This document shows, piece after piece, positions 1-64,000 of a stretch of DNA of 64,000 nt. The position numbers and the translations under genes were made by a program. The stretch is from Olsenella sp. An293 (GTDB taxonomy: Bacteria > Actinomycetota > Coriobacteriia > Coriobacteriales > Atopobiaceae), in contig NZ_NFIT01000002.1 of assembly GCF_002159495.1 (NCBI RefSeq), positions 62,001 through 126,000 of the forward strand, read 5' to 3'. Under the pieces are notes generated by a model. The model was not told the DNA's origin. It did not search any database and saw only the letters and a program-made list of their open reading frames with translations. The stretch's first letter is position 1, and the number at the start of each line of letters is the position of its first letter.

Positions 1-116
1 TGTCGAACGACCGTGCTTCGCGTCAGTTTTCCTCACGCATGTCGTTGTCAACTTTCTCAGCTAGTGGGCGACCAAGCAAATGGGCTGGTAACCGAACAAT
101 TTCATCGACCAAACAA
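1..116. other. Left edge, no gene supported
   Basis: This 116-base edge carries no reading frame with a believable start and ribosome binding site. A short minus-strand frame ends near position 23 but overlaps the terminator hairpin at 117-147 and has no Shine-Dalgarno sequence. The neighbouring gene to the left is outside the window. Confidence 0.4.
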
Positions 117-147
117 AGAGCCGGGGCACAATCCGGACCCCGGCTCT
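103..147 (-). terminator. Rho-independent terminator of the Nudix gene
   Basis: A perfect 10-bp stem (AGAGCCGGGG with CCCCGGCTCT, positions 117-147) encloses an 11-base loop. On the minus strand it is followed by a T-rich stretch (TTTGTTTGG). It lies 28 bases past the Nudix stop codon. Confidence 0.8.
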
Positions 148-174
148 CGTGCATCAGACTCGTGTCCTTATCGG

Positions 175-930
175 TTACTCGACATCCGCCTCTGCGGCAT
201 CCATCAGACGCCTCGAGATGGCATCGCAAATGAGTGCTCCCACGACGGTCTTTGCGTCCTCGATGCGCCCGTCCAGCACTGCGTCCACCAGCTCGCTCAC
301 CTCGACGAGGTCAACGTTGATGAACTCGTCGGCATCCGGGCTGGACTTGGAGAAGCTGAGGCCCGTGGCCATGTAGATGTGGATGAGCTCGTCGCAGAAT
401 CCAGCGGAGCTGGCGATGGTGGTGAGGTAGGCGATCTTCTCGGCCTCCATGCCGGTCTCTTCCAGCAGCTCGCGGCTCGCGCACTCCAGCGGGTCCTCAC
501 CCGGCGCAAGCTTGCCCGCAGGAATCTCCACGGTCACGCGGCCGAGCGCGGTGCGGTACTGGCGCACCAAGCAGATGCGGCCCTCGTCCGTGAGCGCGAC
601 AATGGCAACGGCGCCCGGATGGCGCACGACGTCGCGAATGGCGGCCCGGCCGTCAGGGAGCTGCACGCGGAGGCGGTCAACGTTAAAGATGCGGCCGGTC
701 CAGGCCACGTCCTCGGTGAGCGGGCGCTCTGCGAGGGCGGCGTCGCGGGGGTCGTCGTCCCCCAGCACGAGGTCACGCTCCTCGGGCGCGCCGGAGAGGT
801 GATCTTGGCTGGTGCGGTCGCCGTCATAGCTAAAGGCCGCTACGGAGTCTCTGATGTCATCGACGGCGTAGTTGAAGTCTTCCTGAGTGGGCTCTGCAAC
901 GTCCCGTGCGGTGATCTTCTCCTCGGACAT
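175..930 (-). CDS. Nudix hydrolase, ADP-ribose pyrophosphatase-like
   Basis: This 251-residue protein probably hydrolyses ADP-ribose or a related nucleoside diphosphate sugar in the cytoplasm. Residues 139-161 match the Nudix box GX5EX7REUXEEXGU exactly, with RELLEETG supplying the Mg-binding glutamates. IPAGK just before the box and the proline-containing HPGAV segment are typical of the NudF/ADP-ribose group. About 70 N-terminal residues are acidic and outside the conserved fold. The ATG at 930 is preceded by AGGAGG at good spacing. The gene is transcribed alone, away from the HTH gene at 1235. The Nudix fold is certain; the substrate is inferred from the family. Confidence 0.88.
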   Translation of the reverse strand: MSEEKITARDVAEPTQEDFNYAVDDIRDSVAAFSYDGDRTSQDHLSGAPEERDLVLGDDDPRDAALAERPLTEDVAWTGRIFNVDRLRVQLPDGRAAIRDVVRHPGAVAIVALTDEGRICLVRQYRTALGRVTVEIPAGKLAPGEDPLECASRELLEETGMEAEKIAYLTTIASSAGFCDELIHIYMATGLSFSKSSPDADEFINVDLVEVSELVDAVLDGRIEDAKTVVGALICDAISRRLMDAAEADVE

Positions 931-965
931 GGGTCCTCCTGGTTTGCGGTTGTGTTCGCACCCTC

Positions 966-971
966 ATTGTA
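966..971 (-). promoter_or_regulatory. Candidate -10 element of the Nudix gene
   Basis: The minus strand reads TACAAT about 36 bases upstream of the start codon at 930. No convincing -35 hexamer is seen at 17 bases. Confidence 0.45.
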
Positions 972-1122
972 CCTGCGAGGGCCAACAACTGACTCCATAT
1001 TGGCCCTTCTTAGGACACAGCATCGACTACGCTATCGAACATGTGACACTGTCATACCGCCCCGCGCTCTGACGGTATAGTCAAACATCTTGCCGGTATT
1101 CCAGATATGCGGACATCGGCTA

Positions 1123-1189
1123 CATAGTTGACTATGCTGACCAAAGTCTCTGTTTGTCAATCAAACAATACGGCCTGACCACGTATAAT
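1123..1189 (+). promoter_or_regulatory. Promoter and palindrome upstream of the HTH/coiled-coil gene
   Basis: A TATAAT -10 box lies at 1184-1189 with a weak -35. Upstream, CATAGT-TG-ACTATG (1123-1136) is a palindrome with 6-bp arms, a possible operator for autoregulation. The -10 position would start the transcript near 1196, which rules out translation starts further upstream. Confidence 0.5.
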
Positions 1190-1234
1190 CTCGATTGCAT
1201 AGCACACATCATTGAACCAGTCAGGAGCGTTCCC

Positions 1235-1735
1235 ATGCCTGTCACCAAACGAGAGATTGCCGACCAGCTGGGCGTTGCCAAACAAACAGTGGTCAACTAC
1301 ATCGACAAACTAGGCCTCGCGCCCGAACACGTAACGCGCGTGGGCAAGACGGACGTGCTCGATGACTTTGCCGTGTCGGCGCTTGCCCACGCCCTGGGCA
1401 AGAACGTGCCGCCCCGGATGGCAACGACGCCCTCTCCAGAGGAGCCCGTCGCCGACGCCGCGGCACCGGACCCCGTGATAGCGGCGCTCAACGGGCGCAT
1501 CGCCGACCTCAAGGAGCAGAACGAGCGCCTTGTCGCTGAACTTGCGGAGCTCCGCGCCTCGCGCGAGCGGGAACTGTCCGACATGAGAGACCAGCTCGAC
1601 GCCGCCAACGACCGCGCGGCGCATCTCGCAGACCGCGTAGCGGGCATCGCCGAGCGCCAGCAGGCCATGGCGGCGCTGCCTTGGTGGAAGCGCGGGACGT
1701 TTGCGACCAAATTGCTCGGCTCTGGTTCGGAATAG
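1235..1735 (+). CDS. HTH DNA-binding protein with coiled coil (DUF536-like)
   Basis: This 166-residue protein has an N-terminal helix-turn-helix (residues about 1-45, including IADQLGVAKQTVVNYIDKLG), a proline/alanine linker and a long coiled coil (about 80-145, rich in E, L, R and A heptads). It ends in a short basic, tryptophan-containing tail (PWWKRGTF). The layout resembles the DUF536 proteins of Gram-positive plasmids, thought to act in plasmid replication or stability. The ATG at 1235 follows AGGAG at 7-base spacing. The reading frame stays open back to 1154, but that would begin before the -10 box. It stands alone on the plus strand. Its role in this chromosome is unknown; DNA binding and oligomerisation are inferred. 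Confidence 0.72.
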   Translation: MPVTKREIADQLGVAKQTVVNYIDKLGLAPEHVTRVGKTDVLDDFAVSALAHALGKNVPPRMATTPSPEEPVADAAAPDPVIAALNGRIADLKEQNERLVAELAELRASRERELSDMRDQLDAANDRAAHLADRVAGIAERQQAMAALPWWKRGTFATKLLGSGSE

Positions 1736-1760
1736 CCAACTAACACGCACATAAACGCAC

Positions 1761-1794
1761 ATGGCCGGTGGTCGACCAATCGACCACCGGCCAT
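1761..1794. terminator. Bidirectional hairpin between the HTH gene and purD
   Basis: A perfect 14-bp inverted repeat (ATGGCCGGTGGTCG and its complement) with a 6-base loop lies between the convergent stop codons. No strong T tract follows on either strand, so it probably serves both genes as a shared 3' end or transcript stabiliser. Confidence 0.6.
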
Positions 1795-1819
1795 CACATG
1801 AGCGTCTGCAAAAGCTGAG

Positions 1820-3106
1820 CTACTTCACCGCACGCAGACCAATGTCGCTTCGATACGTCTTGCCCTCGAAGTCGATGAGCTCGCACGCCTCGTAGGCACG
1901 GGCGCGCGCCTCCTCGAAGGTGGGGGCCACGGCCGTGACGTCGAGCACGCGGCCGCCGGAGGTGACGATCGAGCCGTCCTCGGAGACGGCGGTGCCGGCG
2001 TGGTAGACCGTCACGCCCTCGAGGGCCTCGGCCTTCTCGATGCCGGTGATGACCTTGCCCTTCTCGTAGGAGCCGGGGTAGCCGGCGGAGGTCAGGACCA
2101 CCGAGACCGCCCAGTCGTTGTCCCAGGAGACCATGTCCGGCGTGAGCGTGCCGTCGTCGCAGGCCAAGAAGACGTCCACGAGGTCGGCCTTCATGCGCGG
2201 CAGGACCACTTGGGTCTCGGGGTCGCCAAAGCGGGCGTTGAACTCCAGGACCTTGGGACCTTCGGCCGTGAGCATGAAGCCGCCGTAGAGGCAGCCCGAG
2301 TAGGTGATGCCCTCGGAGGCCAGCTCGTCTACCACGCGCTGCTCGACCTCGACCATCGTGGCCAGGTCCTCGGCGCTGACCAGGTGCTCCGGAACCGGGG
2401 AGTAGACGCCCATGCCGCCCGTGTTGGGGCCCTTGTCGCCGTCGAGGGCGCGCTTGTGGTCCTGCGCGGTGGCGAGCGGCACCACGGTCTTGCCGTCCGT
2501 GAGGGCCAGCAGCGAGCACTCCGGGCCCTCCAGCGTCTCCTCGACCACCACGGTGGCTCCCGCATCGCCAAAGACGCCAGAGAAGCACTCGCGCACGCCC
2601 TCGAGGGCCTCCTCCAGGGTCTTGGCCACGATGACGCCCTTGCCGGCGGCCAGGCCGTCGGCCTTGATCACGATGGGGGCGCCGACCTGGCGCACGTAGG
2701 CCTCGCAGGGCTCCTGCTCGGTGAAGCTGCGATATGCCGCGGTGGGAACGCCGGCACGGGCCATGACCTGCTTGGCAAACTTCTTGGAGCCCTCCATCTG
2801 GGCCGCGTCGCCGTTGGGGCCAAAGCAGGGGATGCCGGCGGAGCGCACCGCGTCGGCCACGCCTGCCACGAGCGGCGCCTCGGGGCCAATGACCACGAGC
2901 CCGACGTTGTGCTCGCGGGCCCAGGTGGCCACGGCGACCGGGGACTCGGCGTCGAGCTCGACCTTCTGGGCCATGGCGTCCATGCCGCCGTTGCCCGGGG
3001 CCACGTAGAGCTTCCCGGCGCGGGAAGACTCGGCGAGCTTAACGAGAAGCGCGTGCTCGCGCCCGCCGGAGCCAAGAAGCAGGATGTCCACCTTCGCGTT
3101 GCTCAT
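1820..3106 (-). CDS. purD: Phosphoribosylamine-glycine ligase (GAR synthetase)
   Basis: PurD joins glycine to 5-phosphoribosylamine with ATP, the second step of de novo purine synthesis. The 428 residues are normal for the family. Visible motifs are GSGGREHAL near the N terminus, the ATP-grasp glycine-rich loop KADGLAAGKGV, EGPECSLLALTDG, the DHKRALDGDKGPNTGGMG block and NARFGDPETQ near the metal site. The ATG at 3106 has AGGAGG just upstream. A longer in-frame extension to 3244 is basic and low-complexity and is rejected. It is the last gene of purA-degV-purD, 40 bases after the DegV-family gene. Confidence 0.96.
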   Translation of the reverse strand: MSNAKVDILLLGSGGREHALLVKLAESSRAGKLYVAPGNGGMDAMAQKVELDAESPVAVATWAREHNVGLVVIGPEAPLVAGVADAVRSAGIPCFGPNGDAAQMEGSKKFAKQVMARAGVPTAAYRSFTEQEPCEAYVRQVGAPIVIKADGLAAGKGVIVAKTLEEALEGVRECFSGVFGDAGATVVVEETLEGPECSLLALTDGKTVVPLATAQDHKRALDGDKGPNTGGMGVYSPVPEHLVSAEDLATMVEVEQRVVDELASEGITYSGCLYGGFMLTAEGPKVLEFNARFGDPETQVVLPRMKADLVDVFLACDDGTLTPDMVSWDNDWAVSVVLTSAGYPGSYEKGKVITGIEKAEALEGVTVYHAGTAVSEDGSIVTSGGRVLDVTAVAPTFEEARARAYEACELIDFEGKTYRSDIGLRAVK

Positions 3107-3146
3107 GTCTTTCCTCCTAGAACGGGCGGCCCGAGCGGCCGCGCTC

Positions 3147-4046
3147 TTATGAATCCCTCCCGGCGCGCAAGGCGTCGTCCGCCGCCTGGACCTCGTCCTC
3201 GCCGGCCGTGCCGGCGGCGCGCCAGTAGACGTCTGCGGGGGCAAAGGCTACCGCCACGGCCCCTTGGCCCACGACCTTCTCGACCTGCGACGATGCGCTC
3301 ACCGAGCCCAGGCGCCGCGCCTCGAACTCGTTGGTGTCGAGCGGCTTCTCGAGCGCGCGGAGTGCGCGGGCGTCGCCAGTCTCGATGGTGGCGTAGACGA
3401 GCTCGCCCTCGCTGGCGGCCACGGCGCTCATGGCGTGCGCGAGGCGCCCCGTGAGGTCAGAGAGCTCGCTGGAGCGCGCGAGCTGCGTCACCTCCCCGCG
3501 CGAGACGAGGTAGAGGCCGCGCTCGCCGGAGATCCTGATGCGTAGGCTCGACGTGGCGCGCCCGAGCAGGCCCGCCCGGGGCTTGCGGGAGCGCCTGCGG
3601 GCAAAGCGCGCGGCGACCGTGGGGATGACGAGCAGCCGGACGCTGCCGGCGAGGCGCTGCGCCTGCTCCACGGCCTCGTCGAGGGTCGCGCCGTCGGCCC
3701 AGTGGCACATCAGCCGAAAGACCACCATGCCCGTGGCCGCGGAGGCCGAGCCGGCGTCGATCACGCGCACGTCCGCCACGCCCTCGCAGGCCGCGGCGGC
3801 CTCGCGGGCGCACGTGACCACGGGCGAGAAGGACGCGCAGGAGTGCACCGAGACGATCTTGTCGTGCCCCTGGGCGGCGAGCGCGCGGTAGGTGCGCACG
3901 AGGGCTTGCGTCAGCGCGACCTCGTCGACGTGGCCCAGCGCGTCATGCGGGACGTCCTCGAGGACCGTGGCCTGGGCCCGCTCAAGGTAGACCGGGGGCA
4001 GGTCGCACCCCCGGTCGCACACGATTGTGAAGTTTCGCTCGAGCAC
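3147..4046 (-). CDS. DegV family fatty-acid-binding protein
   Basis: This is a 299-residue protein of the DegV fold. Several members bind a fatty acid between two domains, and some (FakB) present it to the kinase FakA for phosphorylation. The N terminus (TIVCDRGCDLPP) matches the family's opening strand and loop. VSVHSCASFSPVVTCAREAAA is close to the usual ligand-binding IxLSSxLSGTYQSA segment but lacks the exact motif. VIDAGSASAATGMVV matches the family's domain junction. The GTG start at 4046 has a weak AGGCGG site and lies 13 bases after purA. It sits between two purine genes, so it is co-transcribed with them, but no link to purine synthesis is known. Confidence 0.82.
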   Translation of the reverse strand: MLERNFTIVCDRGCDLPPVYLERAQATVLEDVPHDALGHVDEVALTQALVRTYRALAAQGHDKIVSVHSCASFSPVVTCAREAAAACEGVADVRVIDAGSASAATGMVVFRLMCHWADGATLDEAVEQAQRLAGSVRLLVIPTVAARFARRRSRKPRAGLLGRATSSLRIRISGERGLYLVSRGEVTQLARSSELSDLTGRLAHAMSAVAASEGELVYATIETGDARALRALEKPLDTNEFEARRLGSVSASSQVEKVVGQGAVAVAFAPADVYWRAAGTAGEDEVQAADDALRAGRDS

Positions 4047-4059
4047 GTGGCAGATCCGC

Positions 4060-5340
4060 CTAGTGCCAGTAGCGGTCGATGGTCTGCTCGCGGTCCGGGC
4101 CCACCGTGATGATGGAGACGCGCACGCCGGCGAGCTGCTCGAGGAAGTCGATGTAGTCCTTGGCCTCGCGCGGGAGCTGGTAGAAGTTGCGGACGCCGGA
4201 GATGTCGCACTTCCAGCCGGGCAGGGTCTCGTAGACCGGCTTGGCGTGATAGAAGACGCTCTGGTGCTCGGGGACGGTGTGATACTCCACGCCGTCGCAC
4301 TCGTAGGCCACGCAGACCTTGATCTCGTCCAGGCAGCCCAGGACGTCGAGCTTGGTGATGGCGAGGTCCGTGAGGCCGTTGACGCGGGCGGCGTAGTTCA
4401 CGACCACGGCGTCATACCAGCCGCAGCGACGCTTGCGCCCGGTGGTCACGCCGTACTCGTGACCGACCTCGCCGAGCTTCTCGCCGATCTCGTCGAAGAG
4501 CTCGGTGGGGAAGGGGCCGGAGCCCACGCGGGTGAGGTAGGCCTTGGCGACGCCCAGGACGCGGTCGATGTTGGTGGGGCCCACGCCCGAGCCGGTGACG
4601 GCGCCGCCGGCGGTGCAGTTGGAGCTGGTCACGAAGGGGTAGGTGCCGTGGTCGATGTCGAGCATCGTGGCCTGGGCGCCCTCAAAGAGCACGCTCTTGC
4701 CGCCCTCGAGCTGCTCGTTCAGGAAGAGGCTGCTCTCGACGATGTAGGGGCGGATGCGCTCTGCGTAGGGCAGGTAGGTCTCGCAGATCTGCTCGACGGT
4801 GTAGGTGGGCAGCTCGTAGACCTTGCTCAGGATGGGGTTGGTGTAGGCCAGCGCGCTCTCGAGCTTCTCGCGGAAGATCTTCTCGTCGAGCATGTCCTGG
4901 ATGCGCAGGCCCGTGCGGTTCATCTTGTCCATGTAGCAGGGGCCCACGCCGCGCTTGGTGGTGCCGATGAGGTTCTTGCCGAGCTTCTTCTCATGGGCGC
5001 CGTCGAGGTCCTTGTGGTAGGGCATGACGATGTGCGCGTTGCCGGAGATCTTGAGGCGCTCGGCGGAGATGCCCTGCTCGGCGAGCATGTCGATCTCCTG
5101 GAGCAGGACCTCGGGGTCCACGATGCAGCCGTTGCCGATCACGGGGTAGGTGCCCTCGTACATGACGCCGGAGGGGACCTGGTGAAGCGCCAGCTTCTTT
5201 CCGTTGGCGATGACCGTGTGGCCGGCGTTGGCGCCGCCTGCGTAGCGGCAGACCACGTCGAAGTCGCCGGAGATGAGGTCGGTGACCTTGCCCTTGCCCT
5301 CGTCGCCCCACTGAGTACCCACGAGCACTGATGCGGACAT
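4060..5340 (-). CDS. purA: Adenylosuccinate synthetase
   Basis: PurA couples IMP and aspartate with GTP hydrolysis to form adenylosuccinate, the first committed step to AMP. The 426 residues are full length. The GTP-binding P-loop GTQWGDEGKGK (8-18), NAGHT, the GVGPCYMDKMNRTG segment and the GRKRRCGWYDA block near residue 300 are all present. The ATG at 5340 is chosen by homology to the family N terminus; its ribosome binding site (AAAGGG) is modest. The frame stays open far upstream into dnaB on another frame, which is a shadow. It heads the purA-degV-purD operon and follows dnaB by 80 bases. Confidence 0.97.
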   Translation of the reverse strand: MSASVLVGTQWGDEGKGKVTDLISGDFDVVCRYAGGANAGHTVIANGKKLALHQVPSGVMYEGTYPVIGNGCIVDPEVLLQEIDMLAEQGISAERLKISGNAHIVMPYHKDLDGAHEKKLGKNLIGTTKRGVGPCYMDKMNRTGLRIQDMLDEKIFREKLESALAYTNPILSKVYELPTYTVEQICETYLPYAERIRPYIVESSLFLNEQLEGGKSVLFEGAQATMLDIDHGTYPFVTSSNCTAGGAVTGSGVGPTNIDRVLGVAKAYLTRVGSGPFPTELFDEIGEKLGEVGHEYGVTTGRKRRCGWYDAVVVNYAARVNGLTDLAITKLDVLGCLDEIKVCVAYECDGVEYHTVPEHQSVFYHAKPVYETLPGWKCDISGVRNFYQLPREAKDYIDFLEQLAGVRVSIITVGPDREQTIDRYWH

Positions 5341-5374
5341 GTGCGCCCTTTCGTCGCGTTTCACATACGGGTTC

Positions 5375-5380
5375 ATTATA
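5375..5380 (-). promoter_or_regulatory. Candidate -10 element of purA
   Basis: TATAAT on the minus strand, 35 bases upstream of the purA start codon and inside the 80-base gap after dnaB. No clear -35 sequence is seen in the GC-rich region before it. Confidence 0.5.
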
Positions 5381-5420
5381 CGGCAGGCGCGGCGCGCCGG
5401 AGGCGGGACGCCGGGGCGCG

Positions 5421-6809
5421 CTAGTCGTGGAAGGAGTCGACCTCGACGAACTTGGTGGAGCCGGGCAGGAAGGTCAGCGGGATGTCCGCGAGCGCGCCCG
5501 AGCGGTTCTTGGCGATGATGAAGGTGGTCTCGTTCATGGCCGGGCGGTCCTCGCGCGCCGCCTCGTCCTCGTTCATCGAGCGGTCGAGCAGGGCGACGAT
5601 GTCGGCGTCCTGCTCGATGGAGCCGGACTCGCGCAGGTCGGAGAGCTGCGGGCGCTTGCCGGTGCGGTTCTCTACGGTACGGTTGAGCTGCGAGAGCGCC
5701 ACGACAGGCACGCCCAGGTCCTTTGCCATGATCTTGATGCCGCGGCTCATCTCCGAGACCTCGGTCGCGCGGCTGTCCGCGCGGCGCTGGCCGACGGGCG
5801 GGGAGATGAGCTGCAGGTAGTCGATGATCACCAGGCCAAGCTTCTTGCCGTGCAGGATGCGGCGGGCCTTGGCGCGGATCTCGGTCACCGTGGTGCCGGG
5901 GGTGTCGTCGATCATGATGTCGAGCTGCGAGAGGTCGTTGGTGGCCTGGAGGATCTGCGGCCACTGCTCGTTTCTGATGCGCGCGGAGCGGATCTCCTGC
6001 AGGCCCACGCGCGCGTTTGCGGCGAGCAGGCGCTGCGCGATCTCGACCTTGGACATCTCGAGAGAAAACATCGCCACGCTGGCCCCGGCAAAGGCGGCGT
6101 TGGTCATGAGGTTGAGCGCGAACGAGGTCTTGCCCACGCCCGGGCGCGCGCCGATGACGACCATCTGGCCGGGACGCAGGCCGAGCAGGCAGTCGTCGAT
6201 CTTGGGGAAGCCGGTGAGGACGCCGAGCGGGCCGTCGTGGTTGGCGGCGTTGGCGCCGAGCTCCTCGTAGAGGTCGGCCATGATCTCCTCGAGGGACTGC
6301 TCGCTCGCGTGGACGTCGCGGTTGGTGACGTCGAGCAGCATGCGCTCGGCGCGGTCCACGACCTCCTTGGTGTCCTCCGGCGCGTCGTAGGCGAGGGCGG
6401 TGATCTGGGCGGAGGCGCTGATCATCTTGCGCAGGGTGGTGTCGCGGTGCAGCATCTCGATGTGGCGCCGCCAGCCCACCAGCGCGAGCGAGTTGTTGCC
6501 CAACCCCAGAAGGAAGCTCCGGCCGCCCACGCGCTCGAGCTCGCCGGCGCTCTTGAGGTAGTCCGCCAGCGAGATGGTGTCAATGGGCATGTTCTTGTCG
6601 AACATCTCGCGCATCGCAACAAAGACGGTGCGGTTGGAGGGGTAGTAGAAGTCGTCCGGCTCGAGGTCGATGAGGCACTCCTGGAGCGCCTCCGCGGAGA
6701 CCATCATCGCGGAGAGGACCGAGGCCTCGGCCTCCGGGTCCTGCGGCATGACGGCGTTCTCGTTGGCGGTCATGCGGGTGGGGTTCACGTCATAGCCGCT
6801 CTGCGCCAT
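5421..6809 (-). CDS. dnaB: Replicative DNA helicase DnaB
   Basis: DnaB is the hexameric 5'-3' helicase that unwinds DNA ahead of the replication fork. The 462-residue protein has the N-terminal DnaB domain (PQDPEAEASVLSAMM near residues 20-35) and a RecA-like C-terminal domain. Walker A is GARPGVGKT, and Walker B with the following motif is LVIIDYLQLI. The arginine-rich segment (VGQRRADSRATEVSEMSRG) and the SQLNRTVE block are typical. GAGGAG precedes the ATG at 6809 at 6 bases; an upstream extension to 6962 lacks family similarity. It lies after the rplI terminator and before purA, so it probably has its own promoter. Confidence 0.97.
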   Translation of the reverse strand: MAQSGYDVNPTRMTANENAVMPQDPEAEASVLSAMMVSAEALQECLIDLEPDDFYYPSNRTVFVAMREMFDKNMPIDTISLADYLKSAGELERVGGRSFLLGLGNNSLALVGWRRHIEMLHRDTTLRKMISASAQITALAYDAPEDTKEVVDRAERMLLDVTNRDVHASEQSLEEIMADLYEELGANAANHDGPLGVLTGFPKIDDCLLGLRPGQMVVIGARPGVGKTSFALNLMTNAAFAGASVAMFSLEMSKVEIAQRLLAANARVGLQEIRSARIRNEQWPQILQATNDLSQLDIMIDDTPGTTVTEIRAKARRILHGKKLGLVIIDYLQLISPPVGQRRADSRATEVSEMSRGIKIMAKDLGVPVVALSQLNRTVENRTGKRPQLSDLRESGSIEQDADIVALLDRSMNEDEAAREDRPAMNETTFIIAKNRSGALADIPLTFLPGSTKFVEVDSFHD

Positions 6810-7183
6810 GGTCGCTCCTCGACGGGACGTATTCCTACGGGTGATAAGCAGCGAGCCTGCGGCTCTCCCGGGGGCGGGCGAAAAGACGTTGGCTCGGGTC
6901 TTGGGACTCAATTGTGGCAGCACGTTCCGAGTCCCTGTCAAGAGGCAATTTCTCTCAAGCAACTCTCAACCACGGCATGTCGAGAAGAGACTCCGTCTGA
7001 CCGGGTCTTTCTTCCTTTTCGACGTTTTCATCATTTTTTCGCGGGTATCAACGAGGAGTTTTCAACAATTCTGAGCCGCTCACGTGGGCCCAAACAGCCG
7101 TACGAATAACGTTTTTTACGGCTGGCTGACGTGTTAGTTTGCAGAGAAACCGCAGGTAGTTGCCCCTGTTTTGGGCGCAACAC
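6810..7183. other. Intergenic region upstream of dnaB
   Basis: These 374 bases hold no gene. On the minus strand a TGTCAA/ATTGTG pair (6911-6941, read TTGACA-19-CACAAT) is a candidate dnaB promoter with a leader of about 95 bases. A sequence reading TTTTCAACA lies near 7053-7061 and resembles the DnaA boxes seen at the origin. The rest is pyrimidine-rich and featureless. Confidence 0.4.
6911..6941 (-). promoter_or_regulatory. Candidate dnaB promoter
   Basis: The minus strand shows a consensus -35 TTGACA (6936-6941) and CACAAT as -10 (6911-6916), separated by 19 bases, slightly longer than ideal. It would give a leader of roughly 95 bases before the dnaB ATG. Confidence 0.45.
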
Positions 7184-7225
7184 AAAAAAGGAGGCCCAGG
7201 GTGCCTTCAGCTACCCTGGGTCTCC
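7184..7225 (-). terminator. Rho-independent terminator of the rpsF-rplI operon
   Basis: A 13-bp GC-rich stem (7190-7202 with 7213-7225, one G-U pair) with a 10-base loop is followed on the minus strand by TTTTTTG. It lies about 75 bases past rplI. Confidence 0.88.
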
Positions 7226-7298
7226 CTTACCTTATCCTGACCTGCGCTTCTTGTAGAAATGCGCAGGTAAATCAGGTGTGGTCGAAAAGTGCTCGACC

Positions 7299-7823
7299 CT
7301 ACTCCGTGGCCTCGGTGGTCTCGGCCTCGGCCTCGACGGCCTCCTCGACCTCGGCGACCTCCTCGACGGTCTCCTCCTCGGTCACGCCCACGAGGACGTT
7401 GACCACGGCGGTGATCTCACGGTAGAGGTTGACCTCGACGGCGTGCTTGCCGGAGGTCTTGAGGTTGTTGCCACGGCCGACGCGCTTGCGGTCGACCTCG
7501 ATGCCGAGCTGCGCCTTGATGGCGTCGGCGATCTGGGCGGGGGTGACGGAGCCAAAGAGCTGGCCCTCCTCGCCGATCTTGGCGTCAACGGTCACCGACT
7601 TGCCATCGAGAGCGGCCTTGGTGGCCTCGGCGGCGGCGATGCGATCGGCCTCGCGCTTCTCGATGTTGTGGCGACGCTCCTCGAGCTGCTTGATGTTGCC
7701 CGGGGTGGCAGGCTGGGCGATCTTGTTGGGGAACAGGTAGTTCTCCGCAAAGCCCTGAGCGACGTCGACGATGTCGCCCTCGCCGCCCTTGCCCCGAAGC
7801 TCACCCAAGAGGATGACTTTCAT
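7299..7823 (-). CDS. rplI: 50S ribosomal protein L9
   Basis: L9 binds 23S rRNA at the base of the L1 stalk and helps maintain reading frame. The N-terminal RNA-binding domain is recognisable (MKVILLGELRGKGGEGDIVDVAQGFAENYLFP is the standard L9 start, split here as MKVILL and GFAENYLFPN). A connecting helix and a C-terminal domain follow. At 174 residues it is longer than the usual 148 because of an acidic tail rich in E, V, A and T (about residues 148-174), a low-complexity extension. It is the last gene of rpsF-ssb-rpsR-DUF2232-rplI, ending before a strong terminator. Confidence 0.96.
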   Translation of the reverse strand: MKVILLGELRGKGGEGDIVDVAQGFAENYLFPNKIAQPATPGNIKQLEERRHNIEKREADRIAAAEATKAALDGKSVTVDAKIGEEGQLFGSVTPAQIADAIKAQLGIEVDRKRVGRGNNLKTSGKHAVEVNLYREITAVVNVLVGVTEEETVEEVAEVEEAVEAEAETTEATE

Positions 7824-7838
7824 GGGATACTCCTTCGG

Positions 7839-8921
7839 TCAGCCGGCCTGGGCCGGCTCCTTGTCCTGATTCGCGGCGTCGTCCCCGCCGGCGTCCCCGC
7901 CCCTTCTGAGGTGGCGGAAGTCCGCCCAGACGTCAACGACTCCCACGACGGTCAAAACGACGAACTGCACTTCGAGATAGAGCGCGAGCGCCCCGAGAAG
8001 GACCCGGGAGAGGCTCCCGACACCCTTTTCCCGCATGAACCACGCGAGAACCGCGGCTCCCTGCACCGCGAACGCGAACCTCAGGGCCATGGCCAGGTTG
8101 GCCGAGGCCATAAGCATCGCGTCCGGTGCGCTCGGGACGGTGAGCGCCACGGCGAGCGCTCCCGCCGTCGCGACGAGCACCGCGACGACCCACAGGGGGA
8201 CGTCGTAGGCGTCGAGCGACGGCACCTGCCGGCCCTGCCCCGAAAGGGGCGCCCTCAGAAGCCTCACGCCCACGTGGGCGAACATGCCCTCGGCAAAGCC
8301 GATGGCCACATACGCCACGGGCCAGAAGAACCTCATGAGGGAGGCCGCGGACTCGATCTGCGCGGAGACGGTCGGGGAGGCCTCGGTGAGCGACTGACGA
8401 TAGGTCTCGATCAGCGACACCATGGTCTCGTTGAGCGTCATGCCGCGCGTCGCGGAGATGACGGCGTCGGCGCCGAGGTGCGCGGCCACGATGACCGCCA
8501 CGCAGGCGACGCTTCCGCCGGGCGTCAGGCGTCCCGCCCAGAAGGCGGCCGCCACCACGACGCCGGCGAGGCTCGTGATGACGGAACCGGCGAGCGACGA
8601 GACCCCCAGAGGGAGGCTCACCGCCGCGGCCGCCGCGGCCGCGAGGACCGCGCCCGGTGCCATTCCGCGGACCCCGGCGCACATCGCCGACAGGACGATC
8701 CCGTATGCGACGAGCGCTGGGGCGAGAAACGACGTCGACGTCGCGCTGAGCGCGCCGCCGATCGCGCAGAGGACGAATGCCTTGGGAAGCGCCCGGGCCA
8801 GCGGGCCCTTGTCGCCGCCCTCGGAGGCGTTGCCGCCCCGTACGATCTGGCCCGCGCGACGAGCGTCCGAAGCTCCCGTGGGAGCCGCGGGACGACCGTT
8901 GTTGGACCATGCACCCATCAT
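7839..8921 (-). CDS. DUF2232 membrane protein (YybS-like)
   Basis: This 360-residue integral membrane protein has about eight hydrophobic segments between residues 45 and 335, a charged N terminus and a hydrophilic tail (RRGGDAGGDDAANQDKEP). DUF2232/YybS proteins are commonly encoded beside rpsR and rplI in Gram-positive bacteria, and this gene sits exactly there, 15 bases before rplI and 30 after rpsR. The FFWPVAYVAIGFAEGMFAHVGVR region matches the family's central conserved segment in character. Two adjacent ATG codons are possible starts, with only a weak GAGAAGAG site upstream. Its function is unknown; an S-component-like transport role has been suggested for the superfamily. Confidence 0.75.
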   Translation of the reverse strand: MMGAWSNNGRPAAPTGASDARRAGQIVRGGNASEGGDKGPLARALPKAFVLCAIGGALSATSTSFLAPALVAYGIVLSAMCAGVRGMAPGAVLAAAAAAAVSLPLGVSSLAGSVITSLAGVVVAAAFWAGRLTPGGSVACVAVIVAAHLGADAVISATRGMTLNETMVSLIETYRQSLTEASPTVSAQIESAASLMRFFWPVAYVAIGFAEGMFAHVGVRLLRAPLSGQGRQVPSLDAYDVPLWVVAVLVATAGALAVALTVPSAPDAMLMASANLAMALRFAFAVQGAAVLAWFMREKGVGSLSRVLLGALALYLEVQFVVLTVVGVVDVWADFRHLRRGGDAGGDDAANQDKEPAQAG

Positions 8922-8951
8922 GCGCGCGCTCTTCTCACGTGCTCGGTGCCC

Positions 8952-9224
8952 TTAGCCGCGGTTGCGGCCGCCGCGGCTGGAGACCACGGGAACGGTGTAG
9001 GGCAGAAGCGCCATCTCACGAGCGCGCTTGATGGCAAGCGCGATGTCGTGCTGGTGCTGCGTGCAGGCGCCAGTGACGCGGCGCGGCTTGATCTTGCCGC
9101 GGTCGGTCATGTACTTGCGGAGGAGCTGCACATCCTTGTAGTCGATGTACTCGGTCTCCTCCTTGCAGAACTGGCAGTACTTGCGACGCGGCTGGCGCTG
9201 AAAATCCTGCTTCTGCTGAGCCAT
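8952..9224 (-). CDS. rpsR: 30S ribosomal protein S18
   Basis: S18 pairs with S6 on the platform of the small subunit. The 90 residues include the conserved [20 protein letters not shown] and [11 protein letters not shown] blocks. It keeps C17, C20, C54 and H57, so it looks like a zinc-binding (C+) S18 variant. It lies between ssb and the DUF2232 gene in the standard rpsF-ssb-rpsR order. Confidence 0.97.
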
Positions 9225-9266
9225 GTCTTGTTGCCTTTCTGTGGGCGGCGCGAGGCCGCCGGATGA

Positions 9267-9800
9267 TTAGAACGGGATGTCCTCGTCGTAGACGTCGGTC
9301 GACGGCGGGGCCTGGACGGGAGCGGGCGCGGGATTCGCGAACCCACCCTGCGGCGCAAACTGCGCGGGCGCGGCGGCGACGGGTGCCGAGTAGGAGGGAG
9401 CCTGCTGGAACTGGGCCCCTCCGGCCTGCTGGAAGCCACCGGCGTCCTGCTGGTAGCCGCCCTGCTGGCCCCTCGAGCTGAGGAACTCGACCTCGTCGAC
9501 GACGACCTCGAGCTTGCTGCGCTTCGAGCCGTCCTTGCTCTCCCAGGAGCTGTAGCGAAGCTTGCCCTCGACGGCAACCTTCGTTCCCTTGGAGAGGAAG
9601 CGGGACAGAGGTTCGGCGCGCGCGCCAAACACCACGCAGTCGACGAAGTTGGGGTAGTCCTCCCACTCGCCCGTCTGCGGGTTGCGACGGCGGTCGTTCA
9701 CGGCCACGCCAAACGAGAGAATCTGCGTTCCGCTGCCCGTGACCCTGAGCTCGGGGTCCCTCGTGAGGTTGCCCGAGATGTTGACCCTGTTGATGCTCAT
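9267..9800 (-). CDS. ssb: Single-stranded DNA-binding protein
   Basis: SSB coats single-stranded DNA during replication, repair and recombination. Residues 1-110 form the OB fold (MSINRVNISGNLTRDPELR, then NFVDCVVFGARAEPLSRFL). A glutamine/glycine/proline-rich linker of about 55 residues follows. The last six residues DEDIPF are the acidic tip that recruits partner proteins. At 177 residues it is a typical length. It sits between rpsF and rpsR, the usual position for the main housekeeping SSB. Confidence 0.97.
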   Translation of the reverse strand: MSINRVNISGNLTRDPELRVTGSGTQILSFGVAVNDRRRNPQTGEWEDYPNFVDCVVFGARAEPLSRFLSKGTKVAVEGKLRYSSWESKDGSKRSKLEVVVDEVEFLSSRGQQGGYQQDAGGFQQAGGAQFQQAPSYSAPVAAAPAQFAPQGGFANPAPAPVQAPPSTDVYDEDIPF

Positions 9801-9848
9801 AGCCTCACTCCCTCTCCTCGGCGGGCCGTACGGCCCGCGCGTCCATGA

Positions 9849-10139
9849 CTAGTCCTTGTCGACGCGGCGCACGACCATGTGGCGCTTGACGGCGTCGTTG
9901 ATGCGCAGAACTCGGTCGAGCTCGGCGATCGTGGTGGGATCTGCATGGAAGTTGATGAGGGTGTAGTCGCCCTCCGTGAGGTCGTCGATCTCAAAGGCGA
10001 GCTTGCGCTTGCCCCAGTCCTCGACGCTGTCGACCTTACCGGTCTCGCCAAGCGCGACTTCGATGCGCTTCATGACGGCGGCACGAGTCTCCTCGGTGCA
10101 GGTGGGGTCGACAAAGTACAGCAGTTCATAGGCCTTCAT
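9849..10139 (-). CDS. rpsF: 30S ribosomal protein S6
   Basis: S6 is a small-subunit protein that dimerises with S18. The 96 residues carry the family start MKAYELLYFVDP, the VEDWGKRKLAFEIDDLTEG block and the C-terminal RHMVVRRVDKD. The ATG at 10139 follows AGAGGAGGTGA, a strong ribosome binding site. It is the first gene of the five-gene ribosomal operon. Its leader contains a stable hairpin that may be the S6:S18 autoregulatory site. Confidence 0.97.
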   Translation of the reverse strand: MKAYELLYFVDPTCTEETRAAVMKRIEVALGETGKVDSVEDWGKRKLAFEIDDLTEGDYTLINFHADPTTIAELDRVLRINDAVKRHMVVRRVDKD

Positions 10140-10163
10140 GTGGTCACCTCCTCTGGGCTAGTG

Positions 10164-10194
10164 GCCCCGGGTCGTGAAGGTTTGCGCCCGGGGC
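10164..10194 (-). promoter_or_regulatory. Leader hairpin of rpsF, candidate S6:S18 binding site
   Basis: A perfect 8-bp stem (GCCCCGGG with CCCGGGGC) and a 15-base loop lie in the rpsF leader, 25 bases before the start codon. Many bacteria have an S6:S18-binding leader RNA here. The position fits, but the conserved CCG bulge is not clearly placed, so this is a candidate only. Confidence 0.45.
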
Positions 10195-10213
10195 AGGAAA
10201 GGTTCGGCGAAGC

Positions 10214-10219
10214 ATCATA
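10214..10219 (-). promoter_or_regulatory. Candidate -10 of the rpsF operon
   Basis: TATGAT on the minus strand, preceded by GTGG and with a weak -35. It would give a leader of about 70 bases containing the hairpin at 10164-10194. Confidence 0.5.
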
Positions 10220-10372
10220 CCACAGAATCGCTGCTACCTGCGAAAATCTTCCAGCGCCCACAACATGAGCGTAGCGTCCGGGGCTTCCCGGGAGCTGACG
10301 CGCTGCTTCCCAGGAGCTCCCGCGGGCGAGAAGAACCTCCTTGCGCAGGTGAGAAGCGCGAGGTAGGCACGG

Positions 10373-10420
10373 ACGCGCGGGCGCCCGGGCCCTTCTCGGC
10401 ACCCGTAGACGCCCGCGCGT
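10373..10420. repeat. 11-bp inverted repeat downstream of the DUF4013 gene
   Basis: ACGCGCGGGCG (10373-10383) and its exact complement (10410-10420) are separated by 26 bases in the 318-base gap between the DUF4013 gene and rpsF. No T tract follows on the minus strand, so it is a weak terminator candidate. Confidence 0.4.
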
Positions 10421-10457
10421 TCCACATCACATCTCCATCTTTTGGGAGGTCTTGGGG

Positions 10458-11546
10458 CTAGTGGCGCTCCTCCGTCACCGGGCCCTCGTCATCTGCGACA
10501 GAATCGTCCTTCTCGGCGCAGACGGGGTCCTCCGGCACGACGGGGTCGTCCTTCTCGGCGACGGGCACCTCTCCCGCGACATCCTCGGGACGGGGCTCGC
10601 AGGGCTCCCCGGGCACCGCCATGAGCTGGGGATGCTCAACCGGCTCCTCCTGCGGCGCGGCCTGGCCGGGGGCCCCGGCCCCCGGGACGGGGGCGTCGTC
10701 GCGCGGGTCCGTCACAAAGGGAGGCAGGGGGTCCTCGTCGCGGCCCCAGTTGGGGACGTCGAACTGGCGCATCCACAGCGCGACGGCCGTGTAGGAGACC
10801 ATCAGCAAGATCGTGCCGACGAGCCCGTCGACCAGCAAGACGACCACGAGTGCGGGGCCCAGCGAGGCGAGCACGGAGGCCAGGAGCTGCAGGGCGAGCA
10901 TCGCGCCGGCGGAGTCCGACATCACGGTGCCAAAGTCATAGAGGTAGGTCAGGTACCAGACGAGGTGGGGCACCGCTCCGGCGAGCCCGACCATGACGAC
11001 GAACATCGTGACCACGCCCGCGAGCGCGCCGCCAATGACGTTGATCCCCACCACGCGCAGCAGGCCGCCCGGGTCGTGGGAGACCATCTGCCAGATGGTG
11101 GACGCTCGCATGCCCGCGCCAAAGCGCTGGTAGATGGTCGCGCGCAGGGCTGCCACCATCACCACCACGGCAAAGAAGAACGAGACGAAGAACCACACGA
11201 GCGAGACCAGCGCGCCCACAATCGGCAGCACCGTTGCCACGCCCACCACGATGGCGCTGAGGATGCCCCACACGAGCATCACGAGAAAGCCGCGCCAGCC
11301 GCTCTTGATGCAGCCGCCCACGTCGACACCGCGCTGCTTGGGGGCCGCGTTGACGTTCCACGCCGTGAGACGGGCCCACTCGAGCGCGTACCCCAGGACG
11401 CCGAGGACGCCCACGATGGGGACGAGCAGCGCAACGGTCATCACGAGCACGGGCTTGATCCAGCCGCGGTCGCGCGTGAGCAGGGCCCAGGAGCGGGAGA
11501 AGTAGTGGTCACGACGAAAGCCGTCGAGCTCGGGGTCGGAAACCAT
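10458..11546 (-). CDS. DUF4013-like integral membrane protein
   Basis: This 362-residue protein has about six long hydrophobic segments between residues 30 and 265 and a cytoplasmic-type tail of about 85 residues rich in E, P, D and V. The opening (FRRDHYFSRSWALLTRDRGWIKPVLVMTVALLVPIVG) and the following GY/EWAR segment resemble DUF4013, a family of unknown function common in archaea and actinobacteria. The ATG at 11546 follows AAGGAGG at 5 bases. An upstream extension to 11774 runs through a tRNA and is rejected. It is transcribed alone. Confidence 0.72.
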   Translation of the reverse strand: MVSDPELDGFRRDHYFSRSWALLTRDRGWIKPVLVMTVALLVPIVGVLGVLGYALEWARLTAWNVNAAPKQRGVDVGGCIKSGWRGFLVMLVWGILSAIVVGVATVLPIVGALVSLVWFFVSFFFAVVVMVAALRATIYQRFGAGMRASTIWQMVSHDPGGLLRVVGINVIGGALAGVVTMFVVMVGLAGAVPHLVWYLTYLYDFGTVMSDSAGAMLALQLLASVLASLGPALVVVLLVDGLVGTILLMVSYTAVALWMRQFDVPNWGRDEDPLPPFVTDPRDDAPVPGAGAPGQAAPQEEPVEHPQLMAVPGEPCEPRPEDVAGEVPVAEKDDPVVPEDPVCAEKDDSVADDEGPVTEERH

Positions 11547-11653
11547 GGGGCCTCCTTGAGATGGTGGTGACGCCGATGGGCGTTCGGTGGGCAAGATGAC
11601 GCATAGGTTGAGGTATACCCTGTCATCTCTGACGCATATCGTCAACGGATATG

Positions 11654-11685
11654 AAAAAACCGGCCCGCGGGGACCGGTCTTTGGG
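11654..11685 (-). terminator. Terminator of the tRNA-Ser pair
   Basis: The stem ACCGG/CCGGT (core 11659-11678) is followed on the minus strand by TTTTTTC, about 10 bases past tRNA-Ser(CGA). Confidence 0.72.
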
Positions 11686-11690
11686 TGCGA

Positions 11691-11780
11691 TGGCGGAGGA
11701 GGAGGGATTCGAACCCTCGTACCCCCGAAGGGGTAAACGGTTTTCGAGACCGCCGCATTCAACCACTCTGCCACCCCTCC
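11691..11780 (-). tRNA. tRNA-Ser(CGA)
   Basis: A 90-base type II tRNA with a long variable arm, acceptor GGAGGGG paired with CTCCTCC, discriminator G and encoded CCA. The anticodon loop CTCGAAA gives CGA, reading UCG. Confidence 0.96.
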
Positions 11781-11820
11781 GTAAGGGTGACGTGGCCCCT
11801 TGCGGGGCCACGGAAGGTTC

Positions 11821-11911
11821 TGGCGGAGAGTCAGGGATTTGAACCCTGGAGACGCTTTAGGCGCCTACACGATTTCCAATCGTGCTCCTTCGGCCACTCG
11901 GACAACTCTCC
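11821..11911 (-). tRNA. tRNA-Ser(GGA)
   Basis: A 91-base type II tRNA with acceptor GGAGAGT, a long variable arm and encoded CCA. The loop TTGGAAA gives anticodon GGA, reading UCC and UCU. It is the first of a two-tRNA transcript with tRNA-Ser(CGA). Confidence 0.96.
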
Positions 11912-11930
11912 GTGTTTTGGTGCAGCGGTC

Positions 11931-11959
11931 AGTATAGCGTATTCGCCGCCCATGGGAAA
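11931..11959 (-). promoter_or_regulatory. Promoter of the tRNA-Ser pair
   Basis: The minus strand reads TTTCCC as -35 (11954-11959), 17 bases, then TATACT as -10 (11931-11936). Transcription would start near 11924, 13 bases before tRNA-Ser(GGA). Confidence 0.65.
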
Positions 11960-11963
11960 GACT

Positions 11964-11997
11964 TTTTCCAATGGAAAAGGGACTGTCGCTTTTCCAT
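11964..11997. repeat. Overlapping palindromes upstream of the TRIC gene
   Basis: TTTTCCA-A-TGGAAAA (11964-11978) overlaps ATGGAAAAG-9-CTTTTCCAT (11971-11997, perfect 9-bp arms). They share one half-site, so two alternative structures or a repeated operator are possible. They lie between the tRNA-Ser promoter and the TRIC start codon. Confidence 0.55.
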
Positions 11998-12045
11998 GTC
12001 ATGCGCAACAATGGACGGCGTCGCCGAGAAGTACGAGGAGTCGCC

Positions 12046-12777
12046 GTGCTGGACATCTTTGCCACCTACAGTCCCGAGGTCGCCGCGGTCTCGCTTCCCA
12101 CGTGGGTCGACCTGGCGTCGGTGGTCGTGGGATCTGCCGGCGGGGTCATGGTGGCGCGCTCGCGGCACCTCGACGCCGTGGGCTTTGTCGGGCTCGCGCT
12201 GCTGTGCGGCCTGGGCGGCGGCCTCATCCGAGACGTGATGATGCAGGTGGGGCGCATCTACATGCTGACCTCGCCGTTTGCCATCCCGGTGAGCGTGGCC
12301 ACGGGTCTCATCGCGTTTCTCTTCCCGCAGCCGCTCGACCGCGCGAGCAACCTGCTCGAGTGGCTCGACATCATGGCCGTGGCGCTGTTTGCGCTCGTGG
12401 GCACCGACAAGGCCATCGTGCACGGCTTCTACCCGGCATCGTGCGTGCTCATGGGCATCATGACCGGCGTGGGCGGCGGGATGCTGCGCGACGTCTTTCT
12501 CGGCGAGGTGCCACGCATCTTCCAGAAGTCTAACCTCTACGCCGTGTGCGCGCTCGCGGGCGGCACGGTGTACTACCTCGCGGTCGTGTGCTGCTCGATC
12601 AACAAGCTGTGGGGGTCTGTGCTGTGCCTGGCCGTGACCATCGGGCTTCGGCGCTGGTCTTTGCGCTACAACGTGCAGACCCCGGCCGACGTCGACCTGG
12701 GACCGCGCGTGGTCGCCCCGGTGCGCCGCGCCGCCCGTCACGTCCGCGTGACCCGCTGGCGCGCGGGCAAGAAGTAG
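12046..12777 (+). CDS. TRIC-type cation channel family protein (UPF0126)
   Basis: This 243-residue membrane protein has seven hydrophobic segments and two internal repeats, as in prokaryotic TRIC channels (YadS/YicG group). The glycine-rich signatures GLGGGLIRDVMM (about 62-73) and GVGGGMLRDVFLGEVP (about 147-162) are the paired repeats characteristic of the family. Homologues are potassium-permeable trimeric channels. The GTG at 12046 follows GAGGAG at 5 bases and is preferred over upstream ATGs. It stands alone on the plus strand among minus-strand genes, against the expected replication direction. The family is clear; ion selectivity is inferred. Confidence 0.88.
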   Translation: MLDIFATYSPEVAAVSLPTWVDLASVVVGSAGGVMVARSRHLDAVGFVGLALLCGLGGGLIRDVMMQVGRIYMLTSPFAIPVSVATGLIAFLFPQPLDRASNLLEWLDIMAVALFALVGTDKAIVHGFYPASCVLMGIMTGVGGGMLRDVFLGEVPRIFQKSNLYAVCALAGGTVYYLAVVCCSINKLWGSVLCLAVTIGLRRWSLRYNVQTPADVDLGPRVVAPVRRAARHVRVTRWRAGKK

Positions 12778-12793
12778 GCCGCTCCGCCCCTCA

Positions 12794-12866
12794 TAACATG
12801 CACAGTTCCGGAAGCTTCATTTTCCGACCTGCGGATATATGAAACTTAACGGAACTGTGCATGTTA
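12794..12866. repeat. 17-bp perfect inverted repeat between TRIC and typA
   Basis: The arms at 12794-12810 and 12850-12866 are exact complements (core CATGCACAGTTCCG). The 39-base interior can extend the pairing imperfectly (GAAGCTTCAT with ATGAAACTTA). It lies between two convergent stop codons and resembles the other long inverted repeats in this window more than a simple terminator. Confidence 0.8.
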
Positions 12867-12878
12867 CGGCACGGGCGG

Positions 12879-14717
<1,839 letters not shown>

Positions 14718-14763
14718 TGGTCCCTCTCGCTCTCTCGGTACCGAACAATTCGGCGACCGGTGC

Positions 14764-14769
14764 ATTATA
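14764..14769 (-). promoter_or_regulatory. Candidate -10 of typA
   Basis: A perfect TATAAT on the minus strand, 47 bases before the typA start codon. The -35 region is weak. A small CCGAA-TTG-TTCGG hairpin lies in the leader. Confidence 0.6.
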
Positions 14770-14824
14770 CAGCGCAGACGGCCTTAAGAGGGGAACTTTG
14801 CGCAGCTCACTGCATCTACAGGAG

Positions 14825-14935
14825 GCTTCTGTGAATTGGGGACGTGTTTTTTCGTGCAGACCGTTTGGGACAGGTTATTCATAAACCTGTCCCAAACGGT
14901 CTGCACGAAAAAACACGTCCCCAATTCACAGAAGC
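14825..14935. repeat. 52-bp perfect inverted repeat
   Basis: Positions 14825-14876 and 14884-14935 are exact reverse complements with only 7 bases between. The right arm overlaps the stop codon of the gene ending at 14926. The outer part contains GTGAATTGGGGACGTG, sharing AATTGGGGAC with elements at 44989-45060 and 58211-58236. This is far longer than a transcription terminator and looks like a REP/REPIN-type or small mobile hairpin element. Confidence 0.92.
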
Positions 14936-15348
14936 GGCTCGAGCTCGCCGGCTGGCGCGGGGTCGGTCCACGTGAAGCGGTCGCCGGCGCCCTTGCCGCC
15001 GATGAGGGAGTAGGCGGAGTAGGCACGGTACCCGCGCTCGCCAAACTCTAGGAGCAGGGCGTCTGCGTAGGAGCCGTCCTCGTCGGCGACGGCTCCCTCA
15101 TAGGCGATGGCGTAGCGCAGTGCGCCGGCAAGCTCGCGGACGCGATCGCGGGCGCCCTCGAGGCAGGCCTCCGGGCCGTCGTCCTCGAACTCGTAGCTCG
15201 AGACCGTCCCTGCCTCGTCTTGGACGACAAGCAGGACCTCAAAGCCCTCACCCGAGGCGAGCAGGTCAAAGGCGTCGCCCATCAACGTGCTCGCCAGCTC
15301 GTCGGTCTCGGGCGAGACCCCGTCGCGGCGCATGTCGTCCCCTGCCAT
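14926..15348 (-). CDS. Conserved hypothetical acidic protein
   Basis: I do not recognise a named family for this 140-residue protein. It is acidic, has no membrane segment or signal peptide, and has alternating strands and helices (FEVLLVVQDEAGTVSSYEFED, then DRVRELAGALRYAIAYEGAV, then DALLLEFGERGYRAYSAYSLIG), suggesting one small alpha/beta domain. The ATG at 15348 follows GGGAGG at 8 bases; a TTG two codons earlier is too close to the ribosome binding site. Its stop codon is inside the 52-bp inverted repeat. Codon use matches the neighbours, so it is probably real. Confidence 0.65.
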   Translation of the reverse strand: MAGDDMRRDGVSPETDELASTLMGDAFDLLASGEGFEVLLVVQDEAGTVSSYEFEDDGPEACLEGARDRVRELAGALRYAIAYEGAVADEDGSYADALLLEFGERGYRAYSAYSLIGGKGAGDRFTWTDPAPAGELEPLL

Positions 15349-15435
15349 ATCCAAGACCTCCCGTGTCTATATTCCTGCAGCGATGATACCGCAAGGCTTG
15401 TCCGTGACCTCACGCGTGCAAAAGTGGTCTTCAGT

Positions 15436-15627
15436 CCATATTCCCGCGGCCGGGAAAACAAAACCCGCCTTCAATCCATGACAATTTGCCCTCTTTTCCC
15501 TTCCGAGCACAAGCTCCGAGACTCGCCATATGGGCAAACGTCATCACAGCGCCGAGGAAAGGACGCTCAGGGCGCAAAAATCCATGGATCGAAGGCGGGT
15601 TTTGTTTTCGCCCGGCACCGGATATGG
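15436..15627. repeat. Long imperfect inverted repeat, 45-base arms
   Basis: Arms at 15436-15480 and 15583-15627 match over most of their length, including an exact run AAAACAAAACCCGCCTTC. The 102-base interior has further pairings (ATTTGCCCT with AGGGCGCAAAAAT, and TTTGCCC with GGGCAAA). The whole 192-base segment could fold as one extended hairpin. It fills most of the gap between the 140-residue gene and tRNA-Ala and contains no credible coding sequence. Confidence 0.75.
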
Positions 15628-15649
15628 ATTGGAGCCCGATTTTGCAGTC

Positions 15650-15688
15650 GGCTGTGAAAAAAGTCGAGGGCCTTGCGACCCTCGACTT
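15650..15688 (-). terminator. Terminator of tRNA-Ala
   Basis: A 10-bp stem AAGTCGAGGG/CCCTCGACTT (15661-15688) is followed on the minus strand by TTTT, just past the tRNA-Ala CCA end. Confidence 0.88.
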
Positions 15689-15696
15689 GAATGTCA

Positions 15697-15772
15697 TGGT
15701 GGAGACGATGGGGCTCGAACCCACGGCCTCAGGCTTGCAAAGCCCGCGCTCTCCCAGCTGAGCTACGTCCCC
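15697..15772 (-). tRNA. tRNA-Ala(TGC)
   Basis: A 76-base tRNA with acceptor GGGGACG, the standard GTTCGAG T loop and encoded CCA. The anticodon TGC lies in CTTTGCAAG. It follows tRNA-Ile, an order normally found in rRNA spacers, but no rRNA is nearby. Confidence 0.97.
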
Positions 15773-15778
15773 GCACCT

Positions 15779-15825
15779 GAAAAATAATAATCGCCCCAGC
15801 GGCGACTCGGCAAACGCTGGGGCGA
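15779..15825 (-). terminator. Terminator or attenuator between tRNA-Ile and tRNA-Ala
   Basis: An 11-bp stem TCGCCCCAGCG/CGCTGGGGCGA (15791-15825) is followed on the minus strand by TTATTATTTTT. It would stop most transcripts after tRNA-Ile. No separate promoter for tRNA-Ala fits in the 18 bases left. Confidence 0.78.
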
Positions 15826-15839
15826 CTATTGTCAGGAAG

Positions 15840-15916
15840 TGGTGGGCCTGACAAGGTTCGAACTTGTGACCTCCCGGTTATCAGCCGGACGCTCTGACCA
15901 ACTGAGCTACAGGCCC
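15840..15916 (-). tRNA. tRNA-Ile(GAT)
   Basis: A 77-base tRNA with acceptor GGGCCTG and encoded CCA. The anticodon GAT lies in CTGATAA, reading AUC and AUU. Confidence 0.97.
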
Positions 15917-15929
15917 AACGCAAGGAGAT

Positions 15930-15958
15930 ACTTTACACGGCTCGCTCGGGGGCGTCAA
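15930..15958 (-). promoter_or_regulatory. Promoter of tRNA-Ile
   Basis: TTGACG (15953-15958) and TAAAGT (15930-15935) are separated by exactly 17 bases. The start would lie a few bases before the tRNA. Confidence 0.75.
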
Positions 15959-15997
15959 CATCTTTTTTTCGATTCTTTCCGAATGATGTGAAGAGCG

Positions 15998-16025
15998 TTG
16001 CCCGAGGGGCTCATTTGGGTAGGAT
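15998..16025 (+). promoter_or_regulatory. Candidate promoter of the bifunctional-nuclease gene
   Basis: TTGCCC (15998-16003), 16 bases, then TAGGAT (16020-16025), 26 bases before the start codon. Confidence 0.5.
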
Positions 16026-16050
16026 ATCCGTTCAGAGAACAGGAGGGAAC

Positions 16051-16578
16051 GTGCCGCTGAGAGAGATGGACATAGAGAGCATCGTCGTGGGCGGGGGCCC
16101 GGTCGCCTCGCTCATCGTGCTGAAGACGCACGATGGGCCCGCAGCGCTGCAGCTCCCCATCCGCATCGGCTCGGTGGAGGCCACGGCCATCTCGATGGGC
16201 GTGAACCCGCGCCAGGGATCGCGCCCCATGACGCACGACCTCCTCGCGTCGACCATCTCGGCGCTCGGCGGACGCTGCGCGAGCGTGCGGATCATGGCCG
16301 TGCAGGGCACCACCTTCTTTGCCCAGCTCGAGCTCGTACGCGAGGGTGGCGAGCAGGTCTTCGTCGACGCGCGCCCCTCCGACGCCCTGGCCCTCGCCGT
16401 GCGCGAGGGACTGCCCATCTACGCCGCCGACGACGTCCTCGAGACCGCCGCGCTGCCCGACTTCAGGGGCGTGGAGAAGGACGAGGAGGCCCACGAGCTC
16501 GAGGAGTTCCACAACTTCGTCGAGAGCCTCTCGCCCGAGGACTTCAACGTCATCCCGGGGGACAAGGACCCCGAGTAG
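16051..16578 (+). CDS. Bifunctional nuclease family protein (DUF151)
   Basis: This 175-residue protein belongs to the DUF151/BFN family; the Mycobacterium and plant members cut both RNA and DNA in vitro. Recognisable segments are LKTHDGPAALQLPIRIGSVEATAI (about 24-47), RPMTHDLLASTISALGG, and VDARPSDALALAVREGLPIYAADDVLE (about 110-136), the core of the family. A short acidic helix (KDEEAHELEEFHNFVESLSPEDF) follows, as in other actinobacterial members. The GTG at 16051 follows AGGAGGG at 4 bases; an ATG at 16066 is possible. It is divergent from tRNA-Ile and convergent with gyrA. Confidence 0.88.
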   Translation: MPLREMDIESIVVGGGPVASLIVLKTHDGPAALQLPIRIGSVEATAISMGVNPRQGSRPMTHDLLASTISALGGRCASVRIMAVQGTTFFAQLELVREGGEQVFVDARPSDALALAVREGLPIYAADDVLETAALPDFRGVEKDEEAHELEEFHNFVESLSPEDFNVIPGDKDPE

Positions 16579-16581
16579 CCG

Positions 16582-16617
16582 CGCCTCGGACGCCTCGGAC
16601 GCCTCAGATGCCTCAGA
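16582..16617 (+). repeat. Four tandem 9-bp units
   Basis: CGCCTCGGA is repeated four times (two exact, two with one or two changes) immediately after the bifunctional-nuclease stop codon and before the shared terminator. Confidence 0.75.
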
Positions 16618-16630
16618 CAAACGAATGCGT

Positions 16631-16670
16631 AAAAAGAAGACGGCCTGCGGGAAGTCCCCGCAGGCCGTCT
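16631..16670. terminator. Shared terminator of the nuclease-family gene and gyrA
   Basis: A GACGGCCTGCGGG stem with its complement and a 4-base loop. On the minus strand it is followed by TCTTCTTTTT, so it is strongest for gyrA. Confidence 0.85.
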
Positions 16671-16696
16671 GCGTTTGCGCGGCGGGCGCCGGCGCG

Positions 16697-19438
<2,742 letters not shown>

Positions 19439-19494
19439 GTAGTTCTCCTTCTTACGGCAGCTGGTATCTCACTCGGTACCAGGGAAGGCCAGAT

Positions 19495-21537
<2,043 letters not shown>

Positions 21538-21697
21538 GCGCTCTTCCTCCCTCGGGGACAGCGGCGTCGCTGTCTCCCAACATGGCTTTCTCACATGGGC
21601 CGAGAGCTAAATCGGCCCAGTCTTCACGATGATAGCTTTTGTGAGACGCTGAGAGGCCCTCTAAGGCGGGCTTCACGAATTCAGCTACTTGTGGCGT

Positions 21698-22240
21698 CTA
21701 TCGTTCCCACGATGCTCTCATGGCCCGAGAGACGCTGTCCCTGAGTCCCTCCGGGACCTGTGAGCAGAGCCTCTCTATCTCGGCCGCCTCGTCGTCGGGG
21801 AGCGGCTCTCTTTCCGCGGGCGAGAAGGACCCCCGGCCGCGGGCGGGCTCGGGGCGCGCAGCGGTGCGCTTGGACTCACGGAACACGAGCTCCGAGAAGC
21901 GCAGGCCCACGCGCTCGAGGCGGGCCTGGTAGACCTCGCGGTTGGCGTTGAAGTCGGTCGCGCGGGCGCGCGAGTCCACGTAGACGATCAGCGCCGGGAA
22001 CTGCTCGCGGCCCTTGGGCTCGCGCACGAAGACCCCGGTGGTGTGCGCCCGCTCGATGTCTCCGTTCACGGCGTACCACGCCCGGCCGACGCTCCACGTG
22101 GAACGTGCCGCCCGGGCGCCGTCCATGCCGTCGAGCACCGACGAGAAGACGTCCGAGACGGCGGAGGGGGCCTGCTCGCGGGCGAGCAGGTGCCGCTCGA
22201 GCTCGCTTCTCGCGGCGCGCGGGGTGGCCTCACTCGCCAA
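21698..22240 (-). CDS. DUF721/DciA-like protein
   Basis: This 180-residue protein lies between recF and gyrB, the usual place for the DUF721 (DciA-type) gene of actinobacteria. DciA proteins load or stimulate the replicative helicase in bacteria without DnaC or DnaI. The central part (STWSVGRAWYAVNGDIERAH, then FPALIVYVDSRARATDF, then LERVGLRFSELVFRESK) follows the KH-like DUF721 pattern. An arginine/proline-rich C-terminal region follows. I place the start at the TTG at 22240, which overlaps the recF stop and follows GGAGGTGG at good spacing; earlier in-frame starts lie deep in recF. Family membership is fairly sure; helicase loading here is inference. Confidence 0.75.
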   Translation of the reverse strand: MASEATPRAARSELERHLLAREQAPSAVSDVFSSVLDGMDGARAARSTWSVGRAWYAVNGDIERAHTTGVFVREPKGREQFPALIVYVDSRARATDFNANREVYQARLERVGLRFSELVFRESKRTAARPEPARGRGSFSPAEREPLPDDEAAEIERLCSQVPEGLRDSVSRAMRASWER

Positions 22241-23318
22241 AGCGGACCACCTCCGCCCGCTCGAGCAGATCGGGCGAGAAATACCCGAGGTTGGTGGTCG
22301 TGACCACGGTCTGGATGCCCTCGCGGACATATCCCATGACGGCGTCGCGCCGGGAGGCGTCGAGCTCGCTCATCACGTCGTCGAGCAGCAGGAGCGGCCG
22401 CGAGCCCAAGATCTCGCCGGCGAGGTCGACCTCGGCCATCTTGAGCGCGAGCGCCACCGTGCGCTGCTGTCCCTGCGACCCAAAGTGGCGGGCCTCGCGG
22501 CCCTCGATCTCAAAGACCACGTCGTCGCGATGCGGGCCCACGCAGGTCTGGCGCCGCGCGAGGTCCTCCGCCCGTCCTCTCTCGAGGGCGTCCAGGAAGA
22601 CGTCGCGCAGCTCGTCGCGGGTGAGGTCCTCGACGCCCTCGCCGAGGGTGCACGAGTAGGAGCACTCGAGGCGCTCGCCGCCCGCCACGCGCGCGTAGAC
22701 CTCGGAGACGCGCCGGGCGAGCCGCGAGAACAGGCGCAGGCGCGCGTGGAGCAGCGTCGCCCCGCCCAGCGCGACCGACGCGTCCCACGCCGCCAGCAGC
22801 CCCTCGTCAAGCACCTCCTCCTTGAGCAGGCGGTTTCTCTGCTCGACGGAGCGCTGGTAGGCGAGAAGCACGTTGGCGTAGCCACGGTTTGCCTGACGAC
22901 CAAAGTCGTCGAGCTCGCCGCGACGCGTCGAGGCGCCACTCTTGACCAGGGCCAGGTCGTCGGGCGTGAAGAGCACCGACATCAGGGCCTCGGGCATGTC
23001 GGCCGCCTGGCAGCGCTTGCCGTTGCGGAAGAACTGGCGCCTCCCGGAGACCACGTCAAGCCGGGCGTCGAGCACCCGCCCGTCCCCCTCGAGCCGCGCG
23101 GCGGCGCGGGCGGAGGCGGCGCCCTCGCGCACGAGCTGCGCGGGCGCGGGCCGCCTGAACGACTGTCCCGAGGTGAGCAGCTGGAGCGCCTCGACGGTGT
23201 TGGTCTTACCGGCGGCGTTGGGCCCCACGAAGACCGTCACCTCGGGCGAGAGGGCCACCTCAAGTCGCTCGAAGCTGCGAAAGTCCGCGAGCGAGAGCTC
23301 TGTGACGAGAAGTCCCAT
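22230..23318 (-). CDS. recF: DNA replication and repair protein RecF
   Basis: RecF is an SMC-like ATPase that helps load RecA at gaps. The 362 residues include Walker A GPNAAGKTN (about 33-41), ABC signature-like SQGQQRTVALALKMAE and Walker B-type PLLLLDDVMSELD near the C terminus. Its start is 3 bases after the dnaN stop, and its stop overlaps the DUF721 gene, so translation is probably coupled across the three genes. Confidence 0.96.
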   Translation of the reverse strand: MGLLVTELSLADFRSFERLEVALSPEVTVFVGPNAAGKTNTVEALQLLTSGQSFRRPAPAQLVREGAASARAAARLEGDGRVLDARLDVVSGRRQFFRNGKRCQAADMPEALMSVLFTPDDLALVKSGASTRRGELDDFGRQANRGYANVLLAYQRSVEQRNRLLKEEVLDEGLLAAWDASVALGGATLLHARLRLFSRLARRVSEVYARVAGGERLECSYSCTLGEGVEDLTRDELRDVFLDALERGRAEDLARRQTCVGPHRDDVVFEIEGREARHFGSQGQQRTVALALKMAEVDLAGEILGSRPLLLLDDVMSELDASRRDAVMGYVREGIQTVVTTTNLGYFSPDLLERAEVVRFGE

Positions 23319-23321
23319 CCC

Positions 23322-24422
23322 CTAGAGGCGCACCGGCATGAGCAGGTAGAGGTAGTTGACCTTGCCGTTGCACTTGAAGATCGCCGGCTGGACCGCGCTC
23401 TGGAGCTCGAGGCGCGCCTCGGAGCTCTCCGAGACGGCGTTCACACAGTCGAAGACATAGTGGTAGTTGAGGGCGATCGAGAGGCTCTGGCCCTCGACGT
23501 CGCACGGGACGGTCTCGGCGGACTCACCCTGCTCGGGGGAGCGCGCGGAGAGCCTCATGAGGCCCCCGTCGGCGTCCACGTCAAAGCGAACCGAGGCGTT
23601 CTGCAGCGCGATGACCGAGACGCGCTTGAGCGCCGCGGAGAAGGCGGCGACGTCGATGCCCACGGCCGTCGAGCAGGTCGGCGGGAGGAGCTGCTTGTAG
23701 TCGGGGAAGTTGCCCTCGATGCGGCGGGACACGAAGGTCGTGTTGCCAAAGGTGAACACGATCTGGCTCTCGGTGGTGCCGATGGAGACGACGTCGGTCA
23801 TGGAGGGCATCGCCAGGACGTCGTGGAAGACCGCGCCCGGGACGATGGCTCGGAACGCCTCGCCCGCCGCGGCCTCGACGGAGGAGTCGCACACCGCGAG
23901 GCGGAAGGAGTCGGTAGCCACGAGCCTGATCGTGTTGTCCTCGACGGTGAGCAGGATGCCCTGCAGGATCGGGCGGGAGTTCTCCTTGGAGGTGACGCGA
24001 TAGACCTTGTCCACCATGCGGGAGAGCAGCTCGCTCGGCAGCTCGATCGTGCGGTCCGCCTGGACCTCGGGGAAGCCCGCCCAGTCGGCCGGGTTCAGGG
24101 TGTTCAGGCGGAAGGTCGACTTCTCGCAGGAGATGACGAGCGTGCGGTCCGACCCCTCGAAGGTGACCGCCGCGTCGGAGAGGGTCTTCACGATGCTCGT
24201 GAGGACCTTGCCCGAGACCACAGCCTCGCCCGGCTCCTCCACGTTGGCGGGGATGAGGTGGCGGATCGAGATGGTGAGGTTGTTCGTCTGGAACTCGAGG
24301 GTGCCCTCGGCCGCGCGGACATAGATGCCGGCGAGGATGGGCAGCGTCGAGTTTGCTCCCATGCCCTTGGAGACCACGGCGAGGGCCTTCATGAGTGAGG
24401 ACTGGCTAACGGTGAACTTCAT
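23322..24422 (-). CDS. dnaN: DNA polymerase III beta sliding clamp
   Basis: DnaN forms the ring that tethers polymerase III to DNA. The 366-residue protein shows the three-domain clamp pattern: MKFTVSQSSLMKALAVVSKGM at the start, LPILAGIYVRA, the central VEDNTIRLVATDSFRLAV, and the C-terminal YLLMPVRL that closes the partner-binding pocket. AAAGGG precedes the ATG. It lies between the oriC unwinding region and recF. Confidence 0.97.
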   Translation of the reverse strand: MKFTVSQSSLMKALAVVSKGMGANSTLPILAGIYVRAAEGTLEFQTNNLTISIRHLIPANVEEPGEAVVSGKVLTSIVKTLSDAAVTFEGSDRTLVISCEKSTFRLNTLNPADWAGFPEVQADRTIELPSELLSRMVDKVYRVTSKENSRPILQGILLTVEDNTIRLVATDSFRLAVCDSSVEAAAGEAFRAIVPGAVFHDVLAMPSMTDVVSIGTTESQIVFTFGNTTFVSRRIEGNFPDYKQLLPPTCSTAVGIDVAAFSAALKRVSVIALQNASVRFDVDADGGLMRLSARSPEQGESAETVPCDVEGQSLSIALNYHYVFDCVNAVSESSEARLELQSAVQPAIFKCNGKVNYLYLLMPVRL

Positions 24423-24446
24423 GCTAGACCCTTTCTCTTCTCTCTT

Positions 24447-24650
24447 CTATCTAAATACATACTTAAGAACAGTAGTAGTAATAGGGACTGTCGAAAAGCT
24501 CAAAACCTCAAGAACTCGCAGCTCATGGACGCGAGAAGAACACCCAAAAAGACCGCGCGCCTTCTTCTCGCCTCGACAGGCCGGCGCGTGTCGAAAACTT
24601 CTTCGACACCGCCCGCGCCCTTTTCCGCGCGCCTCGACACGTTGTCGACA
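24447..24650. other. oriC: oriC unwinding region with DnaA-trio and DnaA boxes
   Basis: The 243-base dnaA-dnaN gap holds an AT-rich stretch (24447-24472), a DnaA-trio-like run TAG-TAG-TAA-TAG (24473-24484), a four-base GGAC spacer and a DnaA-box-like TGTCGAAAA (24489-24497, reverse TTTTCGACA). A second TTTTCGACA-type box is at 24589-24597, and TTGTCGACA is at 24642-24650. Further TCGACA cores start at 24573, 24603 and 24634. The order trio, GC-rich spacer, DnaA box matches the known basal unwinding element. No coding sequence is present. Confidence 0.85.
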
Positions 24651-24665
24651 GGGTCTTAGACATGG

Positions 24666-26222
24666 CTAGAGGTTCCCCGTGATCGACTCGCGAATCGTCA
24701 TGAGTCGGTCGTAGAAGGCCTTGTCGCTGCGCTTGGCCTCGTCGACCACGCCGATGCTGTGCATGATCGTGGCGTGGCTCCTGCCCCCGAAGTGCGCGCC
24801 GATGTCGGCGAGGGTCCGGTCGCAGAGCTCGCGCGAGAGCCAGATGGCGACGTGGCGCGCCTCCATGAGGCCCTTGTGACGCTTGTTGCCCACGAGACTC
24901 GTGTGGTCGATGTCATAGTACTTCTCGACCGCCCGCTGGACGTCCTCGATCGAGACCGTCCGCATGGACGAGGGCCAGCACTCCTTGGCGATGGCCTCGA
25001 TCTCCTCGCGCGCGATCTCGCCTCCGCGGCCCTCCGCCGCCGTCGCGGCGAACAGACATCGCTGGCAGAAGCCCTCGATGACGCGGATGTTGGTGCCCGC
25101 GAGCTCGGCCATGTAGCTCATGGCCCCCTCCGGGACCGTCCCCGAGAGGGCGGGCACGTTCTCGCGCTCGGCGTCCTCGCGCATGCGCTCGCAGAAGGTC
25201 TCGATGAGGCGCAGCTTGAGCTCGTAGCTCGGGACCTGGATGGGGGTCGTGAACCCCGAGCCCAGGCGGCTCGTCACGCGCTCGTCGAAGCCGTCCTTTC
25301 CCATGCCCAGCTGCGCGGGCGTGCGGTCGGCGGCCAGGACGATCTGCTTGCCGTTGCCGATGAGCTCGTTGAAGGTGTCAAAGAAGAAGCCGACGGTGCC
25401 CGCCTTGCCGGCCATCTTCTGGATGTCGTCGATGATGAGGACGTCGATGTCGGCGTAGTTCTGGCGCAGGACCGAGGCCGCCGAGCGTTCGCTGTGGCGC
25501 ATCGCCTCGGTGTAGTCGGTGATGAAGCTCGAGGCGTCGCGGTAGACGCACAGCCTCGACGGGTCGTTGCGTGCCACGTAGTTCTGGATCGCGCGCAGGA
25601 GGTGCGTCTTGCCCAGGCCGCTCTTGCCGTAGATGAAGAGCGGGTTGTAGGTGCTGTTCATGCCGTTGGCGACCTGCAGGGCCGCCTGGTAGGCGATGTC
25701 GTTCTCGTCACCGCGGACGAAGCGCTCGAAGGTGAGCTTGGACGTGGCCTCGGAGATGTCCTCGACCAGCGGGTTTCTCTCCCTGCGCCGGCGGGCCTCC
25801 TCGGCTCGGGCCTCCTCCGAGCGCCTCTCGTCCCAGGTGTCCTCGGCGATGCTCCTGGGCGTGCGGGGGGCCGCCGCCGGCTCCGTCTCCGCGAGCCACG
25901 CGGCCGCCTCCTCGCGGGACATGCTCGAGCTCGCGGCGGGCGCGGCCGGCGCGGACTGCGCGGGCGCGAAGGAGATGTCGAGCCTCATGGGCTCGAACGC
26001 GGCCTGGGTGAGGCACTCCTCGACCGTCGCGGCGTTCTTGGAGACGGTCTTGAGCACGAGGCGCATCGGCGTCGTGAGGCGCAGGGTGCCGCCCTCCATG
26101 CTCACGGGCGTGCAGTTGCGCAGCATCGCGAGCACGGACTCGGGGAGCCGCTGCTGGGCGGCGAGAAGGTCGAGCGCATCCTGCCAGAGGGCCTCGGCGT
26201 CGGATTCAAGGGAGAGTTCCAT
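24666..26222 (-). CDS. dnaA: Chromosomal replication initiator DnaA
   Basis: DnaA binds oriC and melts it in its ATP form. The 518 residues divide into domain I (about 1-85), a low-complexity alanine/glutamate-rich linker (about 86-165), the AAA+ domain (about 166-395, Walker A GKSGLGKT at 199-206, Walker B LIIDD at 262-266) and a DNA-binding domain with the signature GGRSHATIMHS. The ATG at 26222 has only a short AGG site but matches the family N terminus (ALWQDALDLL). Upstream in-frame sequence overlaps the GHKL gene and is a shadow. Two DnaA-box-like sites flank its -10 box, so autoregulation is likely. Confidence 0.97.
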   Translation of the reverse strand: MELSLESDAEALWQDALDLLAAQQRLPESVLAMLRNCTPVSMEGGTLRLTTPMRLVLKTVSKNAATVEECLTQAAFEPMRLDISFAPAQSAPAAPAASSSMSREEAAAWLAETEPAAAPRTPRSIAEDTWDERRSEEARAEEARRRRERNPLVEDISEATSKLTFERFVRGDENDIAYQAALQVANGMNSTYNPLFIYGKSGLGKTHLLRAIQNYVARNDPSRLCVYRDASSFITDYTEAMRHSERSAASVLRQNYADIDVLIIDDIQKMAGKAGTVGFFFDTFNELIGNGKQIVLAADRTPAQLGMGKDGFDERVTSRLGSGFTTPIQVPSYELKLRLIETFCERMREDAERENVPALSGTVPEGAMSYMAELAGTNIRVIEGFCQRCLFAATAAEGRGGEIAREEIEAIAKECWPSSMRTVSIEDVQRAVEKYYDIDHTSLVGNKRHKGLMEARHVAIWLSRELCDRTLADIGAHFGGRSHATIMHSIGVVDEAKRSDKAFYDRLMTIRESITGNL

Positions 26223-26241
26223 GGGACCTGCATTTCTCGAA

Positions 26242-26282
26242 TGTTGAAAAATGAGCCCAATCAGTATAGCGATTGTTGATAA
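26242..26282 (-). promoter_or_regulatory. dnaA promoter with two DnaA-box-like sites
   Basis: The -10 box TATACT (26263-26268) is flanked by TTTTCAACA (26242-26250) and TTATCAACA (26274-26282), both read on the minus strand. The second differs from the consensus TTATCCACA by one base and overlaps the spacer region, fitting repression of dnaA by DnaA. Confidence 0.7.
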
Positions 26283-26356
26283 GTCTGGGTCCTGACTCGG
26301 CCGGCTCGCCGTTTTTCGCCGTGGGCGGTCCGGTCGGCGCGAAGGGGCGCGCCGCC

Positions 26357-27340
26357 TCACACGGCGAGCGTGCGGCCGAACTCGGTGAGCTGGTACTTCT
26401 GGCCCCGCTTGAGCACGGCCCCCTGCGCCGCGAGCGCCGAGAGGGCACGCGACCAGGTGGCCGCCGACGAGCCAAAGGCCTGCACGAGGTCCGTGGGACC
26501 CGCGGACCCCCGCTCGGCGAGCAGCCGGAGCACCTGCCGCGACCGCTCGTCGAGACGGACGGCGCGCTCGCCGGGCGCTTCCTGCCAGGCCGACGCGGGC
26601 GGCTGCTGGTAGGCGGGCTGGGAGTAGAGGGGCTGCGGCTGGTAGGCGGGCTGGGGGGCATACGACGGCTGCGGTGGGTATGCTGGCTGCGCCCAGCCGG
26701 TGCCCGGGGCGCCCGGCTGCCAGCCCCATGGGGACTGCTGCCAGGGCACGCCCGTCTGCGCGGGGACCGCCTGCGTGCCCTCGGTGCCCTGGTCCTCGGC
26801 CCCGGTGACGGCGCGGGCGTCGGCGGCGGGGTGCGTGGATATGGTCACGACGGTGCCGCCGGAGATGTTGTCCTCGATCTCGAGGCTGCCGCCCTTGTCC
26901 TGCATGTACTGCTGGGCGTAGGGCAGTCCCGACCCAACCCCTCGAATGTAGTGGCGCATCTCCTCGGTGGCGGAGGTGGTCCCGTACTCGAGGGCGCGCG
27001 CCTTCTCCTTGATGCCGGGCCCCTGGTCGGAGAAGCGGATGGTGTTGCCGCCGTCCAAGATCGTGATCGTGGGGGCCTCGAAGTAGGCGTGGACGAAGTT
27101 CTCGACGATCTCCCTGATGACCATGAACGGGATGGAGCCGCCCTGCTCCCTCGAGAGGCGGCTCACCTCGGAGGTGATCTCCTCGAGGTAGCCGCGGACG
27201 TCGCGGGGCTCGACCACCACCACGCGCGGCGCGGCGGCGGTGTCGTCGTAGACGGCGATGCGGGCGGGATGGGTGACCTCGAGCGCCTCGCGCCCCTCCT
27301 CCCCCGTGCCCTCCACAAAGGGGTAGAAGTCCCGTGCCAT
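26357..27340 (-). CDS. GHKL-type ATPase with C-terminal winged helix, origin-linked
   Basis: I recognise the fold but not a named protein. Residues about 60-170 form a GHKL/HATPase_c domain: N box IREIVENFVHA (E80, N81), G1 DQGPGI (105-110), G2 GVGSGLPYA (134-142) and GTVVTISTH. A proline/glutamine/tyrosine linker (about 185-250) repeats YxPQPxY units. Residues about 253-327 look like a winged helix (LDERSRQVLRLLAERGSAGPTDL). No histidine-kinase dimerisation domain, membrane segment or receiver is present. The ATG at 27340 follows GGGAGGT. It lies between the two DnaA-box clusters, upstream of dnaA on the same strand and divergent from rpmH. A regulator tied to the origin is a guess. Confidence 0.8.
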   Translation of the reverse strand: MARDFYPFVEGTGEEGREALEVTHPARIAVYDDTAAAPRVVVVEPRDVRGYLEEITSEVSRLSREQGGSIPFMVIREIVENFVHAYFEAPTITILDGGNTIRFSDQGPGIKEKARALEYGTTSATEEMRHYIRGVGSGLPYAQQYMQDKGGSLEIEDNISGGTVVTISTHPAADARAVTGAEDQGTEGTQAVPAQTGVPWQQSPWGWQPGAPGTGWAQPAYPPQPSYAPQPAYQPQPLYSQPAYQQPPASAWQEAPGERAVRLDERSRQVLRLLAERGSAGPTDLVQAFGSSAATWSRALSALAAQGAVLKRGQKYQLTEFGRTLAV

Positions 27341-27376
27341 CGTCCCGCACCTCCCTTTCGACATTTGTTCGACTCG

Positions 27377-27447
27377 TGTAGATAACTTTTCACTGAGAAT
27401 CCGATGTTCGTGAAAGTTTTCAACAGCCGATAAAAACCTGTAGAAAA
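27377..27447. promoter_or_regulatory. Second DnaA-box cluster (rpmH side)
   Basis: Three sites resemble DnaA boxes: TTATCTACA (reverse, 27377-27385), TTTTCAACA (27417-27425) and TTTTCTACA (reverse, 27439-27447). They sit in an AT-rich stretch between the GHKL gene and rpmH. With the dnaA-dnaN cluster they suggest a bipartite origin. Confidence 0.7.
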
Positions 27448-27598
27448 CTGCGGATTCCTAGTGAAATGCGTTTGAAAAGAATACCACGAGCACGCAATCT
27501 TTCACGTATATGTAAGGATGAATCCATCTGGATGTGAGGCCGAGGGGCCCCGATCGGTCCTCTCCGGGCCCTCCCAAAAAGATTCTTTTGCGGAAAAA

Positions 27599-27628
27599 TT
27601 GACAGGTCAGGGCCAAGACCCTTACAAT
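27599..27628 (+). promoter_or_regulatory. rpmH operon promoter
   Basis: TTGACA (27599-27604), 18 bases, TACAAT (27623-27628); transcription would start about 45 bases before rpmH. Confidence 0.82.
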
Positions 27629-27679
27629 CTCTGGGCTTATTCAGAGGATGCCCATACCCAGAAACCGGGAGGAATAGCT

Positions 27680-27814
27680 ATGAAGCGCACCTATCAGCCC
27701 AACAAGCGCAAGCGCGCCACCACCCACGGGTTCCGTGCCCGCATGGCCACCAAGGGCGGCCGCGCCGTCCTGGCCCGTCGCCGCGCCAAGGGTCGCAAGC
27801 GTCTCACCGTCTAG
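27680..27814 (+). CDS. rpmH: 50S ribosomal protein L34
   Basis: L34 is a very small basic large-subunit protein. The 44 residues are the canonical sequence ([19 protein letters not shown] and a basic end GRKRLTV). The ATG at 27680 follows GGGAGG. It opens the rpmH-rnpA-yidD-yidC-khpB cluster next to the origin, as in most bacteria. Confidence 0.98.
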
Positions 27815-27823
27815 CAAGGACTC

Positions 27824-28144
27824 ATGAAGACCATCAAGTCCAAGAGAGATTTTGAGAGGGTCTTCTCGCGTGGGAGGCGTTACAACGACGCGCTCCTGCG
27901 AATACGAGTTGCCAACAACGACGAGGGCGTCCCGGGCAGGGTCGCCTTCGTCGCTGCTAAGCGGCTTGGGAACGCCGTCTTCAGGAACAGGTGCAAGCGC
28001 GTCCTCAGAGAGGCCGCCCGCTCCTGTGCCCTTCCGAGAGACGGCTTCGACGTCATTCTCTTCTCCACGTCGCGGACGCACGACAGCTCGCCCGAGCAGG
28101 TCGCCGCGGCGCTGGGGAGGCTCCTCGACAGGGCGGGGGTCTAG
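27824..28144 (+). CDS. rnpA: Ribonuclease P protein component
   Basis: RnpA is the protein subunit of RNase P and helps the catalytic RNA bind tRNA precursors. The 106 residues contain the family core KRLGNAVFRNRCKRVLREAAR (about 46-66), a variant of the RNR motif, and the N-terminal IKSKRDFERVFSRGRR. It starts 9 bases after rpmH and its stop touches the yidD start. Confidence 0.95.
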   Translation: MKTIKSKRDFERVFSRGRRYNDALLRIRVANNDEGVPGRVAFVAAKRLGNAVFRNRCKRVLREAARSCALPRDGFDVILFSTSRTHDSSPEQVAAALGRLLDRAGV

Positions 28145-28363
28145 GTGGCCGCAGGCGCCCGAGCGGCGCTCGCGGCCCTTCGCTTCTATCAGAGGCGCAT
28201 ATCGCCTCTGTTTGGGGCGCGGTGCATCTACACCCCCACCTGTTCCGAGTACGCCGCCCAGGCCGTCAGGCGCTACGGAGCCGTTCGCGGCTGCTGGCTC
28301 GCCCTTCGTAGGATACTCAGGTGTCACCCCCTTCACGCTGGTGGATATGATCCCGTCCCGTGA
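28145..28363 (+). CDS. yidD: Membrane protein insertion efficiency factor YidD
   Basis: YidD is a small amphipathic protein that aids YidC-dependent membrane insertion. The 72 residues show the family motif [23 protein letters not shown], with the conserved CxYxPTCSEYA cysteines, and the C-terminal [14 protein letters not shown]. It begins with GTG directly after the rnpA stop codon and is followed by yidC after 15 bases. Confidence 0.95.
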
Positions 28364-28378
28364 CGGAGCGGAGGAAGC

Positions 28379-29137
28379 ATGTGGGAATGGTTCATTAACT
28401 TTCTGACCTGGGTGCTCGCCGGCATTCAGGGCGTGGTGGGCGACTGGGGCCTGGCCGTCATCATCCTGACGGTTATCATCCGCCTCCTGCTCACGCCCCT
28501 CATGGCGCACTCGACCAAGTCGACGGCTCGCATGCAGGTCATGCAGCCCAAGCTGCAGGAGATCCAGGAGCGCTACGCGGACGACCCCGAGCGACAGGCC
28601 GAGGAGCTGCGCAAGGTCTACGCAGACATGAAGTTCAACCCGCTCGGTGGCTGCCTTCCCATCTTCCTGCAGATGCCGGTCTTCTTTGGCCTGTTCACCG
28701 TCGCCCGCCAGGTTCCGGCCGACGCAAGCTTCTACAACATCCTTCCCTCGATCGCACAGTCCGCTCAGACCGTGCTCGACACGAGCGGAATCATGGCCGC
28801 AGCGCCCTACATCCTCTTTGATATCCTCTTTGGCGTCCTCACCTTCATCCCGATGATCATGAACGTGAGCACCCAGTCCGAGGCCCAGAAGAGCCAGACG
28901 ATGATCATGGGCGGCGTCATGGCCCTCATGATGCTGTGGTTTGGCTGGGGCGTCCCCGCCGCCGTCCTGCTCTACTACGTGACCTCCTCGATCTGGCAGG
29001 TCATCCAGCAGCGCGTCATCACCAAGCGCGTCATGGACAAGGCGAAGGCCGAGGCCGAGGCCGAGGCGGCCAACCGTCCCATCGAGGTCGACGTGGTGCG
29101 CAAGGAGAAGAAGGCGCGCCCGCACAAGAAGAACTAA
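28379..29137 (+). CDS. yidC: Membrane protein insertase YidC (Oxa1 family)
   Basis: YidC inserts proteins into the cytoplasmic membrane, alone or with SecYEG. The 252-residue protein is the short Gram-positive form without the large periplasmic domain. It has about five hydrophobic segments, a positively charged residue in the first conserved one (VIIRLLLTPL), a cytoplasmic helical hairpin (residues about 58-85, QPKLQEIQERYADDPERQAEEL) and MKFNPLGGCLPIFLQMPVFFGLF. The basic tail (KEKKARPHKKN) probably contacts ribosomes. It has no lipobox or obvious signal peptide. Confidence 0.95.
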   Translation: MWEWFINFLTWVLAGIQGVVGDWGLAVIILTVIIRLLLTPLMAHSTKSTARMQVMQPKLQEIQERYADDPERQAEELRKVYADMKFNPLGGCLPIFLQMPVFFGLFTVARQVPADASFYNILPSIAQSAQTVLDTSGIMAAAPYILFDILFGVLTFIPMIMNVSTQSEAQKSQTMIMGGVMALMMLWFGWGVPAAVLLYYVTSSIWQVIQQRVITKRVMDKAKAEAEAEAANRPIEVDVVRKEKKARPHKKN

Positions 29138-29178
29138 TCAGATTTCTAATTTTCCAGATAAACCATTGGGAGGTAGGC

Positions 29179-29751
29179 ATGGAGGAAGAGCTTCTTGAGA
29201 ACTCGGAGGGACTCCCGAGCGAGGATGCCCCTCAGGACGAGTTCTCCTCCATCCGCGAGCACTACGAGGCCGGCGTTGACCTGACCGACGAGGAGATGGA
29301 CCTCATCGCCGACCTCGCGGTGGGCTATCTGAAGGAGATCCTCGCGCTCTTTGGCGAGACGAGCTCCTCCATCGACGAGTATGACGGCCAGGACGGAGAG
29401 CTCATCCTCGACGTCAACGGTGGCGACCTCGCCGTGCTCATCGGGCGTCACGGCCGCACGCTCGACGCGCTGCAGATGGTCCTCACCTCCCTGCTCAGCA
29501 GCCGCATCAAGTTCTTCTACCCCGTCGTCGTGGACATCGAGGGGTATAAGAACCGCCGCAAGAAGAAGATTCAGGACCTCGCGCGCTCCTCTGCAGCACG
29601 CGCCAAGAAGCGTCACGGCAAGGTCTCGCTCGCCCCGATGAACGCGTACGAGCGCCGTCTGGTGCACCTCGCGCTCGTCGATGACGAGGGCGTGGTCACG
29701 CACTCCGAGGGCGTCGACCCCGAGCGTCACGTGGTGATCACCGCCGTGTAG
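29179..29751 (+). CDS. khpB: KH-R3H RNA-binding protein (KhpB/Jag)
   Basis: KhpB (Jag, EloR) binds RNA with KhpA and controls cell elongation in Gram-positive bacteria. The 190-residue protein lacks the long Jag_N domain of Bacillus and starts with an acidic segment. A KH domain follows (about 45-125, GxxG loop GRHG in LIGRHGRTLDALQ), then an R3H domain ending around residue 190 (MNAYERRLVHLAL, the RxxxH motif). The ATG at 29179 follows GGGAGG. It follows yidC by 41 bases, the standard position. Confidence 0.93.
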   Translation: MEEELLENSEGLPSEDAPQDEFSSIREHYEAGVDLTDEEMDLIADLAVGYLKEILALFGETSSSIDEYDGQDGELILDVNGGDLAVLIGRHGRTLDALQMVLTSLLSSRIKFFYPVVVDIEGYKNRRKKKIQDLARSSAARAKKRHGKVSLAPMNAYERRLVHLALVDDEGVVTHSEGVDPERHVVITAV

Positions 29752-29775
29752 GCGCGCCGCACATGGTATCTTCGA

Positions 29776-29803
29776 GGGAGGGCGTCCGGCGCCCTCCCTT
29801 TTT
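29776..29803 (+). terminator. Terminator of the rpmH-khpB operon
   Basis: GGGAGGGCG and CGCCCTCCC pair around a 5-base loop, followed by TTTTT, 25 bases past khpB. Confidence 0.92.
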
Positions 29804-29852
29804 CTGTGACAAAACTTCTCGTATCACTACTTTTTGTCAGGAAGGCTGAGAG

Positions 29853-30608
29853 ATGGACGCGCTCGACGCAACGGCACTTGAGACCCAGGTTAGGGAGGAG
29901 CTCTCCTCCTTTGGCATTGCGTGCACCGCGGAGCAGGCCGCCGCGCTCGTCAAGCACCTGCTTCTGGTCATCGAGAAAAACAAGGTCGTGAACCTCACGA
30001 GAATCACCGATCCCGTCGACGCCGTCACGCTGCACGTCGTTGATTCCTTGCTGCCGCTCGCCTGTGACGCCGTGAGGCTCGTCCGCTCGTCCTGGTTCGT
30101 CGACATGGGCACGGGAGCAGGCTTCCCGGGCATCCCGCTCGGTATCATGACGGGAGCCCACGGGCTTCTCGTCGACTCGGTGAACAAGAAGGTCGCGGCC
30201 GTCTCCGAGTTCGTGAGGAAGCTTGGTGCAAGCTCCCTGCATGCCACGCATGCGCGCATTGAGGAGTGTGTGTCCATCTGCGGCGAGAGACAGGACTACG
30301 TCTTTGCACGCGCGGTCGCCCAGTCGAACGTGCTCATCGAATATGCGACGCCGCTCCTCAAGACCGGAGGCTGTCTGATTCTCGAGAAGGGTCGTCTCAC
30401 CGAGGAGGAGCTCTCCCATGCCGAAGCGGCCGCTTGTCTCTGTGGGCTCTCGTTGGTTTCACGTGAAACGTTCGAGCTTCCCAGGAAGCTCGGACACCGA
30501 GAAATCCTCATCTACCAGAGGACCGGGACGGCACGCGTGAAGCTCCCAAGAAAGGCCGGCGAGGCAAAGCGTCACCCTCTGGGGGAAGAGACGCCCGCCG
30601 CCCGATAG
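29853..30608 (+). CDS. rsmG: 16S rRNA m7G527 methyltransferase
   Basis: RsmG (GidB) methylates G527 of 16S rRNA with S-adenosylmethionine. The SAM-binding loop DMGTGAGFPG (84-93), the LTRITDP segment near residue 50 and FARAVAQ with the following LLKTGG are typical. At 251 residues it has about 25 extra residues at the C terminus. It lies upstream of parA, the usual rsmG-parA-parB order. A perfect parS core sits inside its coding sequence at 30456-30469. Confidence 0.95.
   Translation: MDALDATALETQVREELSSFGIACTAEQAAALVKHLLLVIEKNKVVNLTRITDPVDAVTLHVVDSLLPLACDAVRLVRSSWFVDMGTGAGFPGIPLGIMTGAHGLLVDSVNKKVAAVSEFVRKLGASSLHATHARIEECVSICGERQDYVFARAVAQSNVLIEYATPLLKTGGCLILEKGRLTEEELSHAEAAACLCGLSLVSRETFELPRKLGHREILIYQRTGTARVKLPRKAGEAKRHPLGEETPAAR
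30456..30469. promoter_or_regulatory. parS: parS site 1
   Basis: GTTTCACGTGAAAC, the perfect 14-bp palindromic core of the ParB-binding site, lies inside the rsmG coding sequence with flanking G residues. Confidence 0.93.
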
Positions 30609-30640
30609 GCCGCGGGACAGGGCTCGCCGCGGACAAGATG

Positions 30641-30654
30641 GTTTCACGTGAAAC
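30641..30654. promoter_or_regulatory. parS: parS site 2
   Basis: A second identical GTTTCACGTGAAAC core lies in the rsmG-parA gap. A degenerate copy with one intact half (CGTGAAAC) is at 30671-30684. Confidence 0.93.
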
Positions 30655-30730
30655 GGGGGCTCGTTGCCGAGGCCTCGCGTGAAACCAACTAATATAGAGA
30701 GGGAACGGACGGAGACGCTACGGAGGCTCA

Positions 30731-31531
30731 ATGGACTACAGAGACATTAAACGAGGCCTACCACAACGCGACAGCAGGGTCATCGCAGTCATCAACCAGA
30801 AGGGCGGCGTCGGCAAGTCAACGACGGTCGTCAACCTCTCGGCCTGTCTCGGCGAGACCAAGAAGAAGGTCCTTGTCGTTGACTTTGACCCTCAGGGCAA
30901 CACGACGAGCGGCTTTGGCATCGAGAAGGACGGCATCGAGCAGGACGTCTACGACGTGATCCTTCACGACGTGCCGGTCGAGAACGTCATCATGGAGACG
31001 TGTGCCAAGAACGTGTTCATCGTTCCTGCGACCATCCAGCTCGCGACCGCCGAGATCGAGCTCGTCTCGGAGATGGCGCGCGAGACGATCCTCAAGGGCG
31101 TCATCGAGAAGGTCAAGGACGAGTTTGACTACGTCTTCATTGACTGCCCCCCGTCGCTCGGTCTTCTCACCATTAACGCCCTGGTGGCGGCCAACTCGCT
31201 CATCATTCCGATCCAGTGCGAGTACTACGCCCTCGAGGGAGTCGCCAAGCTGCTCGAGACCATGCAGATGGTCAAGCGGCGCATGAACCCGGAGCTCGAG
31301 ATCTTTGGCGTCGTGATGACGATGTTCGACAGTCGCACCACCCTCTCGAAGCAGGTGGTCGACGAGGTCCAGGAGTTCTTTGGTAAGAAGATGTTCAAGA
31401 GCATCATCCCGCGCAACGTGAAGCTCTCCGAGGCACCGAGCCACGGCCTGCCCGTCTCCATGTATGCGCGCGTGAGCAAGGGAGCCCTGGCCTACTCCAA
31501 GCTCGCTCGGGAGGTGATTGCCCGTGGCTAA
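30731..31531 (+). CDS. parA: Chromosome partitioning ATPase ParA (Soj)
   Basis: ParA is a Walker-type ATPase that binds DNA and, with ParB at parS, segregates the origin region and regulates DnaA. The 266 residues show the deviant Walker A KGGVGKST (24-31), DFDPQGNTT, and DCPPSLGLLT as Walker B. The short N terminus (no HTH) marks the chromosomal type. GGAGG precedes the ATG. Two parS sites lie just upstream, and parB overlaps its end by 8 bases. Confidence 0.96.
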   Translation: MDYRDIKRGLPQRDSRVIAVINQKGGVGKSTTVVNLSACLGETKKKVLVVDFDPQGNTTSGFGIEKDGIEQDVYDVILHDVPVENVIMETCAKNVFIVPATIQLATAEIELVSEMARETILKGVIEKVKDEFDYVFIDCPPSLGLLTINALVAANSLIIPIQCEYYALEGVAKLLETMQMVKRRMNPELEIFGVVMTMFDSRTTLSKQVVDEVQEFFGKKMFKSIIPRNVKLSEAPSHGLPVSMYARVSKGALAYSKLAREVIARG

Positions 31532-32390
31532 GAAGTCCGGGCTCGGCAAGGGACTGGGCCTGCTTGTCGGCGAGGCTGACGCCGAGACCGCGGGCATGCG
31601 TCCCGACTCGACCCTTCCCATCGACCAGATCCGTCCAAACAAGGGACAGCCGAGAAGAACCTTCAAGGCGGATGAGCTCAAGGAGCTCGCCGACTCGATA
31701 CGCCAGAACGGCGTTCTCCAGCCGCTTCTCGTGAGGAAGAAGGGCTCGACCTACGAGATCGTCGCGGGCGAGCGCCGCTACCAGGCAGCTCGACAGGCCG
31801 GCTTGACCGAGATTCCGGTGGTGATCAGGGAGATCTCAGACGAGGACGTCTTCAAGCTCGCCCTCATTGAGAACCTTCAGCGCTCTGACCTGACACCGCT
31901 TGAGGAGGCGCGCGGCTATCGTCAGCTCATCAAGGACAAGGACCTCACCCAGGAGGGGCTGGCAAAGATCCTCTCGAAGTCGCGCTCGACGATCACCAAC
32001 ACGCTCAGGCTTCTCGACCTGCCCGACGAGGTGCAGGAGCTCGTCGAGGACGGCCGCCTAACCGCCGGGCATGCCCGTGCCATCCTCGCCGTGCCGAGCG
32101 AGGAGGGACGCTGCGAGCTCGCCAGGAAGGTGGTCGACGAGCGCCTGTCCGTCAGACAGACAGAAACCCTTGCCTCGACGTTTTCTGTCAGTCAGGACGC
32201 GGAGCCCGCGCGACGCGTGTCGACCCCGCAGTCGTTCAAACGCGCCGCACGTCAGATGCGCCTTGCCCTGGACACCAACGTCAGGGTGAAGAACGTCCGG
32301 GGCAAGAACAAGATCGAGATCGAGTTTGCCTCCGAGGAGCAGCTGGCGCACATCGTCGACCTTCTCGCCGGCCCGGGGACGTGGTCATAG
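31524..32390 (+). CDS. parB: Chromosome partitioning protein ParB
   Basis: ParB is the CTP-dependent clamp that loads at parS. The 288-residue protein has the N-terminal CTPase/ParB domain (PNKGQPRRTF, GERRYQAARQAG, and ENLQRSDLTPLEEA), the central HTH (TQEGLAKILSKSRSTITNTLRLLDLP) and a C-terminal dimerisation domain. The GTG at 31524 is best spaced after GGGAGGTGA; a TTG two codons earlier is too close. It overlaps parA by 8 bases, so translation is coupled. Confidence 0.96.
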   Translation: MAKKSGLGKGLGLLVGEADAETAGMRPDSTLPIDQIRPNKGQPRRTFKADELKELADSIRQNGVLQPLLVRKKGSTYEIVAGERRYQAARQAGLTEIPVVIREISDEDVFKLALIENLQRSDLTPLEEARGYRQLIKDKDLTQEGLAKILSKSRSTITNTLRLLDLPDEVQELVEDGRLTAGHARAILAVPSEEGRCELARKVVDERLSVRQTETLASTFSVSQDAEPARRVSTPQSFKRAARQMRLALDTNVRVKNVRGKNKIEIEFASEEQLAHIVDLLAGPGTWS

Positions 32391-32633
32391 ATGAACAAGA
32401 TTGCTCGATACGCGACCGTCCTCGGCGTGCTCGCGGGAGGTTGCGCGCTGCTCTACCGCTTTGGCTTGAGTGACGAGGCAAAAACGAGCCTCAAGAACGC
32501 GGCGCGCAGCGTCCACGAGACATACGGGCAGGTCTCCGAGAAGATCAGCGACCTCTACGGCACCGAGGTCACCGAGGACATGGACGAGCGCCGGCGAGAG
32601 ATCGGCGCCCAGTGGGAGCGTCTTGGCTTCTAG
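32391..32633 (+). CDS. Small membrane-anchored protein downstream of parB
   Basis: This 80-residue protein starts immediately after the parB stop. It has one N-terminal hydrophobic segment (about residues 6-24, YATVLGVLAGGCALLYRFG) followed by a charged helical region (SDEAKTSLKNAARSVHETYGQVSEKISDLY) that resembles YtxH-type stress proteins in layout. I do not recognise a family. Its position suggests co-transcription with parAB and a terminator follows at 32651-32679. It could anchor a partner at the membrane, but that is only a guess. Confidence 0.7.
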   Translation: MNKIARYATVLGVLAGGCALLYRFGLSDEAKTSLKNAARSVHETYGQVSEKISDLYGTEVTEDMDERRREIGAQWERLGF

Positions 32634-32650
32634 GCTCTGCGGAGAACGGT

Positions 32651-32679
32651 AAGGGGACGGAGAGAGGCTCCGTCCCCTT
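32651..32679. terminator. Bidirectional terminator between the parAB cluster and rlmN
   Basis: AAGGGGACGGAG (32651-32662) pairs with CTCCGTCCCCTT (32668-32679) around a 5-base loop, followed by AT-rich sequence. It separates convergent transcripts. Confidence 0.8.
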
Positions 32680-32704
32680 ATCATTAGAATATATTTATAA
32701 TCGA

Positions 32705-33775
32705 TTACTTTGAGAGTCGCTGCTTGAGCTGACCGCAGGCCGCGTCGATGTCGACACCGCGGGAGTTTCTCACCGTGGCCTCCACGCCCACGGCGGCGAG
32801 GGCGCGCACGAAGTCCTGGGCGCGCAGGTCGGTCGAGGGGCGCAGCTTGGAGCCCTCGACCTCGTTGAGCTGGATGAGGTTGACGTGCGCGAGCGTGCCC
32901 TCGCAGAAGTCGCAGAGGGCCTGCAGCTCGCTGTCCGTGTCGTTGACGCCCCCCATGAGCGCGTACTCATAGGTGGGGCGCCGCCCGGTCTTGTTGACGT
33001 ACTCACCCATGACGTTGTAGAGGTTGACCAGGGAATACTTGCGCACGCCCGGCATGAGGGCGTTTCTCGTCCGCTGCACGGCGGAGTGCAGGGAGATGGC
33101 GAGGGTGAACTGCTCGGGCTCGTTGGCAAAGCGCATGATCTGCGGGATGACGCCGCAGGTCGAGACCGTGAGGTGACGCGCGCCGATGCCGGCACCCTCG
33201 GGGTCGTTGAGGCGCCTCAGGGCGCCGAGCGTGGCGTCGTAGTTGAGGAAGGGCTCGCCCTGCCCCATGAACACGACGCTGGTCACGCGGGTGTTGAAGT
33301 CGTCTCGCACGTGCATGACCTGCTCGTATATCTCGGACGAGGTGAGCGAGCGCGTGAGGCCCGCCGCGCCCGTCGCGCAAAACGAGCAGCCCATGGGGCA
33401 CCCCGCCTGGGACGAGACGCAGACGGCGAGCTTTCCTCTCGAGGGCATGCCCACGCACTCGACGCTGACCCCGTCGGGGAAGCGCAGAAGATACTTGCGG
33501 CAGCCGTCGACGGAGACCTGGCGCGCGACCTCCTCGACGCCCCCGAGCGTGAGCCGGGCGGCGAGCTCCTCTCGAAGAGACTTCGGGAGGTTGGTCATGT
33601 CATCGAAGGAGCGGGCGTTCTTGGACCAGACCCACTCCTCGACCTGCTTGGCGCGAAACTTGGGCTGTCCGAGCGAGGCGAGAAGCTCGGTGAGCTCGCC
33701 ATGCGTGAGGGTGTGAAGGTCCCGCAGCCCCTCCCCTGCGCCCTCGGCGTTGATTCGGTCGTTTCCTGTCGGCAT
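32705..33775 (-). CDS. rlmN: 23S rRNA (adenine-2503-C2) methyltransferase RlmN
   Basis: RlmN is a radical-SAM enzyme that methylates A2503 of 23S rRNA and A37 of some tRNAs. The 356 residues contain the iron-sulfur motif CPMGCSFC (C126, C130, C133), GQGEPFLNYD, STCGVIPQI, and the mechanistic cysteines (C119 or nearby in AVCVSSQ, and C347 in DAACGQLKQ). It is convergent with the parAB cluster and divergent from ddl. Confidence 0.95.
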   Translation of the reverse strand: MPTGNDRINAEGAGEGLRDLHTLTHGELTELLASLGQPKFRAKQVEEWVWSKNARSFDDMTNLPKSLREELAARLTLGGVEEVARQVSVDGCRKYLLRFPDGVSVECVGMPSRGKLAVCVSSQAGCPMGCSFCATGAAGLTRSLTSSEIYEQVMHVRDDFNTRVTSVVFMGQGEPFLNYDATLGALRRLNDPEGAGIGARHLTVSTCGVIPQIMRFANEPEQFTLAISLHSAVQRTRNALMPGVRKYSLVNLYNVMGEYVNKTGRRPTYEYALMGGVNDTDSELQALCDFCEGTLAHVNLIQLNEVEGSKLRPSTDLRAQDFVRALAAVGVEATVRNSRGVDIDAACGQLKQRLSK

Positions 33776-33810
33776 TTCTGGCCCCTCTGTTTGGCGTGAG
33801 ACGTCTGGAG

Positions 33811-33835
33811 TATCCTCTGATGGTGAAACTCACCA
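33811..33835 (+). promoter_or_regulatory. Candidate promoter and palindrome upstream of ddl
   Basis: TATCCT (33811-33816) may be a -10 box. TGGTGA-AAC-TCACCA (33821-33835) is a perfect palindrome next to the expected start, a possible operator in the short divergent region with rlmN. Confidence 0.35.
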
Positions 33836-33878
33836 CTTGAGTCTAGCGTACGGGCGGCCGCCCGCCGGAGGAGCTTTG

Positions 33879-34850
33879 ATGGACAGAGAAGAACTGCTGA
33901 GCAAGAGGGTCGTCGTGATCTGCGGCGGCTGGTCTGACGAGCGTGAGATTTCGAGGTCCTCGGCCGGCGAGTGCCGCCGGGCGCTCCTGGAGGCGGGCTT
34001 TGCGAACGTCGATCTGCTCGACCTCGCCGAGCGCGACTTCATCGGCCGCCTGATGGCGGGCGGCTACGACGTCGCCTTCGTGGCGATGCACGGCCGCTAC
34101 GGCGAGGACGGCTGCGTCCAGGGTCTGCTCGAGATCTTGCACATGCCCTACACGTTCTCGGGGGTCGCGGCCTCTGCCGCGGCGACCGAGAAGGAGGTCG
34201 CCAAGGCGGTCTACGCCGCCGCCGGCCTGCGAGCCCCGCGCGGCTTCGACGTCGACGCAAAGACGGTGCTCACCGAGAAGCAGATCGACCGCGTGGTCGA
34301 CAAGATCGGCCTGCCGCTGTTCGTGAAGCCCGCGGCGAACGGATCGTCCTACGGCATCTCGCGCGTGACCGACCGCGACGCGCTCAACGACGCCATCCGC
34401 GCCGCCGGCGCGCAGGGCGGGCGCGTGCTCGTGGAGGAGTGCGTCACGGGCACCGAGATCACCGTCCCGGTGATCGGAAACGGGGACCCGACGGCCCTGC
34501 CGATCGTTGAGATCGTCACTGGCGCCGAGTTCTACGACCTCAAGGTGAAGTACGAGCCCTCGGCGATGCACCACGTCATCCCCGCGCGCCTCGAGCCGGG
34601 CGTGTACGCCAAGGCCCAGGAGCTCGCCGTCCGCGCTCATCGCGCGCTCGGGTGCCGCGGCTGCTCGCGCAGCGACTTCATCGTCACGCCCGAGGGCGAG
34701 CCGGTCATCCTCGAGACCAACACGATCCCCGGCATGACGGCCGAGAGCCTGCTGCCCGACTCCGCTCGCCACGGCGGGATCGAGTTCCCCGAGCTCTGCA
34801 CGCGCTTCGTCGAGCTGGCGCTCGAGGGGCGCGCCGCGAGGGGCGCATGA
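33879..34850 (+). CDS. ddl: D-alanine-D-alanine ligase family protein
   Basis: Ddl makes the D-Ala-D-Ala dipeptide of peptidoglycan with ATP. The 323-residue ATP-grasp protein shows CGGWSDEREISRSSAG (about 11-26, the N-terminal substrate loop), HGRYGEDGCVQG, FVKPAANGSSYGISRV (the ATP-binding loop), VEECVTGTEITVPV and ETNTIPGMT (metal-binding E and N). GGAGGAG precedes the ATG at 33879. Its stop overlaps the start of the DinG-type gene (ATGA), so the two are translationally coupled. Confidence 0.92.
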   Translation: MDREELLSKRVVVICGGWSDEREISRSSAGECRRALLEAGFANVDLLDLAERDFIGRLMAGGYDVAFVAMHGRYGEDGCVQGLLEILHMPYTFSGVAASAAATEKEVAKAVYAAAGLRAPRGFDVDAKTVLTEKQIDRVVDKIGLPLFVKPAANGSSYGISRVTDRDALNDAIRAAGAQGGRVLVEECVTGTEITVPVIGNGDPTALPIVEIVTGAEFYDLKVKYEPSAMHHVIPARLEPGVYAKAQELAVRAHRALGCRGCSRSDFIVTPEGEPVILETNTIPGMTAESLLPDSARHGGIEFPELCTRFVELALEGRAARGA

Positions 34851-37786
34851 CGCCGCCCGCGCCGTCCCTGCTGGATGAGCTGATCTGCCCGGGAACTCCC
34901 GATGACGTGAGGCAGCGCTACCTCACCCTGGCGAGCCGCGCCGCGCAGCGGGACTTCGGTCCGCTCGAGGAGGACGTCGTCGTCCTCGACACCGAGACCA
35001 CGGGTCTCTCCTTCAAGGACTGCGACCTCATCGAGATCTCCGCCGCGCGCCTCTCCGGGCGCGAGGTGGTCGACCGCTTCGAGACCTTCGTCCACCCGGG
35101 AGGACCCATCCCGCCCGAGATAACGAGGCTCACCGGCATCTCGAACGCCGACGTCGCGGATGCGCCGAGCGCCCGCGAGGCCGTCGCGGCGCTCGCCGAG
35201 TTCGTGGCGGGCTCGCCGGTCCTCGCGCACAACGCGACCTTCGATCGCACCTTCGTGGAGGCGGTGCCCGGGGGCGCGGGGGTCTCGGACACCTGGGTCG
35301 ACACCCTCTCGCTCTCCCGCATCGCCCTGCCCTGCCTCACGACGCACCGCCTCGCCGACATGGCGGAGGCATTCGGCTGCGCCTCCGTGACGCACCGCGC
35401 AGGCGACGACGTCGAGGCGCTCTGCGGCATGTGGCGGGTCCTGCTCACCGCCCTCTCCGACCTGCCCGCCGGTCTTCTCGCCCTGCTGGCGGGCATGCAC
35501 GAGGAGGTCACGTGGCCGTTCAGGCTGATCTTCTCTCACCTCGCCGCGCTCGGCGACGCGCCCGCGCGGCCCTTCTCGCTCAAGGAGGTCCGCGCCGGGC
35601 TGGTGGGCCGCGCCCAGGCGCCCGCGCGTCCCGACGCGGCGGAGCTGGAGGCGCTTGCGGCCCCGACGGCCGAGGAGGTCGAGCGGGAGTTTGGCTCGGG
35701 CGGCGTCGTCTCGCGGATGTACGAGCGCATGGAGCGCCGTCCCGAGCAGGTGGCGATGGCGCGCGAGGTGGCCGAGGCCCTGGGGAGCTCTACCCACCGC
35801 GCGATCGAGGCCGGGACGGGCGTGGGGAAGTCCGTCGCCTACCTGCTGCCCGAGGTCCTCTTTGCCCGACGCAACAACGTCACGGTGGGCGTGGCGACCA
35901 AGACCAACGCCCTCACCGACCAGCTGGTCTCCCACGAGCTCCCGGCGCTCGCGGCGGCCCTGCCGGGAGGGCTCACCTTCGTGAGCCTCAAGGGCTACGA
36001 CCACTACCCGTGCCTGCACCGGCTCGACCGCGCCGCCGTGGAGGACCTCCCGCTCGCCGCCGTGCCGCACGACGGCCGCTCGGACAACGCCGTGGCCTGC
36101 GACATGCTCACCGCCCTCGCGGTAGCCTATGCCTTCGCGTGTCAGTCGCCCGACGGCGACGTCGACGCACTCGGCATCCGCTGGCGCTACGTCCCGCGGG
36201 CGATGCTCACCACCACGCCGGGCGAGTGTCTGCGCGCGCGGTGCCCCTACTTTCCCAACGAGTGCCCGCTCCACGGCGCGCGCCGCCGCGCCGCGGGGGC
36301 CGACGTCGTGGTCACGAACCACTCGCTCCTGCTCAGGAACGTGGTCGCGGAGGGCAAGATCTTGCCGCCCGTCAGACACTGGGTCGTCGACGAGGCCCAC
36401 GGCCTCGAGGCGGAGGCGCGCCGCCAGTGGGCGGTCGAGGTCTCCGGGGACGAGGCCCGCGCGGCCTTCGAGCTTCTGGGGGGAACCTCGACGGGGACCA
36501 TCCACAACCTCATGGTGCGCGCGATGTCGCTCGAGGGATCCACGCTGGTGGTGGGGCTTCTCGCCAAGGCGGCCGCGACCTGCGCCCGTGCCTCCGTCGC
36601 CGTGGCGGACCTCTTTGTCTGCGTCCACGAGCTCGGCTCGGTGGCCCGGGGGGACGGCGGGTACGACACGATGACCCTGTGGCTCGGCGAGGAGGTCCGC
36701 TCCACGCCCGAGTGGGCCGCCGTCGAGCAGGCGGGCGCCGTCGCCGCGGAGGCCCTCGCCGAGGCCGTGAGGCAGCTCGCCGGCGCCGCCGAGGCCATGG
36801 CCGGCGAGGCCCCGGCGCTCGCCGCGGACCTGACCGAGTCCACGCGCTTCCTGCGCGAGCTTTGCCACGGCATCGAGCTCGTCTGCTCCGGCGAGGACCA
36901 GACCTACGTCTATTCCGCGCAGCTCACGCGCTCGAGGAGAAAGATCGCCTCCGAGAAGCTCGTGGCCGAGAAGCTCGACGTGGGGGCGGATCTCGCCGAG
37001 CGCTGGCTCCCCGAGATGCAGAGCGTGATCTTCACCTCCGCGACCATCGCCGTGGGAGACGACTTCTCCCACTTCGACCACGCCGTGGGCCTGGACCTTC
37101 TGGGGGAAGGGTCGCATCGCGACGTCCGGCTCGACTCGAGCTTTGACTTCGACGCGAATATGTCCGTCGTCCTCGCCCGCGACCTGCCCGCCCCAGGGGA
37201 CCGCGCCTATCTCCCGGCCCTCGAGGACCTGCTCTTTGACGTGCACGTCTCCATGGGAGGCTCGGTGCTCACGCTGTTCACCAACAGGCGTGACATGGAG
37301 CGCGCCTACGAGGCCCTGCAACCGCGCCTGGCCGCCGCGGGCCTCGAGGTGGCCTGCCAGAGCCGCGGGTCGTCGCCCCGCCGCCTTAGGCAGCGCTTCA
37401 TGGAGGAGCGCTCGCTCTCGCTCATGGCGCTGCGGTCGTTCTGGGAGGGCTTTGACGCGACGGGCGACACCCTGCGCTGCGTGGTCATCCCCAAGCTCCC
37501 CTTCGCGAGCCCCAACGACCCGCTCGTCCGTGAGCGCGACCTGCGCGAGGACCGCGCCTGGTGGAAGTACTCGCTGCCCGACGCCGTGATATCGGTGAAG
37601 CAGGCCGCCGGCCGCCTCATACGCTCGGCCACGGACACCGGGGTGCTCGTGCTCGCCGACTCGCGCCTCGTGACCAAGGGCTACGGGAGGCTCTTCGTGG
37701 GGTCCCTGCCCTCGCGCAGCGTGACGCGCCTCGAGAGCGCCAACGTCGGCCGGTACCTGAGCCTCTGGCGCGCGAGCCACGAGTAG
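34847..37786 (+). CDS. DinG-type exonuclease-helicase
   Basis: This 979-residue protein fuses a DEDDh 3'-5' exonuclease (about 40-215: D48-T-E50, HNATFDR, HRAGDD) to an XPD/DinG superfamily 2 helicase. Helicase motifs are Walker A EAGTGVGKS (near 325), the DEAH box VDEAHG, FTSATI, and the C-terminal QAAGRLIRS. Four cysteines of a probable iron-sulfur domain lie in YPCLHR and CLRARCPYFPNEC. This is the arrangement of Gram-positive DinG. Exonuclease activity of such proteins is known for Staphylococcus and Bacillus homologues, while helicase activity varies. It starts inside the ddl stop codon. Confidence 0.9.
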   Translation: MTPPAPSLLDELICPGTPDDVRQRYLTLASRAAQRDFGPLEEDVVVLDTETTGLSFKDCDLIEISAARLSGREVVDRFETFVHPGGPIPPEITRLTGISNADVADAPSAREAVAALAEFVAGSPVLAHNATFDRTFVEAVPGGAGVSDTWVDTLSLSRIALPCLTTHRLADMAEAFGCASVTHRAGDDVEALCGMWRVLLTALSDLPAGLLALLAGMHEEVTWPFRLIFSHLAALGDAPARPFSLKEVRAGLVGRAQAPARPDAAELEALAAPTAEEVEREFGSGGVVSRMYERMERRPEQVAMAREVAEALGSSTHRAIEAGTGVGKSVAYLLPEVLFARRNNVTVGVATKTNALTDQLVSHELPALAAALPGGLTFVSLKGYDHYPCLHRLDRAAVEDLPLAAVPHDGRSDNAVACDMLTALAVAYAFACQSPDGDVDALGIRWRYVPRAMLTTTPGECLRARCPYFPNECPLHGARRRAAGADVVVTNHSLLLRNVVAEGKILPPVRHWVVDEAHGLEAEARRQWAVEVSGDEARAAFELLGGTSTGTIHNLMVRAMSLEGSTLVVGLLAKAAATCARASVAVADLFVCVHELGSVARGDGGYDTMTLWLGEEVRSTPEWAAVEQAGAVAAEALAEAVRQLAGAAEAMAGEAPALAADLTESTRFLRELCHGIELVCSGEDQTYVYSAQLTRSRRKIASEKLVAEKLDVGADLAERWLPEMQSVIFTSATIAVGDDFSHFDHAVGLDLLGEGSHRDVRLDSSFDFDANMSVVLARDLPAPGDRAYLPALEDLLFDVHVSMGGSVLTLFTNRRDMERAYEALQPRLAAAGLEVACQSRGSSPRRLRQRFMEERSLSLMALRSFWEGFDATGDTLRCVVIPKLPFASPNDPLVRERDLREDRAWWKYSLPDAVISVKQAAGRLIRSATDTGVLVLADSRLVTKGYGRLFVGSLPSRSVTRLESANVGRYLSLWRASHE

Positions 37787-37801
37787 CGGCGACGGAGGGC
37801 C

Positions 37802-38743
37802 TCAGGACGGGCTCTCGAGCTCGCGCGCCGCGTACTCCCCGGCGAGCCGCTCGACCTCGGGGTCGTCGCAGGTGACGGTGCCCGCGCAGGCCGCGACCAT
37901 GCGCGGCAGCCACATGCCGCCGAAGTAGGGCGTCTCGGCCACGACGGCGCCACCCTCCTCGCGAAGCACCACGCTGAGGTCGTGCCAGGGGAGAAGGTCG
38001 AGATAGCGAGGGTCGGAGAAGCGCAGGCGCACGGTCCTTCTCGGCTCGTCGCCGCGGGCCTTTGCCGGTCGGTCGGTTCGTACGGGCAGCTCCTCGAGCT
38101 CGTCCATGCGGTCGAGCCTGAACGTACGCGCTCCCCCGCGGTCGATGTCGTAGGCGTCGAGATACCAGAGGTCCCCCTCGCACCGAAGCCTCTCGGGGAG
38201 GACGCGCCGGCCCTCTCGCGCGCCGCCGCCCGGCTTCTTGTAGCAAAAGCGCAGCCCACGCTGGGCGAGAAGGGCGCCCGCGCAGGCGGGGAGGGCTTCC
38301 GGCGCCGGACGGCCGGGCTCCCCGAGCATCCTGCGGACGAGCTCCTCGCTGGGGGCCGAGCCCGCGAGCGAGCCCTCGAGGCGCTCGCGCAGGGGGTCGC
38401 GCGCCGGGACGCCCACGCGATCGAGGGCGGCGAGCAGCGCCGCGGTCTCCGCGCGGTCGAGCCGCAGGCGCCGGCCGCGCAGGCCGGTGTCGAGCAGCAA
38501 GGTGAGCCGACCGTCGCCCTCGTTTACCAGCGGCAGACCCGTGCCGTCTGCGGAGCAGGCGGTGGCGACGAGCCCCACGAGCTTCTCGGCGCGCTCGCCC
38601 GAGACGCCCAGCCGCGCGGAGACGGCCTCGACCGAGAGCGCGTCTCCCGCCTCGCTCAGGCTCGAGACGAGGGCCACGAGCTCGCGCGCCTCCTCAAGCG
38701 CGCCCCGCCGGCCGGCGTTTGTCCTGCCACCGCTACGCGCCAT
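37802..38743 (-). CDS. WYL-domain transcriptional regulator, second of pair
   Basis: This 313-residue protein has an N-terminal winged-helix-like region (about 15-60, LSVEAVSARLGVSGERAEKLV) and a WYL domain (about 165-300: RFCYKKPGGG, LWYLDAYDIDRGGARTFRLDRM). The WYL motif appears as DLWYLDAYD. A WCX-like C-terminal extension follows (RLRFSDPRYLDLL). WYL proteins sense nucleic acids or ligands and control DNA-damage or phage-defence genes; the actinobacterial PafB-PafC pair is the closest model. The ATG at 38743 overlaps the stop of the upstream WYL gene. Confidence 0.85.
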   Translation of the reverse strand: MARSGGRTNAGRRGALEEARELVALVSSLSEAGDALSVEAVSARLGVSGERAEKLVGLVATACSADGTGLPLVNEGDGRLTLLLDTGLRGRRLRLDRAETAALLAALDRVGVPARDPLRERLEGSLAGSAPSEELVRRMLGEPGRPAPEALPACAGALLAQRGLRFCYKKPGGGAREGRRVLPERLRCEGDLWYLDAYDIDRGGARTFRLDRMDELEELPVRTDRPAKARGDEPRRTVRLRFSDPRYLDLLPWHDLSVVLREEGGAVVAETPYFGGMWLPRMVAACAGTVTCDDPEVERLAGEYAARELESPS

Positions 38744-39692
38744 GGGGAAGCGCCCCCTCGAGTACCTCTCGCCAGGCGTCCACGAGTGCCTGCGGCCGCA
38801 GCGGCCGGATGCCCTGGGCCACAGCCCAGCTCGCGGCGGCGGGGAGGTCGCAGACGTCGACCTCCCAGACCAGGGCCTTTCCCTCGCGCCTGAGCTCGCC
38901 CTGCCCGCGCGCTGCGTCGGCAAGCGCCCCCTCGCGCCCGTCCGGGACGGCGAAGGCGGCGGGACGGGCCTTCGAGCCGAGCTGGAAGGGGAGCCTCACC
39001 CAGTCGAGGACGGAGAAGTCATCGGGCACCTCGCACGGGACGTCGTCCAGCGCCACGACCTCGTCGAAGCGGTCCACGCGATAGGTGCGCGCGGGCCCAT
39101 CGGCGGCGCCGTCTGTCACGCGGGCCGCGACGAGGTAGGTCGAGCCGCCGAGGGCGAACAGGCCATAGGGCGCGAGGGTGCGCCTCGCCTGCCAGCCGCG
39201 CGCGTTGGTGTAGCTGGCCTCGACGCAGAGATGCTCGACGAGCGCCCTTCTCAGCTCGCCGAGCGCGCGCCCCTCGTTCCTGCGCGCGGCGGCGAAGGCG
39301 GGCTCGTCGGCGAAGGCGCGCGACAGCTTGGCCAGGGCCAGGCGCAGGTCCCCCGCGAGCGGGAAGGTGGGGTCCTCGAGCACGCCCTGGCACGTCAGCT
39401 CGAGGGCCGCGGCCTCGCGCGCCCCGAGCTCGGCGCCGCCGGCAAACGAGCCGCGCTCGTCCACGCCCCACGAGGTCTCGCCGGCCTGCCGCCCGCGCTC
39501 GACGACGCGCACGCCGCAGGCGGCGAGCAGCGCGCGGTCGCGGGAGAAGGCGCGCCTGAAGCTGTCGGCCGAGAGCTCCGGGTAATAGCGGGCCGCGAGG
39601 GCGGAGGAGGCTATGGGGGCCCGTGCGTTCATGAACTCTATCGCGAGCGAGCAGATCCTTCTCGCCCGCTCGTCGTCTTTTGTGAGCCGCAT
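38733..39692 (-). CDS. WYL-domain transcriptional regulator, first of pair
   Basis: This 319-residue protein begins with an HTH-like region (MRLTKDDERARRICSLAIEF, then YPELSADSFRRAFSRDRALL) and carries a WYL domain (about 165-240: VEASYTNARGWQARRTLAPYGLFALGGSTYLVA, RTYRVDRFDEVVAL). AAAGGAGG precedes the ATG at 39692. It is co-transcribed and overlaps by 11 bases with the second WYL gene, suggesting a heterodimer like PafBC. The pair converges on the DinG gene, a possible DNA-damage link but unproven. Confidence 0.85.
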   Translation of the reverse strand: MRLTKDDERARRICSLAIEFMNARAPIASSALAARYYPELSADSFRRAFSRDRALLAACGVRVVERGRQAGETSWGVDERGSFAGGAELGAREAAALELTCQGVLEDPTFPLAGDLRLALAKLSRAFADEPAFAAARRNEGRALGELRRALVEHLCVEASYTNARGWQARRTLAPYGLFALGGSTYLVAARVTDGAADGPARTYRVDRFDEVVALDDVPCEVPDDFSVLDWVRLPFQLGSKARPAAFAVPDGREGALADAARGQGELRREGKALVWEVDVCDLPAAASWAVAQGIRPLRPQALVDAWREVLEGALPHGA

Positions 39693-39770
39693 CGAGGCCG
39701 CCTCCTTTCCTCCCCGTTTTGCCGTCCGTGGGTTCCGCTTGCGTTGAACCCGGGCACATCTGCGTCTTTT

Positions 39771-39800
39771 TTAACGAACGCCAAGGATAAGACGTATACT
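39771..39800 (+). promoter_or_regulatory. Promoter of the M28-like gene
   Basis: TTAACG (39771-39776), 18 bases, TATACT (39795-39800), about 60 bases before the start codon. Confidence 0.6.
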
Positions 39801-39861
39801 CTTTGAATTGTATGCACGTCGTTGGAACCGTCTCGCGAGACTCTGCAAAAGGACGACCAGT

Positions 39862-42279
39862 ATGGCCATGACTCACGACTATCTCGACTACCTCAACCAG
39901 AGGGTCGGAATCGCCCCCGCCAACAGCCAGGAGGAGCTGCAGGCAGCTCAGACCATCGCCAGGCTCATGAGCCATCATGACGTCGAGCCGCAGATCGAGG
40001 AGTTTGACGCGCCCTCGCTCGCCGGCCTCTCCGCGGCAATCCTGTCGGTGCTCATGTTCGTCGGCGTCCTCGTCTCCGGCGTGGGCGTCCTCGCGCTGAC
40101 GCTGATCGGCTTCGTGCTCGCCGTCATCCCGACGGTGCTGGTGGCGCTCAGGCTCTTTGGCCGCGCGCCGCAGCTCTCCTTCGGGCCCACGGCGCGCAGC
40201 CAGAACGTCATCTCGGTCCACCGCGCCACCGGCCCGCTCGTCTCTAAGGGCAACCGTCCCATCGTCGTCGTGGCCCACTACGACACCCCTCGCGAGAACT
40301 TCCTCTACTCCACGCCCGTCGCGCCCTATCTCCCGATGGTCGTGAAGGCGTCGACCTACTGCCGCTACGTCGTGGCGCTCTGCGCGCTGGTCCAGCTCAT
40401 GGGCTTTGTCCCCGCGCCCGCCCGACTCGTGCTCTGGCTGCTGGGCATCGTCGCGTCCCTGCCGGCGATGCTTCTGGCCGTGGGCGCCATCTACGAGCGC
40501 GTCTCCCCCTGCACCCTGGGTGCCAACGACAACAAGGCCTCTGTGGCGTCGCTGCTCGGCGTGATGGAGAACGTCCGCCCGAGCGGCCTGGTGCCCCTGC
40601 CTCGCGAGCCCGAGCAGGCCAAGGACGTCGAGGAGCCCGAGGGAGTCGACGAGGCCTCCGAGAAGGACACCGAGGACGCTTCCGATGCCCCCGTTGCCGA
40701 GGGGGGCGAGGCCGCGGCCGAGCCCGCCGAGGCCGACCTGGCCGTCGCCGCTCCGCTCGACGTCGAGGACGAGCCGGTCGACGAGTGGGTCCCGGCCCCC
40801 GCGGAGGAGGTCGTCGGCGTCCGTCACGGCGAGGACGTCCTGCGCGAGCTGCAGATCCTTCCCGAGGACTGTGAGATCGAGTACGCCCTCGGCGGCGTTG
40901 CCTCCCTCGCGTCGGAGCCTGCCCGCGCCGTCACGCCCGCCCCTCAAAGGACCTTTGAGACCCCGGTCTCGCTCTTCGAGCTCGACCCGCTTCCCGAGCA
41001 GGAGGAGCCCGAGCTCGCGGATGACGCCGCGGGTGAGGAGGCTTCCGAGCCCGAGGAGCTTATCGACGCCGAGGAGCAGGACGTCACCGAGGACGCGCCC
41101 GAGCCCGAGGACGACGAGTCCGTCCTGGGCACCGCGCCGCTGCGCCCCGTCAAGGGCGACGCCGAGACCACCCGCGAGAGCCTGCTCTCCGGCGGGCGCT
41201 TCTCGCTGGTCATGGACGAGGGCGACCGCGGCGTCGGTCCGAAGGACTCCTCCGGCCTCACCGCCGAGGTCGAGGAGGAGCTCGACGCGACCCAGCCCAC
41301 GCCCTCCGCTCCCGTCGAGCGCCCGAGCGCTCCCGAGGACCCCGAGTGGGGCAAGTCCTCGTATCGCCCCCAGCTCTCCAACGTCGCGCGCCGCGCGTCC
41401 CTCTTTGACCTCCCCGATCCGTCCATGAACGAGACGGACCCGCTCGGCGACCCCGGCGCCACGCGCGTGGCGCCCTCCAAGTCGAGGTTCGCGCGCGCCC
41501 TGCGCGGCGAGCAGAGCGCCCCCGCCCAGGACGCCCCCGCCGCCGAGGACGCCCCCGAGGTCGAGGCTCCGCAGCCCATCGAGACGCTCGCCTCCACGGC
41601 CGAGCGCGGCAAGAGCGCGTTGGGCGGCCTCTTCGGCCGTCTCAAGGACGCCCTCTCCAGCAGGGCCAAGGCCGCCGAGGACGTCGCGGACGACTCCTCC
41701 GACGAGGAGTCCGACGACCCCATCTGGCGCGGCGGCGCCGCGACGAGGGGCGGCCTGCGCTTTGTCGAGGAGGACGAGCAGGCTCCGACCGAGGACGAGC
41801 TGCGCGACGCCGCGCTCTCCCTCGCCGACGACGCGCTCGTCTCGCACGACATCTGGTTCGTGGCCCTGGGTGGCTCCACGCTCGACCACGCCGGCATGAG
41901 GTCCTTCCTGCGGCAGCACCGCTCCGAGATCCGCGGCAGCTTCATCGTGAACCTCGACTGCGTGGGCGCCGGCGAGCTGAGCGTTCTCACCCATGAGGGC
42001 GTCGAGGGCACGCGCCGTGCCGACCGTCGCCTCGGACGCCTGCTCAGCACCGTTGCCAAGGACCTGCACGCCGAGCTCGCGCAGAAGAACTTTAGCTGGA
42101 CCTCGACGGACGCCTGGCCCGCGATGAGCTCCTCCATGCGCTCCGTGACGATCATGGGCGTCGGGGAGAACGGCCTGCCCGCGCTCTCCAAGACCGCCGA
42201 CGACGTCGCCGAGAACGTGAGCGGCGACCAGGCCAACCTCGTCACCGAGATCGTGACTGAGGCCATCCGCCGCGCCTAG
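39862..42279 (+). CDS. M28-peptidase-like membrane protein, probably inactive
   Basis: This 805-residue protein has an M28 aminopeptidase-like fold split by a large insert. N-terminal part: VVVAHYDTP (H139, D141) and LGANDNKAS (D223) match the first zinc ligands; four hydrophobic segments lie at about 55-77, 80-98, 167-185 and 188-215. Residues about 241-650 are acidic, low-complexity and proline-rich. The C-terminal part resumes with IWFVALGGST (S672, T673 where the catalytic Glu-Glu is expected), IVNLDCVG (D699) and LPALSKTADD (S776 where the last His is expected). The missing residues suggest a pseudoenzyme. The start at 39862 follows AAAGGA. Confidence 0.72.
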   Translation: MAMTHDYLDYLNQRVGIAPANSQEELQAAQTIARLMSHHDVEPQIEEFDAPSLAGLSAAILSVLMFVGVLVSGVGVLALTLIGFVLAVIPTVLVALRLFGRAPQLSFGPTARSQNVISVHRATGPLVSKGNRPIVVVAHYDTPRENFLYSTPVAPYLPMVVKASTYCRYVVALCALVQLMGFVPAPARLVLWLLGIVASLPAMLLAVGAIYERVSPCTLGANDNKASVASLLGVMENVRPSGLVPLPREPEQAKDVEEPEGVDEASEKDTEDASDAPVAEGGEAAAEPAEADLAVAAPLDVEDEPVDEWVPAPAEEVVGVRHGEDVLRELQILPEDCEIEYALGGVASLASEPARAVTPAPQRTFETPVSLFELDPLPEQEEPELADDAAGEEASEPEELIDAEEQDVTEDAPEPEDDESVLGTAPLRPVKGDAETTRESLLSGGRFSLVMDEGDRGVGPKDSSGLTAEVEEELDATQPTPSAPVERPSAPEDPEWGKSSYRPQLSNVARRASLFDLPDPSMNETDPLGDPGATRVAPSKSRFARALRGEQSAPAQDAPAAEDAPEVEAPQPIETLASTAERGKSALGGLFGRLKDALSSRAKAAEDVADDSSDEESDDPIWRGGAATRGGLRFVEEDEQAPTEDELRDAALSLADDALVSHDIWFVALGGSTLDHAGMRSFLRQHRSEIRGSFIVNLDCVGAGELSVLTHEGVEGTRRADRRLGRLLSTVAKDLHAELAQKNFSWTSTDAWPAMSSSMRSVTIMGVGENGLPALSKTADDVAENVSGDQANLVTEIVTEAIRRA

Positions 42280-42687
42280 GGGCGTCCGGGCGACGACATC
42301 AGGCAATCTTTCGATCGAGCGCGTCACGTGCAGCACGGGACGCGCTCGATCTGCGTTCTGCCGGCGTGCCCCGCGGCGGGCGGCCGTCCTCCCCTGAGGG
42401 CGTCACCGCCCATGCGCTTGACCCGCGTCCTTCTCCGTGGCGCCTTCTCACCTTCGTGCGTCCTTCTCGTCTCTGAGCCGCGCATTGGACCTCCTGTCTT
42501 TGGGGAGGACTACGCTACGCCCCGGGACTTCCCGGACTCTGAGCGCTTGCTGACGGGGAGCTGACCGGACGGACGTGCCTTTGGCGAGCAAGCCGCGTGA
42601 GCTTGGCGTCGCCCGCTCGGCCAGGCGCGGGTTGGCGGTGTCGCGTCACGAAGCCTTCACAGAACGAACACGCGACGGGACGCGGCC
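42280..42687. other. Intergenic region before bioY
   Basis: These 408 bases lie between convergent genes and hold no credible gene apart from the hairpin at 42313-42351. Short open frames lack ribosome binding sites and normal codon use. I saw no riboswitch or terminator for bioY here. Confidence 0.45.
42313..42351 (+). terminator. Hairpin downstream of the M28-like gene
   Basis: GATCGAGCGCGTC (42313-42325) and its perfect complement (42339-42351) enclose 13 bases. No T tract follows, so termination may be weak. Confidence 0.6.
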
Positions 42688-43227
42688 CTAGGGCCTATCT
42701 GCCGCGTGTGCGCCCAGGGCGCGCTTCACCGCACGGCCGGCGCTCACGCCCACGAGGAGCTTGAGGAGGTCGGGCCCCACGAAGGGCAGCACGCCCGCGA
42801 CGAGCGCCGCCGCCGGCGAGATGCCGCTCGCCCAGCAGAGCTGCGCGACGCCGGCCGCGTAGGAGACTGCCAGCATGACGAGGGCGCCCGCGAAGTCGCG
42901 CGCCGGCTCGGGGAGAACGGGGATTCGTCGCAGGGCCGCCGCGCACGCGGTGCCCAGGAAAAAGCCCCAGAGAAAGCCGCCCGTCGGACCGAGGAGATGG
43001 CCGACGCCGCCGGCAAACCCCGAGAAGACGGGCATGCCCAGGGTGCCGAGCAGCAGGTAGAGGCCCACGGCGCGCACGGCGTCCCTCCCGTCGAGCGCAA
43101 CGACGAGCAGGGCGAGGACAAGCGTCTGGAGGGTGAGGGGAACCGGGCCCAGGGGGACCGTGACCATGGCCGAGGCGGCGAGAAGCGCCGCGGAGAGCCC
43201 TGCTTTGCATACCTGTGACGCCGTCAT
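42688..43227 (-). CDS. bioY: Biotin transporter substrate-binding subunit BioY
   Basis: BioY is the S component of the ECF biotin importer, an integral membrane protein that binds biotin. The 179 residues have six hydrophobic segments. Recognisable are the opening AGLSAALLAASAMVTVPLGPVPLTLQTLVL and LLGTLGMPVFSGFAGGVGHLLGPTGGFLWGF, the family core. The ATG at 43227 follows a G-rich site. No bioM/bioN ATPase or transmembrane gene is adjacent, so it probably shares a central ECF module or works alone. Confidence 0.93.
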   Translation of the reverse strand: MTASQVCKAGLSAALLAASAMVTVPLGPVPLTLQTLVLALLVVALDGRDAVRAVGLYLLLGTLGMPVFSGFAGGVGHLLGPTGGFLWGFFLGTACAAALRRIPVLPEPARDFAGALVMLAVSYAAGVAQLCWASGISPAAALVAGVLPFVGPDLLKLLVGVSAGRAVKRALGAHAADRP

Positions 43228-43251
43228 GGCACCCCCTCGGCCCCGCGGTCC

Positions 43252-43280
43252 TTGCCCAGCCATCGGACGCAGGCTATACT
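43252..43280 (+). promoter_or_regulatory. Promoter of tRNA-Gly
   Basis: TTGCCC (43252-43257), 17 bases, TATACT (43275-43280), 30 bases before the tRNA. Confidence 0.75.
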
Positions 43281-43309
43281 ACTCCATACGCGTTCTTGCG
43301 CGCGTCGAG

Positions 43310-43384
43310 GCGGGCATCGCCAAGTGGTAAGGCATCAGCTTCCCAAGCTGACATTCGCGGGTTCGAGTCCCGTTGCCCGCTCCA
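43310..43384 (+). tRNA. tRNA-Gly(CCC)
   Basis: A 75-base tRNA with acceptor GCGGGCA, GTTCGAG T loop and encoded CCA. The anticodon CCC lies in TTCCCAA. Confidence 0.96.
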
Positions 43385-43479
43385 GAGACTTCAGGGCCCC
43401 GAAAGGGGCCCTTCGCATGTGGGTAGAACTATGGCGTCGGAGCGCGTTTGAGCGCCGTCCCGCCCAGAAAGGAAGCACC

Positions 43480-44760
43480 GTGGCCTCCCTCCCCATGACC
43501 AACGAGGAGTGCCGCCTCGCCACCGAGGCGCTCTCCGACCAGATCGACCGCTACGCGAGCCTTCTCGTCAGGAAGGGCGTCGCGCTGCAGGCCGGGCAGG
43601 AGCTCGTGCTCCAGGCGCCCGTGGAGGCCGCCGACTTCGCGCGTCGCGTGGTGCGCGCGGCGTATCGCGCGGGCGCCGGTCACGTGACCGTTCTGTGGCA
43701 CGACGACGAGGTGAGCCGCCTCACGTACGAGAGCTGCCCGCTCGCGTTCTTCGAGACGGTCCCCGCCTGGCAGGTCGAGCAGCTCAACGGCCTAGCCGAG
43801 GACGGGGCCGCGTTTCTGTTCCTCGAAGGATCGGACCCCTCCGCCCTCAAGGGCGTGGACCCCGCCAAGCCCGTCGCCGCGGCGAAGGCCCGCAACACCC
43901 AGTGCCGCTCCTTCCGCGACGGCATGGACTTTGGCCTCAACGCCTGGTGCATCGCCGGTGTGCCCGTCGCGGCCTGGGCGCGCGAGGTCTTTCCGGACGT
44001 CTCCGCAGCCGAGGCGCTCTACCGTCTGTGGGTCCTGATCCTCGAGGTCGCCCGCGCGGACGGCGAGGATCCCGAGAGCGCCTGGGAGACTCACAACGCC
44101 TCCTTCGAGAAGACCAAGCGCTTCCTCAACACGCACCGCTTCGACGCACTGCGCTACGAGTCCGCCAACGGGACCAACCTCGTGGTGGGGCTTCCCGCGG
44201 CCCACGTCTGGGACGGCGGCGCCGGCCGCACCCGCGACGGCGTGACCTTCTTCCCCAACATCCCCACCGAGGAGGTCTTCACCTCTCCGGACCGCCTGCG
44301 CGTGGACGGCGTGGTGCACTCCGCGCTGCCGCTCGTGCGCTCCGGCCAGGTGGTGCGGGACTTCTGGATGGAGTTCAAGGACGGCGCCGTGGTCGACTTT
44401 GGCGCCGAGCAGGGACGCGAGGTCCTGAGCCGCATTCTTGAGGTCGACGAGGGCGCCCGTCGTCTGGGTGAGGTCGCGCTCGTCTCCAAGAACACGCCCA
44501 TCCGCCAGAGCGAGACCCTCTTCTTTGACACGCTCTACGACGAGAACGCGAGCTGTCACCTGGCCCTGGGCATGGGCTTTCCCGAGTGCCTCGAGGGCGG
44601 CGCCAGCCTGAGCAAAGAAGAGCTCCTCGCCCGCGGCGTCAACCAGAGCAGCACCCACGTGGACTTCATGATCGGCTCCGATGACCTCAACGTCTTTGGC
44701 GTGTGCGCGGACGGCTCCGAGGTTCCCGTGTTCGTGAACGGGCAGTGGGCCTGGGAGTGA
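43480..44760 (+). CDS. M29 family aminopeptidase
   Basis: This 426-residue cytoplasmic metallo-aminopeptidase removes N-terminal residues from peptides. M29 (thermophilic aminopeptidase) signatures are clear: NIPTEEVFTSPDR (about 253-265), MEFKDGAVVDFGAEQG, RLGEVALVSKNTPIRQS (metal-ligand Glu), FFDTLYDENASCHLALGMGF and the C-terminal HVDFMIGSDDLNVFG with His and Asp ligands. The GTG at 43480 follows AAAGGAAG. It begins about 95 bases after tRNA-Gly and may share its promoter. Confidence 0.93.
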   Translation: MASLPMTNEECRLATEALSDQIDRYASLLVRKGVALQAGQELVLQAPVEAADFARRVVRAAYRAGAGHVTVLWHDDEVSRLTYESCPLAFFETVPAWQVEQLNGLAEDGAAFLFLEGSDPSALKGVDPAKPVAAAKARNTQCRSFRDGMDFGLNAWCIAGVPVAAWAREVFPDVSAAEALYRLWVLILEVARADGEDPESAWETHNASFEKTKRFLNTHRFDALRYESANGTNLVVGLPAAHVWDGGAGRTRDGVTFFPNIPTEEVFTSPDRLRVDGVVHSALPLVRSGQVVRDFWMEFKDGAVVDFGAEQGREVLSRILEVDEGARRLGEVALVSKNTPIRQSETLFFDTLYDENASCHLALGMGFPECLEGGASLSKEELLARGVNQSSTHVDFMIGSDDLNVFGVCADGSEVPVFVNGQWAWE

Positions 44761-44773
44761 CGCCCGCACGTGG

Positions 44774-44779
44774 TAAAAT
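44774..44779 (+). promoter_or_regulatory. Candidate -10 of tRNA-Lys
   Basis: TAAAAT lies 10 bases before the tRNA; the -35 region is weak. Confidence 0.4.
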
Positions 44780-44788
44780 CGCCACGAC

Positions 44789-44864
44789 GCGCCGTTAGCT
44801 CAGCTGGTAGAGCAGGGGACTTTTAATCCCAAGGTCCAGGGTTCGAAGCCCTGACGGCGCACCA
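44789..44864 (+). tRNA. tRNA-Lys(TTT)
   Basis: A 76-base tRNA with acceptor GCGCCGT, GTTCGAA T loop and encoded CCA. The anticodon TTT lies in CTTTTAA. Confidence 0.96.
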
Positions 44865-44875
44865 CCGCATCTGAT

Positions 44876-44910
44876 GGGGCCGGACGTTTTCCGACGTCCG
44901 GCCCCCTTTT
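44876..44910 (+). terminator. Terminator of tRNA-Lys
   Basis: GGGGCCGGACG pairs with CGTCCGGCCCC around an 8-base loop, followed by CTTTT. Confidence 0.9.
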
Positions 44911-44988
44911 GTCGACCAAGTTGTCGATAATCGCCCACGTTTTCGACCAAGTCGACCAACCATAGTCGGTTCTGCGCCGTCAGGACGG

Positions 44989-45060
44989 GCTCTCTGTTAA
45001 TTGGGGACAGTCCCCAACGAACATATGTTAATTGGGGACTGTCCCCAATTAACAGAGAGC
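44989..45060. repeat. 29-bp perfect inverted repeat of the AATTGGGGAC family
   Basis: Arms at 44989-45017 and 45032-45060 are exact complements with a 14-base palindromic centre (around ACATATGT). Each arm also contains its own palindrome GGGGACAGTCCCC. The 26 bases at 44994-45019 are identical to 58211-58236. It lies 9 bases from the end of the DeoR-type gene. Confidence 0.92.
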
Positions 45061-45069
45061 CGGACGGGG

Positions 45070-45843
45070 TCAGCCCACGCGGAGGACCTCGTGAATGCCG
45101 GCCTCCTTGAGGATCTCGACATCCTCATCGGTGGCGCCCGTATCGGTGATGAGCAGCGCCACGCGGTCGAGCGACGCGTAGGTGAAGCCCGCCGCTATGC
45201 CGAGCTTGCTCGAGTCGGCGAGCAAGATCATGCGGTCAGAGCGCTCCACCATGAGCGAGTTGACGGTCGCCTCCTGCTGCGTGTTGGAGGTGATGCCGGT
45301 GACCGTGGAGATGCCGGCGCAGCCCACGAAGCACGTCGTCGCCGAGACGCTGCGGACGTTGGCGAGCGCGAACTCCCCCGAGAGGACGCCGCGCGGTGCG
45401 CGGACCTCCCCGCCGGTGACGAGGATCATGCCCTCGGGCGGGATGGGTAGCCCCTGGGCGAGCGCGCTGTTAGTGACCACGGTCACGCCCGTGGCCTGGA
45501 TGTGGGCGATGAGCTCGAGCGCCGTGGAGCTGGTGTTGATGAAGAGCAGCTCGTTGTCCTCGACGAGCTCGGCCGCGGCCTGGGCGATGGCCTCCTTCTG
45601 CTGCTCGTAGGGGGAGGCGGGCGCCTCCGTGCGCGAAGAGGCTCCCGCGACGAGGACGGCCTCCCCGTAGCGGCGCTCGACCTCGCCGCGCTCCTCGAGG
45701 GCCGTGAGGTCGCGGCGGATGGTGAGGGCGGAGGTCCCGAGGCGCTCCGCGAGGTCGGTCACGTTGGCGCGTCCGCGCTGCTCGAGGATCGCGAGGATGT
45801 TCTGCCTGCGCTGCTCGACGAACGGCCTGCTCTTCTCAGTCAT
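45070..45843 (-). CDS. DeoR-family transcriptional regulator (UlaR-like)
   Basis: This 257-residue protein is probably the repressor of the divergent PTS operon. It has a DeoR HTH (about 8-60, RRQNILAILEQRGRANVTDLAERLGTSALTIRRDL) and a sugar-phosphate-sensing C-terminal domain (ILVTGGEVRAPRGVLSGEFAL, CFVGCAGISTVTGIT, ILLADSSKLG). The fold is that of UlaR and GlpR, which release DNA on binding a phosphorylated sugar such as ascorbate-6-phosphate. Its position, divergent across a 300-base region with repeated TGAACGATTTGA sites, supports control of that operon. The exact effector is inferred. Confidence 0.9.
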   Translation of the reverse strand: MTEKSRPFVEQRRQNILAILEQRGRANVTDLAERLGTSALTIRRDLTALEERGEVERRYGEAVLVAGASSRTEAPASPYEQQKEAIAQAAAELVEDNELLFINTSSTALELIAHIQATGVTVVTNSALAQGLPIPPEGMILVTGGEVRAPRGVLSGEFALANVRSVSATTCFVGCAGISTVTGITSNTQQEATVNSLMVERSDRMILLADSSKLGIAAGFTYASLDRVALLITDTGATDEDVEILKEAGIHEVLRVG

Positions 45844-45906
45844 GTGTCACCTCATTCGTGCTGCCGTACATGGGCACGGGCGGATGGTTCCCGTAGAGTC
45901 TCATAA

Positions 45907-46108
45907 TGAACGATTTGAATGCTAGCCCATTCTAAACCCACCGTGTCGACTTCTGTTTGAACGATTTGAGAAGTTCGTTCTGACCGTTTGCGGTAAGATT
46001 CCATCCGCTGGCGGCAAAAATGAACGGAATGAATGACAAGAGAATCATATCGTTCATAATGTAGCCACGGAAAGGTTCCGAACGTTCTATTCTGAGCTCA
46101 AATAGAAC
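45907..46108. promoter_or_regulatory. Operator region between the DeoR gene and the PTS operon
   Basis: TGAACGATTTGA occurs twice exactly (45907-45918, 45958-45969), TGAACGGAATGA at 46021-46032, and an inverted ATATCGTTCA at 46047-46056. GTTCTATT and AATAGAAC (46084-46091, 46101-46108) form a perfect inverted repeat in the leader. Spaced direct repeats of this kind are typical DeoR-family operators. A candidate -10 TAAGAT is at 45994. Confidence 0.7.
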
Positions 46109-46146
46109 AGAAGGGACATTCGAGCAAAGGAAAGGAGAGGTTCCGG

Positions 46147-46632
46147 ATGCTACTCAAGGAAATCTACGAGAAGAAGCACTATGCGTTCGTCGAGGAGCCC
46201 ATCGCCGACTGGCGAGACGCCATCCGCGCCTGCTGCAAGCCGCTCGAGGCGGACGGCACCGTCGAGCCCGTCTACGCGGAGGAGATCGTCGCCTGCGTGG
46301 AGAAGCACGGCCCCTACATCGTGCTCATCCCGGGCGTGGCGATGCCGCACTCCACCGAGAACGCAACGGGCTGCAACGGCACGGCCATCGGCTTCATGCG
46401 CGTCGCCGAGCCCGTGCACTTTGCCGAGGGCGACCCCGAGAAGGACGCTCAGATCTTCTTCACGCTCTGCTCCACCAACCAGGAGGAGCACTTCGCCAAC
46501 ATGCAGCGCCTCTACGCCATCCTGACCGACGACTCCGTCGTCGAGAAGCTCAAGGCGGCCACCACGCCCGAGGACCTTCTCGCCATCGACGAGCTCGTGG
46601 ACGAGGACAAGCTGGCGCACGACCAGGCGTAG
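46147..46632 (+). CDS. ulaC: PTS ascorbate-type EIIA component
   Basis: EIIA accepts phosphate from HPr and passes it to EIIB. The 161-residue protein belongs to the mannitol/fructose EIIA superfamily; the phosphorylated histidine is H68 in IPGVAMPHS. The flanking IVACVEKHGPYIVL and EPVHFAEGDPEKDAQIFFTL segments match UlaC. AAAGGAGAGG precedes the ATG. It is the first gene of the operon, ahead of the EIIC and EIIB genes. Confidence 0.92.
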   Translation: MLLKEIYEKKHYAFVEEPIADWRDAIRACCKPLEADGTVEPVYAEEIVACVEKHGPYIVLIPGVAMPHSTENATGCNGTAIGFMRVAEPVHFAEGDPEKDAQIFFTLCSTNQEEHFANMQRLYAILTDDSVVEKLKAATTPEDLLAIDELVDEDKLAHDQA

Positions 46633-46663
46633 CCCTGGCACGAACAGTCAAGGAAGGAGACCC

Positions 46664-48166
46664 ATGGACATCCTAATGGGAATCTGGACGTGGATTGCGA
46701 ACAACATCCTCACGCAGCCCGCGTACTTCATCGGCGTGATCGTCGTCCTCGGTTACGCCCTCCTCAAGAAGCCGTGGTACGACATCCTCGCCGGCTTCAT
46801 CAAGGCGGTCATCGGCTACCAGATCCTGGCCGTCGGCTCGAGCGGACTGACCAACGCGTTCCGCCCCATCCTCGTGGGCCTGCAGGAGCGCTTCAACATG
46901 TCCGCCATGGTCATCGACCCGTACTTCGGCCAGAACGCCGTTCAGGCCGCCATGGAGGACACGAGCGCCTCCGCCCTCTCGTTCATCTCGGGCAAGTCCT
47001 TCTCGCTCGTCATGTTCCTCCTGCTCTTTGCGTTCATCCTCAACATCGTCCTCGTGGCGCTCAAGAAGTTCACCAAGTGCCGCGCCCTGTTCACCACCGG
47101 CCACGTCCAAGTGCAGCAGGCCTCCACGGCGTTCTTCCTGATCCTGTTCTGCTTCCCCGCCCTCAAGGAGCAGGACTGGGCCACGCTCGCCATCATGACG
47201 ATCCTGCTCGGCCTGTACTGGGCCGTCGGCTCCAACCTCTGCATCGGCCCCTCCCAGGAACTCACTGACGGCGCCGGCCTCACGATCGCCCACCAGCAGA
47301 TGTTCGGCGTCTACGTGTCCTCCAAGATCGCCGGCTGGATGAACGACCACTCCAAGAAGAAGTCCAAGAACGTCGACGACATCAAGCTCCCGGGCTTCCT
47401 CAAGATCTTCAACGAGAACCTCGTTGCCACCGCCATCCTCATGACGCTCTTCTTTGGCGTCATCCTCGTCATCCTCGGCCGCGACTTCCTCGTCGCCCAG
47501 GGCTTCATGACCGAGTCTCAGGACTTCTTCATGTACATCCTGACGACCTCCTTCGAGTTCGCCGTGTACCTCTCGATCCTGCAGCTCGGCGTCCGCACCT
47601 TCGTCACCGAGCTCACTAACTCCTTCCAGGGCATCTCCTCCAAGCTCCTGAAGGGCTCCGTGCCCGGCGTCGACTGCGCCGTCACCTTTGGCTTTGGCGC
47701 CCCCAACGCCGTGACCATCGGCTTCCTGTTTGGCGCGCTCGGCCAGTTCCTCGCCATCGGCGCCCTGATCCTGCTCGGCAGCCCCGTCGTCGTCATGGCC
47801 GGCTTCGTGCCCCTGTTCTTCGACAACGCCACCATCGGCGTCTACGCCAACCACAAGGGCGGCCTGCGCGCCTGCATGCTCCTGCCCTTCCTCTCCGGCC
47901 TGCTCCAGGTCTTTGGCTCCGCGATCATCGCCGGCTGGGTCGGCATGGCGGCCTACGGCGGCTACCTCGGCATGTGGGACTGGGCCGTGGTCTGGCCGAT
48001 CATGACCGGCGTCATGAAGTTCCTGTCCTACGCTGGCCTGGCCATCGCGATCGTCGCCCTCATCGCCATCCCTCAGATCCAGTACCTGCGCCACAAGCAG
48101 ACCTACTTCATGGAGGTCGAGGACTGGGAGAAGTGCAAGGAGATGCGCGCCAACGGCATCAAGTAG
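46664..48166 (+). CDS. ulaA: PTS ascorbate-type EIIC permease
   Basis: EIIC is the membrane channel that imports L-ascorbate (or a close analogue) as it is phosphorylated. The 500-residue protein has about eleven hydrophobic segments. Characteristic segments are LTQPAYFIGVIVVLGYALLKKPW at the start, TGHVQVQQAST, VDCAVTFGFGAPNAVTIGFLFGALGQF, and FVPLFFDNATIGVYANHKGG. These match the UlaA/SgaT type rather than galactitol EIIC. AAGGAGA precedes the ATG. It sits between ulaC and ulaB. Confidence 0.93.
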   Translation: MDILMGIWTWIANNILTQPAYFIGVIVVLGYALLKKPWYDILAGFIKAVIGYQILAVGSSGLTNAFRPILVGLQERFNMSAMVIDPYFGQNAVQAAMEDTSASALSFISGKSFSLVMFLLLFAFILNIVLVALKKFTKCRALFTTGHVQVQQASTAFFLILFCFPALKEQDWATLAIMTILLGLYWAVGSNLCIGPSQELTDGAGLTIAHQQMFGVYVSSKIAGWMNDHSKKKSKNVDDIKLPGFLKIFNENLVATAILMTLFFGVILVILGRDFLVAQGFMTESQDFFMYILTTSFEFAVYLSILQLGVRTFVTELTNSFQGISSKLLKGSVPGVDCAVTFGFGAPNAVTIGFLFGALGQFLAIGALILLGSPVVVMAGFVPLFFDNATIGVYANHKGGLRACMLLPFLSGLLQVFGSAIIAGWVGMAAYGGYLGMWDWAVVWPIMTGVMKFLSYAGLAIAIVALIAIPQIQYLRHKQTYFMEVEDWEKCKEMRANGIK

Positions 48167-48267
48167 CCTTCGCCTGACCTGAGCACCAAGCAAGCATCCG
48201 GCACCATCCACTCACACGTAAGCGGCCGGGGCGACCCCGCCCCGGCCCAACAGAAAAGGAGAGCACC

Positions 48268-48576
48268 ATGAACGCCAAGATCCTCGTCGCCTGCGCCAAC
48301 GGAGCCGGTACCTCCCTCATGATGAAGATGACCGCCGAGCGCGTCACCAAGAAGCTCGGCATGGGCGTCGCCGATATCCACCACTGCGCGCTCTCCGAGG
48401 GCGTCTCCTCCGCGCGCCAGTACGACATCGTCTTCGCGCCCCTGAACTTCAAGAACATGTACGACGAGGCCGAGAAGGCCGGCGTGACCGTCATCGGGCT
48501 GCGCAACGTCCTCTCCGACAAGGAGATGGAGGAGGCCCTCGTCTCCACCGGCGCCGCCGAGAAGTTCAAGGCGTAG
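48268..48576 (+). CDS. ulaB: PTS ascorbate-type EIIB component
   Basis: EIIB carries the phosphate to the sugar on a cysteine. The 102-residue protein starts ILVACANGAGTSLMMK, where C9 is the phosphorylated residue, as in the lactose/galactitol/ascorbate EIIB fold. AAAAGGAGAG precedes the ATG. It follows ulaA by about 100 bases and is followed by the FG-GAP gene after 15 bases. Confidence 0.93.
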   Translation: MNAKILVACANGAGTSLMMKMTAERVTKKLGMGVADIHHCALSEGVSSARQYDIVFAPLNFKNMYDEAEKAGVTVIGLRNVLSDKEMEEALVSTGAAEKFKA

Positions 48577-48591
48577 GGGACGGCGAGACGC

Positions 48592-49632
48592 ATGCAGTAC
48601 TCCAAGAAGGTCATCGCGAGCATGCCCAAGGCCTACGCCACCGGCATGTTCGAGGGGGAGGACGCCGGGAGCTTTGTCATCGGCGTCGAGAAGGACGGCC
48701 CCATCCGTCGCTTCGCCCTCGACGGCACCCCCATGGAGACCGTGGCCGAGGGCCCCGGCGGCGTCATGACGATCGCCCAGGTCCCCGGGCGCAAGGACCA
48801 GCTGCTCGCGACCAGCGAGTTCTTCTCGCCCAACTACGGCGGCGACACCGCGGGCATCGTGAGCTACACCCGCGCCGCGGACGGCTCCTGGAGCGCGCAC
48901 CGCATCTGCGACCTGCCCTACGTGCACCGCTTTGGCCTGCTCACCGGCGCTGACGGCCAGCTGTGGCTGATCGCCTGCACCATCAAGGGGGCCTGCCGCC
49001 AGATCAAGAACGACTGGCTCACCCCCGGCGCGGTCTACGTGGCCAAGCTCGGAGACAGCCTCGAGACCAAGACCGTCGAGCTCACCGAGCTCTCCGGCTG
49101 CCAGCTGCAGAACCACGGCTTCTGGTACGCGCCCGACCACAGCTTTGCGCTCGTCTCCACCGCGGCCGGCGTCTTCCGCTACGTCCCGCCCGCGACGGCG
49201 GACGGCACGTGGTCGGTGAGCTGCCTCATCGTCCAGCCCACGAGCGACATCTGCGTGGCGGACTTCGACGGCGACGGCAAGGACGAGATCCTCACGCTCT
49301 CCGCCTTCCACGGCGACACCCTCTCCGTCTGGCACGAGGGCGAGACCGCCGACACCTACGTCAAGGTCTGGGAGGACCCCGAGAAGCGCGACTTCCTGCA
49401 CGCCATCTGGTCCGGCGAGATCTACGGCGAGAAGTGCGCGGTCATCGGCAACCGCAAGGGCGGGCGCGACCTCTTCCGCGTGCGCTTTGCGGACGGCTCC
49501 TACCAGCTCGAGATGATCGACCACGACCGAGGCCCCGCGAACTGCTGGGTCTTCACCGACGGGGACGTCTACCGCGTCGTCGCGGCCAACCGCGAGACCG
49601 ACGAGGTCGCGCTCTACGACGTCACCGAGTAA
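48592..49632 (+). CDS. FG-GAP/VCBS-type beta-propeller protein in the ula operon
   Basis: The 346-residue protein is built from short beta-rich repeats and carries an FG-GAP-type calcium loop DFDGDGKDE (about 223-231). There is no signal peptide or membrane segment, so it is probably cytoplasmic, unusual for FG-GAP proteins. No catalytic motif is obvious. Repeats such as GDSLETKTVELTELSGCQLQNHGF and GEKCAVIGNRKGGRDLFRVRF suggest one propeller. It lies between ulaB and ulaG with tight spacing, so it is almost certainly expressed with them. Its function is unknown; it might be a sugar-phosphate lyase, isomerase or accessory protein. Confidence 0.7.
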   Translation: MQYSKKVIASMPKAYATGMFEGEDAGSFVIGVEKDGPIRRFALDGTPMETVAEGPGGVMTIAQVPGRKDQLLATSEFFSPNYGGDTAGIVSYTRAADGSWSAHRICDLPYVHRFGLLTGADGQLWLIACTIKGACRQIKNDWLTPGAVYVAKLGDSLETKTVELTELSGCQLQNHGFWYAPDHSFALVSTAAGVFRYVPPATADGTWSVSCLIVQPTSDICVADFDGDGKDEILTLSAFHGDTLSVWHEGETADTYVKVWEDPEKRDFLHAIWSGEIYGEKCAVIGNRKGGRDLFRVRFADGSYQLEMIDHDRGPANCWVFTDGDVYRVVAANRETDEVALYDVTE

Positions 49633-49711
49633 GTCCCCTTGCGGCCGGCCCTGGCCGGGGCCGGCCACCCAAGGGCTCACACGACCACACCCTCTAGACA
49701 AGGAGGTTCGC

Positions 49712-50836
49712 ATGTCCGCCATCGACGAAGTCACCCGCGAGAAGTGGATCATGAACACGTTCCCCGAGTGGGGCACCTGGCTCAACGAGGACATGGAGGC
49801 GGCTCAGCCCGCCCCCGGCACCGTCGAGATGTGGTGGCTCGGCTGCACCGGCATCTACATGAAGACCCCGGGCAACACCGCCATCACCATCGACCTCTGG
49901 ACCGGCAACGGCAAGCGCTCCCACGGCAACGGCAAGATGGCCGTCGGCCACCAGATGGCCAACATGGCCGGCTGCCGCGCCATGCAGCCCAACCTGCGCA
50001 ACATCCCCTACGTCTTCGATCCGTTTGCGATCAAGCACGTGGACGCGGTGCTGGCCACCCACTACCACCAGGACCACATGTCCAAGGAGTTCGCGGCCCA
50101 CGTCATCCAGTCCGGCATGACCACCACCGACGCCGACGGCAACGAGATCCCCGTGCCGTTCATCGGCCCCAAGAAGTCCGTCGAGTTCTGGCTCAAGTGG
50201 GGCGTGCCCGAGGAGCGCTGCATCACCGTCAAGCCGGGCGACAAGATCAAGGTCGGTGACATCGAGATCATCGCCATGGACTCGTTTGACCGCACCTGCA
50301 TCACCACCACCGACTCCACCGGCCCCGACCGCGAGGACCTCTGGGGCAAGTGCCCGATGGACATGGACGAGAAGGCCGTGAACTACCTGCTGCGCACGCC
50401 CGGCGGCAACATCTACCACAGCGGCGACTCCCACTACTCCATCTACTTCGCCAAGCACGGCAAGGACATCGCCAAGGAGTACGGCGGCGTCGACGTGGCC
50501 TTTGGCTCGTACGGCTGCAACCCCATGGGCATGCAGGACAAGATGGAGGCCTCCGACATCATCCGCATGGCCGAGGCCCTCAAGTGCAAGGTCGTCATCC
50601 CCATCCACTGGGACGTCTGGACCAACTTCGAGGCCGACCTGCGCGAGATCGAGGTCCTCTACAACATGCGCAAGGAGCGCCTGGGCTACACCTTCAAGCC
50701 CTACTACTGGAAGGTCGGCGGCCACTACACCTACCCGACCGACTTCGAGGCGGGCAAGAAGTACTTCGTCTACCAGCGCGGCTTCGAGGACTGCTTCGAC
50801 GAGGAGCCCAACGTCCCGTTCCGCAGCGTTCTCTAG
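49712..50836 (+). CDS. ulaG: L-ascorbate-6-phosphate lactonase UlaG
   Basis: UlaG opens the lactone ring of ascorbate-6-phosphate to give 3-keto-L-gulonate-6-phosphate. The 374 residues are close to E. coli UlaG. The metallo-beta-lactamase motif is THYHQDH (H117, H119, D121, H122), with YHSGDSHYS and IPIHWDVW giving further metal ligands. CWGxxEMWWLGCTGIY-type opening (VEMWWLGCTGIYMKTPG) is the family hallmark. AAGGAGG precedes the ATG. It supports ascorbate as the substrate of the operon. Confidence 0.95.
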   Translation: MSAIDEVTREKWIMNTFPEWGTWLNEDMEAAQPAPGTVEMWWLGCTGIYMKTPGNTAITIDLWTGNGKRSHGNGKMAVGHQMANMAGCRAMQPNLRNIPYVFDPFAIKHVDAVLATHYHQDHMSKEFAAHVIQSGMTTTDADGNEIPVPFIGPKKSVEFWLKWGVPEERCITVKPGDKIKVGDIEIIAMDSFDRTCITTTDSTGPDREDLWGKCPMDMDEKAVNYLLRTPGGNIYHSGDSHYSIYFAKHGKDIAKEYGGVDVAFGSYGCNPMGMQDKMEASDIIRMAEALKCKVVIPIHWDVWTNFEADLREIEVLYNMRKERLGYTFKPYYWKVGGHYTYPTDFEAGKKYFVYQRGFEDCFDEEPNVPFRSVL

Positions 50837-50848
50837 CGTCCCTCTCCG

Positions 50849-51023
50849 TGCCGGGCAGGCCGGATCTGCCCGGCATGGCTCCCCGAGGGGGCGACGCCGC
50901 GGGCGCGGGCGGAGGGGGTCCCGCATAGGGTCCGCCCGCGCCGCAGCGGCATTCCCCATTACCTGAACAACTGAAGAAACGGCAGTTCAAGGGGTCGGTC
51001 AAGCATGGCTGGCCGACCCCTTG
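50849..51023 (+). repeat. Three hairpins between ulaG and ulaE
   Basis: Perfect inverted repeats lie at 50849-50875 (TGCCGGGCAG arms), 50904-50940 (CGCGGGCGGA arms) and 50988-51023 (CAAGGGGTCGG arms). None has a strong T tract. They divide the operon and may terminate part of the transcript or stabilise processed halves. Confidence 0.7.
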
Positions 51024-51075
51024 GGGACGTCTGCGCAAAAACGCGCCGATCTTACCCGAGAGGAGAACAACGACG

Positions 51076-51936
51076 ATGTCAAAGAAGTACCTGCTCGGCA
51101 TGTACGAGAAGGCGGTCCCTGCCGAGCTCACCTGGATCGAGCGCCTCGAGGCGGCGCGCGAGTGCGGCTTCGACTACGTGGAGATCAGCGTCGACGAGTC
51201 GGACGCCCGTCTCTCCCGTCTCGAGTGGACGCCCGCCGAGCGCCGGCAGCTCGTGCGCAACATGGAGACCACGGGCACGCTGATACGGTCGCTGTGCCTC
51301 TCCGCGCACCGCAAGTACCCGCTCGGCGCGAGCGACCCCGAGACGGTGCGCCGCTCGCTCGACATCATGAAGAAGGCGCTCGACCTCGCCTGCGACCTGG
51401 GCGTGCGCACCATCCAGCTCGCCGGCTACGACGTCTACTACGAGCAGGGCTCCGACGAGACGCGCAAGCGCTTCGAGGAGAACCTCGCCAAGGCGGTCGA
51501 GATGGCGTCGCGCGCGGGCGTTCTTCTCGGCTTCGAGACCATGGAGACGCCGTTTATGGACACGGTCGAGAAGGCCATGGCCTACGTGAGCAAGATCGAC
51601 AGCCCCTACCTGGGCGTCTACCCGGACATGGGCAACCTCACCAACGCCTCCTTCCTCTACGGCAAGAGCGTCGCCGACGACATCGTCACGGGCCGCGGGC
51701 ACATCGTCGCCGCGCACTGCAAGGAGACCGTCGCCGGGAGGTACCGCGAGGTCCCCTTTGGCACCGGCACCACCGACTACGCCGGCGCTCTCGACGAGCT
51801 CGTCTCCCAGGGGGTGCGCCGCTACGTGGCCGAGATGTGGTACGTAGGCTCGGGCGCATGGCGCGAGGAGCTCTCCGCGGCGTCGACGTTCGTGCGCGGC
51901 AAGATCGACGCGGCCTTCGAGCGGGCGGGGCTCTAG
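51076..51936 (+). CDS. ulaE: L-ribulose-5-phosphate 3-epimerase (L-xylulose-5-phosphate 3-epimerase)
   Basis: UlaE converts L-xylulose-5-phosphate to L-ribulose-5-phosphate. The 286-residue protein is a metal-dependent TIM barrel of the xylose isomerase-like family. Likely metal ligands lie in GFETME, GVYPDMGN, AAHCKET and VAEMWY. The opening LLGMYEKAVPAELTWIERLEAARECGFDYVEISVDESDARLSRLEW is highly specific for UlaE/SgbU. GAGAGGAG precedes the ATG. The HAD gene starts 2 bases after its stop. Confidence 0.95.
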   Translation: MSKKYLLGMYEKAVPAELTWIERLEAARECGFDYVEISVDESDARLSRLEWTPAERRQLVRNMETTGTLIRSLCLSAHRKYPLGASDPETVRRSLDIMKKALDLACDLGVRTIQLAGYDVYYEQGSDETRKRFEENLAKAVEMASRAGVLLGFETMETPFMDTVEKAMAYVSKIDSPYLGVYPDMGNLTNASFLYGKSVADDIVTGRGHIVAAHCKETVAGRYREVPFGTGTTDYAGALDELVSQGVRRYVAEMWYVGSGAWREELSAASTFVRGKIDAAFERAGL

Positions 51937-51937
51937 C

Positions 51938-52738
51938 ATGGACGCCGCCGGCGCCGTCGCGTTCTTCGACATCGACGGCACGCTCGTCTACCGCGACGAG
52001 CGTCATCTCAACGGCGTGCCGAGCGCGCGCGTCCGCGCGGCGCTCGAGGGGTTCGTTGCGGCCGGCGGGTCCTGCGTGCTGTGCACCGGAAGGCCCCAGG
52101 GGCTGGTGGTCCCCGAGGTGGCGTCGCTGCCCTTCTCGGGCTACGTCACGATGGACGGGGCGCACGTGGAGCGCGACGGCGTCGTCGTGCGCGACGTCGC
52201 CATGCCGCCCGAACTCGTGCGCCGCGCGCTCGAGGAGATGGAGCATCTGGACATCTCGATGATCATCGAGAGCGCCGAGCTCAACGTCTCGCTCGACCGT
52301 GGGGAGAACTGGTTTCCCCACGTCACCACCGTGCGCACGGCCCGCGAGGTGGAGGGGCTCAGGCCCGACCTGCGCTTCTCCAAGATCGTCTTCCACGACC
52401 ACGAGCTCGAGAAGTACCTCTCGAGCGAGTTTCTCCGGGAGAGCTTTGTCCTCTATCGCCTGGGGGACGGGATGAACGAGGTCACGGTGGACGGCATCAA
52501 CAAGGGCGCGGGGCTTCTCGCCTACGTGGACGCGCTGCCCGCCTCGCCGACGGTCACCCTCGCCTTTGGCGACTCGGAGAACGACCTGCCGATGCTCGAG
52601 GCGGCAGACGTGGGCGTGGTCATGGCAAACGCGCGGCCGCACGTGATCGAGCGCGTGCGGGCGGCCGGCGGGTGCGTGACGACGGACGTCCTCGACGACG
52701 GCGTCGCCCACGCCCTCGAGCACTTTGGACTCATTTGA
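51938..52738 (+). CDS. HAD-IIB (Cof-type) phosphatase
   Basis: This 266-residue enzyme belongs to the HAD superfamily, class IIB. Motif I is DIDGT (D11 nucleophile, D13), motif II includes LCTGR, and the C terminus carries the motif III-IV NKG and GDSENDLPML. It probably dephosphorylates a sugar phosphate. It starts 2 bases after ulaE and precedes ulaF, so it is part of the ascorbate operon. It could relieve build-up of phosphorylated intermediates, but the substrate is not visible from sequence. Confidence 0.88.
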   Translation: MDAAGAVAFFDIDGTLVYRDERHLNGVPSARVRAALEGFVAAGGSCVLCTGRPQGLVVPEVASLPFSGYVTMDGAHVERDGVVVRDVAMPPELVRRALEEMEHLDISMIIESAELNVSLDRGENWFPHVTTVRTAREVEGLRPDLRFSKIVFHDHELEKYLSSEFLRESFVLYRLGDGMNEVTVDGINKGAGLLAYVDALPASPTVTLAFGDSENDLPMLEAADVGVVMANARPHVIERVRAAGGCVTTDVLDDGVAHALEHFGLI

Positions 52739-52787
52739 CGAGCGGGCGTGACCGTCACGCCCGCGCGCCCGGAAAGGAGAGAAGCAC

Positions 52788-53498
52788 ATGATGCTCAAGG
52801 AGCTTCGCGAGAAGGTCTACGAGGCCAACATGGACCTCCCCAGGCACGGTCTGGTCGTGTTCACCTGGGGTAACGCCTCGGAGCTCGACCGCGAGAAGGG
52901 CCTCTTCGTGATCAAGCCCTCCGGCGTGGACTACGAGGACCTGTCCCCGGAGAACATGGTCGTATGCGACCTCGACGGCAAGGTCGTCGAGGGCGATCTC
53001 AACCCGTCTTCGGACACCGCCACCCACGCGGCGCTCTATCGCGCGTGGGGCAACGAGGTCGGCGGCGTGGTCCACACCCACTCCCGCTCGGCGTGCTCCT
53101 GGGCGCAGGCCGGCCGTGACATCCCCGCCTACGGCACCACCCACGCTGACTACTTCTACGGCCCCGTGCCCTGCATGCGCGGGCTCACCGAGGAGGAGAT
53201 CGGGCGCGCCTACGAGCTCGAGACGGGCAACGTGATCGTCGAGGGCTTCGCCGAGCGCGGCATCGACCCGGTGGCCGTGCCCGCCGCGCTCGTGCGCAAC
53301 CACGGCCCCTTCACGTGGGGCAAGGACGCTGCGGCCGCGGTCTATCACGCCGTCGTGGTGGAGGAGGTCGCGCGCATGGCGATCGACACCGAGGCGCTTG
53401 CACCACATTGTGGCCCCGTGCCCCAGTATCTTCTGGACAAGCATTACATGCGCAAGCACGGCCCGAACGCTTACTATGGACAGGGAGGGGCGCACTAG
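52788..53498 (+). CDS. ulaF: L-ribulose-5-phosphate 4-epimerase
   Basis: This class II aldolase-like enzyme converts L-ribulose-5-phosphate to D-xylulose-5-phosphate, the link to the pentose phosphate pathway. The 236 residues contain GNAS, KPSG, SSDTATH (D76), the zinc ligands HTHS (H96, H98) and RNHGPF. The sequence is typical of AraD/UlaF/SgbE. Context selects UlaF. Two adjacent ATG codons are possible starts, after AAAGGAGAG. A transaldolase-like gene follows. Confidence 0.93.
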
Positions 53499-53567
53499 CG
53501 CGTTCTTCTCGGCTTTGTTTGGATTGAGGGCGCAGACGCGCCAAGACATGAAAGAGAGGGGTTTGCC

Positions 53568-54251
53568 ATGAAGTTCTTCATCGACACCGCCGATCTCGAC
53601 GAGATCAAGGAAGCTCTCTCCTGGGGCTGCCTCGCCGGCGTCACCACCAATCCGAGCCTGTACGCCCGCACCGGCGGCAAGCTCGCCGACTTCGAGGACC
53701 ACATGGTCAAGATCGCTGAGCTCTGCGACGGCCTGCCCGTCTCCGCCGAGTCCCAGGCCAAGACCACCGAGGGCATGATCGAGGACGGCCGGCGCCTCTC
53801 CGCGCTCGCCCCCAACATCGTGGTCAAGCTGCCGATCTGCGCCGAGGCCCTGGCCGCCACGCACCAGCTCGCCTCCGAGGGCGTCCGCATCAACATGACG
53901 CTGGTCTTCTCGGCCACCCAGGCGCTTCTCGCCGCCAACGCCGGCGCGCGCTACATCTCGCCGTTCGTCGGTCGCTTCGACGACATCGCCGAGGACGGCA
54001 TCTCCCAGCTCGCCGACGTCGTGGCCTGCATCGGCAACTACGACTGGACCGGCAAGAACGTCGACAACCAGGTCGAGATCATCACCGCCTCCGTCCGCAC
54101 GCCCAACCACGTGACCCAGGCGGCCCTGCTCGGCGCCGACATCGCCACCGTGCCCTTCGGCGCGCTCAAGAAGTGCCTCAAGCACCCGCTGACCGACCAG
54201 GGCATGGCCGCATTCGACGCCGACTGGGCGAAAGTAGTGGCCGCCCAGTAG
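53568..54251 (+). CDS. Transaldolase-like / fructose-6-phosphate aldolase family
   Basis: This 227-residue protein is the short transaldolase type (TalC/FSA). The Schiff-base lysine is K87 in NIVVKLPI; GVTTNPSL near residue 24 and FSATQALLAANAGARYISPFVGRFDD are characteristic. It may act as a transaldolase moving dihydroxyacetone units or as a fructose-6-phosphate aldolase; sequence alone does not settle this. It sits between ulaF and the transketolase genes, so a transaldolase role in the non-oxidative pentose phosphate pathway is likely. Confidence 0.9.
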   Translation: MKFFIDTADLDEIKEALSWGCLAGVTTNPSLYARTGGKLADFEDHMVKIAELCDGLPVSAESQAKTTEGMIEDGRRLSALAPNIVVKLPICAEALAATHQLASEGVRINMTLVFSATQALLAANAGARYISPFVGRFDDIAEDGISQLADVVACIGNYDWTGKNVDNQVEIITASVRTPNHVTQAALLGADIATVPFGALKKCLKHPLTDQGMAAFDADWAKVVAAQ

Positions 54252-54322
54252 GCGACGGCTCGCCGACGCTTGTTCCACCTATGATTCGCTTGACAAACCG
54301 TGAGAAACGAGAAGGAGGCAGA

Positions 54323-55153
54323 ATGACTGACACCGAGCTGAGGCGCGTTGCCAACGAGATCCGCAAGGGCATTCTCGTGGGCACGCACGCCGCCAAGTCG
54401 GGCCACCCCGGCGGGTCGCTGTCCGCCGCGGACCTCTTTGCGTACCTGTACTTCGAGGAGCTGAACGTCGACCCGGCCGACCCGAGGAAGGCCGATCGCG
54501 ACCGCTTCGTCCTCTCCAAGGGCCACACGGCCCCCGGCCTCTACGCGGCGCTCGCCGAGCGCGGGTTCTTCCCCAAGGAGGACCTCGAGACCCTGCGCCA
54601 CATCGGCAGCCACCTGCAGGGCCACCCCAACATGAACGACACCCCGGGCGTGGACATGTCCACAGGCTCGCTCGGCCAGGGCATCTCCGTCGCCGTGGGC
54701 ATGGCGCTCGCGGCCAAGCACTGGGGCGACAGCTATCGCGTCTACACGCTGCTCGGCGACGGCGAGATCGAGGAGGGCCAGGTCTGGGAGGCGGCGATGT
54801 TCGCCGGCAACAACGGCCTAGACAACCTCGTCGTGATCGTGGACCACAACGGCCTGCAGATCGACGGCACCATCGAGGAGGTCAACTCCGCGATGCCCAT
54901 CGCCGACAAGTTCCGCGCCTTCAAGTTCCACGTGATTGAACTCGCTGACGGCAACGACATGGCGCAGATCCGCGCCGCCTTCGCCGAGGCGCGCGAGGTC
55001 AAGGGACAGCCCGTGTGCATCGTCGCCGAGACGGTGAAGGGCAAGGGCGTCTCGTTCATGGAGAACCAGGTGGGCTGGCACGGCAAGGCCCCCGACGACG
55101 AGCAGTTCGAGCAGGGCATGGCCGAGCTCGAGGCCGCTGGGAAGGAGCTCTAA
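54323..55153 (+). CDS. tktA: Transketolase, N-terminal subunit
   Basis: Transketolase moves two-carbon units between sugar phosphates using thiamine diphosphate. This 276-residue subunit holds the cofactor domain: KSGHPGGSLS, FVLSKGHTAPGLYAAL, GSLGQGISVAVGMAL and GDGEIEEGQVWEA with a following N (DHNGLQ) for the thiamine diphosphate metal site. AAGGAGG precedes the ATG at 54323. It is the first half of a split enzyme; its stop overlaps the start of the second half. Confidence 0.95.
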   Translation: MTDTELRRVANEIRKGILVGTHAAKSGHPGGSLSAADLFAYLYFEELNVDPADPRKADRDRFVLSKGHTAPGLYAALAERGFFPKEDLETLRHIGSHLQGHPNMNDTPGVDMSTGSLGQGISVAVGMALAAKHWGDSYRVYTLLGDGEIEEGQVWEAAMFAGNNGLDNLVVIVDHNGLQIDGTIEEVNSAMPIADKFRAFKFHVIELADGNDMAQIRAAFAEAREVKGQPVCIVAETVKGKGVSFMENQVGWHGKAPDDEQFEQGMAELEAAGKEL

Positions 55154-56094
55154 TGGCTGACGTCAAGAAGGTCGCCACGCGCCAGAGCTACGGCGAGGCC
55201 CTCGTGGAGCTCGGCGCCGAGCACGACGACTTCGTCGTCTTTGACGCTGACCTCGCGGCCGCCACGCAGACCGGCAAGTTCAAGGCCGCCTACCCCGACC
55301 GCTTCTTCGACGCGGGCATCGCCGAGTCCAACATGATGGGCCTGGCAGCCGGCGTCGCCACCACCGGCCGCGTGGCCTTTGCGAGCACCTTTGCGATGTT
55401 CGCCGCGGGCCGCGCCTTCGAGCAGGTGCGCAACTCCATCGGCTACCCGCACCTCAACGTGAAGATCGGCGCCACGCACGCCGGCATCTCCGTGGGCGAG
55501 GACGGCGCCACGCACCAGTGCAACGAGGATATCGCCCTCATGCGCACCATCCCGGGCATGACGGTCGTCGTTCCGGCCGACGACGTCGAGGCCAAGGCCG
55601 CCGTGCGGGCCGCCTACGAGACCGACGGCCCCGTCTACATGCGCTTCGGCCGCCTGGCCGTGCCGGTGTTCAACGACCCGGAGACCTACGAGTTCCAGCT
55701 GGGCAAGGGCGTCGTCCTGCGCGAGGGCACCGACGTCACCGTCGTTGCCTGCGGCCTCATGGTCGCCGAGGCCCTGGCCGCCGCCGACGAGCTCGCCGCC
55801 AAGGGCGTCTCCGCCGAGGTGATCAACATCCACACCATCAAGCCGCTCGACGAGGAGCTCGTCCGCGCGAGCGCCGCCAAGACCGGGCATGTGGTCACCG
55901 CCGAGGAGCACTCCGTGATCGGCGGCCTGGGCGACGCGGTGCTCGCGGCTCTGGCCGAGAGCCCCGTGCCCGTGCGCAAGCTCGGCGTGAACGACGTCTT
56001 CGGCGAGTCCGGCCCCGCCGTCGACCTGCTCCACAAGTACCACCTCGACGCCGCTGGCATCGTCGCTGCCGTCGAGGGCCTTCTCGCCAAGTAG
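55153..56094 (+). CDS. tktB: Transketolase, C-terminal subunit
   Basis: This 313-residue subunit contains the pyrimidine-binding and C-terminal domains of transketolase: DADLAAATQTGKF, FFDAGIAESNMMGLAAG (with the catalytic Glu), FAMFAAGRAFEQVRNSI and KIGATHAGISVGEDGATHQ. The ATG shares one base with the upstream stop (TAATG), and GAAGGAG lies just before. Split transketolases of this kind are common in Gram-positive anaerobes. Confidence 0.95.
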   Translation: MADVKKVATRQSYGEALVELGAEHDDFVVFDADLAAATQTGKFKAAYPDRFFDAGIAESNMMGLAAGVATTGRVAFASTFAMFAAGRAFEQVRNSIGYPHLNVKIGATHAGISVGEDGATHQCNEDIALMRTIPGMTVVVPADDVEAKAAVRAAYETDGPVYMRFGRLAVPVFNDPETYEFQLGKGVVLREGTDVTVVACGLMVAEALAAADELAAKGVSAEVINIHTIKPLDEELVRASAAKTGHVVTAEEHSVIGGLGDAVLAALAESPVPVRKLGVNDVFGESGPAVDLLHKYHLDAAGIVAAVEGLLAK

Positions 56095-56158
56095 CGCCAT
56101 CGACGGGCGCGCCGGGGACGGCTTCCCCGACGCGCCCTCTTTTGCCAGGGGGAACAAC

Positions 56159-56620
56159 ATGAAGCTTGCCATCGGAAACGACCACACCGCGCTCGCCATC
56201 AAGGCCGAGGTCGTCGAGCACCTGCGCGACCGCGGCGTCGAGCTCGTGGACGTGGGCACCAACAGTCCGGAGAGCTTCGACTACGCCATCAGCGGCTACC
56301 GCGTCGGCCGCCTCGTCGCCGACGGCGAGGTCGACGGCGGCGTGCTCATCTGCGGCACGGGCGTGGGCATCAGCCTCGCGGCCAACAAGGTCGACGGCGT
56401 GCGCGCCTGCGTGTGCTCCGAGCCGTACTCCGCCGAGCTCTCGAAGCGCCACAACAACAGCAACGTCATCTGCTTCGGCGCGCGCGTGATCGGTCCGGAG
56501 ATGGCCAAGTGCATCGTGGACGCGTGGATGGACGCCGAGTTCGAGGGCGGCCGCCACGCCCGCCGCGTGGGCCAGATCATGGAGATCCAGGACACGCAGC
56601 GCCTTGCTGCCGCGGAGTAG
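56159..56620 (+). CDS. rpiB: Ribose-5-phosphate isomerase B
   Basis: RpiB interconverts ribulose-5-phosphate and ribose-5-phosphate. The 153 residues show LAIGNDHTALAIK (D8-H9), the phosphate-binding CGTGVGISLAANK (about 65-77, catalytic base C65) and HNNSNVICFGARVIG. Together with the transaldolase and transketolase genes it completes the non-oxidative pentose pathway within the island. An unrelated LacAB-type sugar isomerase is possible but less likely. Confidence 0.92.
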   Translation: MKLAIGNDHTALAIKAEVVEHLRDRGVELVDVGTNSPESFDYAISGYRVGRLVADGEVDGGVLICGTGVGISLAANKVDGVRACVCSEPYSAELSKRHNNSNVICFGARVIGPEMAKCIVDAWMDAEFEGGRHARRVGQIMEIQDTQRLAAAE

Positions 56621-56627
56621 TAGCGAC

Positions 56628-56663
56628 CGAGGCCCTGGGGCTGCCCGGGGCCTCGAATTGTTT
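56628..56663 (+). terminator. Terminator of the pentose island
   Basis: CGAGGCCC-type arms (56628-56635 and 56648-56655) enclose 12 bases and are followed by AATTGTTT, just past rpiB. Confidence 0.6.
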
Positions 56664-56703
56664 CGAGACGGAGTCTCTTCTCGCCGCCCCTGCGCGGCTG
56701 GCC

Positions 56704-56709
56704 TACACT
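56704..56709 (+). promoter_or_regulatory. Candidate -10 of argG
   Basis: TACACT lies about 65 bases before the leader peptide start. The -35 is weak. No clear ArgR box was recognised. Confidence 0.35.
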
Positions 56710-56775
56710 CAGCCACGTCAGACAGCCGCGGGCCAATAGCCCGCGCCCGCTCAACTACTGAGGAGGCCAACGTTG

Positions 56776-56871
56776 ATGAACGTTCACAGCGCGCACGCAT
56801 GTGCCGCCCTCCTCACTGCCCGACGCCAGATGCGACGAATCTCGCCCGCGATGTCGCGCGCGACGCTCTAG
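56776..56871 (+). CDS. Arginine-rich leader peptide of argG
   Basis: A 31-codon open frame follows GAGGAGG at 9 bases. It encodes five arginines (two pairs, codons CGA CGC and CGA CGA, then a CGC), in the segment TARRQMRRISPAMSRATL. It ends about 35 bases before a terminator-like hairpin at 56906-56923, and the argG start is at 56980. The frame is too short for a normal protein and its arginine content fits a transcription attenuator that senses charged arginyl-tRNA. It is new to this annotation and unproven. Confidence 0.6.
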   Translation: MNVHSAHACAALLTARRQMRRISPAMSRATL

Positions 56872-56930
56872 CTTGACGGTTCTTCTCGACAGACCGAGCT
56901 CCTGCGCCCCGCGACGTCGGGGCATTTCTG
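56844..56930 (+). promoter_or_regulatory. Candidate argG attenuator
   Basis: GCCCCG (56906-56911) and CGGGGC (56918-56923), followed by ATTTCTGT, form a terminator-like hairpin. The segment at 56844-56857 (GCCCGCGATGTCGC), inside the leader frame just after the arginine codons, can pair with 56911-56923 instead. A ribosome stalled at the first arginine pair would leave this segment free and allow antitermination. Confidence 0.55.
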
Positions 56931-56979
56931 TGTAGACGCATCCAACCTAGCACCCAACCCAAAGCGAAAGGGAAACAAC

Positions 56980-58209
<1,230 letters not shown>

Positions 58210-58210
58210 T

Positions 58211-58236
58211 CTGTTAATTGGGGACAGTCCCCAACG
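58211..58236. repeat. Single copy of the AATTGGGGAC element after argG
   Basis: The 26 bases 58211-58236 are identical to 44994-45019, including the internal palindrome GGGGACAGTCCCC. It begins 2 bases after the argG stop codon. Here it is one arm only, without the inverted second copy. Confidence 0.92.
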
Positions 58237-58252
58237 TGCAGAAAAGCCGAAT

Positions 58253-58288
58253 CGGCCGGCGGAAGGTTCCCTTCCGCCGGCCGTTTTT
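58253..58288 (+). terminator. Terminator of argG
   Basis: A 14-bp stem (CGGCCGGCGGAAGG with its complement) and a 3-base loop are followed by TTTTT. Confidence 0.93.
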
Positions 58289-58301
58289 GCCGTCGCGCAT
58301 C

Positions 58302-58434
58302 GGTCTACTCGGCCGCCCCCAAAATTAACGGGCACAAAGACGGCAATTGTGAGCGAAGGACCAGCAAAACACCAGTTGGCGTTTACGAGATAAGTCGTTC
58401 GTGCCCGTTAATTTTGGGGGCGGCCGAGTAGACC
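58302..58434. repeat. 34-bp perfect inverted repeat next to the nuclease-like gene
   Basis: Arms at 58302-58335 and 58401-58434 are exact complements (they contain CCCCCAAAATTAACGGGCAC). The 65-base interior can pair further. It ends 10 bases from the stop codon of the gene at 58445. No coding sequence is seen inside. Confidence 0.92.
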
Positions 58435-58444
58435 CCCATTCCGC

Positions 58445-59545
58445 CTAGTAGTTTCCGAGCGATATGCCGCCCGCCCACGGATAGAGCGACCAGATGAGCC
58501 GCTGCCTGCGCGCAGCATGGGGTTGCTCGAGGGCTCGTCGTGTCGCCGCCCCCGTCTCGCCGCTCGCGCCGGCGAGCTGTTCGGCGGCAATGACCGCCTC
58601 AAGCACCACGGAGTCGAGACCTCCTAACTCCATGAGGTCTTCGGCGACGATGGGGAGCACAATTCTTCCGCTTGCAAGAAGCTCTCTGTTGCGGCGCAGG
58701 TCATCGACGTATTTTTCCCGGACGCGAGCAAGTGCGGCCTTGAGCTCGTCCTTTTCGAGCCTCTCCACGTCAATCGAGCTGAGGTCTAGGTGCCCGTAGC
58801 CGTCGTAGTTGAGCCCAACGGGAAGATCTCCCAGCGAGATATCAGGCACCCTGGCCTTGTTCGTCACCCAGGGCCTGAGCTCCCGACCAATCAGCTCCCG
58901 CGCATTAAGCTCGATGTTTCGAATGCCAAACCCGTCGTCCTCGAGCGGACGGACGAGCACTAGTGCCACGAGCGCCTCCATTGCGGACCACGCATTGTCG
59001 CGGACGTTCTCGAGTGCTGCCAACGCGCGCTCCCTGCCCTTGACTCGACGGCAGGAGCGTACGTAACCCTTGATCTTCGCAACGTTGGTGAGTGGCGCCA
59101 CTTCATGGACGACCCCGCCCGTCCGTGGGTTGGTCGCGTCGCGCACGAAAGTGCCGCACAGCTCATATCCCAGCAGCTCCAGGGCCGCGCGATCCATCAC
59201 GCTGGCGAGCTCGAGGAAGAGGAGCTCGGGGCACGGGACGGTAAAGGTCTCGGATACGCGCGCAAATGATCCGCGCGGAATGCCCTCGCCGTAAACCGTG
59301 GTCGACATGAAGCGGGCCTTTGGCCGCGAACGGGCGTCTGGCGAGACGACGTAGATTGGGCGACTTTCGCTCGGGGGATTCAAAAGCCCAACAAGCTGGT
59401 AAGGGATGAGGCGTGAGGTCCACCGCCGCTGTGGCCAGGGGTCGGGAGCGGGGATGCCGCACGATTCCTTTGGCATGCTAAGCCCCTCGGCCCGAAGACT
59501 CCGGACGAGCGCGAGAGCGGTCAGGCTGTTAACGCACAGATGCAT
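58445..59545 (-). CDS. Nuclease-like hypothetical protein (DUF559/AbiEi-like layout)
   Basis: This 366-residue protein resembles a group of actinobacterial proteins with an AbiEi-like N-terminal half and a DUF559/Vsr-like PD-(D/E)XK C-terminal half. Possible catalytic residues are the Glu of AMEALV, the Asp of VPDISLGDLP and NYDGYGHLD. The N terminus (MHLCVNSLTALALVRSLR) fits that group, so I start at 59545; an ATG at 59560 and a better ribosome site before 59476 are alternatives. The gene runs against its neighbours between argG and argH, with an AT-rich upstream palindrome and a 34-bp inverted repeat at its end, which suggests a later insertion. The function is not established. Confidence 0.6.
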   Translation of the reverse strand: MHLCVNSLTALALVRSLRAEGLSMPKESCGIPAPDPWPQRRWTSRLIPYQLVGLLNPPSESRPIYVVSPDARSRPKARFMSTTVYGEGIPRGSFARVSETFTVPCPELLFLELASVMDRAALELLGYELCGTFVRDATNPRTGGVVHEVAPLTNVAKIKGYVRSCRRVKGRERALAALENVRDNAWSAMEALVALVLVRPLEDDGFGIRNIELNARELIGRELRPWVTNKARVPDISLGDLPVGLNYDGYGHLDLSSIDVERLEKDELKAALARVREKYVDDLRRNRELLASGRIVLPIVAEDLMELGGLDSVVLEAVIAAEQLAGASGETGAATRRALEQPHAARRQRLIWSLYPWAGGISLGNY

Positions 59546-59568
59546 GCTAATTCCAAACATTAATAGAC

Positions 59569-59593
59569 TACTACTATTAAAATAATAGTAGTA
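59569..59593. repeat. AT-rich palindrome upstream of the nuclease-like gene
   Basis: TACTACTATT-AAAAT-AATAGTAGTA has perfect 10-bp arms. It lies just upstream of the start codon in the most AT-rich stretch of the region and may be an operator or a terminator. Confidence 0.7.
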
Positions 59594-59710
59594 AATCAGC
59601 TATGTATACCTAACAATTTGAATATGAAATTAACAGGATTTGACGGAGTTCGGCGCAAGGTGCCGCCTTTGATAAGCTAGACGCGGCAAAAACACGAGGA
59701 AGGAGCAACC

Positions 59711-61102
59711 ATGGCGCTTTGGGGAGGCAGGTTCGAGAAGGGCGTGGACCAGTTCACGCAGGAGTTCGGAGCAAGCCTCGAGGTCGACAAGAACATGGCG
59801 GCCCACGACATCGCCGGCAGCCGCGCGCACGCCCGGATGCTCGCCGAGCAGGGCATCATCTCCGGCGAGGACCAGGCCGCTATCGACGCGGGCCTCGCCG
59901 AGATCGCCGCGCAGATCGCGGACGGCACCTTCCCCTGGGACGTCAACGACGAGGACGTCCACATGGCCGTGGAAAGCGCGCTCACCCGCGCGATCGGGGC
60001 CCCGGGCGGGCGTCTGCACACCGGCCGCTCCCGCAACGACCAGGTCGCCACCGACATCCGCCTGCTCGCCAAGGAGCTCTGCGACCAGCTGCTCTCCGGC
60101 AACGCGGCCCTGCGCCGCGCCCTTCTGGAAGCCGCCGAGAAGAACCTCGACGTCGTGATGCCCGGCTACACGCACCTCCAGCACGCCCAGCCCGTGCTGC
60201 TCTCCCACCACCTGCTCGCGTATTTCTGGATGTTCACGCGCGACTTCACGCGCCTCACCGCCGCGCGTACGGCCGCGGACGCCAACCCGCTCGGCGCCGC
60301 GGCGCTCGCCGGCACCACCTACCCGCTCGACCGCGCGCGTACCACGGAGCTGCTGGGCTTCTCGGCCACGATCCCCAACTCGCTCGACGCCGTCTCCGAC
60401 CGTGACTACCTGCTCGACCTTGAGTACGCCTGCGCCGTGAGCATGATGCACCTCTCGCGCCTGTGCGAGGAGATCGTGCTGTGGAGCTCTACGGAGTTTG
60501 GCTTCATCACGCTCTCGGACAGCTACTCCACCGGCTCCTCGATCATGCCGCAGAAAAAGAACCCCGACTTCGCCGAGCTCACGCGCGGAAAGTGCGGCCG
60601 CGTCTACGGCGACCTGATGGCGCTGCTCACCACCATGAAGTCGCTGCCGCTGGCCTACAACAAGGACCTCCAGGAGTGCAAGGAGGGCCCGCTCGACGCC
60701 GCGCGCACGCTCTCGGACTGCATGGAGATCGCCGCGGGCATGATCGAGACCATGACGGTGAACGCCGACGTCATGCTCGCCCAGGCGGGCACGGGCTTCT
60801 CTGCCGCCACGGACGTGGCCGACTACCTCGCCAAGAAGGGCATGCCGTTCCGCGAGGCGCACCGCGTGGTGGGCGAGCTCGTCCTCTATTGCGAGAAGAA
60901 CCACAAGGGCCTCGAGGACCTCACGCCCGAGGAGTTTGCCGCGGCGAGCCCGCTCTTCGAGGCGGACATCGCACAGGACCTGGATCCCGCCGGCATCGCA
61001 AACGCCCGCGTGACCTATGGCGGCACCGGTCACGATGCGGTTGTCGTGCAGCTTGGCGAGGCGCGCGCGTCGCTTGGGGAGGACGAGGCCGCCCTGCGGT
61101 AG
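59711..61102 (+). CDS. argH: Argininosuccinate lyase
   Basis: ArgH splits argininosuccinate into arginine and fumarate, the last step of the pathway. The 463 residues show the N-terminal LWGGRFEKGVD, HTGRSRNDQVATD, TPGYTHLQHAQPV and the superfamily signature GSSIMPQKKNP with the catalytic Ser. AAGGAG precedes the ATG. It is followed by purB after about 50 bases, another member of the same superfamily. Confidence 0.97.
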   Translation: MALWGGRFEKGVDQFTQEFGASLEVDKNMAAHDIAGSRAHARMLAEQGIISGEDQAAIDAGLAEIAAQIADGTFPWDVNDEDVHMAVESALTRAIGAPGGRLHTGRSRNDQVATDIRLLAKELCDQLLSGNAALRRALLEAAEKNLDVVMPGYTHLQHAQPVLLSHHLLAYFWMFTRDFTRLTAARTAADANPLGAAALAGTTYPLDRARTTELLGFSATIPNSLDAVSDRDYLLDLEYACAVSMMHLSRLCEEIVLWSSTEFGFITLSDSYSTGSSIMPQKKNPDFAELTRGKCGRVYGDLMALLTTMKSLPLAYNKDLQECKEGPLDAARTLSDCMEIAAGMIETMTVNADVMLAQAGTGFSAATDVADYLAKKGMPFREAHRVVGELVLYCEKNHKGLEDLTPEEFAAASPLFEADIAQDLDPAGIANARVTYGGTGHDAVVVQLGEARASLGEDEAALR

Positions 61103-61151
61103 AATCAGATCGGAACACGCGCACGCGAGCAAAGACGCCGAGGAGGCCTCC

Positions 61152-62498
61152 ATGATCGACCGCTACACCCGTCCCGAGATGGGCCACATCTTCTCCCTCG
61201 AGAACAAGTACCGCATCTGGCAGGAGATCGAGGTCCTGGCCTGCGAGGCGCACGCCGAGATGGGCAAGATCGGCATCACCCGCGAGGAGGCCGCCTGGAT
61301 CCGCGAGCACGCGGACTTCAACAAGGACGAGGTCGACGCCATCGAGGCCGTGACCAACCACGACGTCATCGCGTTTCTCACCAACATGGGCGAGTACATC
61401 GACCGCGACGTGCCGGAGGGCGAGCCCAAGCCGTCCCGCTGGGTCCACTTTGGCATGACCTCCTCCGACCTCGGCGACACCGCCCTCTGCTACCAGCTCG
61501 TCCAGGCTACCGACATCCTCATCGAGGACTGCAAGAAGCTCGGCGAGATCTGCCGCCGCCGCGCCTTCGAGGAGCGCGATACCCTCTGCGTGGGCCGCAC
61601 GCACGGCATCCACGCCGAGCCCATGACCTTTGGCATGAAGTTCGGCAGCTGGGCCTGGGAGCTCAAGCGCGACTACGACCGCCTCAAGGACGCCCGCGCC
61701 AACGTGGCCTTTGGCGCGATCTCCGGCGCGGTGGGCACCTACTCCTCCATCGACCCCTTCGTCGAGGAGTACGTCTGCGAGCACCTGGGCCTCGTGCACG
61801 ATCCGCTGTCCACGCAGGTCATCTCCCGCGACCACCACGCCTATCTCGCCGGCGTCCTGGCCACCACGGCGGCCACCTGCGAGCGCATCGCCACCGAGAT
61901 CCGCAACCTCCAGAAGACCGACACCCTCGAGGCTGAGGAGCCGTTCCGCAAGGGCCAGAAGGGCAGCTCGGCCATGCCGCACAAGCGCAATCCCATCACT
62001 GTCGAGAAGGTCTGTGGCCTCTCCCGCGTGGTCAAGGCCAACGCGCAGGTCGCCTTTGACAACGTGGCGCTCTGGCACGAGCGCGACATCAGCCACTCCT
62101 CCGCGGAGCGCGTGGCCCAGGCGGACAGCTTCATCGCGCTCGACCACATGTTCCAGTGCCTCACGCGCATCGTGGACGGCCTCATCCTCTACCCGGCGCA
62201 GATGCTCGCCAACCTCAACAAGACGCGCGGGCTGATCTTCTCGTCCAAGGTGCTTCTCGCTCTGGTTGAGACCGGCATCACCCGCGAGGAGGCCTACGCC
62301 ATCGTGCAGGAGAACGCCATGGCCACGTGGCGCGAGGTCCAGCAGTGCGCCGGCGGCACCACGTTCCGCGAGAAGCTCGAGGCCGACCCGCGCTGCACCG
62401 TGCCCGCCGCCGAGCTCGACGCGATCTTCGACCCGCGCGCCTTCCTCATCCGCGCCGGCGTGGTTTTTGACCGCCTTGAGCAGCTGAGCTTCGAGTAA
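61152..62498 (+). CDS. purB: Adenylosuccinate lyase
   Basis: PurB catalyses two steps of purine synthesis: SAICAR to AICAR and adenylosuccinate to AMP. The 448 residues contain the signature GSSAMPHKRNP, MTSSDLGDTALC and RTHGIHAEPMTFG. GGAGG precedes the ATG at 61152. It is probably co-transcribed with argH. Both enzymes release fumarate. purA, the partner in AMP synthesis, is on the other arm at 4060. Confidence 0.97.
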   Translation: MIDRYTRPEMGHIFSLENKYRIWQEIEVLACEAHAEMGKIGITREEAAWIREHADFNKDEVDAIEAVTNHDVIAFLTNMGEYIDRDVPEGEPKPSRWVHFGMTSSDLGDTALCYQLVQATDILIEDCKKLGEICRRRAFEERDTLCVGRTHGIHAEPMTFGMKFGSWAWELKRDYDRLKDARANVAFGAISGAVGTYSSIDPFVEEYVCEHLGLVHDPLSTQVISRDHHAYLAGVLATTAATCERIATEIRNLQKTDTLEAEEPFRKGQKGSSAMPHKRNPITVEKVCGLSRVVKANAQVAFDNVALWHERDISHSSAERVAQADSFIALDHMFQCLTRIVDGLILYPAQMLANLNKTRGLIFSSKVLLALVETGITREEAYAIVQENAMATWREVQQCAGGTTFREKLEADPRCTVPAAELDAIFDPRAFLIRAGVVFDRLEQLSFE

Positions 62499-62557
62499 CC
62501 GACAAGAACCGGACGCGGGAGGGGCGTCCCCTTTCCGCATCTGAGAGGAGAAGAACC

Positions 62558-62824
62558 ATGCACTTTGACTACACCCCGCGCGGCGTCTGCTCGCGCGCCA
62601 TCCACATCGACCTCACCGACGACGGCAAGACCATCGAGGCAGTCTCCTTCGAGGGCGGCTGCAACGGCAACCTCAAGGCCGTGAGCAAGCTCGTCGCCGG
62701 CCACCAGGTCGACGAGATCGTGGGGATCCTCTCGGGCAACACCTGCGGCCCCCGCAACACCTCGTGCGCCGACCAGCTTTCCCGTGCGCTGACGGAGGCC
62801 TCGGCCGCGGCCCAGCAGGCCTGA
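62558..62824 (+). CDS. TSCPD-domain protein
   Basis: This 88-residue protein is a free-standing TSCPD domain, the small cysteine-containing module otherwise found at the end of some ribonucleotide reductases. It has four cysteines (VCSRAI, GGCNGNL, NTCGPRNTSCADQL); the last motif is the TSCPD variant TSCAD. The opening YTPRGVCSRAI is typical of the stand-alone family. GAGAGGAG precedes the ATG. Its function is unknown; a metal- or nucleotide-binding role is inferred. The Tat lipoprotein gene starts 2 bases after its stop. Confidence 0.88.
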   Translation: MHFDYTPRGVCSRAIHIDLTDDGKTIEAVSFEGGCNGNLKAVSKLVAGHQVDEIVGILSGNTCGPRNTSCADQLSRALTEASAAAQQA

Positions 62825-62826
62825 GC

Positions 62827-64000
62827 GTGCGCGCGGCAAAGCTGACAAGACGCTCCTTCTTCAAGACCGCTGCCGCTGGCGGGGTCATTGCCGCCGCGGT
62901 GGGGGTCCTGCCCGGCTGCACGCACGGTCCCGACGAGATCGACGCGGACCCCACGGTCGTGGGCGAGGACTCCGCAGAGAGCGTGCTCGAGTCGTTCACC
63001 CAGGCGGACTCCCCGCTCGCCGAGGAGCACAGCTGGACGCTGCCGCTCGGCAACGTCCTGCGTCCCGCCGAGGGCGCCTGGGCGCCTGTGATCACGGCGG
63101 GCTCGTCCGCCACGCCCATGGTCAAGGCCTCGGCCCTCTCGCTCTCGTCGGGAACGCTCGTGGAGGTCGTTCCCGCGCCGCTCGGCACCGCCGCGACGAC
63201 CGTCATCTATGACGTCCGCTGCTCGGACTCCGCCTACGCCTGGGTCGAGCTCGACCTCGTGACGCGCGCCTGGGCGCTCTACGCCTCCGCCTTCTCTGAC
63301 GGCCAGCTCTCGGGCGACACCAAGATGCTCTGGGAGGGCGCGGCCGACTACGACCCGGCCCCCTTCGCCGTCTCGGGCTCGAGCGTGATCTGGCAGGTCC
63401 AGCCCTCGACCAGTGGCTCCAAGACCACCGAGCACTCGCTGTGCTACCTCTGGCACCTCGGCGACTCCGACGCCCAGTCGGTGGTCGAGTCCCCGGGGCG
63501 CTTCGCGACGGCGCCCACGGTCAGCGCCGGGACGGTGGTCCTGGCGCCGCGCGTCCACGATGACGAAGGCGTCTTCTATGGCGTCACGGCCTACGCGCTC
63601 TCGGATGACCTCAAGACCAAGGTCGACCAGCTCGTCATGCCCGCGAGCGTGCGGCCGTTTCGTGCCGCCCGCGTGGGCGAGCGGTTTCTCGTATCGGTTG
63701 AGGCCAGCTACAGCTCGGGTGGCCTGCTCAGCAAGATGGGCACCTACATGGGCACCTCCTCGGCGGGCTTCGTCAAGCTCGACCGCGAGCCATCGGAGTG
63801 CGGCTGCGGCAAGGACGACCTCTTCGTCATCAAGAGCAACTCGTCCTACCTCGTCATTAACCTGGCCGACAAGACCTACTCGTCGCTTGCCTCCGTCGAC
63901 CGCGCGGTCGACTACGGCGAGTTCCCGGCGCGCGCGGGCGAGTGCGACCAGTTCGTGACCTTCTCGACCGTCAAAGACCCCGACACCGGCTACCCCGCTT
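62827..64000 (+). CDS. Tat-exported lipoprotein, 3' end outside the window
   Basis: A frame opens with GTG at 62827 and stays open for at least 391 codons to the window edge. The N terminus has a twin-arginine signal (KLTRRSFFKT, R8-R9), a hydrophobic segment and the lipobox LPGC (Cys31). This predicts Tat export in folded form and lipid anchoring to the outer face of the membrane. The mature part is rich in beta strands and serine/threonine (WVELDLVTRAWALYASAF, VIWQVQP), suggesting a propeller-like domain. No family is recognised. It follows the TSCPD gene by 2 bases and is probably co-transcribed. Confidence 0.75.
   Translation, partial: MRAAKLTRRSFFKTAAAGGVIAAAVGVLPGCTHGPDEIDADPTVVGEDSAESVLESFTQADSPLAEEHSWTLPLGNVLRPAEGAWAPVITAGSSATPMVKASALSLSSGTLVEVVPAPLGTAATTVIYDVRCSDSAYAWVELDLVTRAWALYASAFSDGQLSGDTKMLWEGAADYDPAPFAVSGSSVIWQVQPSTSGSKTTEHSLCYLWHLGDSDAQSVVESPGRFATAPTVSAGTVVLAPRVHDDEGVFYGVTAYALSDDLKTKVDQLVMPASVRPFRAARVGERFLVSVEASYSSGGLLSKMGTYMGTSSAGFVKLDREPSECGCGKDDLFVIKSNSSYLVINLADKTYSSLASVDRAVDYGEFPARAGECDQFVTFSTVKDPDTGYPA

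Follow-up and report, generated by a model that had tools for sequence, protein, structure and literature searches.

A predicted arginine-specific transcription attenuator upstream of argG in Olsenella and its relatives

Introduction

Genes for arginine are generally thought to be under ArgR control. Classical attenuators, such as those of proteobacterial trp, his, leu, phe, and thr and of actinobacterial trp and leuS, combine repeated codons for the end product, a terminator, an exclusive antiterminator located after the regulatory codons, and a biosynthetic gene downstream (PMC1262725). A survey of the Actinobacteria described leader-peptide elements for trp, ilv, and leuS and saw none for arginine operons (PMC1262725), and neither argG nor arginine is mentioned in a broad survey of terminators (PMC2965389). 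Our searches of open-access papers found arginine-codon leaders only for Salmonella speF (PMC6386406), to which the Pseudomonas carA leader can be added as far as it is described in PMC4997734. The speF leader ORF, orf34, contains consecutive arginine codons and senses arginine via ribosome pausing (PMC6386406). The carA leader encodes a leader peptide, with attenuation proposed to occur before a gene shared by arginine synthesis (as cited in PMC4997734). In Firmicutes, the T-box of arginine genes, as mentioned in PMC1262725, allows tRNA charging to switch a terminator.

Here, we analyzed a 64,000-nucleotide (nt) stretch of the Olsenella sp. An293 genome (contig NZ_NFIT01000002.1; referred to below as the window) together with related genomes. 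We conclude from sequence comparison and folding models that an element upstream of argG is very probably a classical ribosome-mediated transcription attenuator specific for arginine, which would sense the supply of arginyl-tRNA.

Results

An initial annotation of the window had described a 31-codon frame with five arginine codons and a strong ribosome site, followed by a GC hairpin and ATTTCT before argG. We found each of these elements at the positions claimed (56776-56871 for the frame and 56906-56929 for the hairpin and tail). The features of the locus, each with its basis, are as follows.

56704-56709, plus strand: candidate -10 box TACACT (aligned upstream regions of relatives)
56728-56744, plus strand: 5' untranslated region (UTR) hairpin (conservation in close relatives)
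56760-56766, plus strand: leader Shine-Dalgarno sequence GAGGAGG (sequence)
56776-56871, plus strand: leader peptide ORF, product MNVHSAHACAALLTARRQMRRISPAMSRATL (frame kept in 70/71 leaders)
56821-56838, plus strand: regulatory codons CGA CGC CAG ATG CGA CGA (RRQxRR), the predicted stall site (codon conservation)
56844-56876, plus strand: antiterminator 5' arm, with core helix 56844-56858 (pairs with 56893-56923)
56893-56923, plus strand: antiterminator 3' arm, covering the complete terminator hairpin, loop included (pairing analysis)
56906-56929, plus strand: intrinsic terminator, a stem-loop at 56906-56923 (-10.8 kcal/mol) followed by ATTTCT (sequence, fold, and covariation)
56980-58209, plus strand: argG, the regulated gene in the proposed model (TIGR00032)

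The arginine codons of the leader ORF (31 codons plus stop) are, in order, CGA, CGC, CGA, CGA, and CGC, and its ATG is spaced 9 nt from the Shine-Dalgarno sequence, which can itself pair with a CCUCCUC within the leader to form a sequestering hairpin. The downstream gene was identified as argG, encoding argininosuccinate synthase (TIGR00032, 493 bits), and rpiB lies upstream of the leader. A strong terminator (58253-58283) and an opposite-strand orphan ORF separate argG from argH (59711-61102), which in many relatives is close behind argG. The intervening ORF (58445-59560, minus strand, 371 amino acids) had no match in Pfam, NCBIfam, PHROGs, or PADLOC and may be an orphan gene or a wrong-frame ORF. 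On the other side of the locus, a strong, terminator-like hairpin is found 3' of rpiB (56628-56655; CGAGGCCCTGGGG...CCCGGGGCCTCG AATTGTTT), which would shield the argG leader from transcription arriving from upstream.

A consensus scan upstream of the leader detected no promoter, and the -35 region is poor. The hexamer TACACT at 56704-56709 is TATAGT in most relatives, and the 22 aligned Thermophilibacter-type leader upstream regions all carry CTATAGT or CTACACT, share sequence 3' of this box, and diverge 5' of it, making it a candidate -10 box from which we infer a transcription start near 56715. Between this presumed start and the leader ribosome site lies a hairpin (56728-56744, GCGGGC-CAATA-GCCCGC) that close relatives retain, in two of them with compensatory changes (GCGAGC/GCTCGC in L016 and GCAGGC/GCCTGC in L040), although others show mismatches. 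As the single-sequence fold of the whole leader is unremarkable (z = -1.7), the case for attenuation rests on comparison with relatives.

The window belongs to the Thermophilibacter/Olsenella group, in keeping with the earlier guess of Coriobacteriia. To make this comparison, we collected argG upstream regions from about 130 loci. These yielded 71 distinct motif-bearing leaders, with minus-strand loci of the L003 type represented by duplicates. In 70 of the 71 leaders, a start codon preceded by a Shine-Dalgarno sequence leads into the motif in the arginine frame; in no leader does this occur in either of the other two frames. Conservation of the frame and hairpin in close relatives was one point on which the initial annotation had staked its reading, and both are kept, the terminator in nearly all relatives. 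The conserved arginine codons and covariation that it had suggested looking for in related leaders were also found, with codons near-fixed and compensatory changes present (see below). The 17-nt DNA pattern was rejected as a sole marker of the element, as most genomes contain a few chance matches elsewhere.

The conserved part of the leader peptide is a near-invariant RRQxRR, yet its N-terminal portion is unconserved, its length varies between about 20 and 33 residues, and its stop position shifts. At the codon level, position 1 is CGA in 65/71 leaders, which is every case in which it encodes arginine; position 2 is CGC or CGT in 69/71; position 3 is CAG in 70/71; position 5 is CGA in 71/71; and position 6 is CGA or CGT in 71/71. 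Arginine accounts for 5 of the 31 leader codons, compared to 6.7% across 35 window genes, and CGA accounts for 3 of these 5, compared to 3.4% of arginine codons in the same genes (binomial, 4e-4), with the 35 genes (filtered by GC3/GC2) serving as a stand-in for the whole genome. The 15 arginine codons of argG itself comprise 14 CGC, 1 CGT, and no CGA.

The tRNA-Arg genes found by ARAGORN have the anticodons ACG (one gene), CCG, TCT, and CCT, and none with a TCG anticodon was among the tRNA genes that it found. By standard wobble rules, tRNA-Arg(ICG) reads CGA, CGC, and CGT, with CGA read via a weak inosine-adenine pair, and CGA is normally the poorest codon of this tRNA. Given a tRNA-Arg set with ACG and without TCG, every arginine codon of RRQxRR should therefore be read by a single tRNA-Arg(ACG/ICG). 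Simple counting of arginine codons would demand neither the glutamine at position 3 nor the position-specific wobble bases (CGA-CGY-CAG-nnn-CGA-CGW), and the constraint on the motif may come in part from codon context, from inosine wobble, or from the nascent peptide.

These same features raise the alternative of nascent-peptide arrest like that of TnaC or SpeFL, in which RRQxRR would interact with the exit tunnel and stalling would be induced or relieved by arginine or a different ligand, with the same terminator/antiterminator output. Indeed, the glutamine is near-fixed although it is no regulatory codon, and RRQxRR is a hexapeptide of set order, not just a loose string of arginines. However, codon 4 is free (12 different codons among the 71 leaders), the tunnel-lining residues N-terminal to the motif are the unconserved ones, and the L040 leader retains just QxRR (SQMRR). 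Moreover, stalling induced by arginine would turn argG on in arginine excess, which is the wrong direction. We therefore consider arrest by the nascent peptide unlikely and favor stalling on arginine codons.

The terminator hairpin of the window, GCCCCG-CGACGT-CGGGGC (56906-56923), is followed by ATTTCTGT, and its ATTTCT tail is weaker than that of most relatives (TTTTCT or TTTTTT). A terminator is found between the leader and argG in nearly all relatives and is often textbook (ACCCGGCATCGCCGGGT TTTTTT); in a handful, terminator detection failed or chose another hairpin. The antiterminator segment proposed in the initial annotation (56844-56857) is correct, and the full helix is longer, with 56844-56858 pairing with 56910-56923 plus a further extension. 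In all sequences examined, a segment starting 0 to 8 nt after the last arginine codon of the motif can pair with the whole terminator region, with an energy of -26 to -45 kcal/mol for most leaders (that of L082 was obtained only with its terminator misassigned).

Both arms of this predicted helix change together. A terminator-loop change from CGCGACGTC to CGCAACGTC in L035 and L039 is matched in the leader by a change from GACGTCGCG (L014) to GACGTTGCG, and the distant-clade helix adjoining the terminator varies in sequence as GTGTTGTTC/GAACAGCAC (L104), GTGTTGTCT/AGACGGCAC (L180), and GTGCTGC/GCAGCAC (L060). In the near-clade alignment (A1), 93% of antiterminator cells are paired, compared to 17 to 48% when the arms are slid, and three pairs show double changes, one of them resting on misaligned rows. 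This MAFFT alignment misplaces the short leaders L010, L040, L109, and L031 at the terminator, so that they are partly counted as broken pairs, and a G-C/C-G swap at A1 columns 38/95 was dropped as evidence because of these four leaders. In the distant-clade alignment (A2), 82% of cells are paired, compared to 33 to 44% when slid, and double changes occur in 9 pairs and in 34 cells, a cell count reached in 0/500 shuffles; the counts for this clade lean toward the antiterminator because the structure was taken from single-sequence folds. RNAalifold recovered the terminator of this clade, whose stem covaries (A-U 15/G-C 7), and not the antiterminator.

Cognate arms out-paired arms swapped from diverged relatives in 61/62 leaders, with mean pairing of -34.6 for cognate, -28.6 for swapped, and -22.7 for shuffled arms. 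Shuffle ranks of individual antiterminators are modest, mostly 0.02 to 0.4 in the near clade. The covariation counts are not independent, as the leaders are related and the structures derive partly from the same sequences, and we read them as support rather than as probabilities. Collectively, these comparisons support a mutually exclusive antiterminator, predicted from sequence, with compensatory changes in both main clades.

To model the switch, RNA as far as 15 nt from the codon in the A-site was made unavailable for pairing and the rest was folded, at equilibrium and without transcription kinetics. For the window's leader, the probability of the terminator is about 0.00 with the A-site at any codon up to Arg20 (Arg16 to Arg20 included), rises to 0.36 at Arg21, 0.77 at Ile22, and 0.98 at Ser23, and is 0.80 or more from Ser23 to the stop. 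Over 62 leaders, its mean is 0.24 with the first motif arginine in the A-site, 0.47 with the last, and 0.96 at the stop. The distant clade separates less cleanly in this model than the window's clade, and L180 and L159 stay terminated. Without translation, the full leader has a terminator probability of about 0; the model thus gives readthrough, unlike in trp, because the leader folds revealed no 1:2 protector hairpin such as trp-type attenuators have. In the model, starvation stalling would give readthrough and completed translation would give termination, the behavior expected of a classical attenuator. The ribosome stalling at arginine codons that the initial annotation had inferred has thereby gained a predicted switch within 2 codons of the last conserved arginine codon, and the response to arginine remains a prediction.

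ArgR is encoded in the window's genome (G000:C30:20304-20456). A conserved RNA element that overlaps the ORF by chance and binds a protein or ligand, such as ArgR or an arginine riboswitch, would account for nucleotide-level constraint such as the fixed wobble bases of CGACGYCAGnnnCGACGW. It would not account for a frame held in 70/71 leaders and never displaced to another, and searches of the window and leader against Rfam gave no family near threshold and no T-box match. Further, ArgR-box-like sites in 72 leader upstream regions are not clearly above shuffled sequence (mean best score, 9.2 versus 8.9), and an ArgR match is absent from some leader-bearing genomes (G028 and G004), one of which is a complete single contig. 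Several leaderless relatives, in contrast, have such a site, some of them Collinsella-like: ArgR-box-like palindromes lie upstream of argG in L062 (TATGCATAAAACTGCATA) and, in similar form, in L068, L096, and L097, those of L062 and L068 scoring 13/14. An independent RNA element is thus very unlikely, in our view, compared to an attenuator that is read by the ribosome. The boxes in leaderless lineages suggest that an ArgR box stands in place of the leader there, which would be a replacement of one control by another. In the window's genome, no leader precedes argC (argC and argB are both present) or argH, so argG appears to be the only one of the examined arg genes that is under attenuation.

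When 397 genomes of the order were searched with a covariance model built from the distant clade, about 84 contained the element at E below 1e-7, with matches above 1e-6 excluded from this count; about 74 of these genomes are in the window's family and 10 are in one genus of a second family. In the second family, all 5 loci examined bear a leader (e.g., MFATAQQFSFRRQDRRNTLRCTRVFLAVHTR), and argG is next where the downstream frame was read. Matches in the window's family that were compared with argG positions lie 100 to 300 nt 5' of the gene. Phylum-wide matches in G709, G593, and G424 (E of 1e-5 to 1e-7) were rejected, having no argG nearby and no leader-type frame. Matches outside the order look like chance, and we restrict our claim to the order.

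The element adjoins only argG in the loci examined. This bears on the idea that the product of the ORF is a functional small protein and that the hairpin is an unrelated terminator of the leader transcript. Long-term conservation of the ORF would fit a small protein, but conservation is limited to the arginine motif while length and stop position vary, and the antiterminator coevolves with the terminator. Together with the constant association with argG, these observations make a small protein extremely improbable and favor a regulatory leader.

In the argG tree, leader-bearing genes occur on either side of deep splits, with several leaderless groups nested among them (the tree marks L029 as leaderless, although a leader is present in the same genome as L185). 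An early origin followed by several losses is the simplest reading of this tree; independent gains or transfer could also have produced the distribution. Among Collinsella-like loci scored as leaderless, L085, L086, L090, and L091 have short ORFs upstream of argG that end in arginine codons (...ATRRQRAISRRR and ...ALPRRR, each followed by a stop), possibly a diverged form of the leader. In genera g25 and g26, L163, L164, and L099 have degenerate-looking leaders (SLRRMNRQDA, ECHARRTTQ, and LRRRAIRISQRR, each followed by a stop), possibly representing loss in progress.

Discussion

The argG leader has a translatable ORF, clustered codons for the end product, a terminator, an exclusive antiterminator, and compensatory changes. 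In the model that we propose, transcription would begin near 56715 and translation of the leader would follow immediately. Under a shortage of charged tRNA-Arg, the ribosome would stall on CGA CGC CAG xxx CGA CGA, and its downstream edge would leave the RNA from 56844 free to pair with the whole terminator region, allowing RNA polymerase to read on into argG. With ample arginine, the ribosome would proceed to the stop codon and cover the 56844 segment, such that the hairpin at 56906-56923 would form and transcription would end. The transcription start, the ribosome stalling, and the response to arginine are predicted steps of this model.

A more elaborate reading, which we offer as possible but doubtful, has two parts. 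RRQxRR with its near-fixed CGA-CGY-CAG-nnn-CGA-CGW would be specialized for stalling, its sensitivity to the charging of tRNA-Arg(ICG) depending, beyond the counting of arginine, on the order of its codons, on inosine wobble at CGA, and possibly on the nascent peptide. In sister lineages, ArgR-box control would have taken the place of an argG attenuator of ancient origin.

A conserved, covarying attenuator of argG would bring arginine into the phylum's list of classically attenuated amino acids. The leader offers a small regulator open to testing in gut bacteria that have received little study, and its near-fixed CGA codons make codon choice in attenuators directly testable. The sister lineages form a natural series for comparing attenuation with repressor-box control of argG.

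The mechanism is known; its arginine/argG instance in this bacterial group appears to be undescribed in the open-access literature. The Firmicutes T-box, as far as PMC1262725 mentions it, likewise couples tRNA charging to a terminator but binds tRNA directly and has no leader ORF. The Pseudomonas carA leader, within what PMC4997734 relates, belongs to another phylum and controls carAB by pyrimidine-responsive attenuation, with no sequence relation to the argG leader shown. The speF leader of Salmonella resembles the argG leader in its arginine codons but controls ornithine decarboxylase, acting through Rho termination, translation initiation, and RNase G decay without an intrinsic terminator (PMC6386406). 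The closest likeness in architecture is to the classical attenuators of trp, his, leu, phe, thr, and leuS (PMC1262725), from which the argG element, in addition to the protector hairpin not found in its folds, differs in its amino acid and gene (arginine and argG), in the near-fixed order of its RRQxRR motif, and in its CGA codons.
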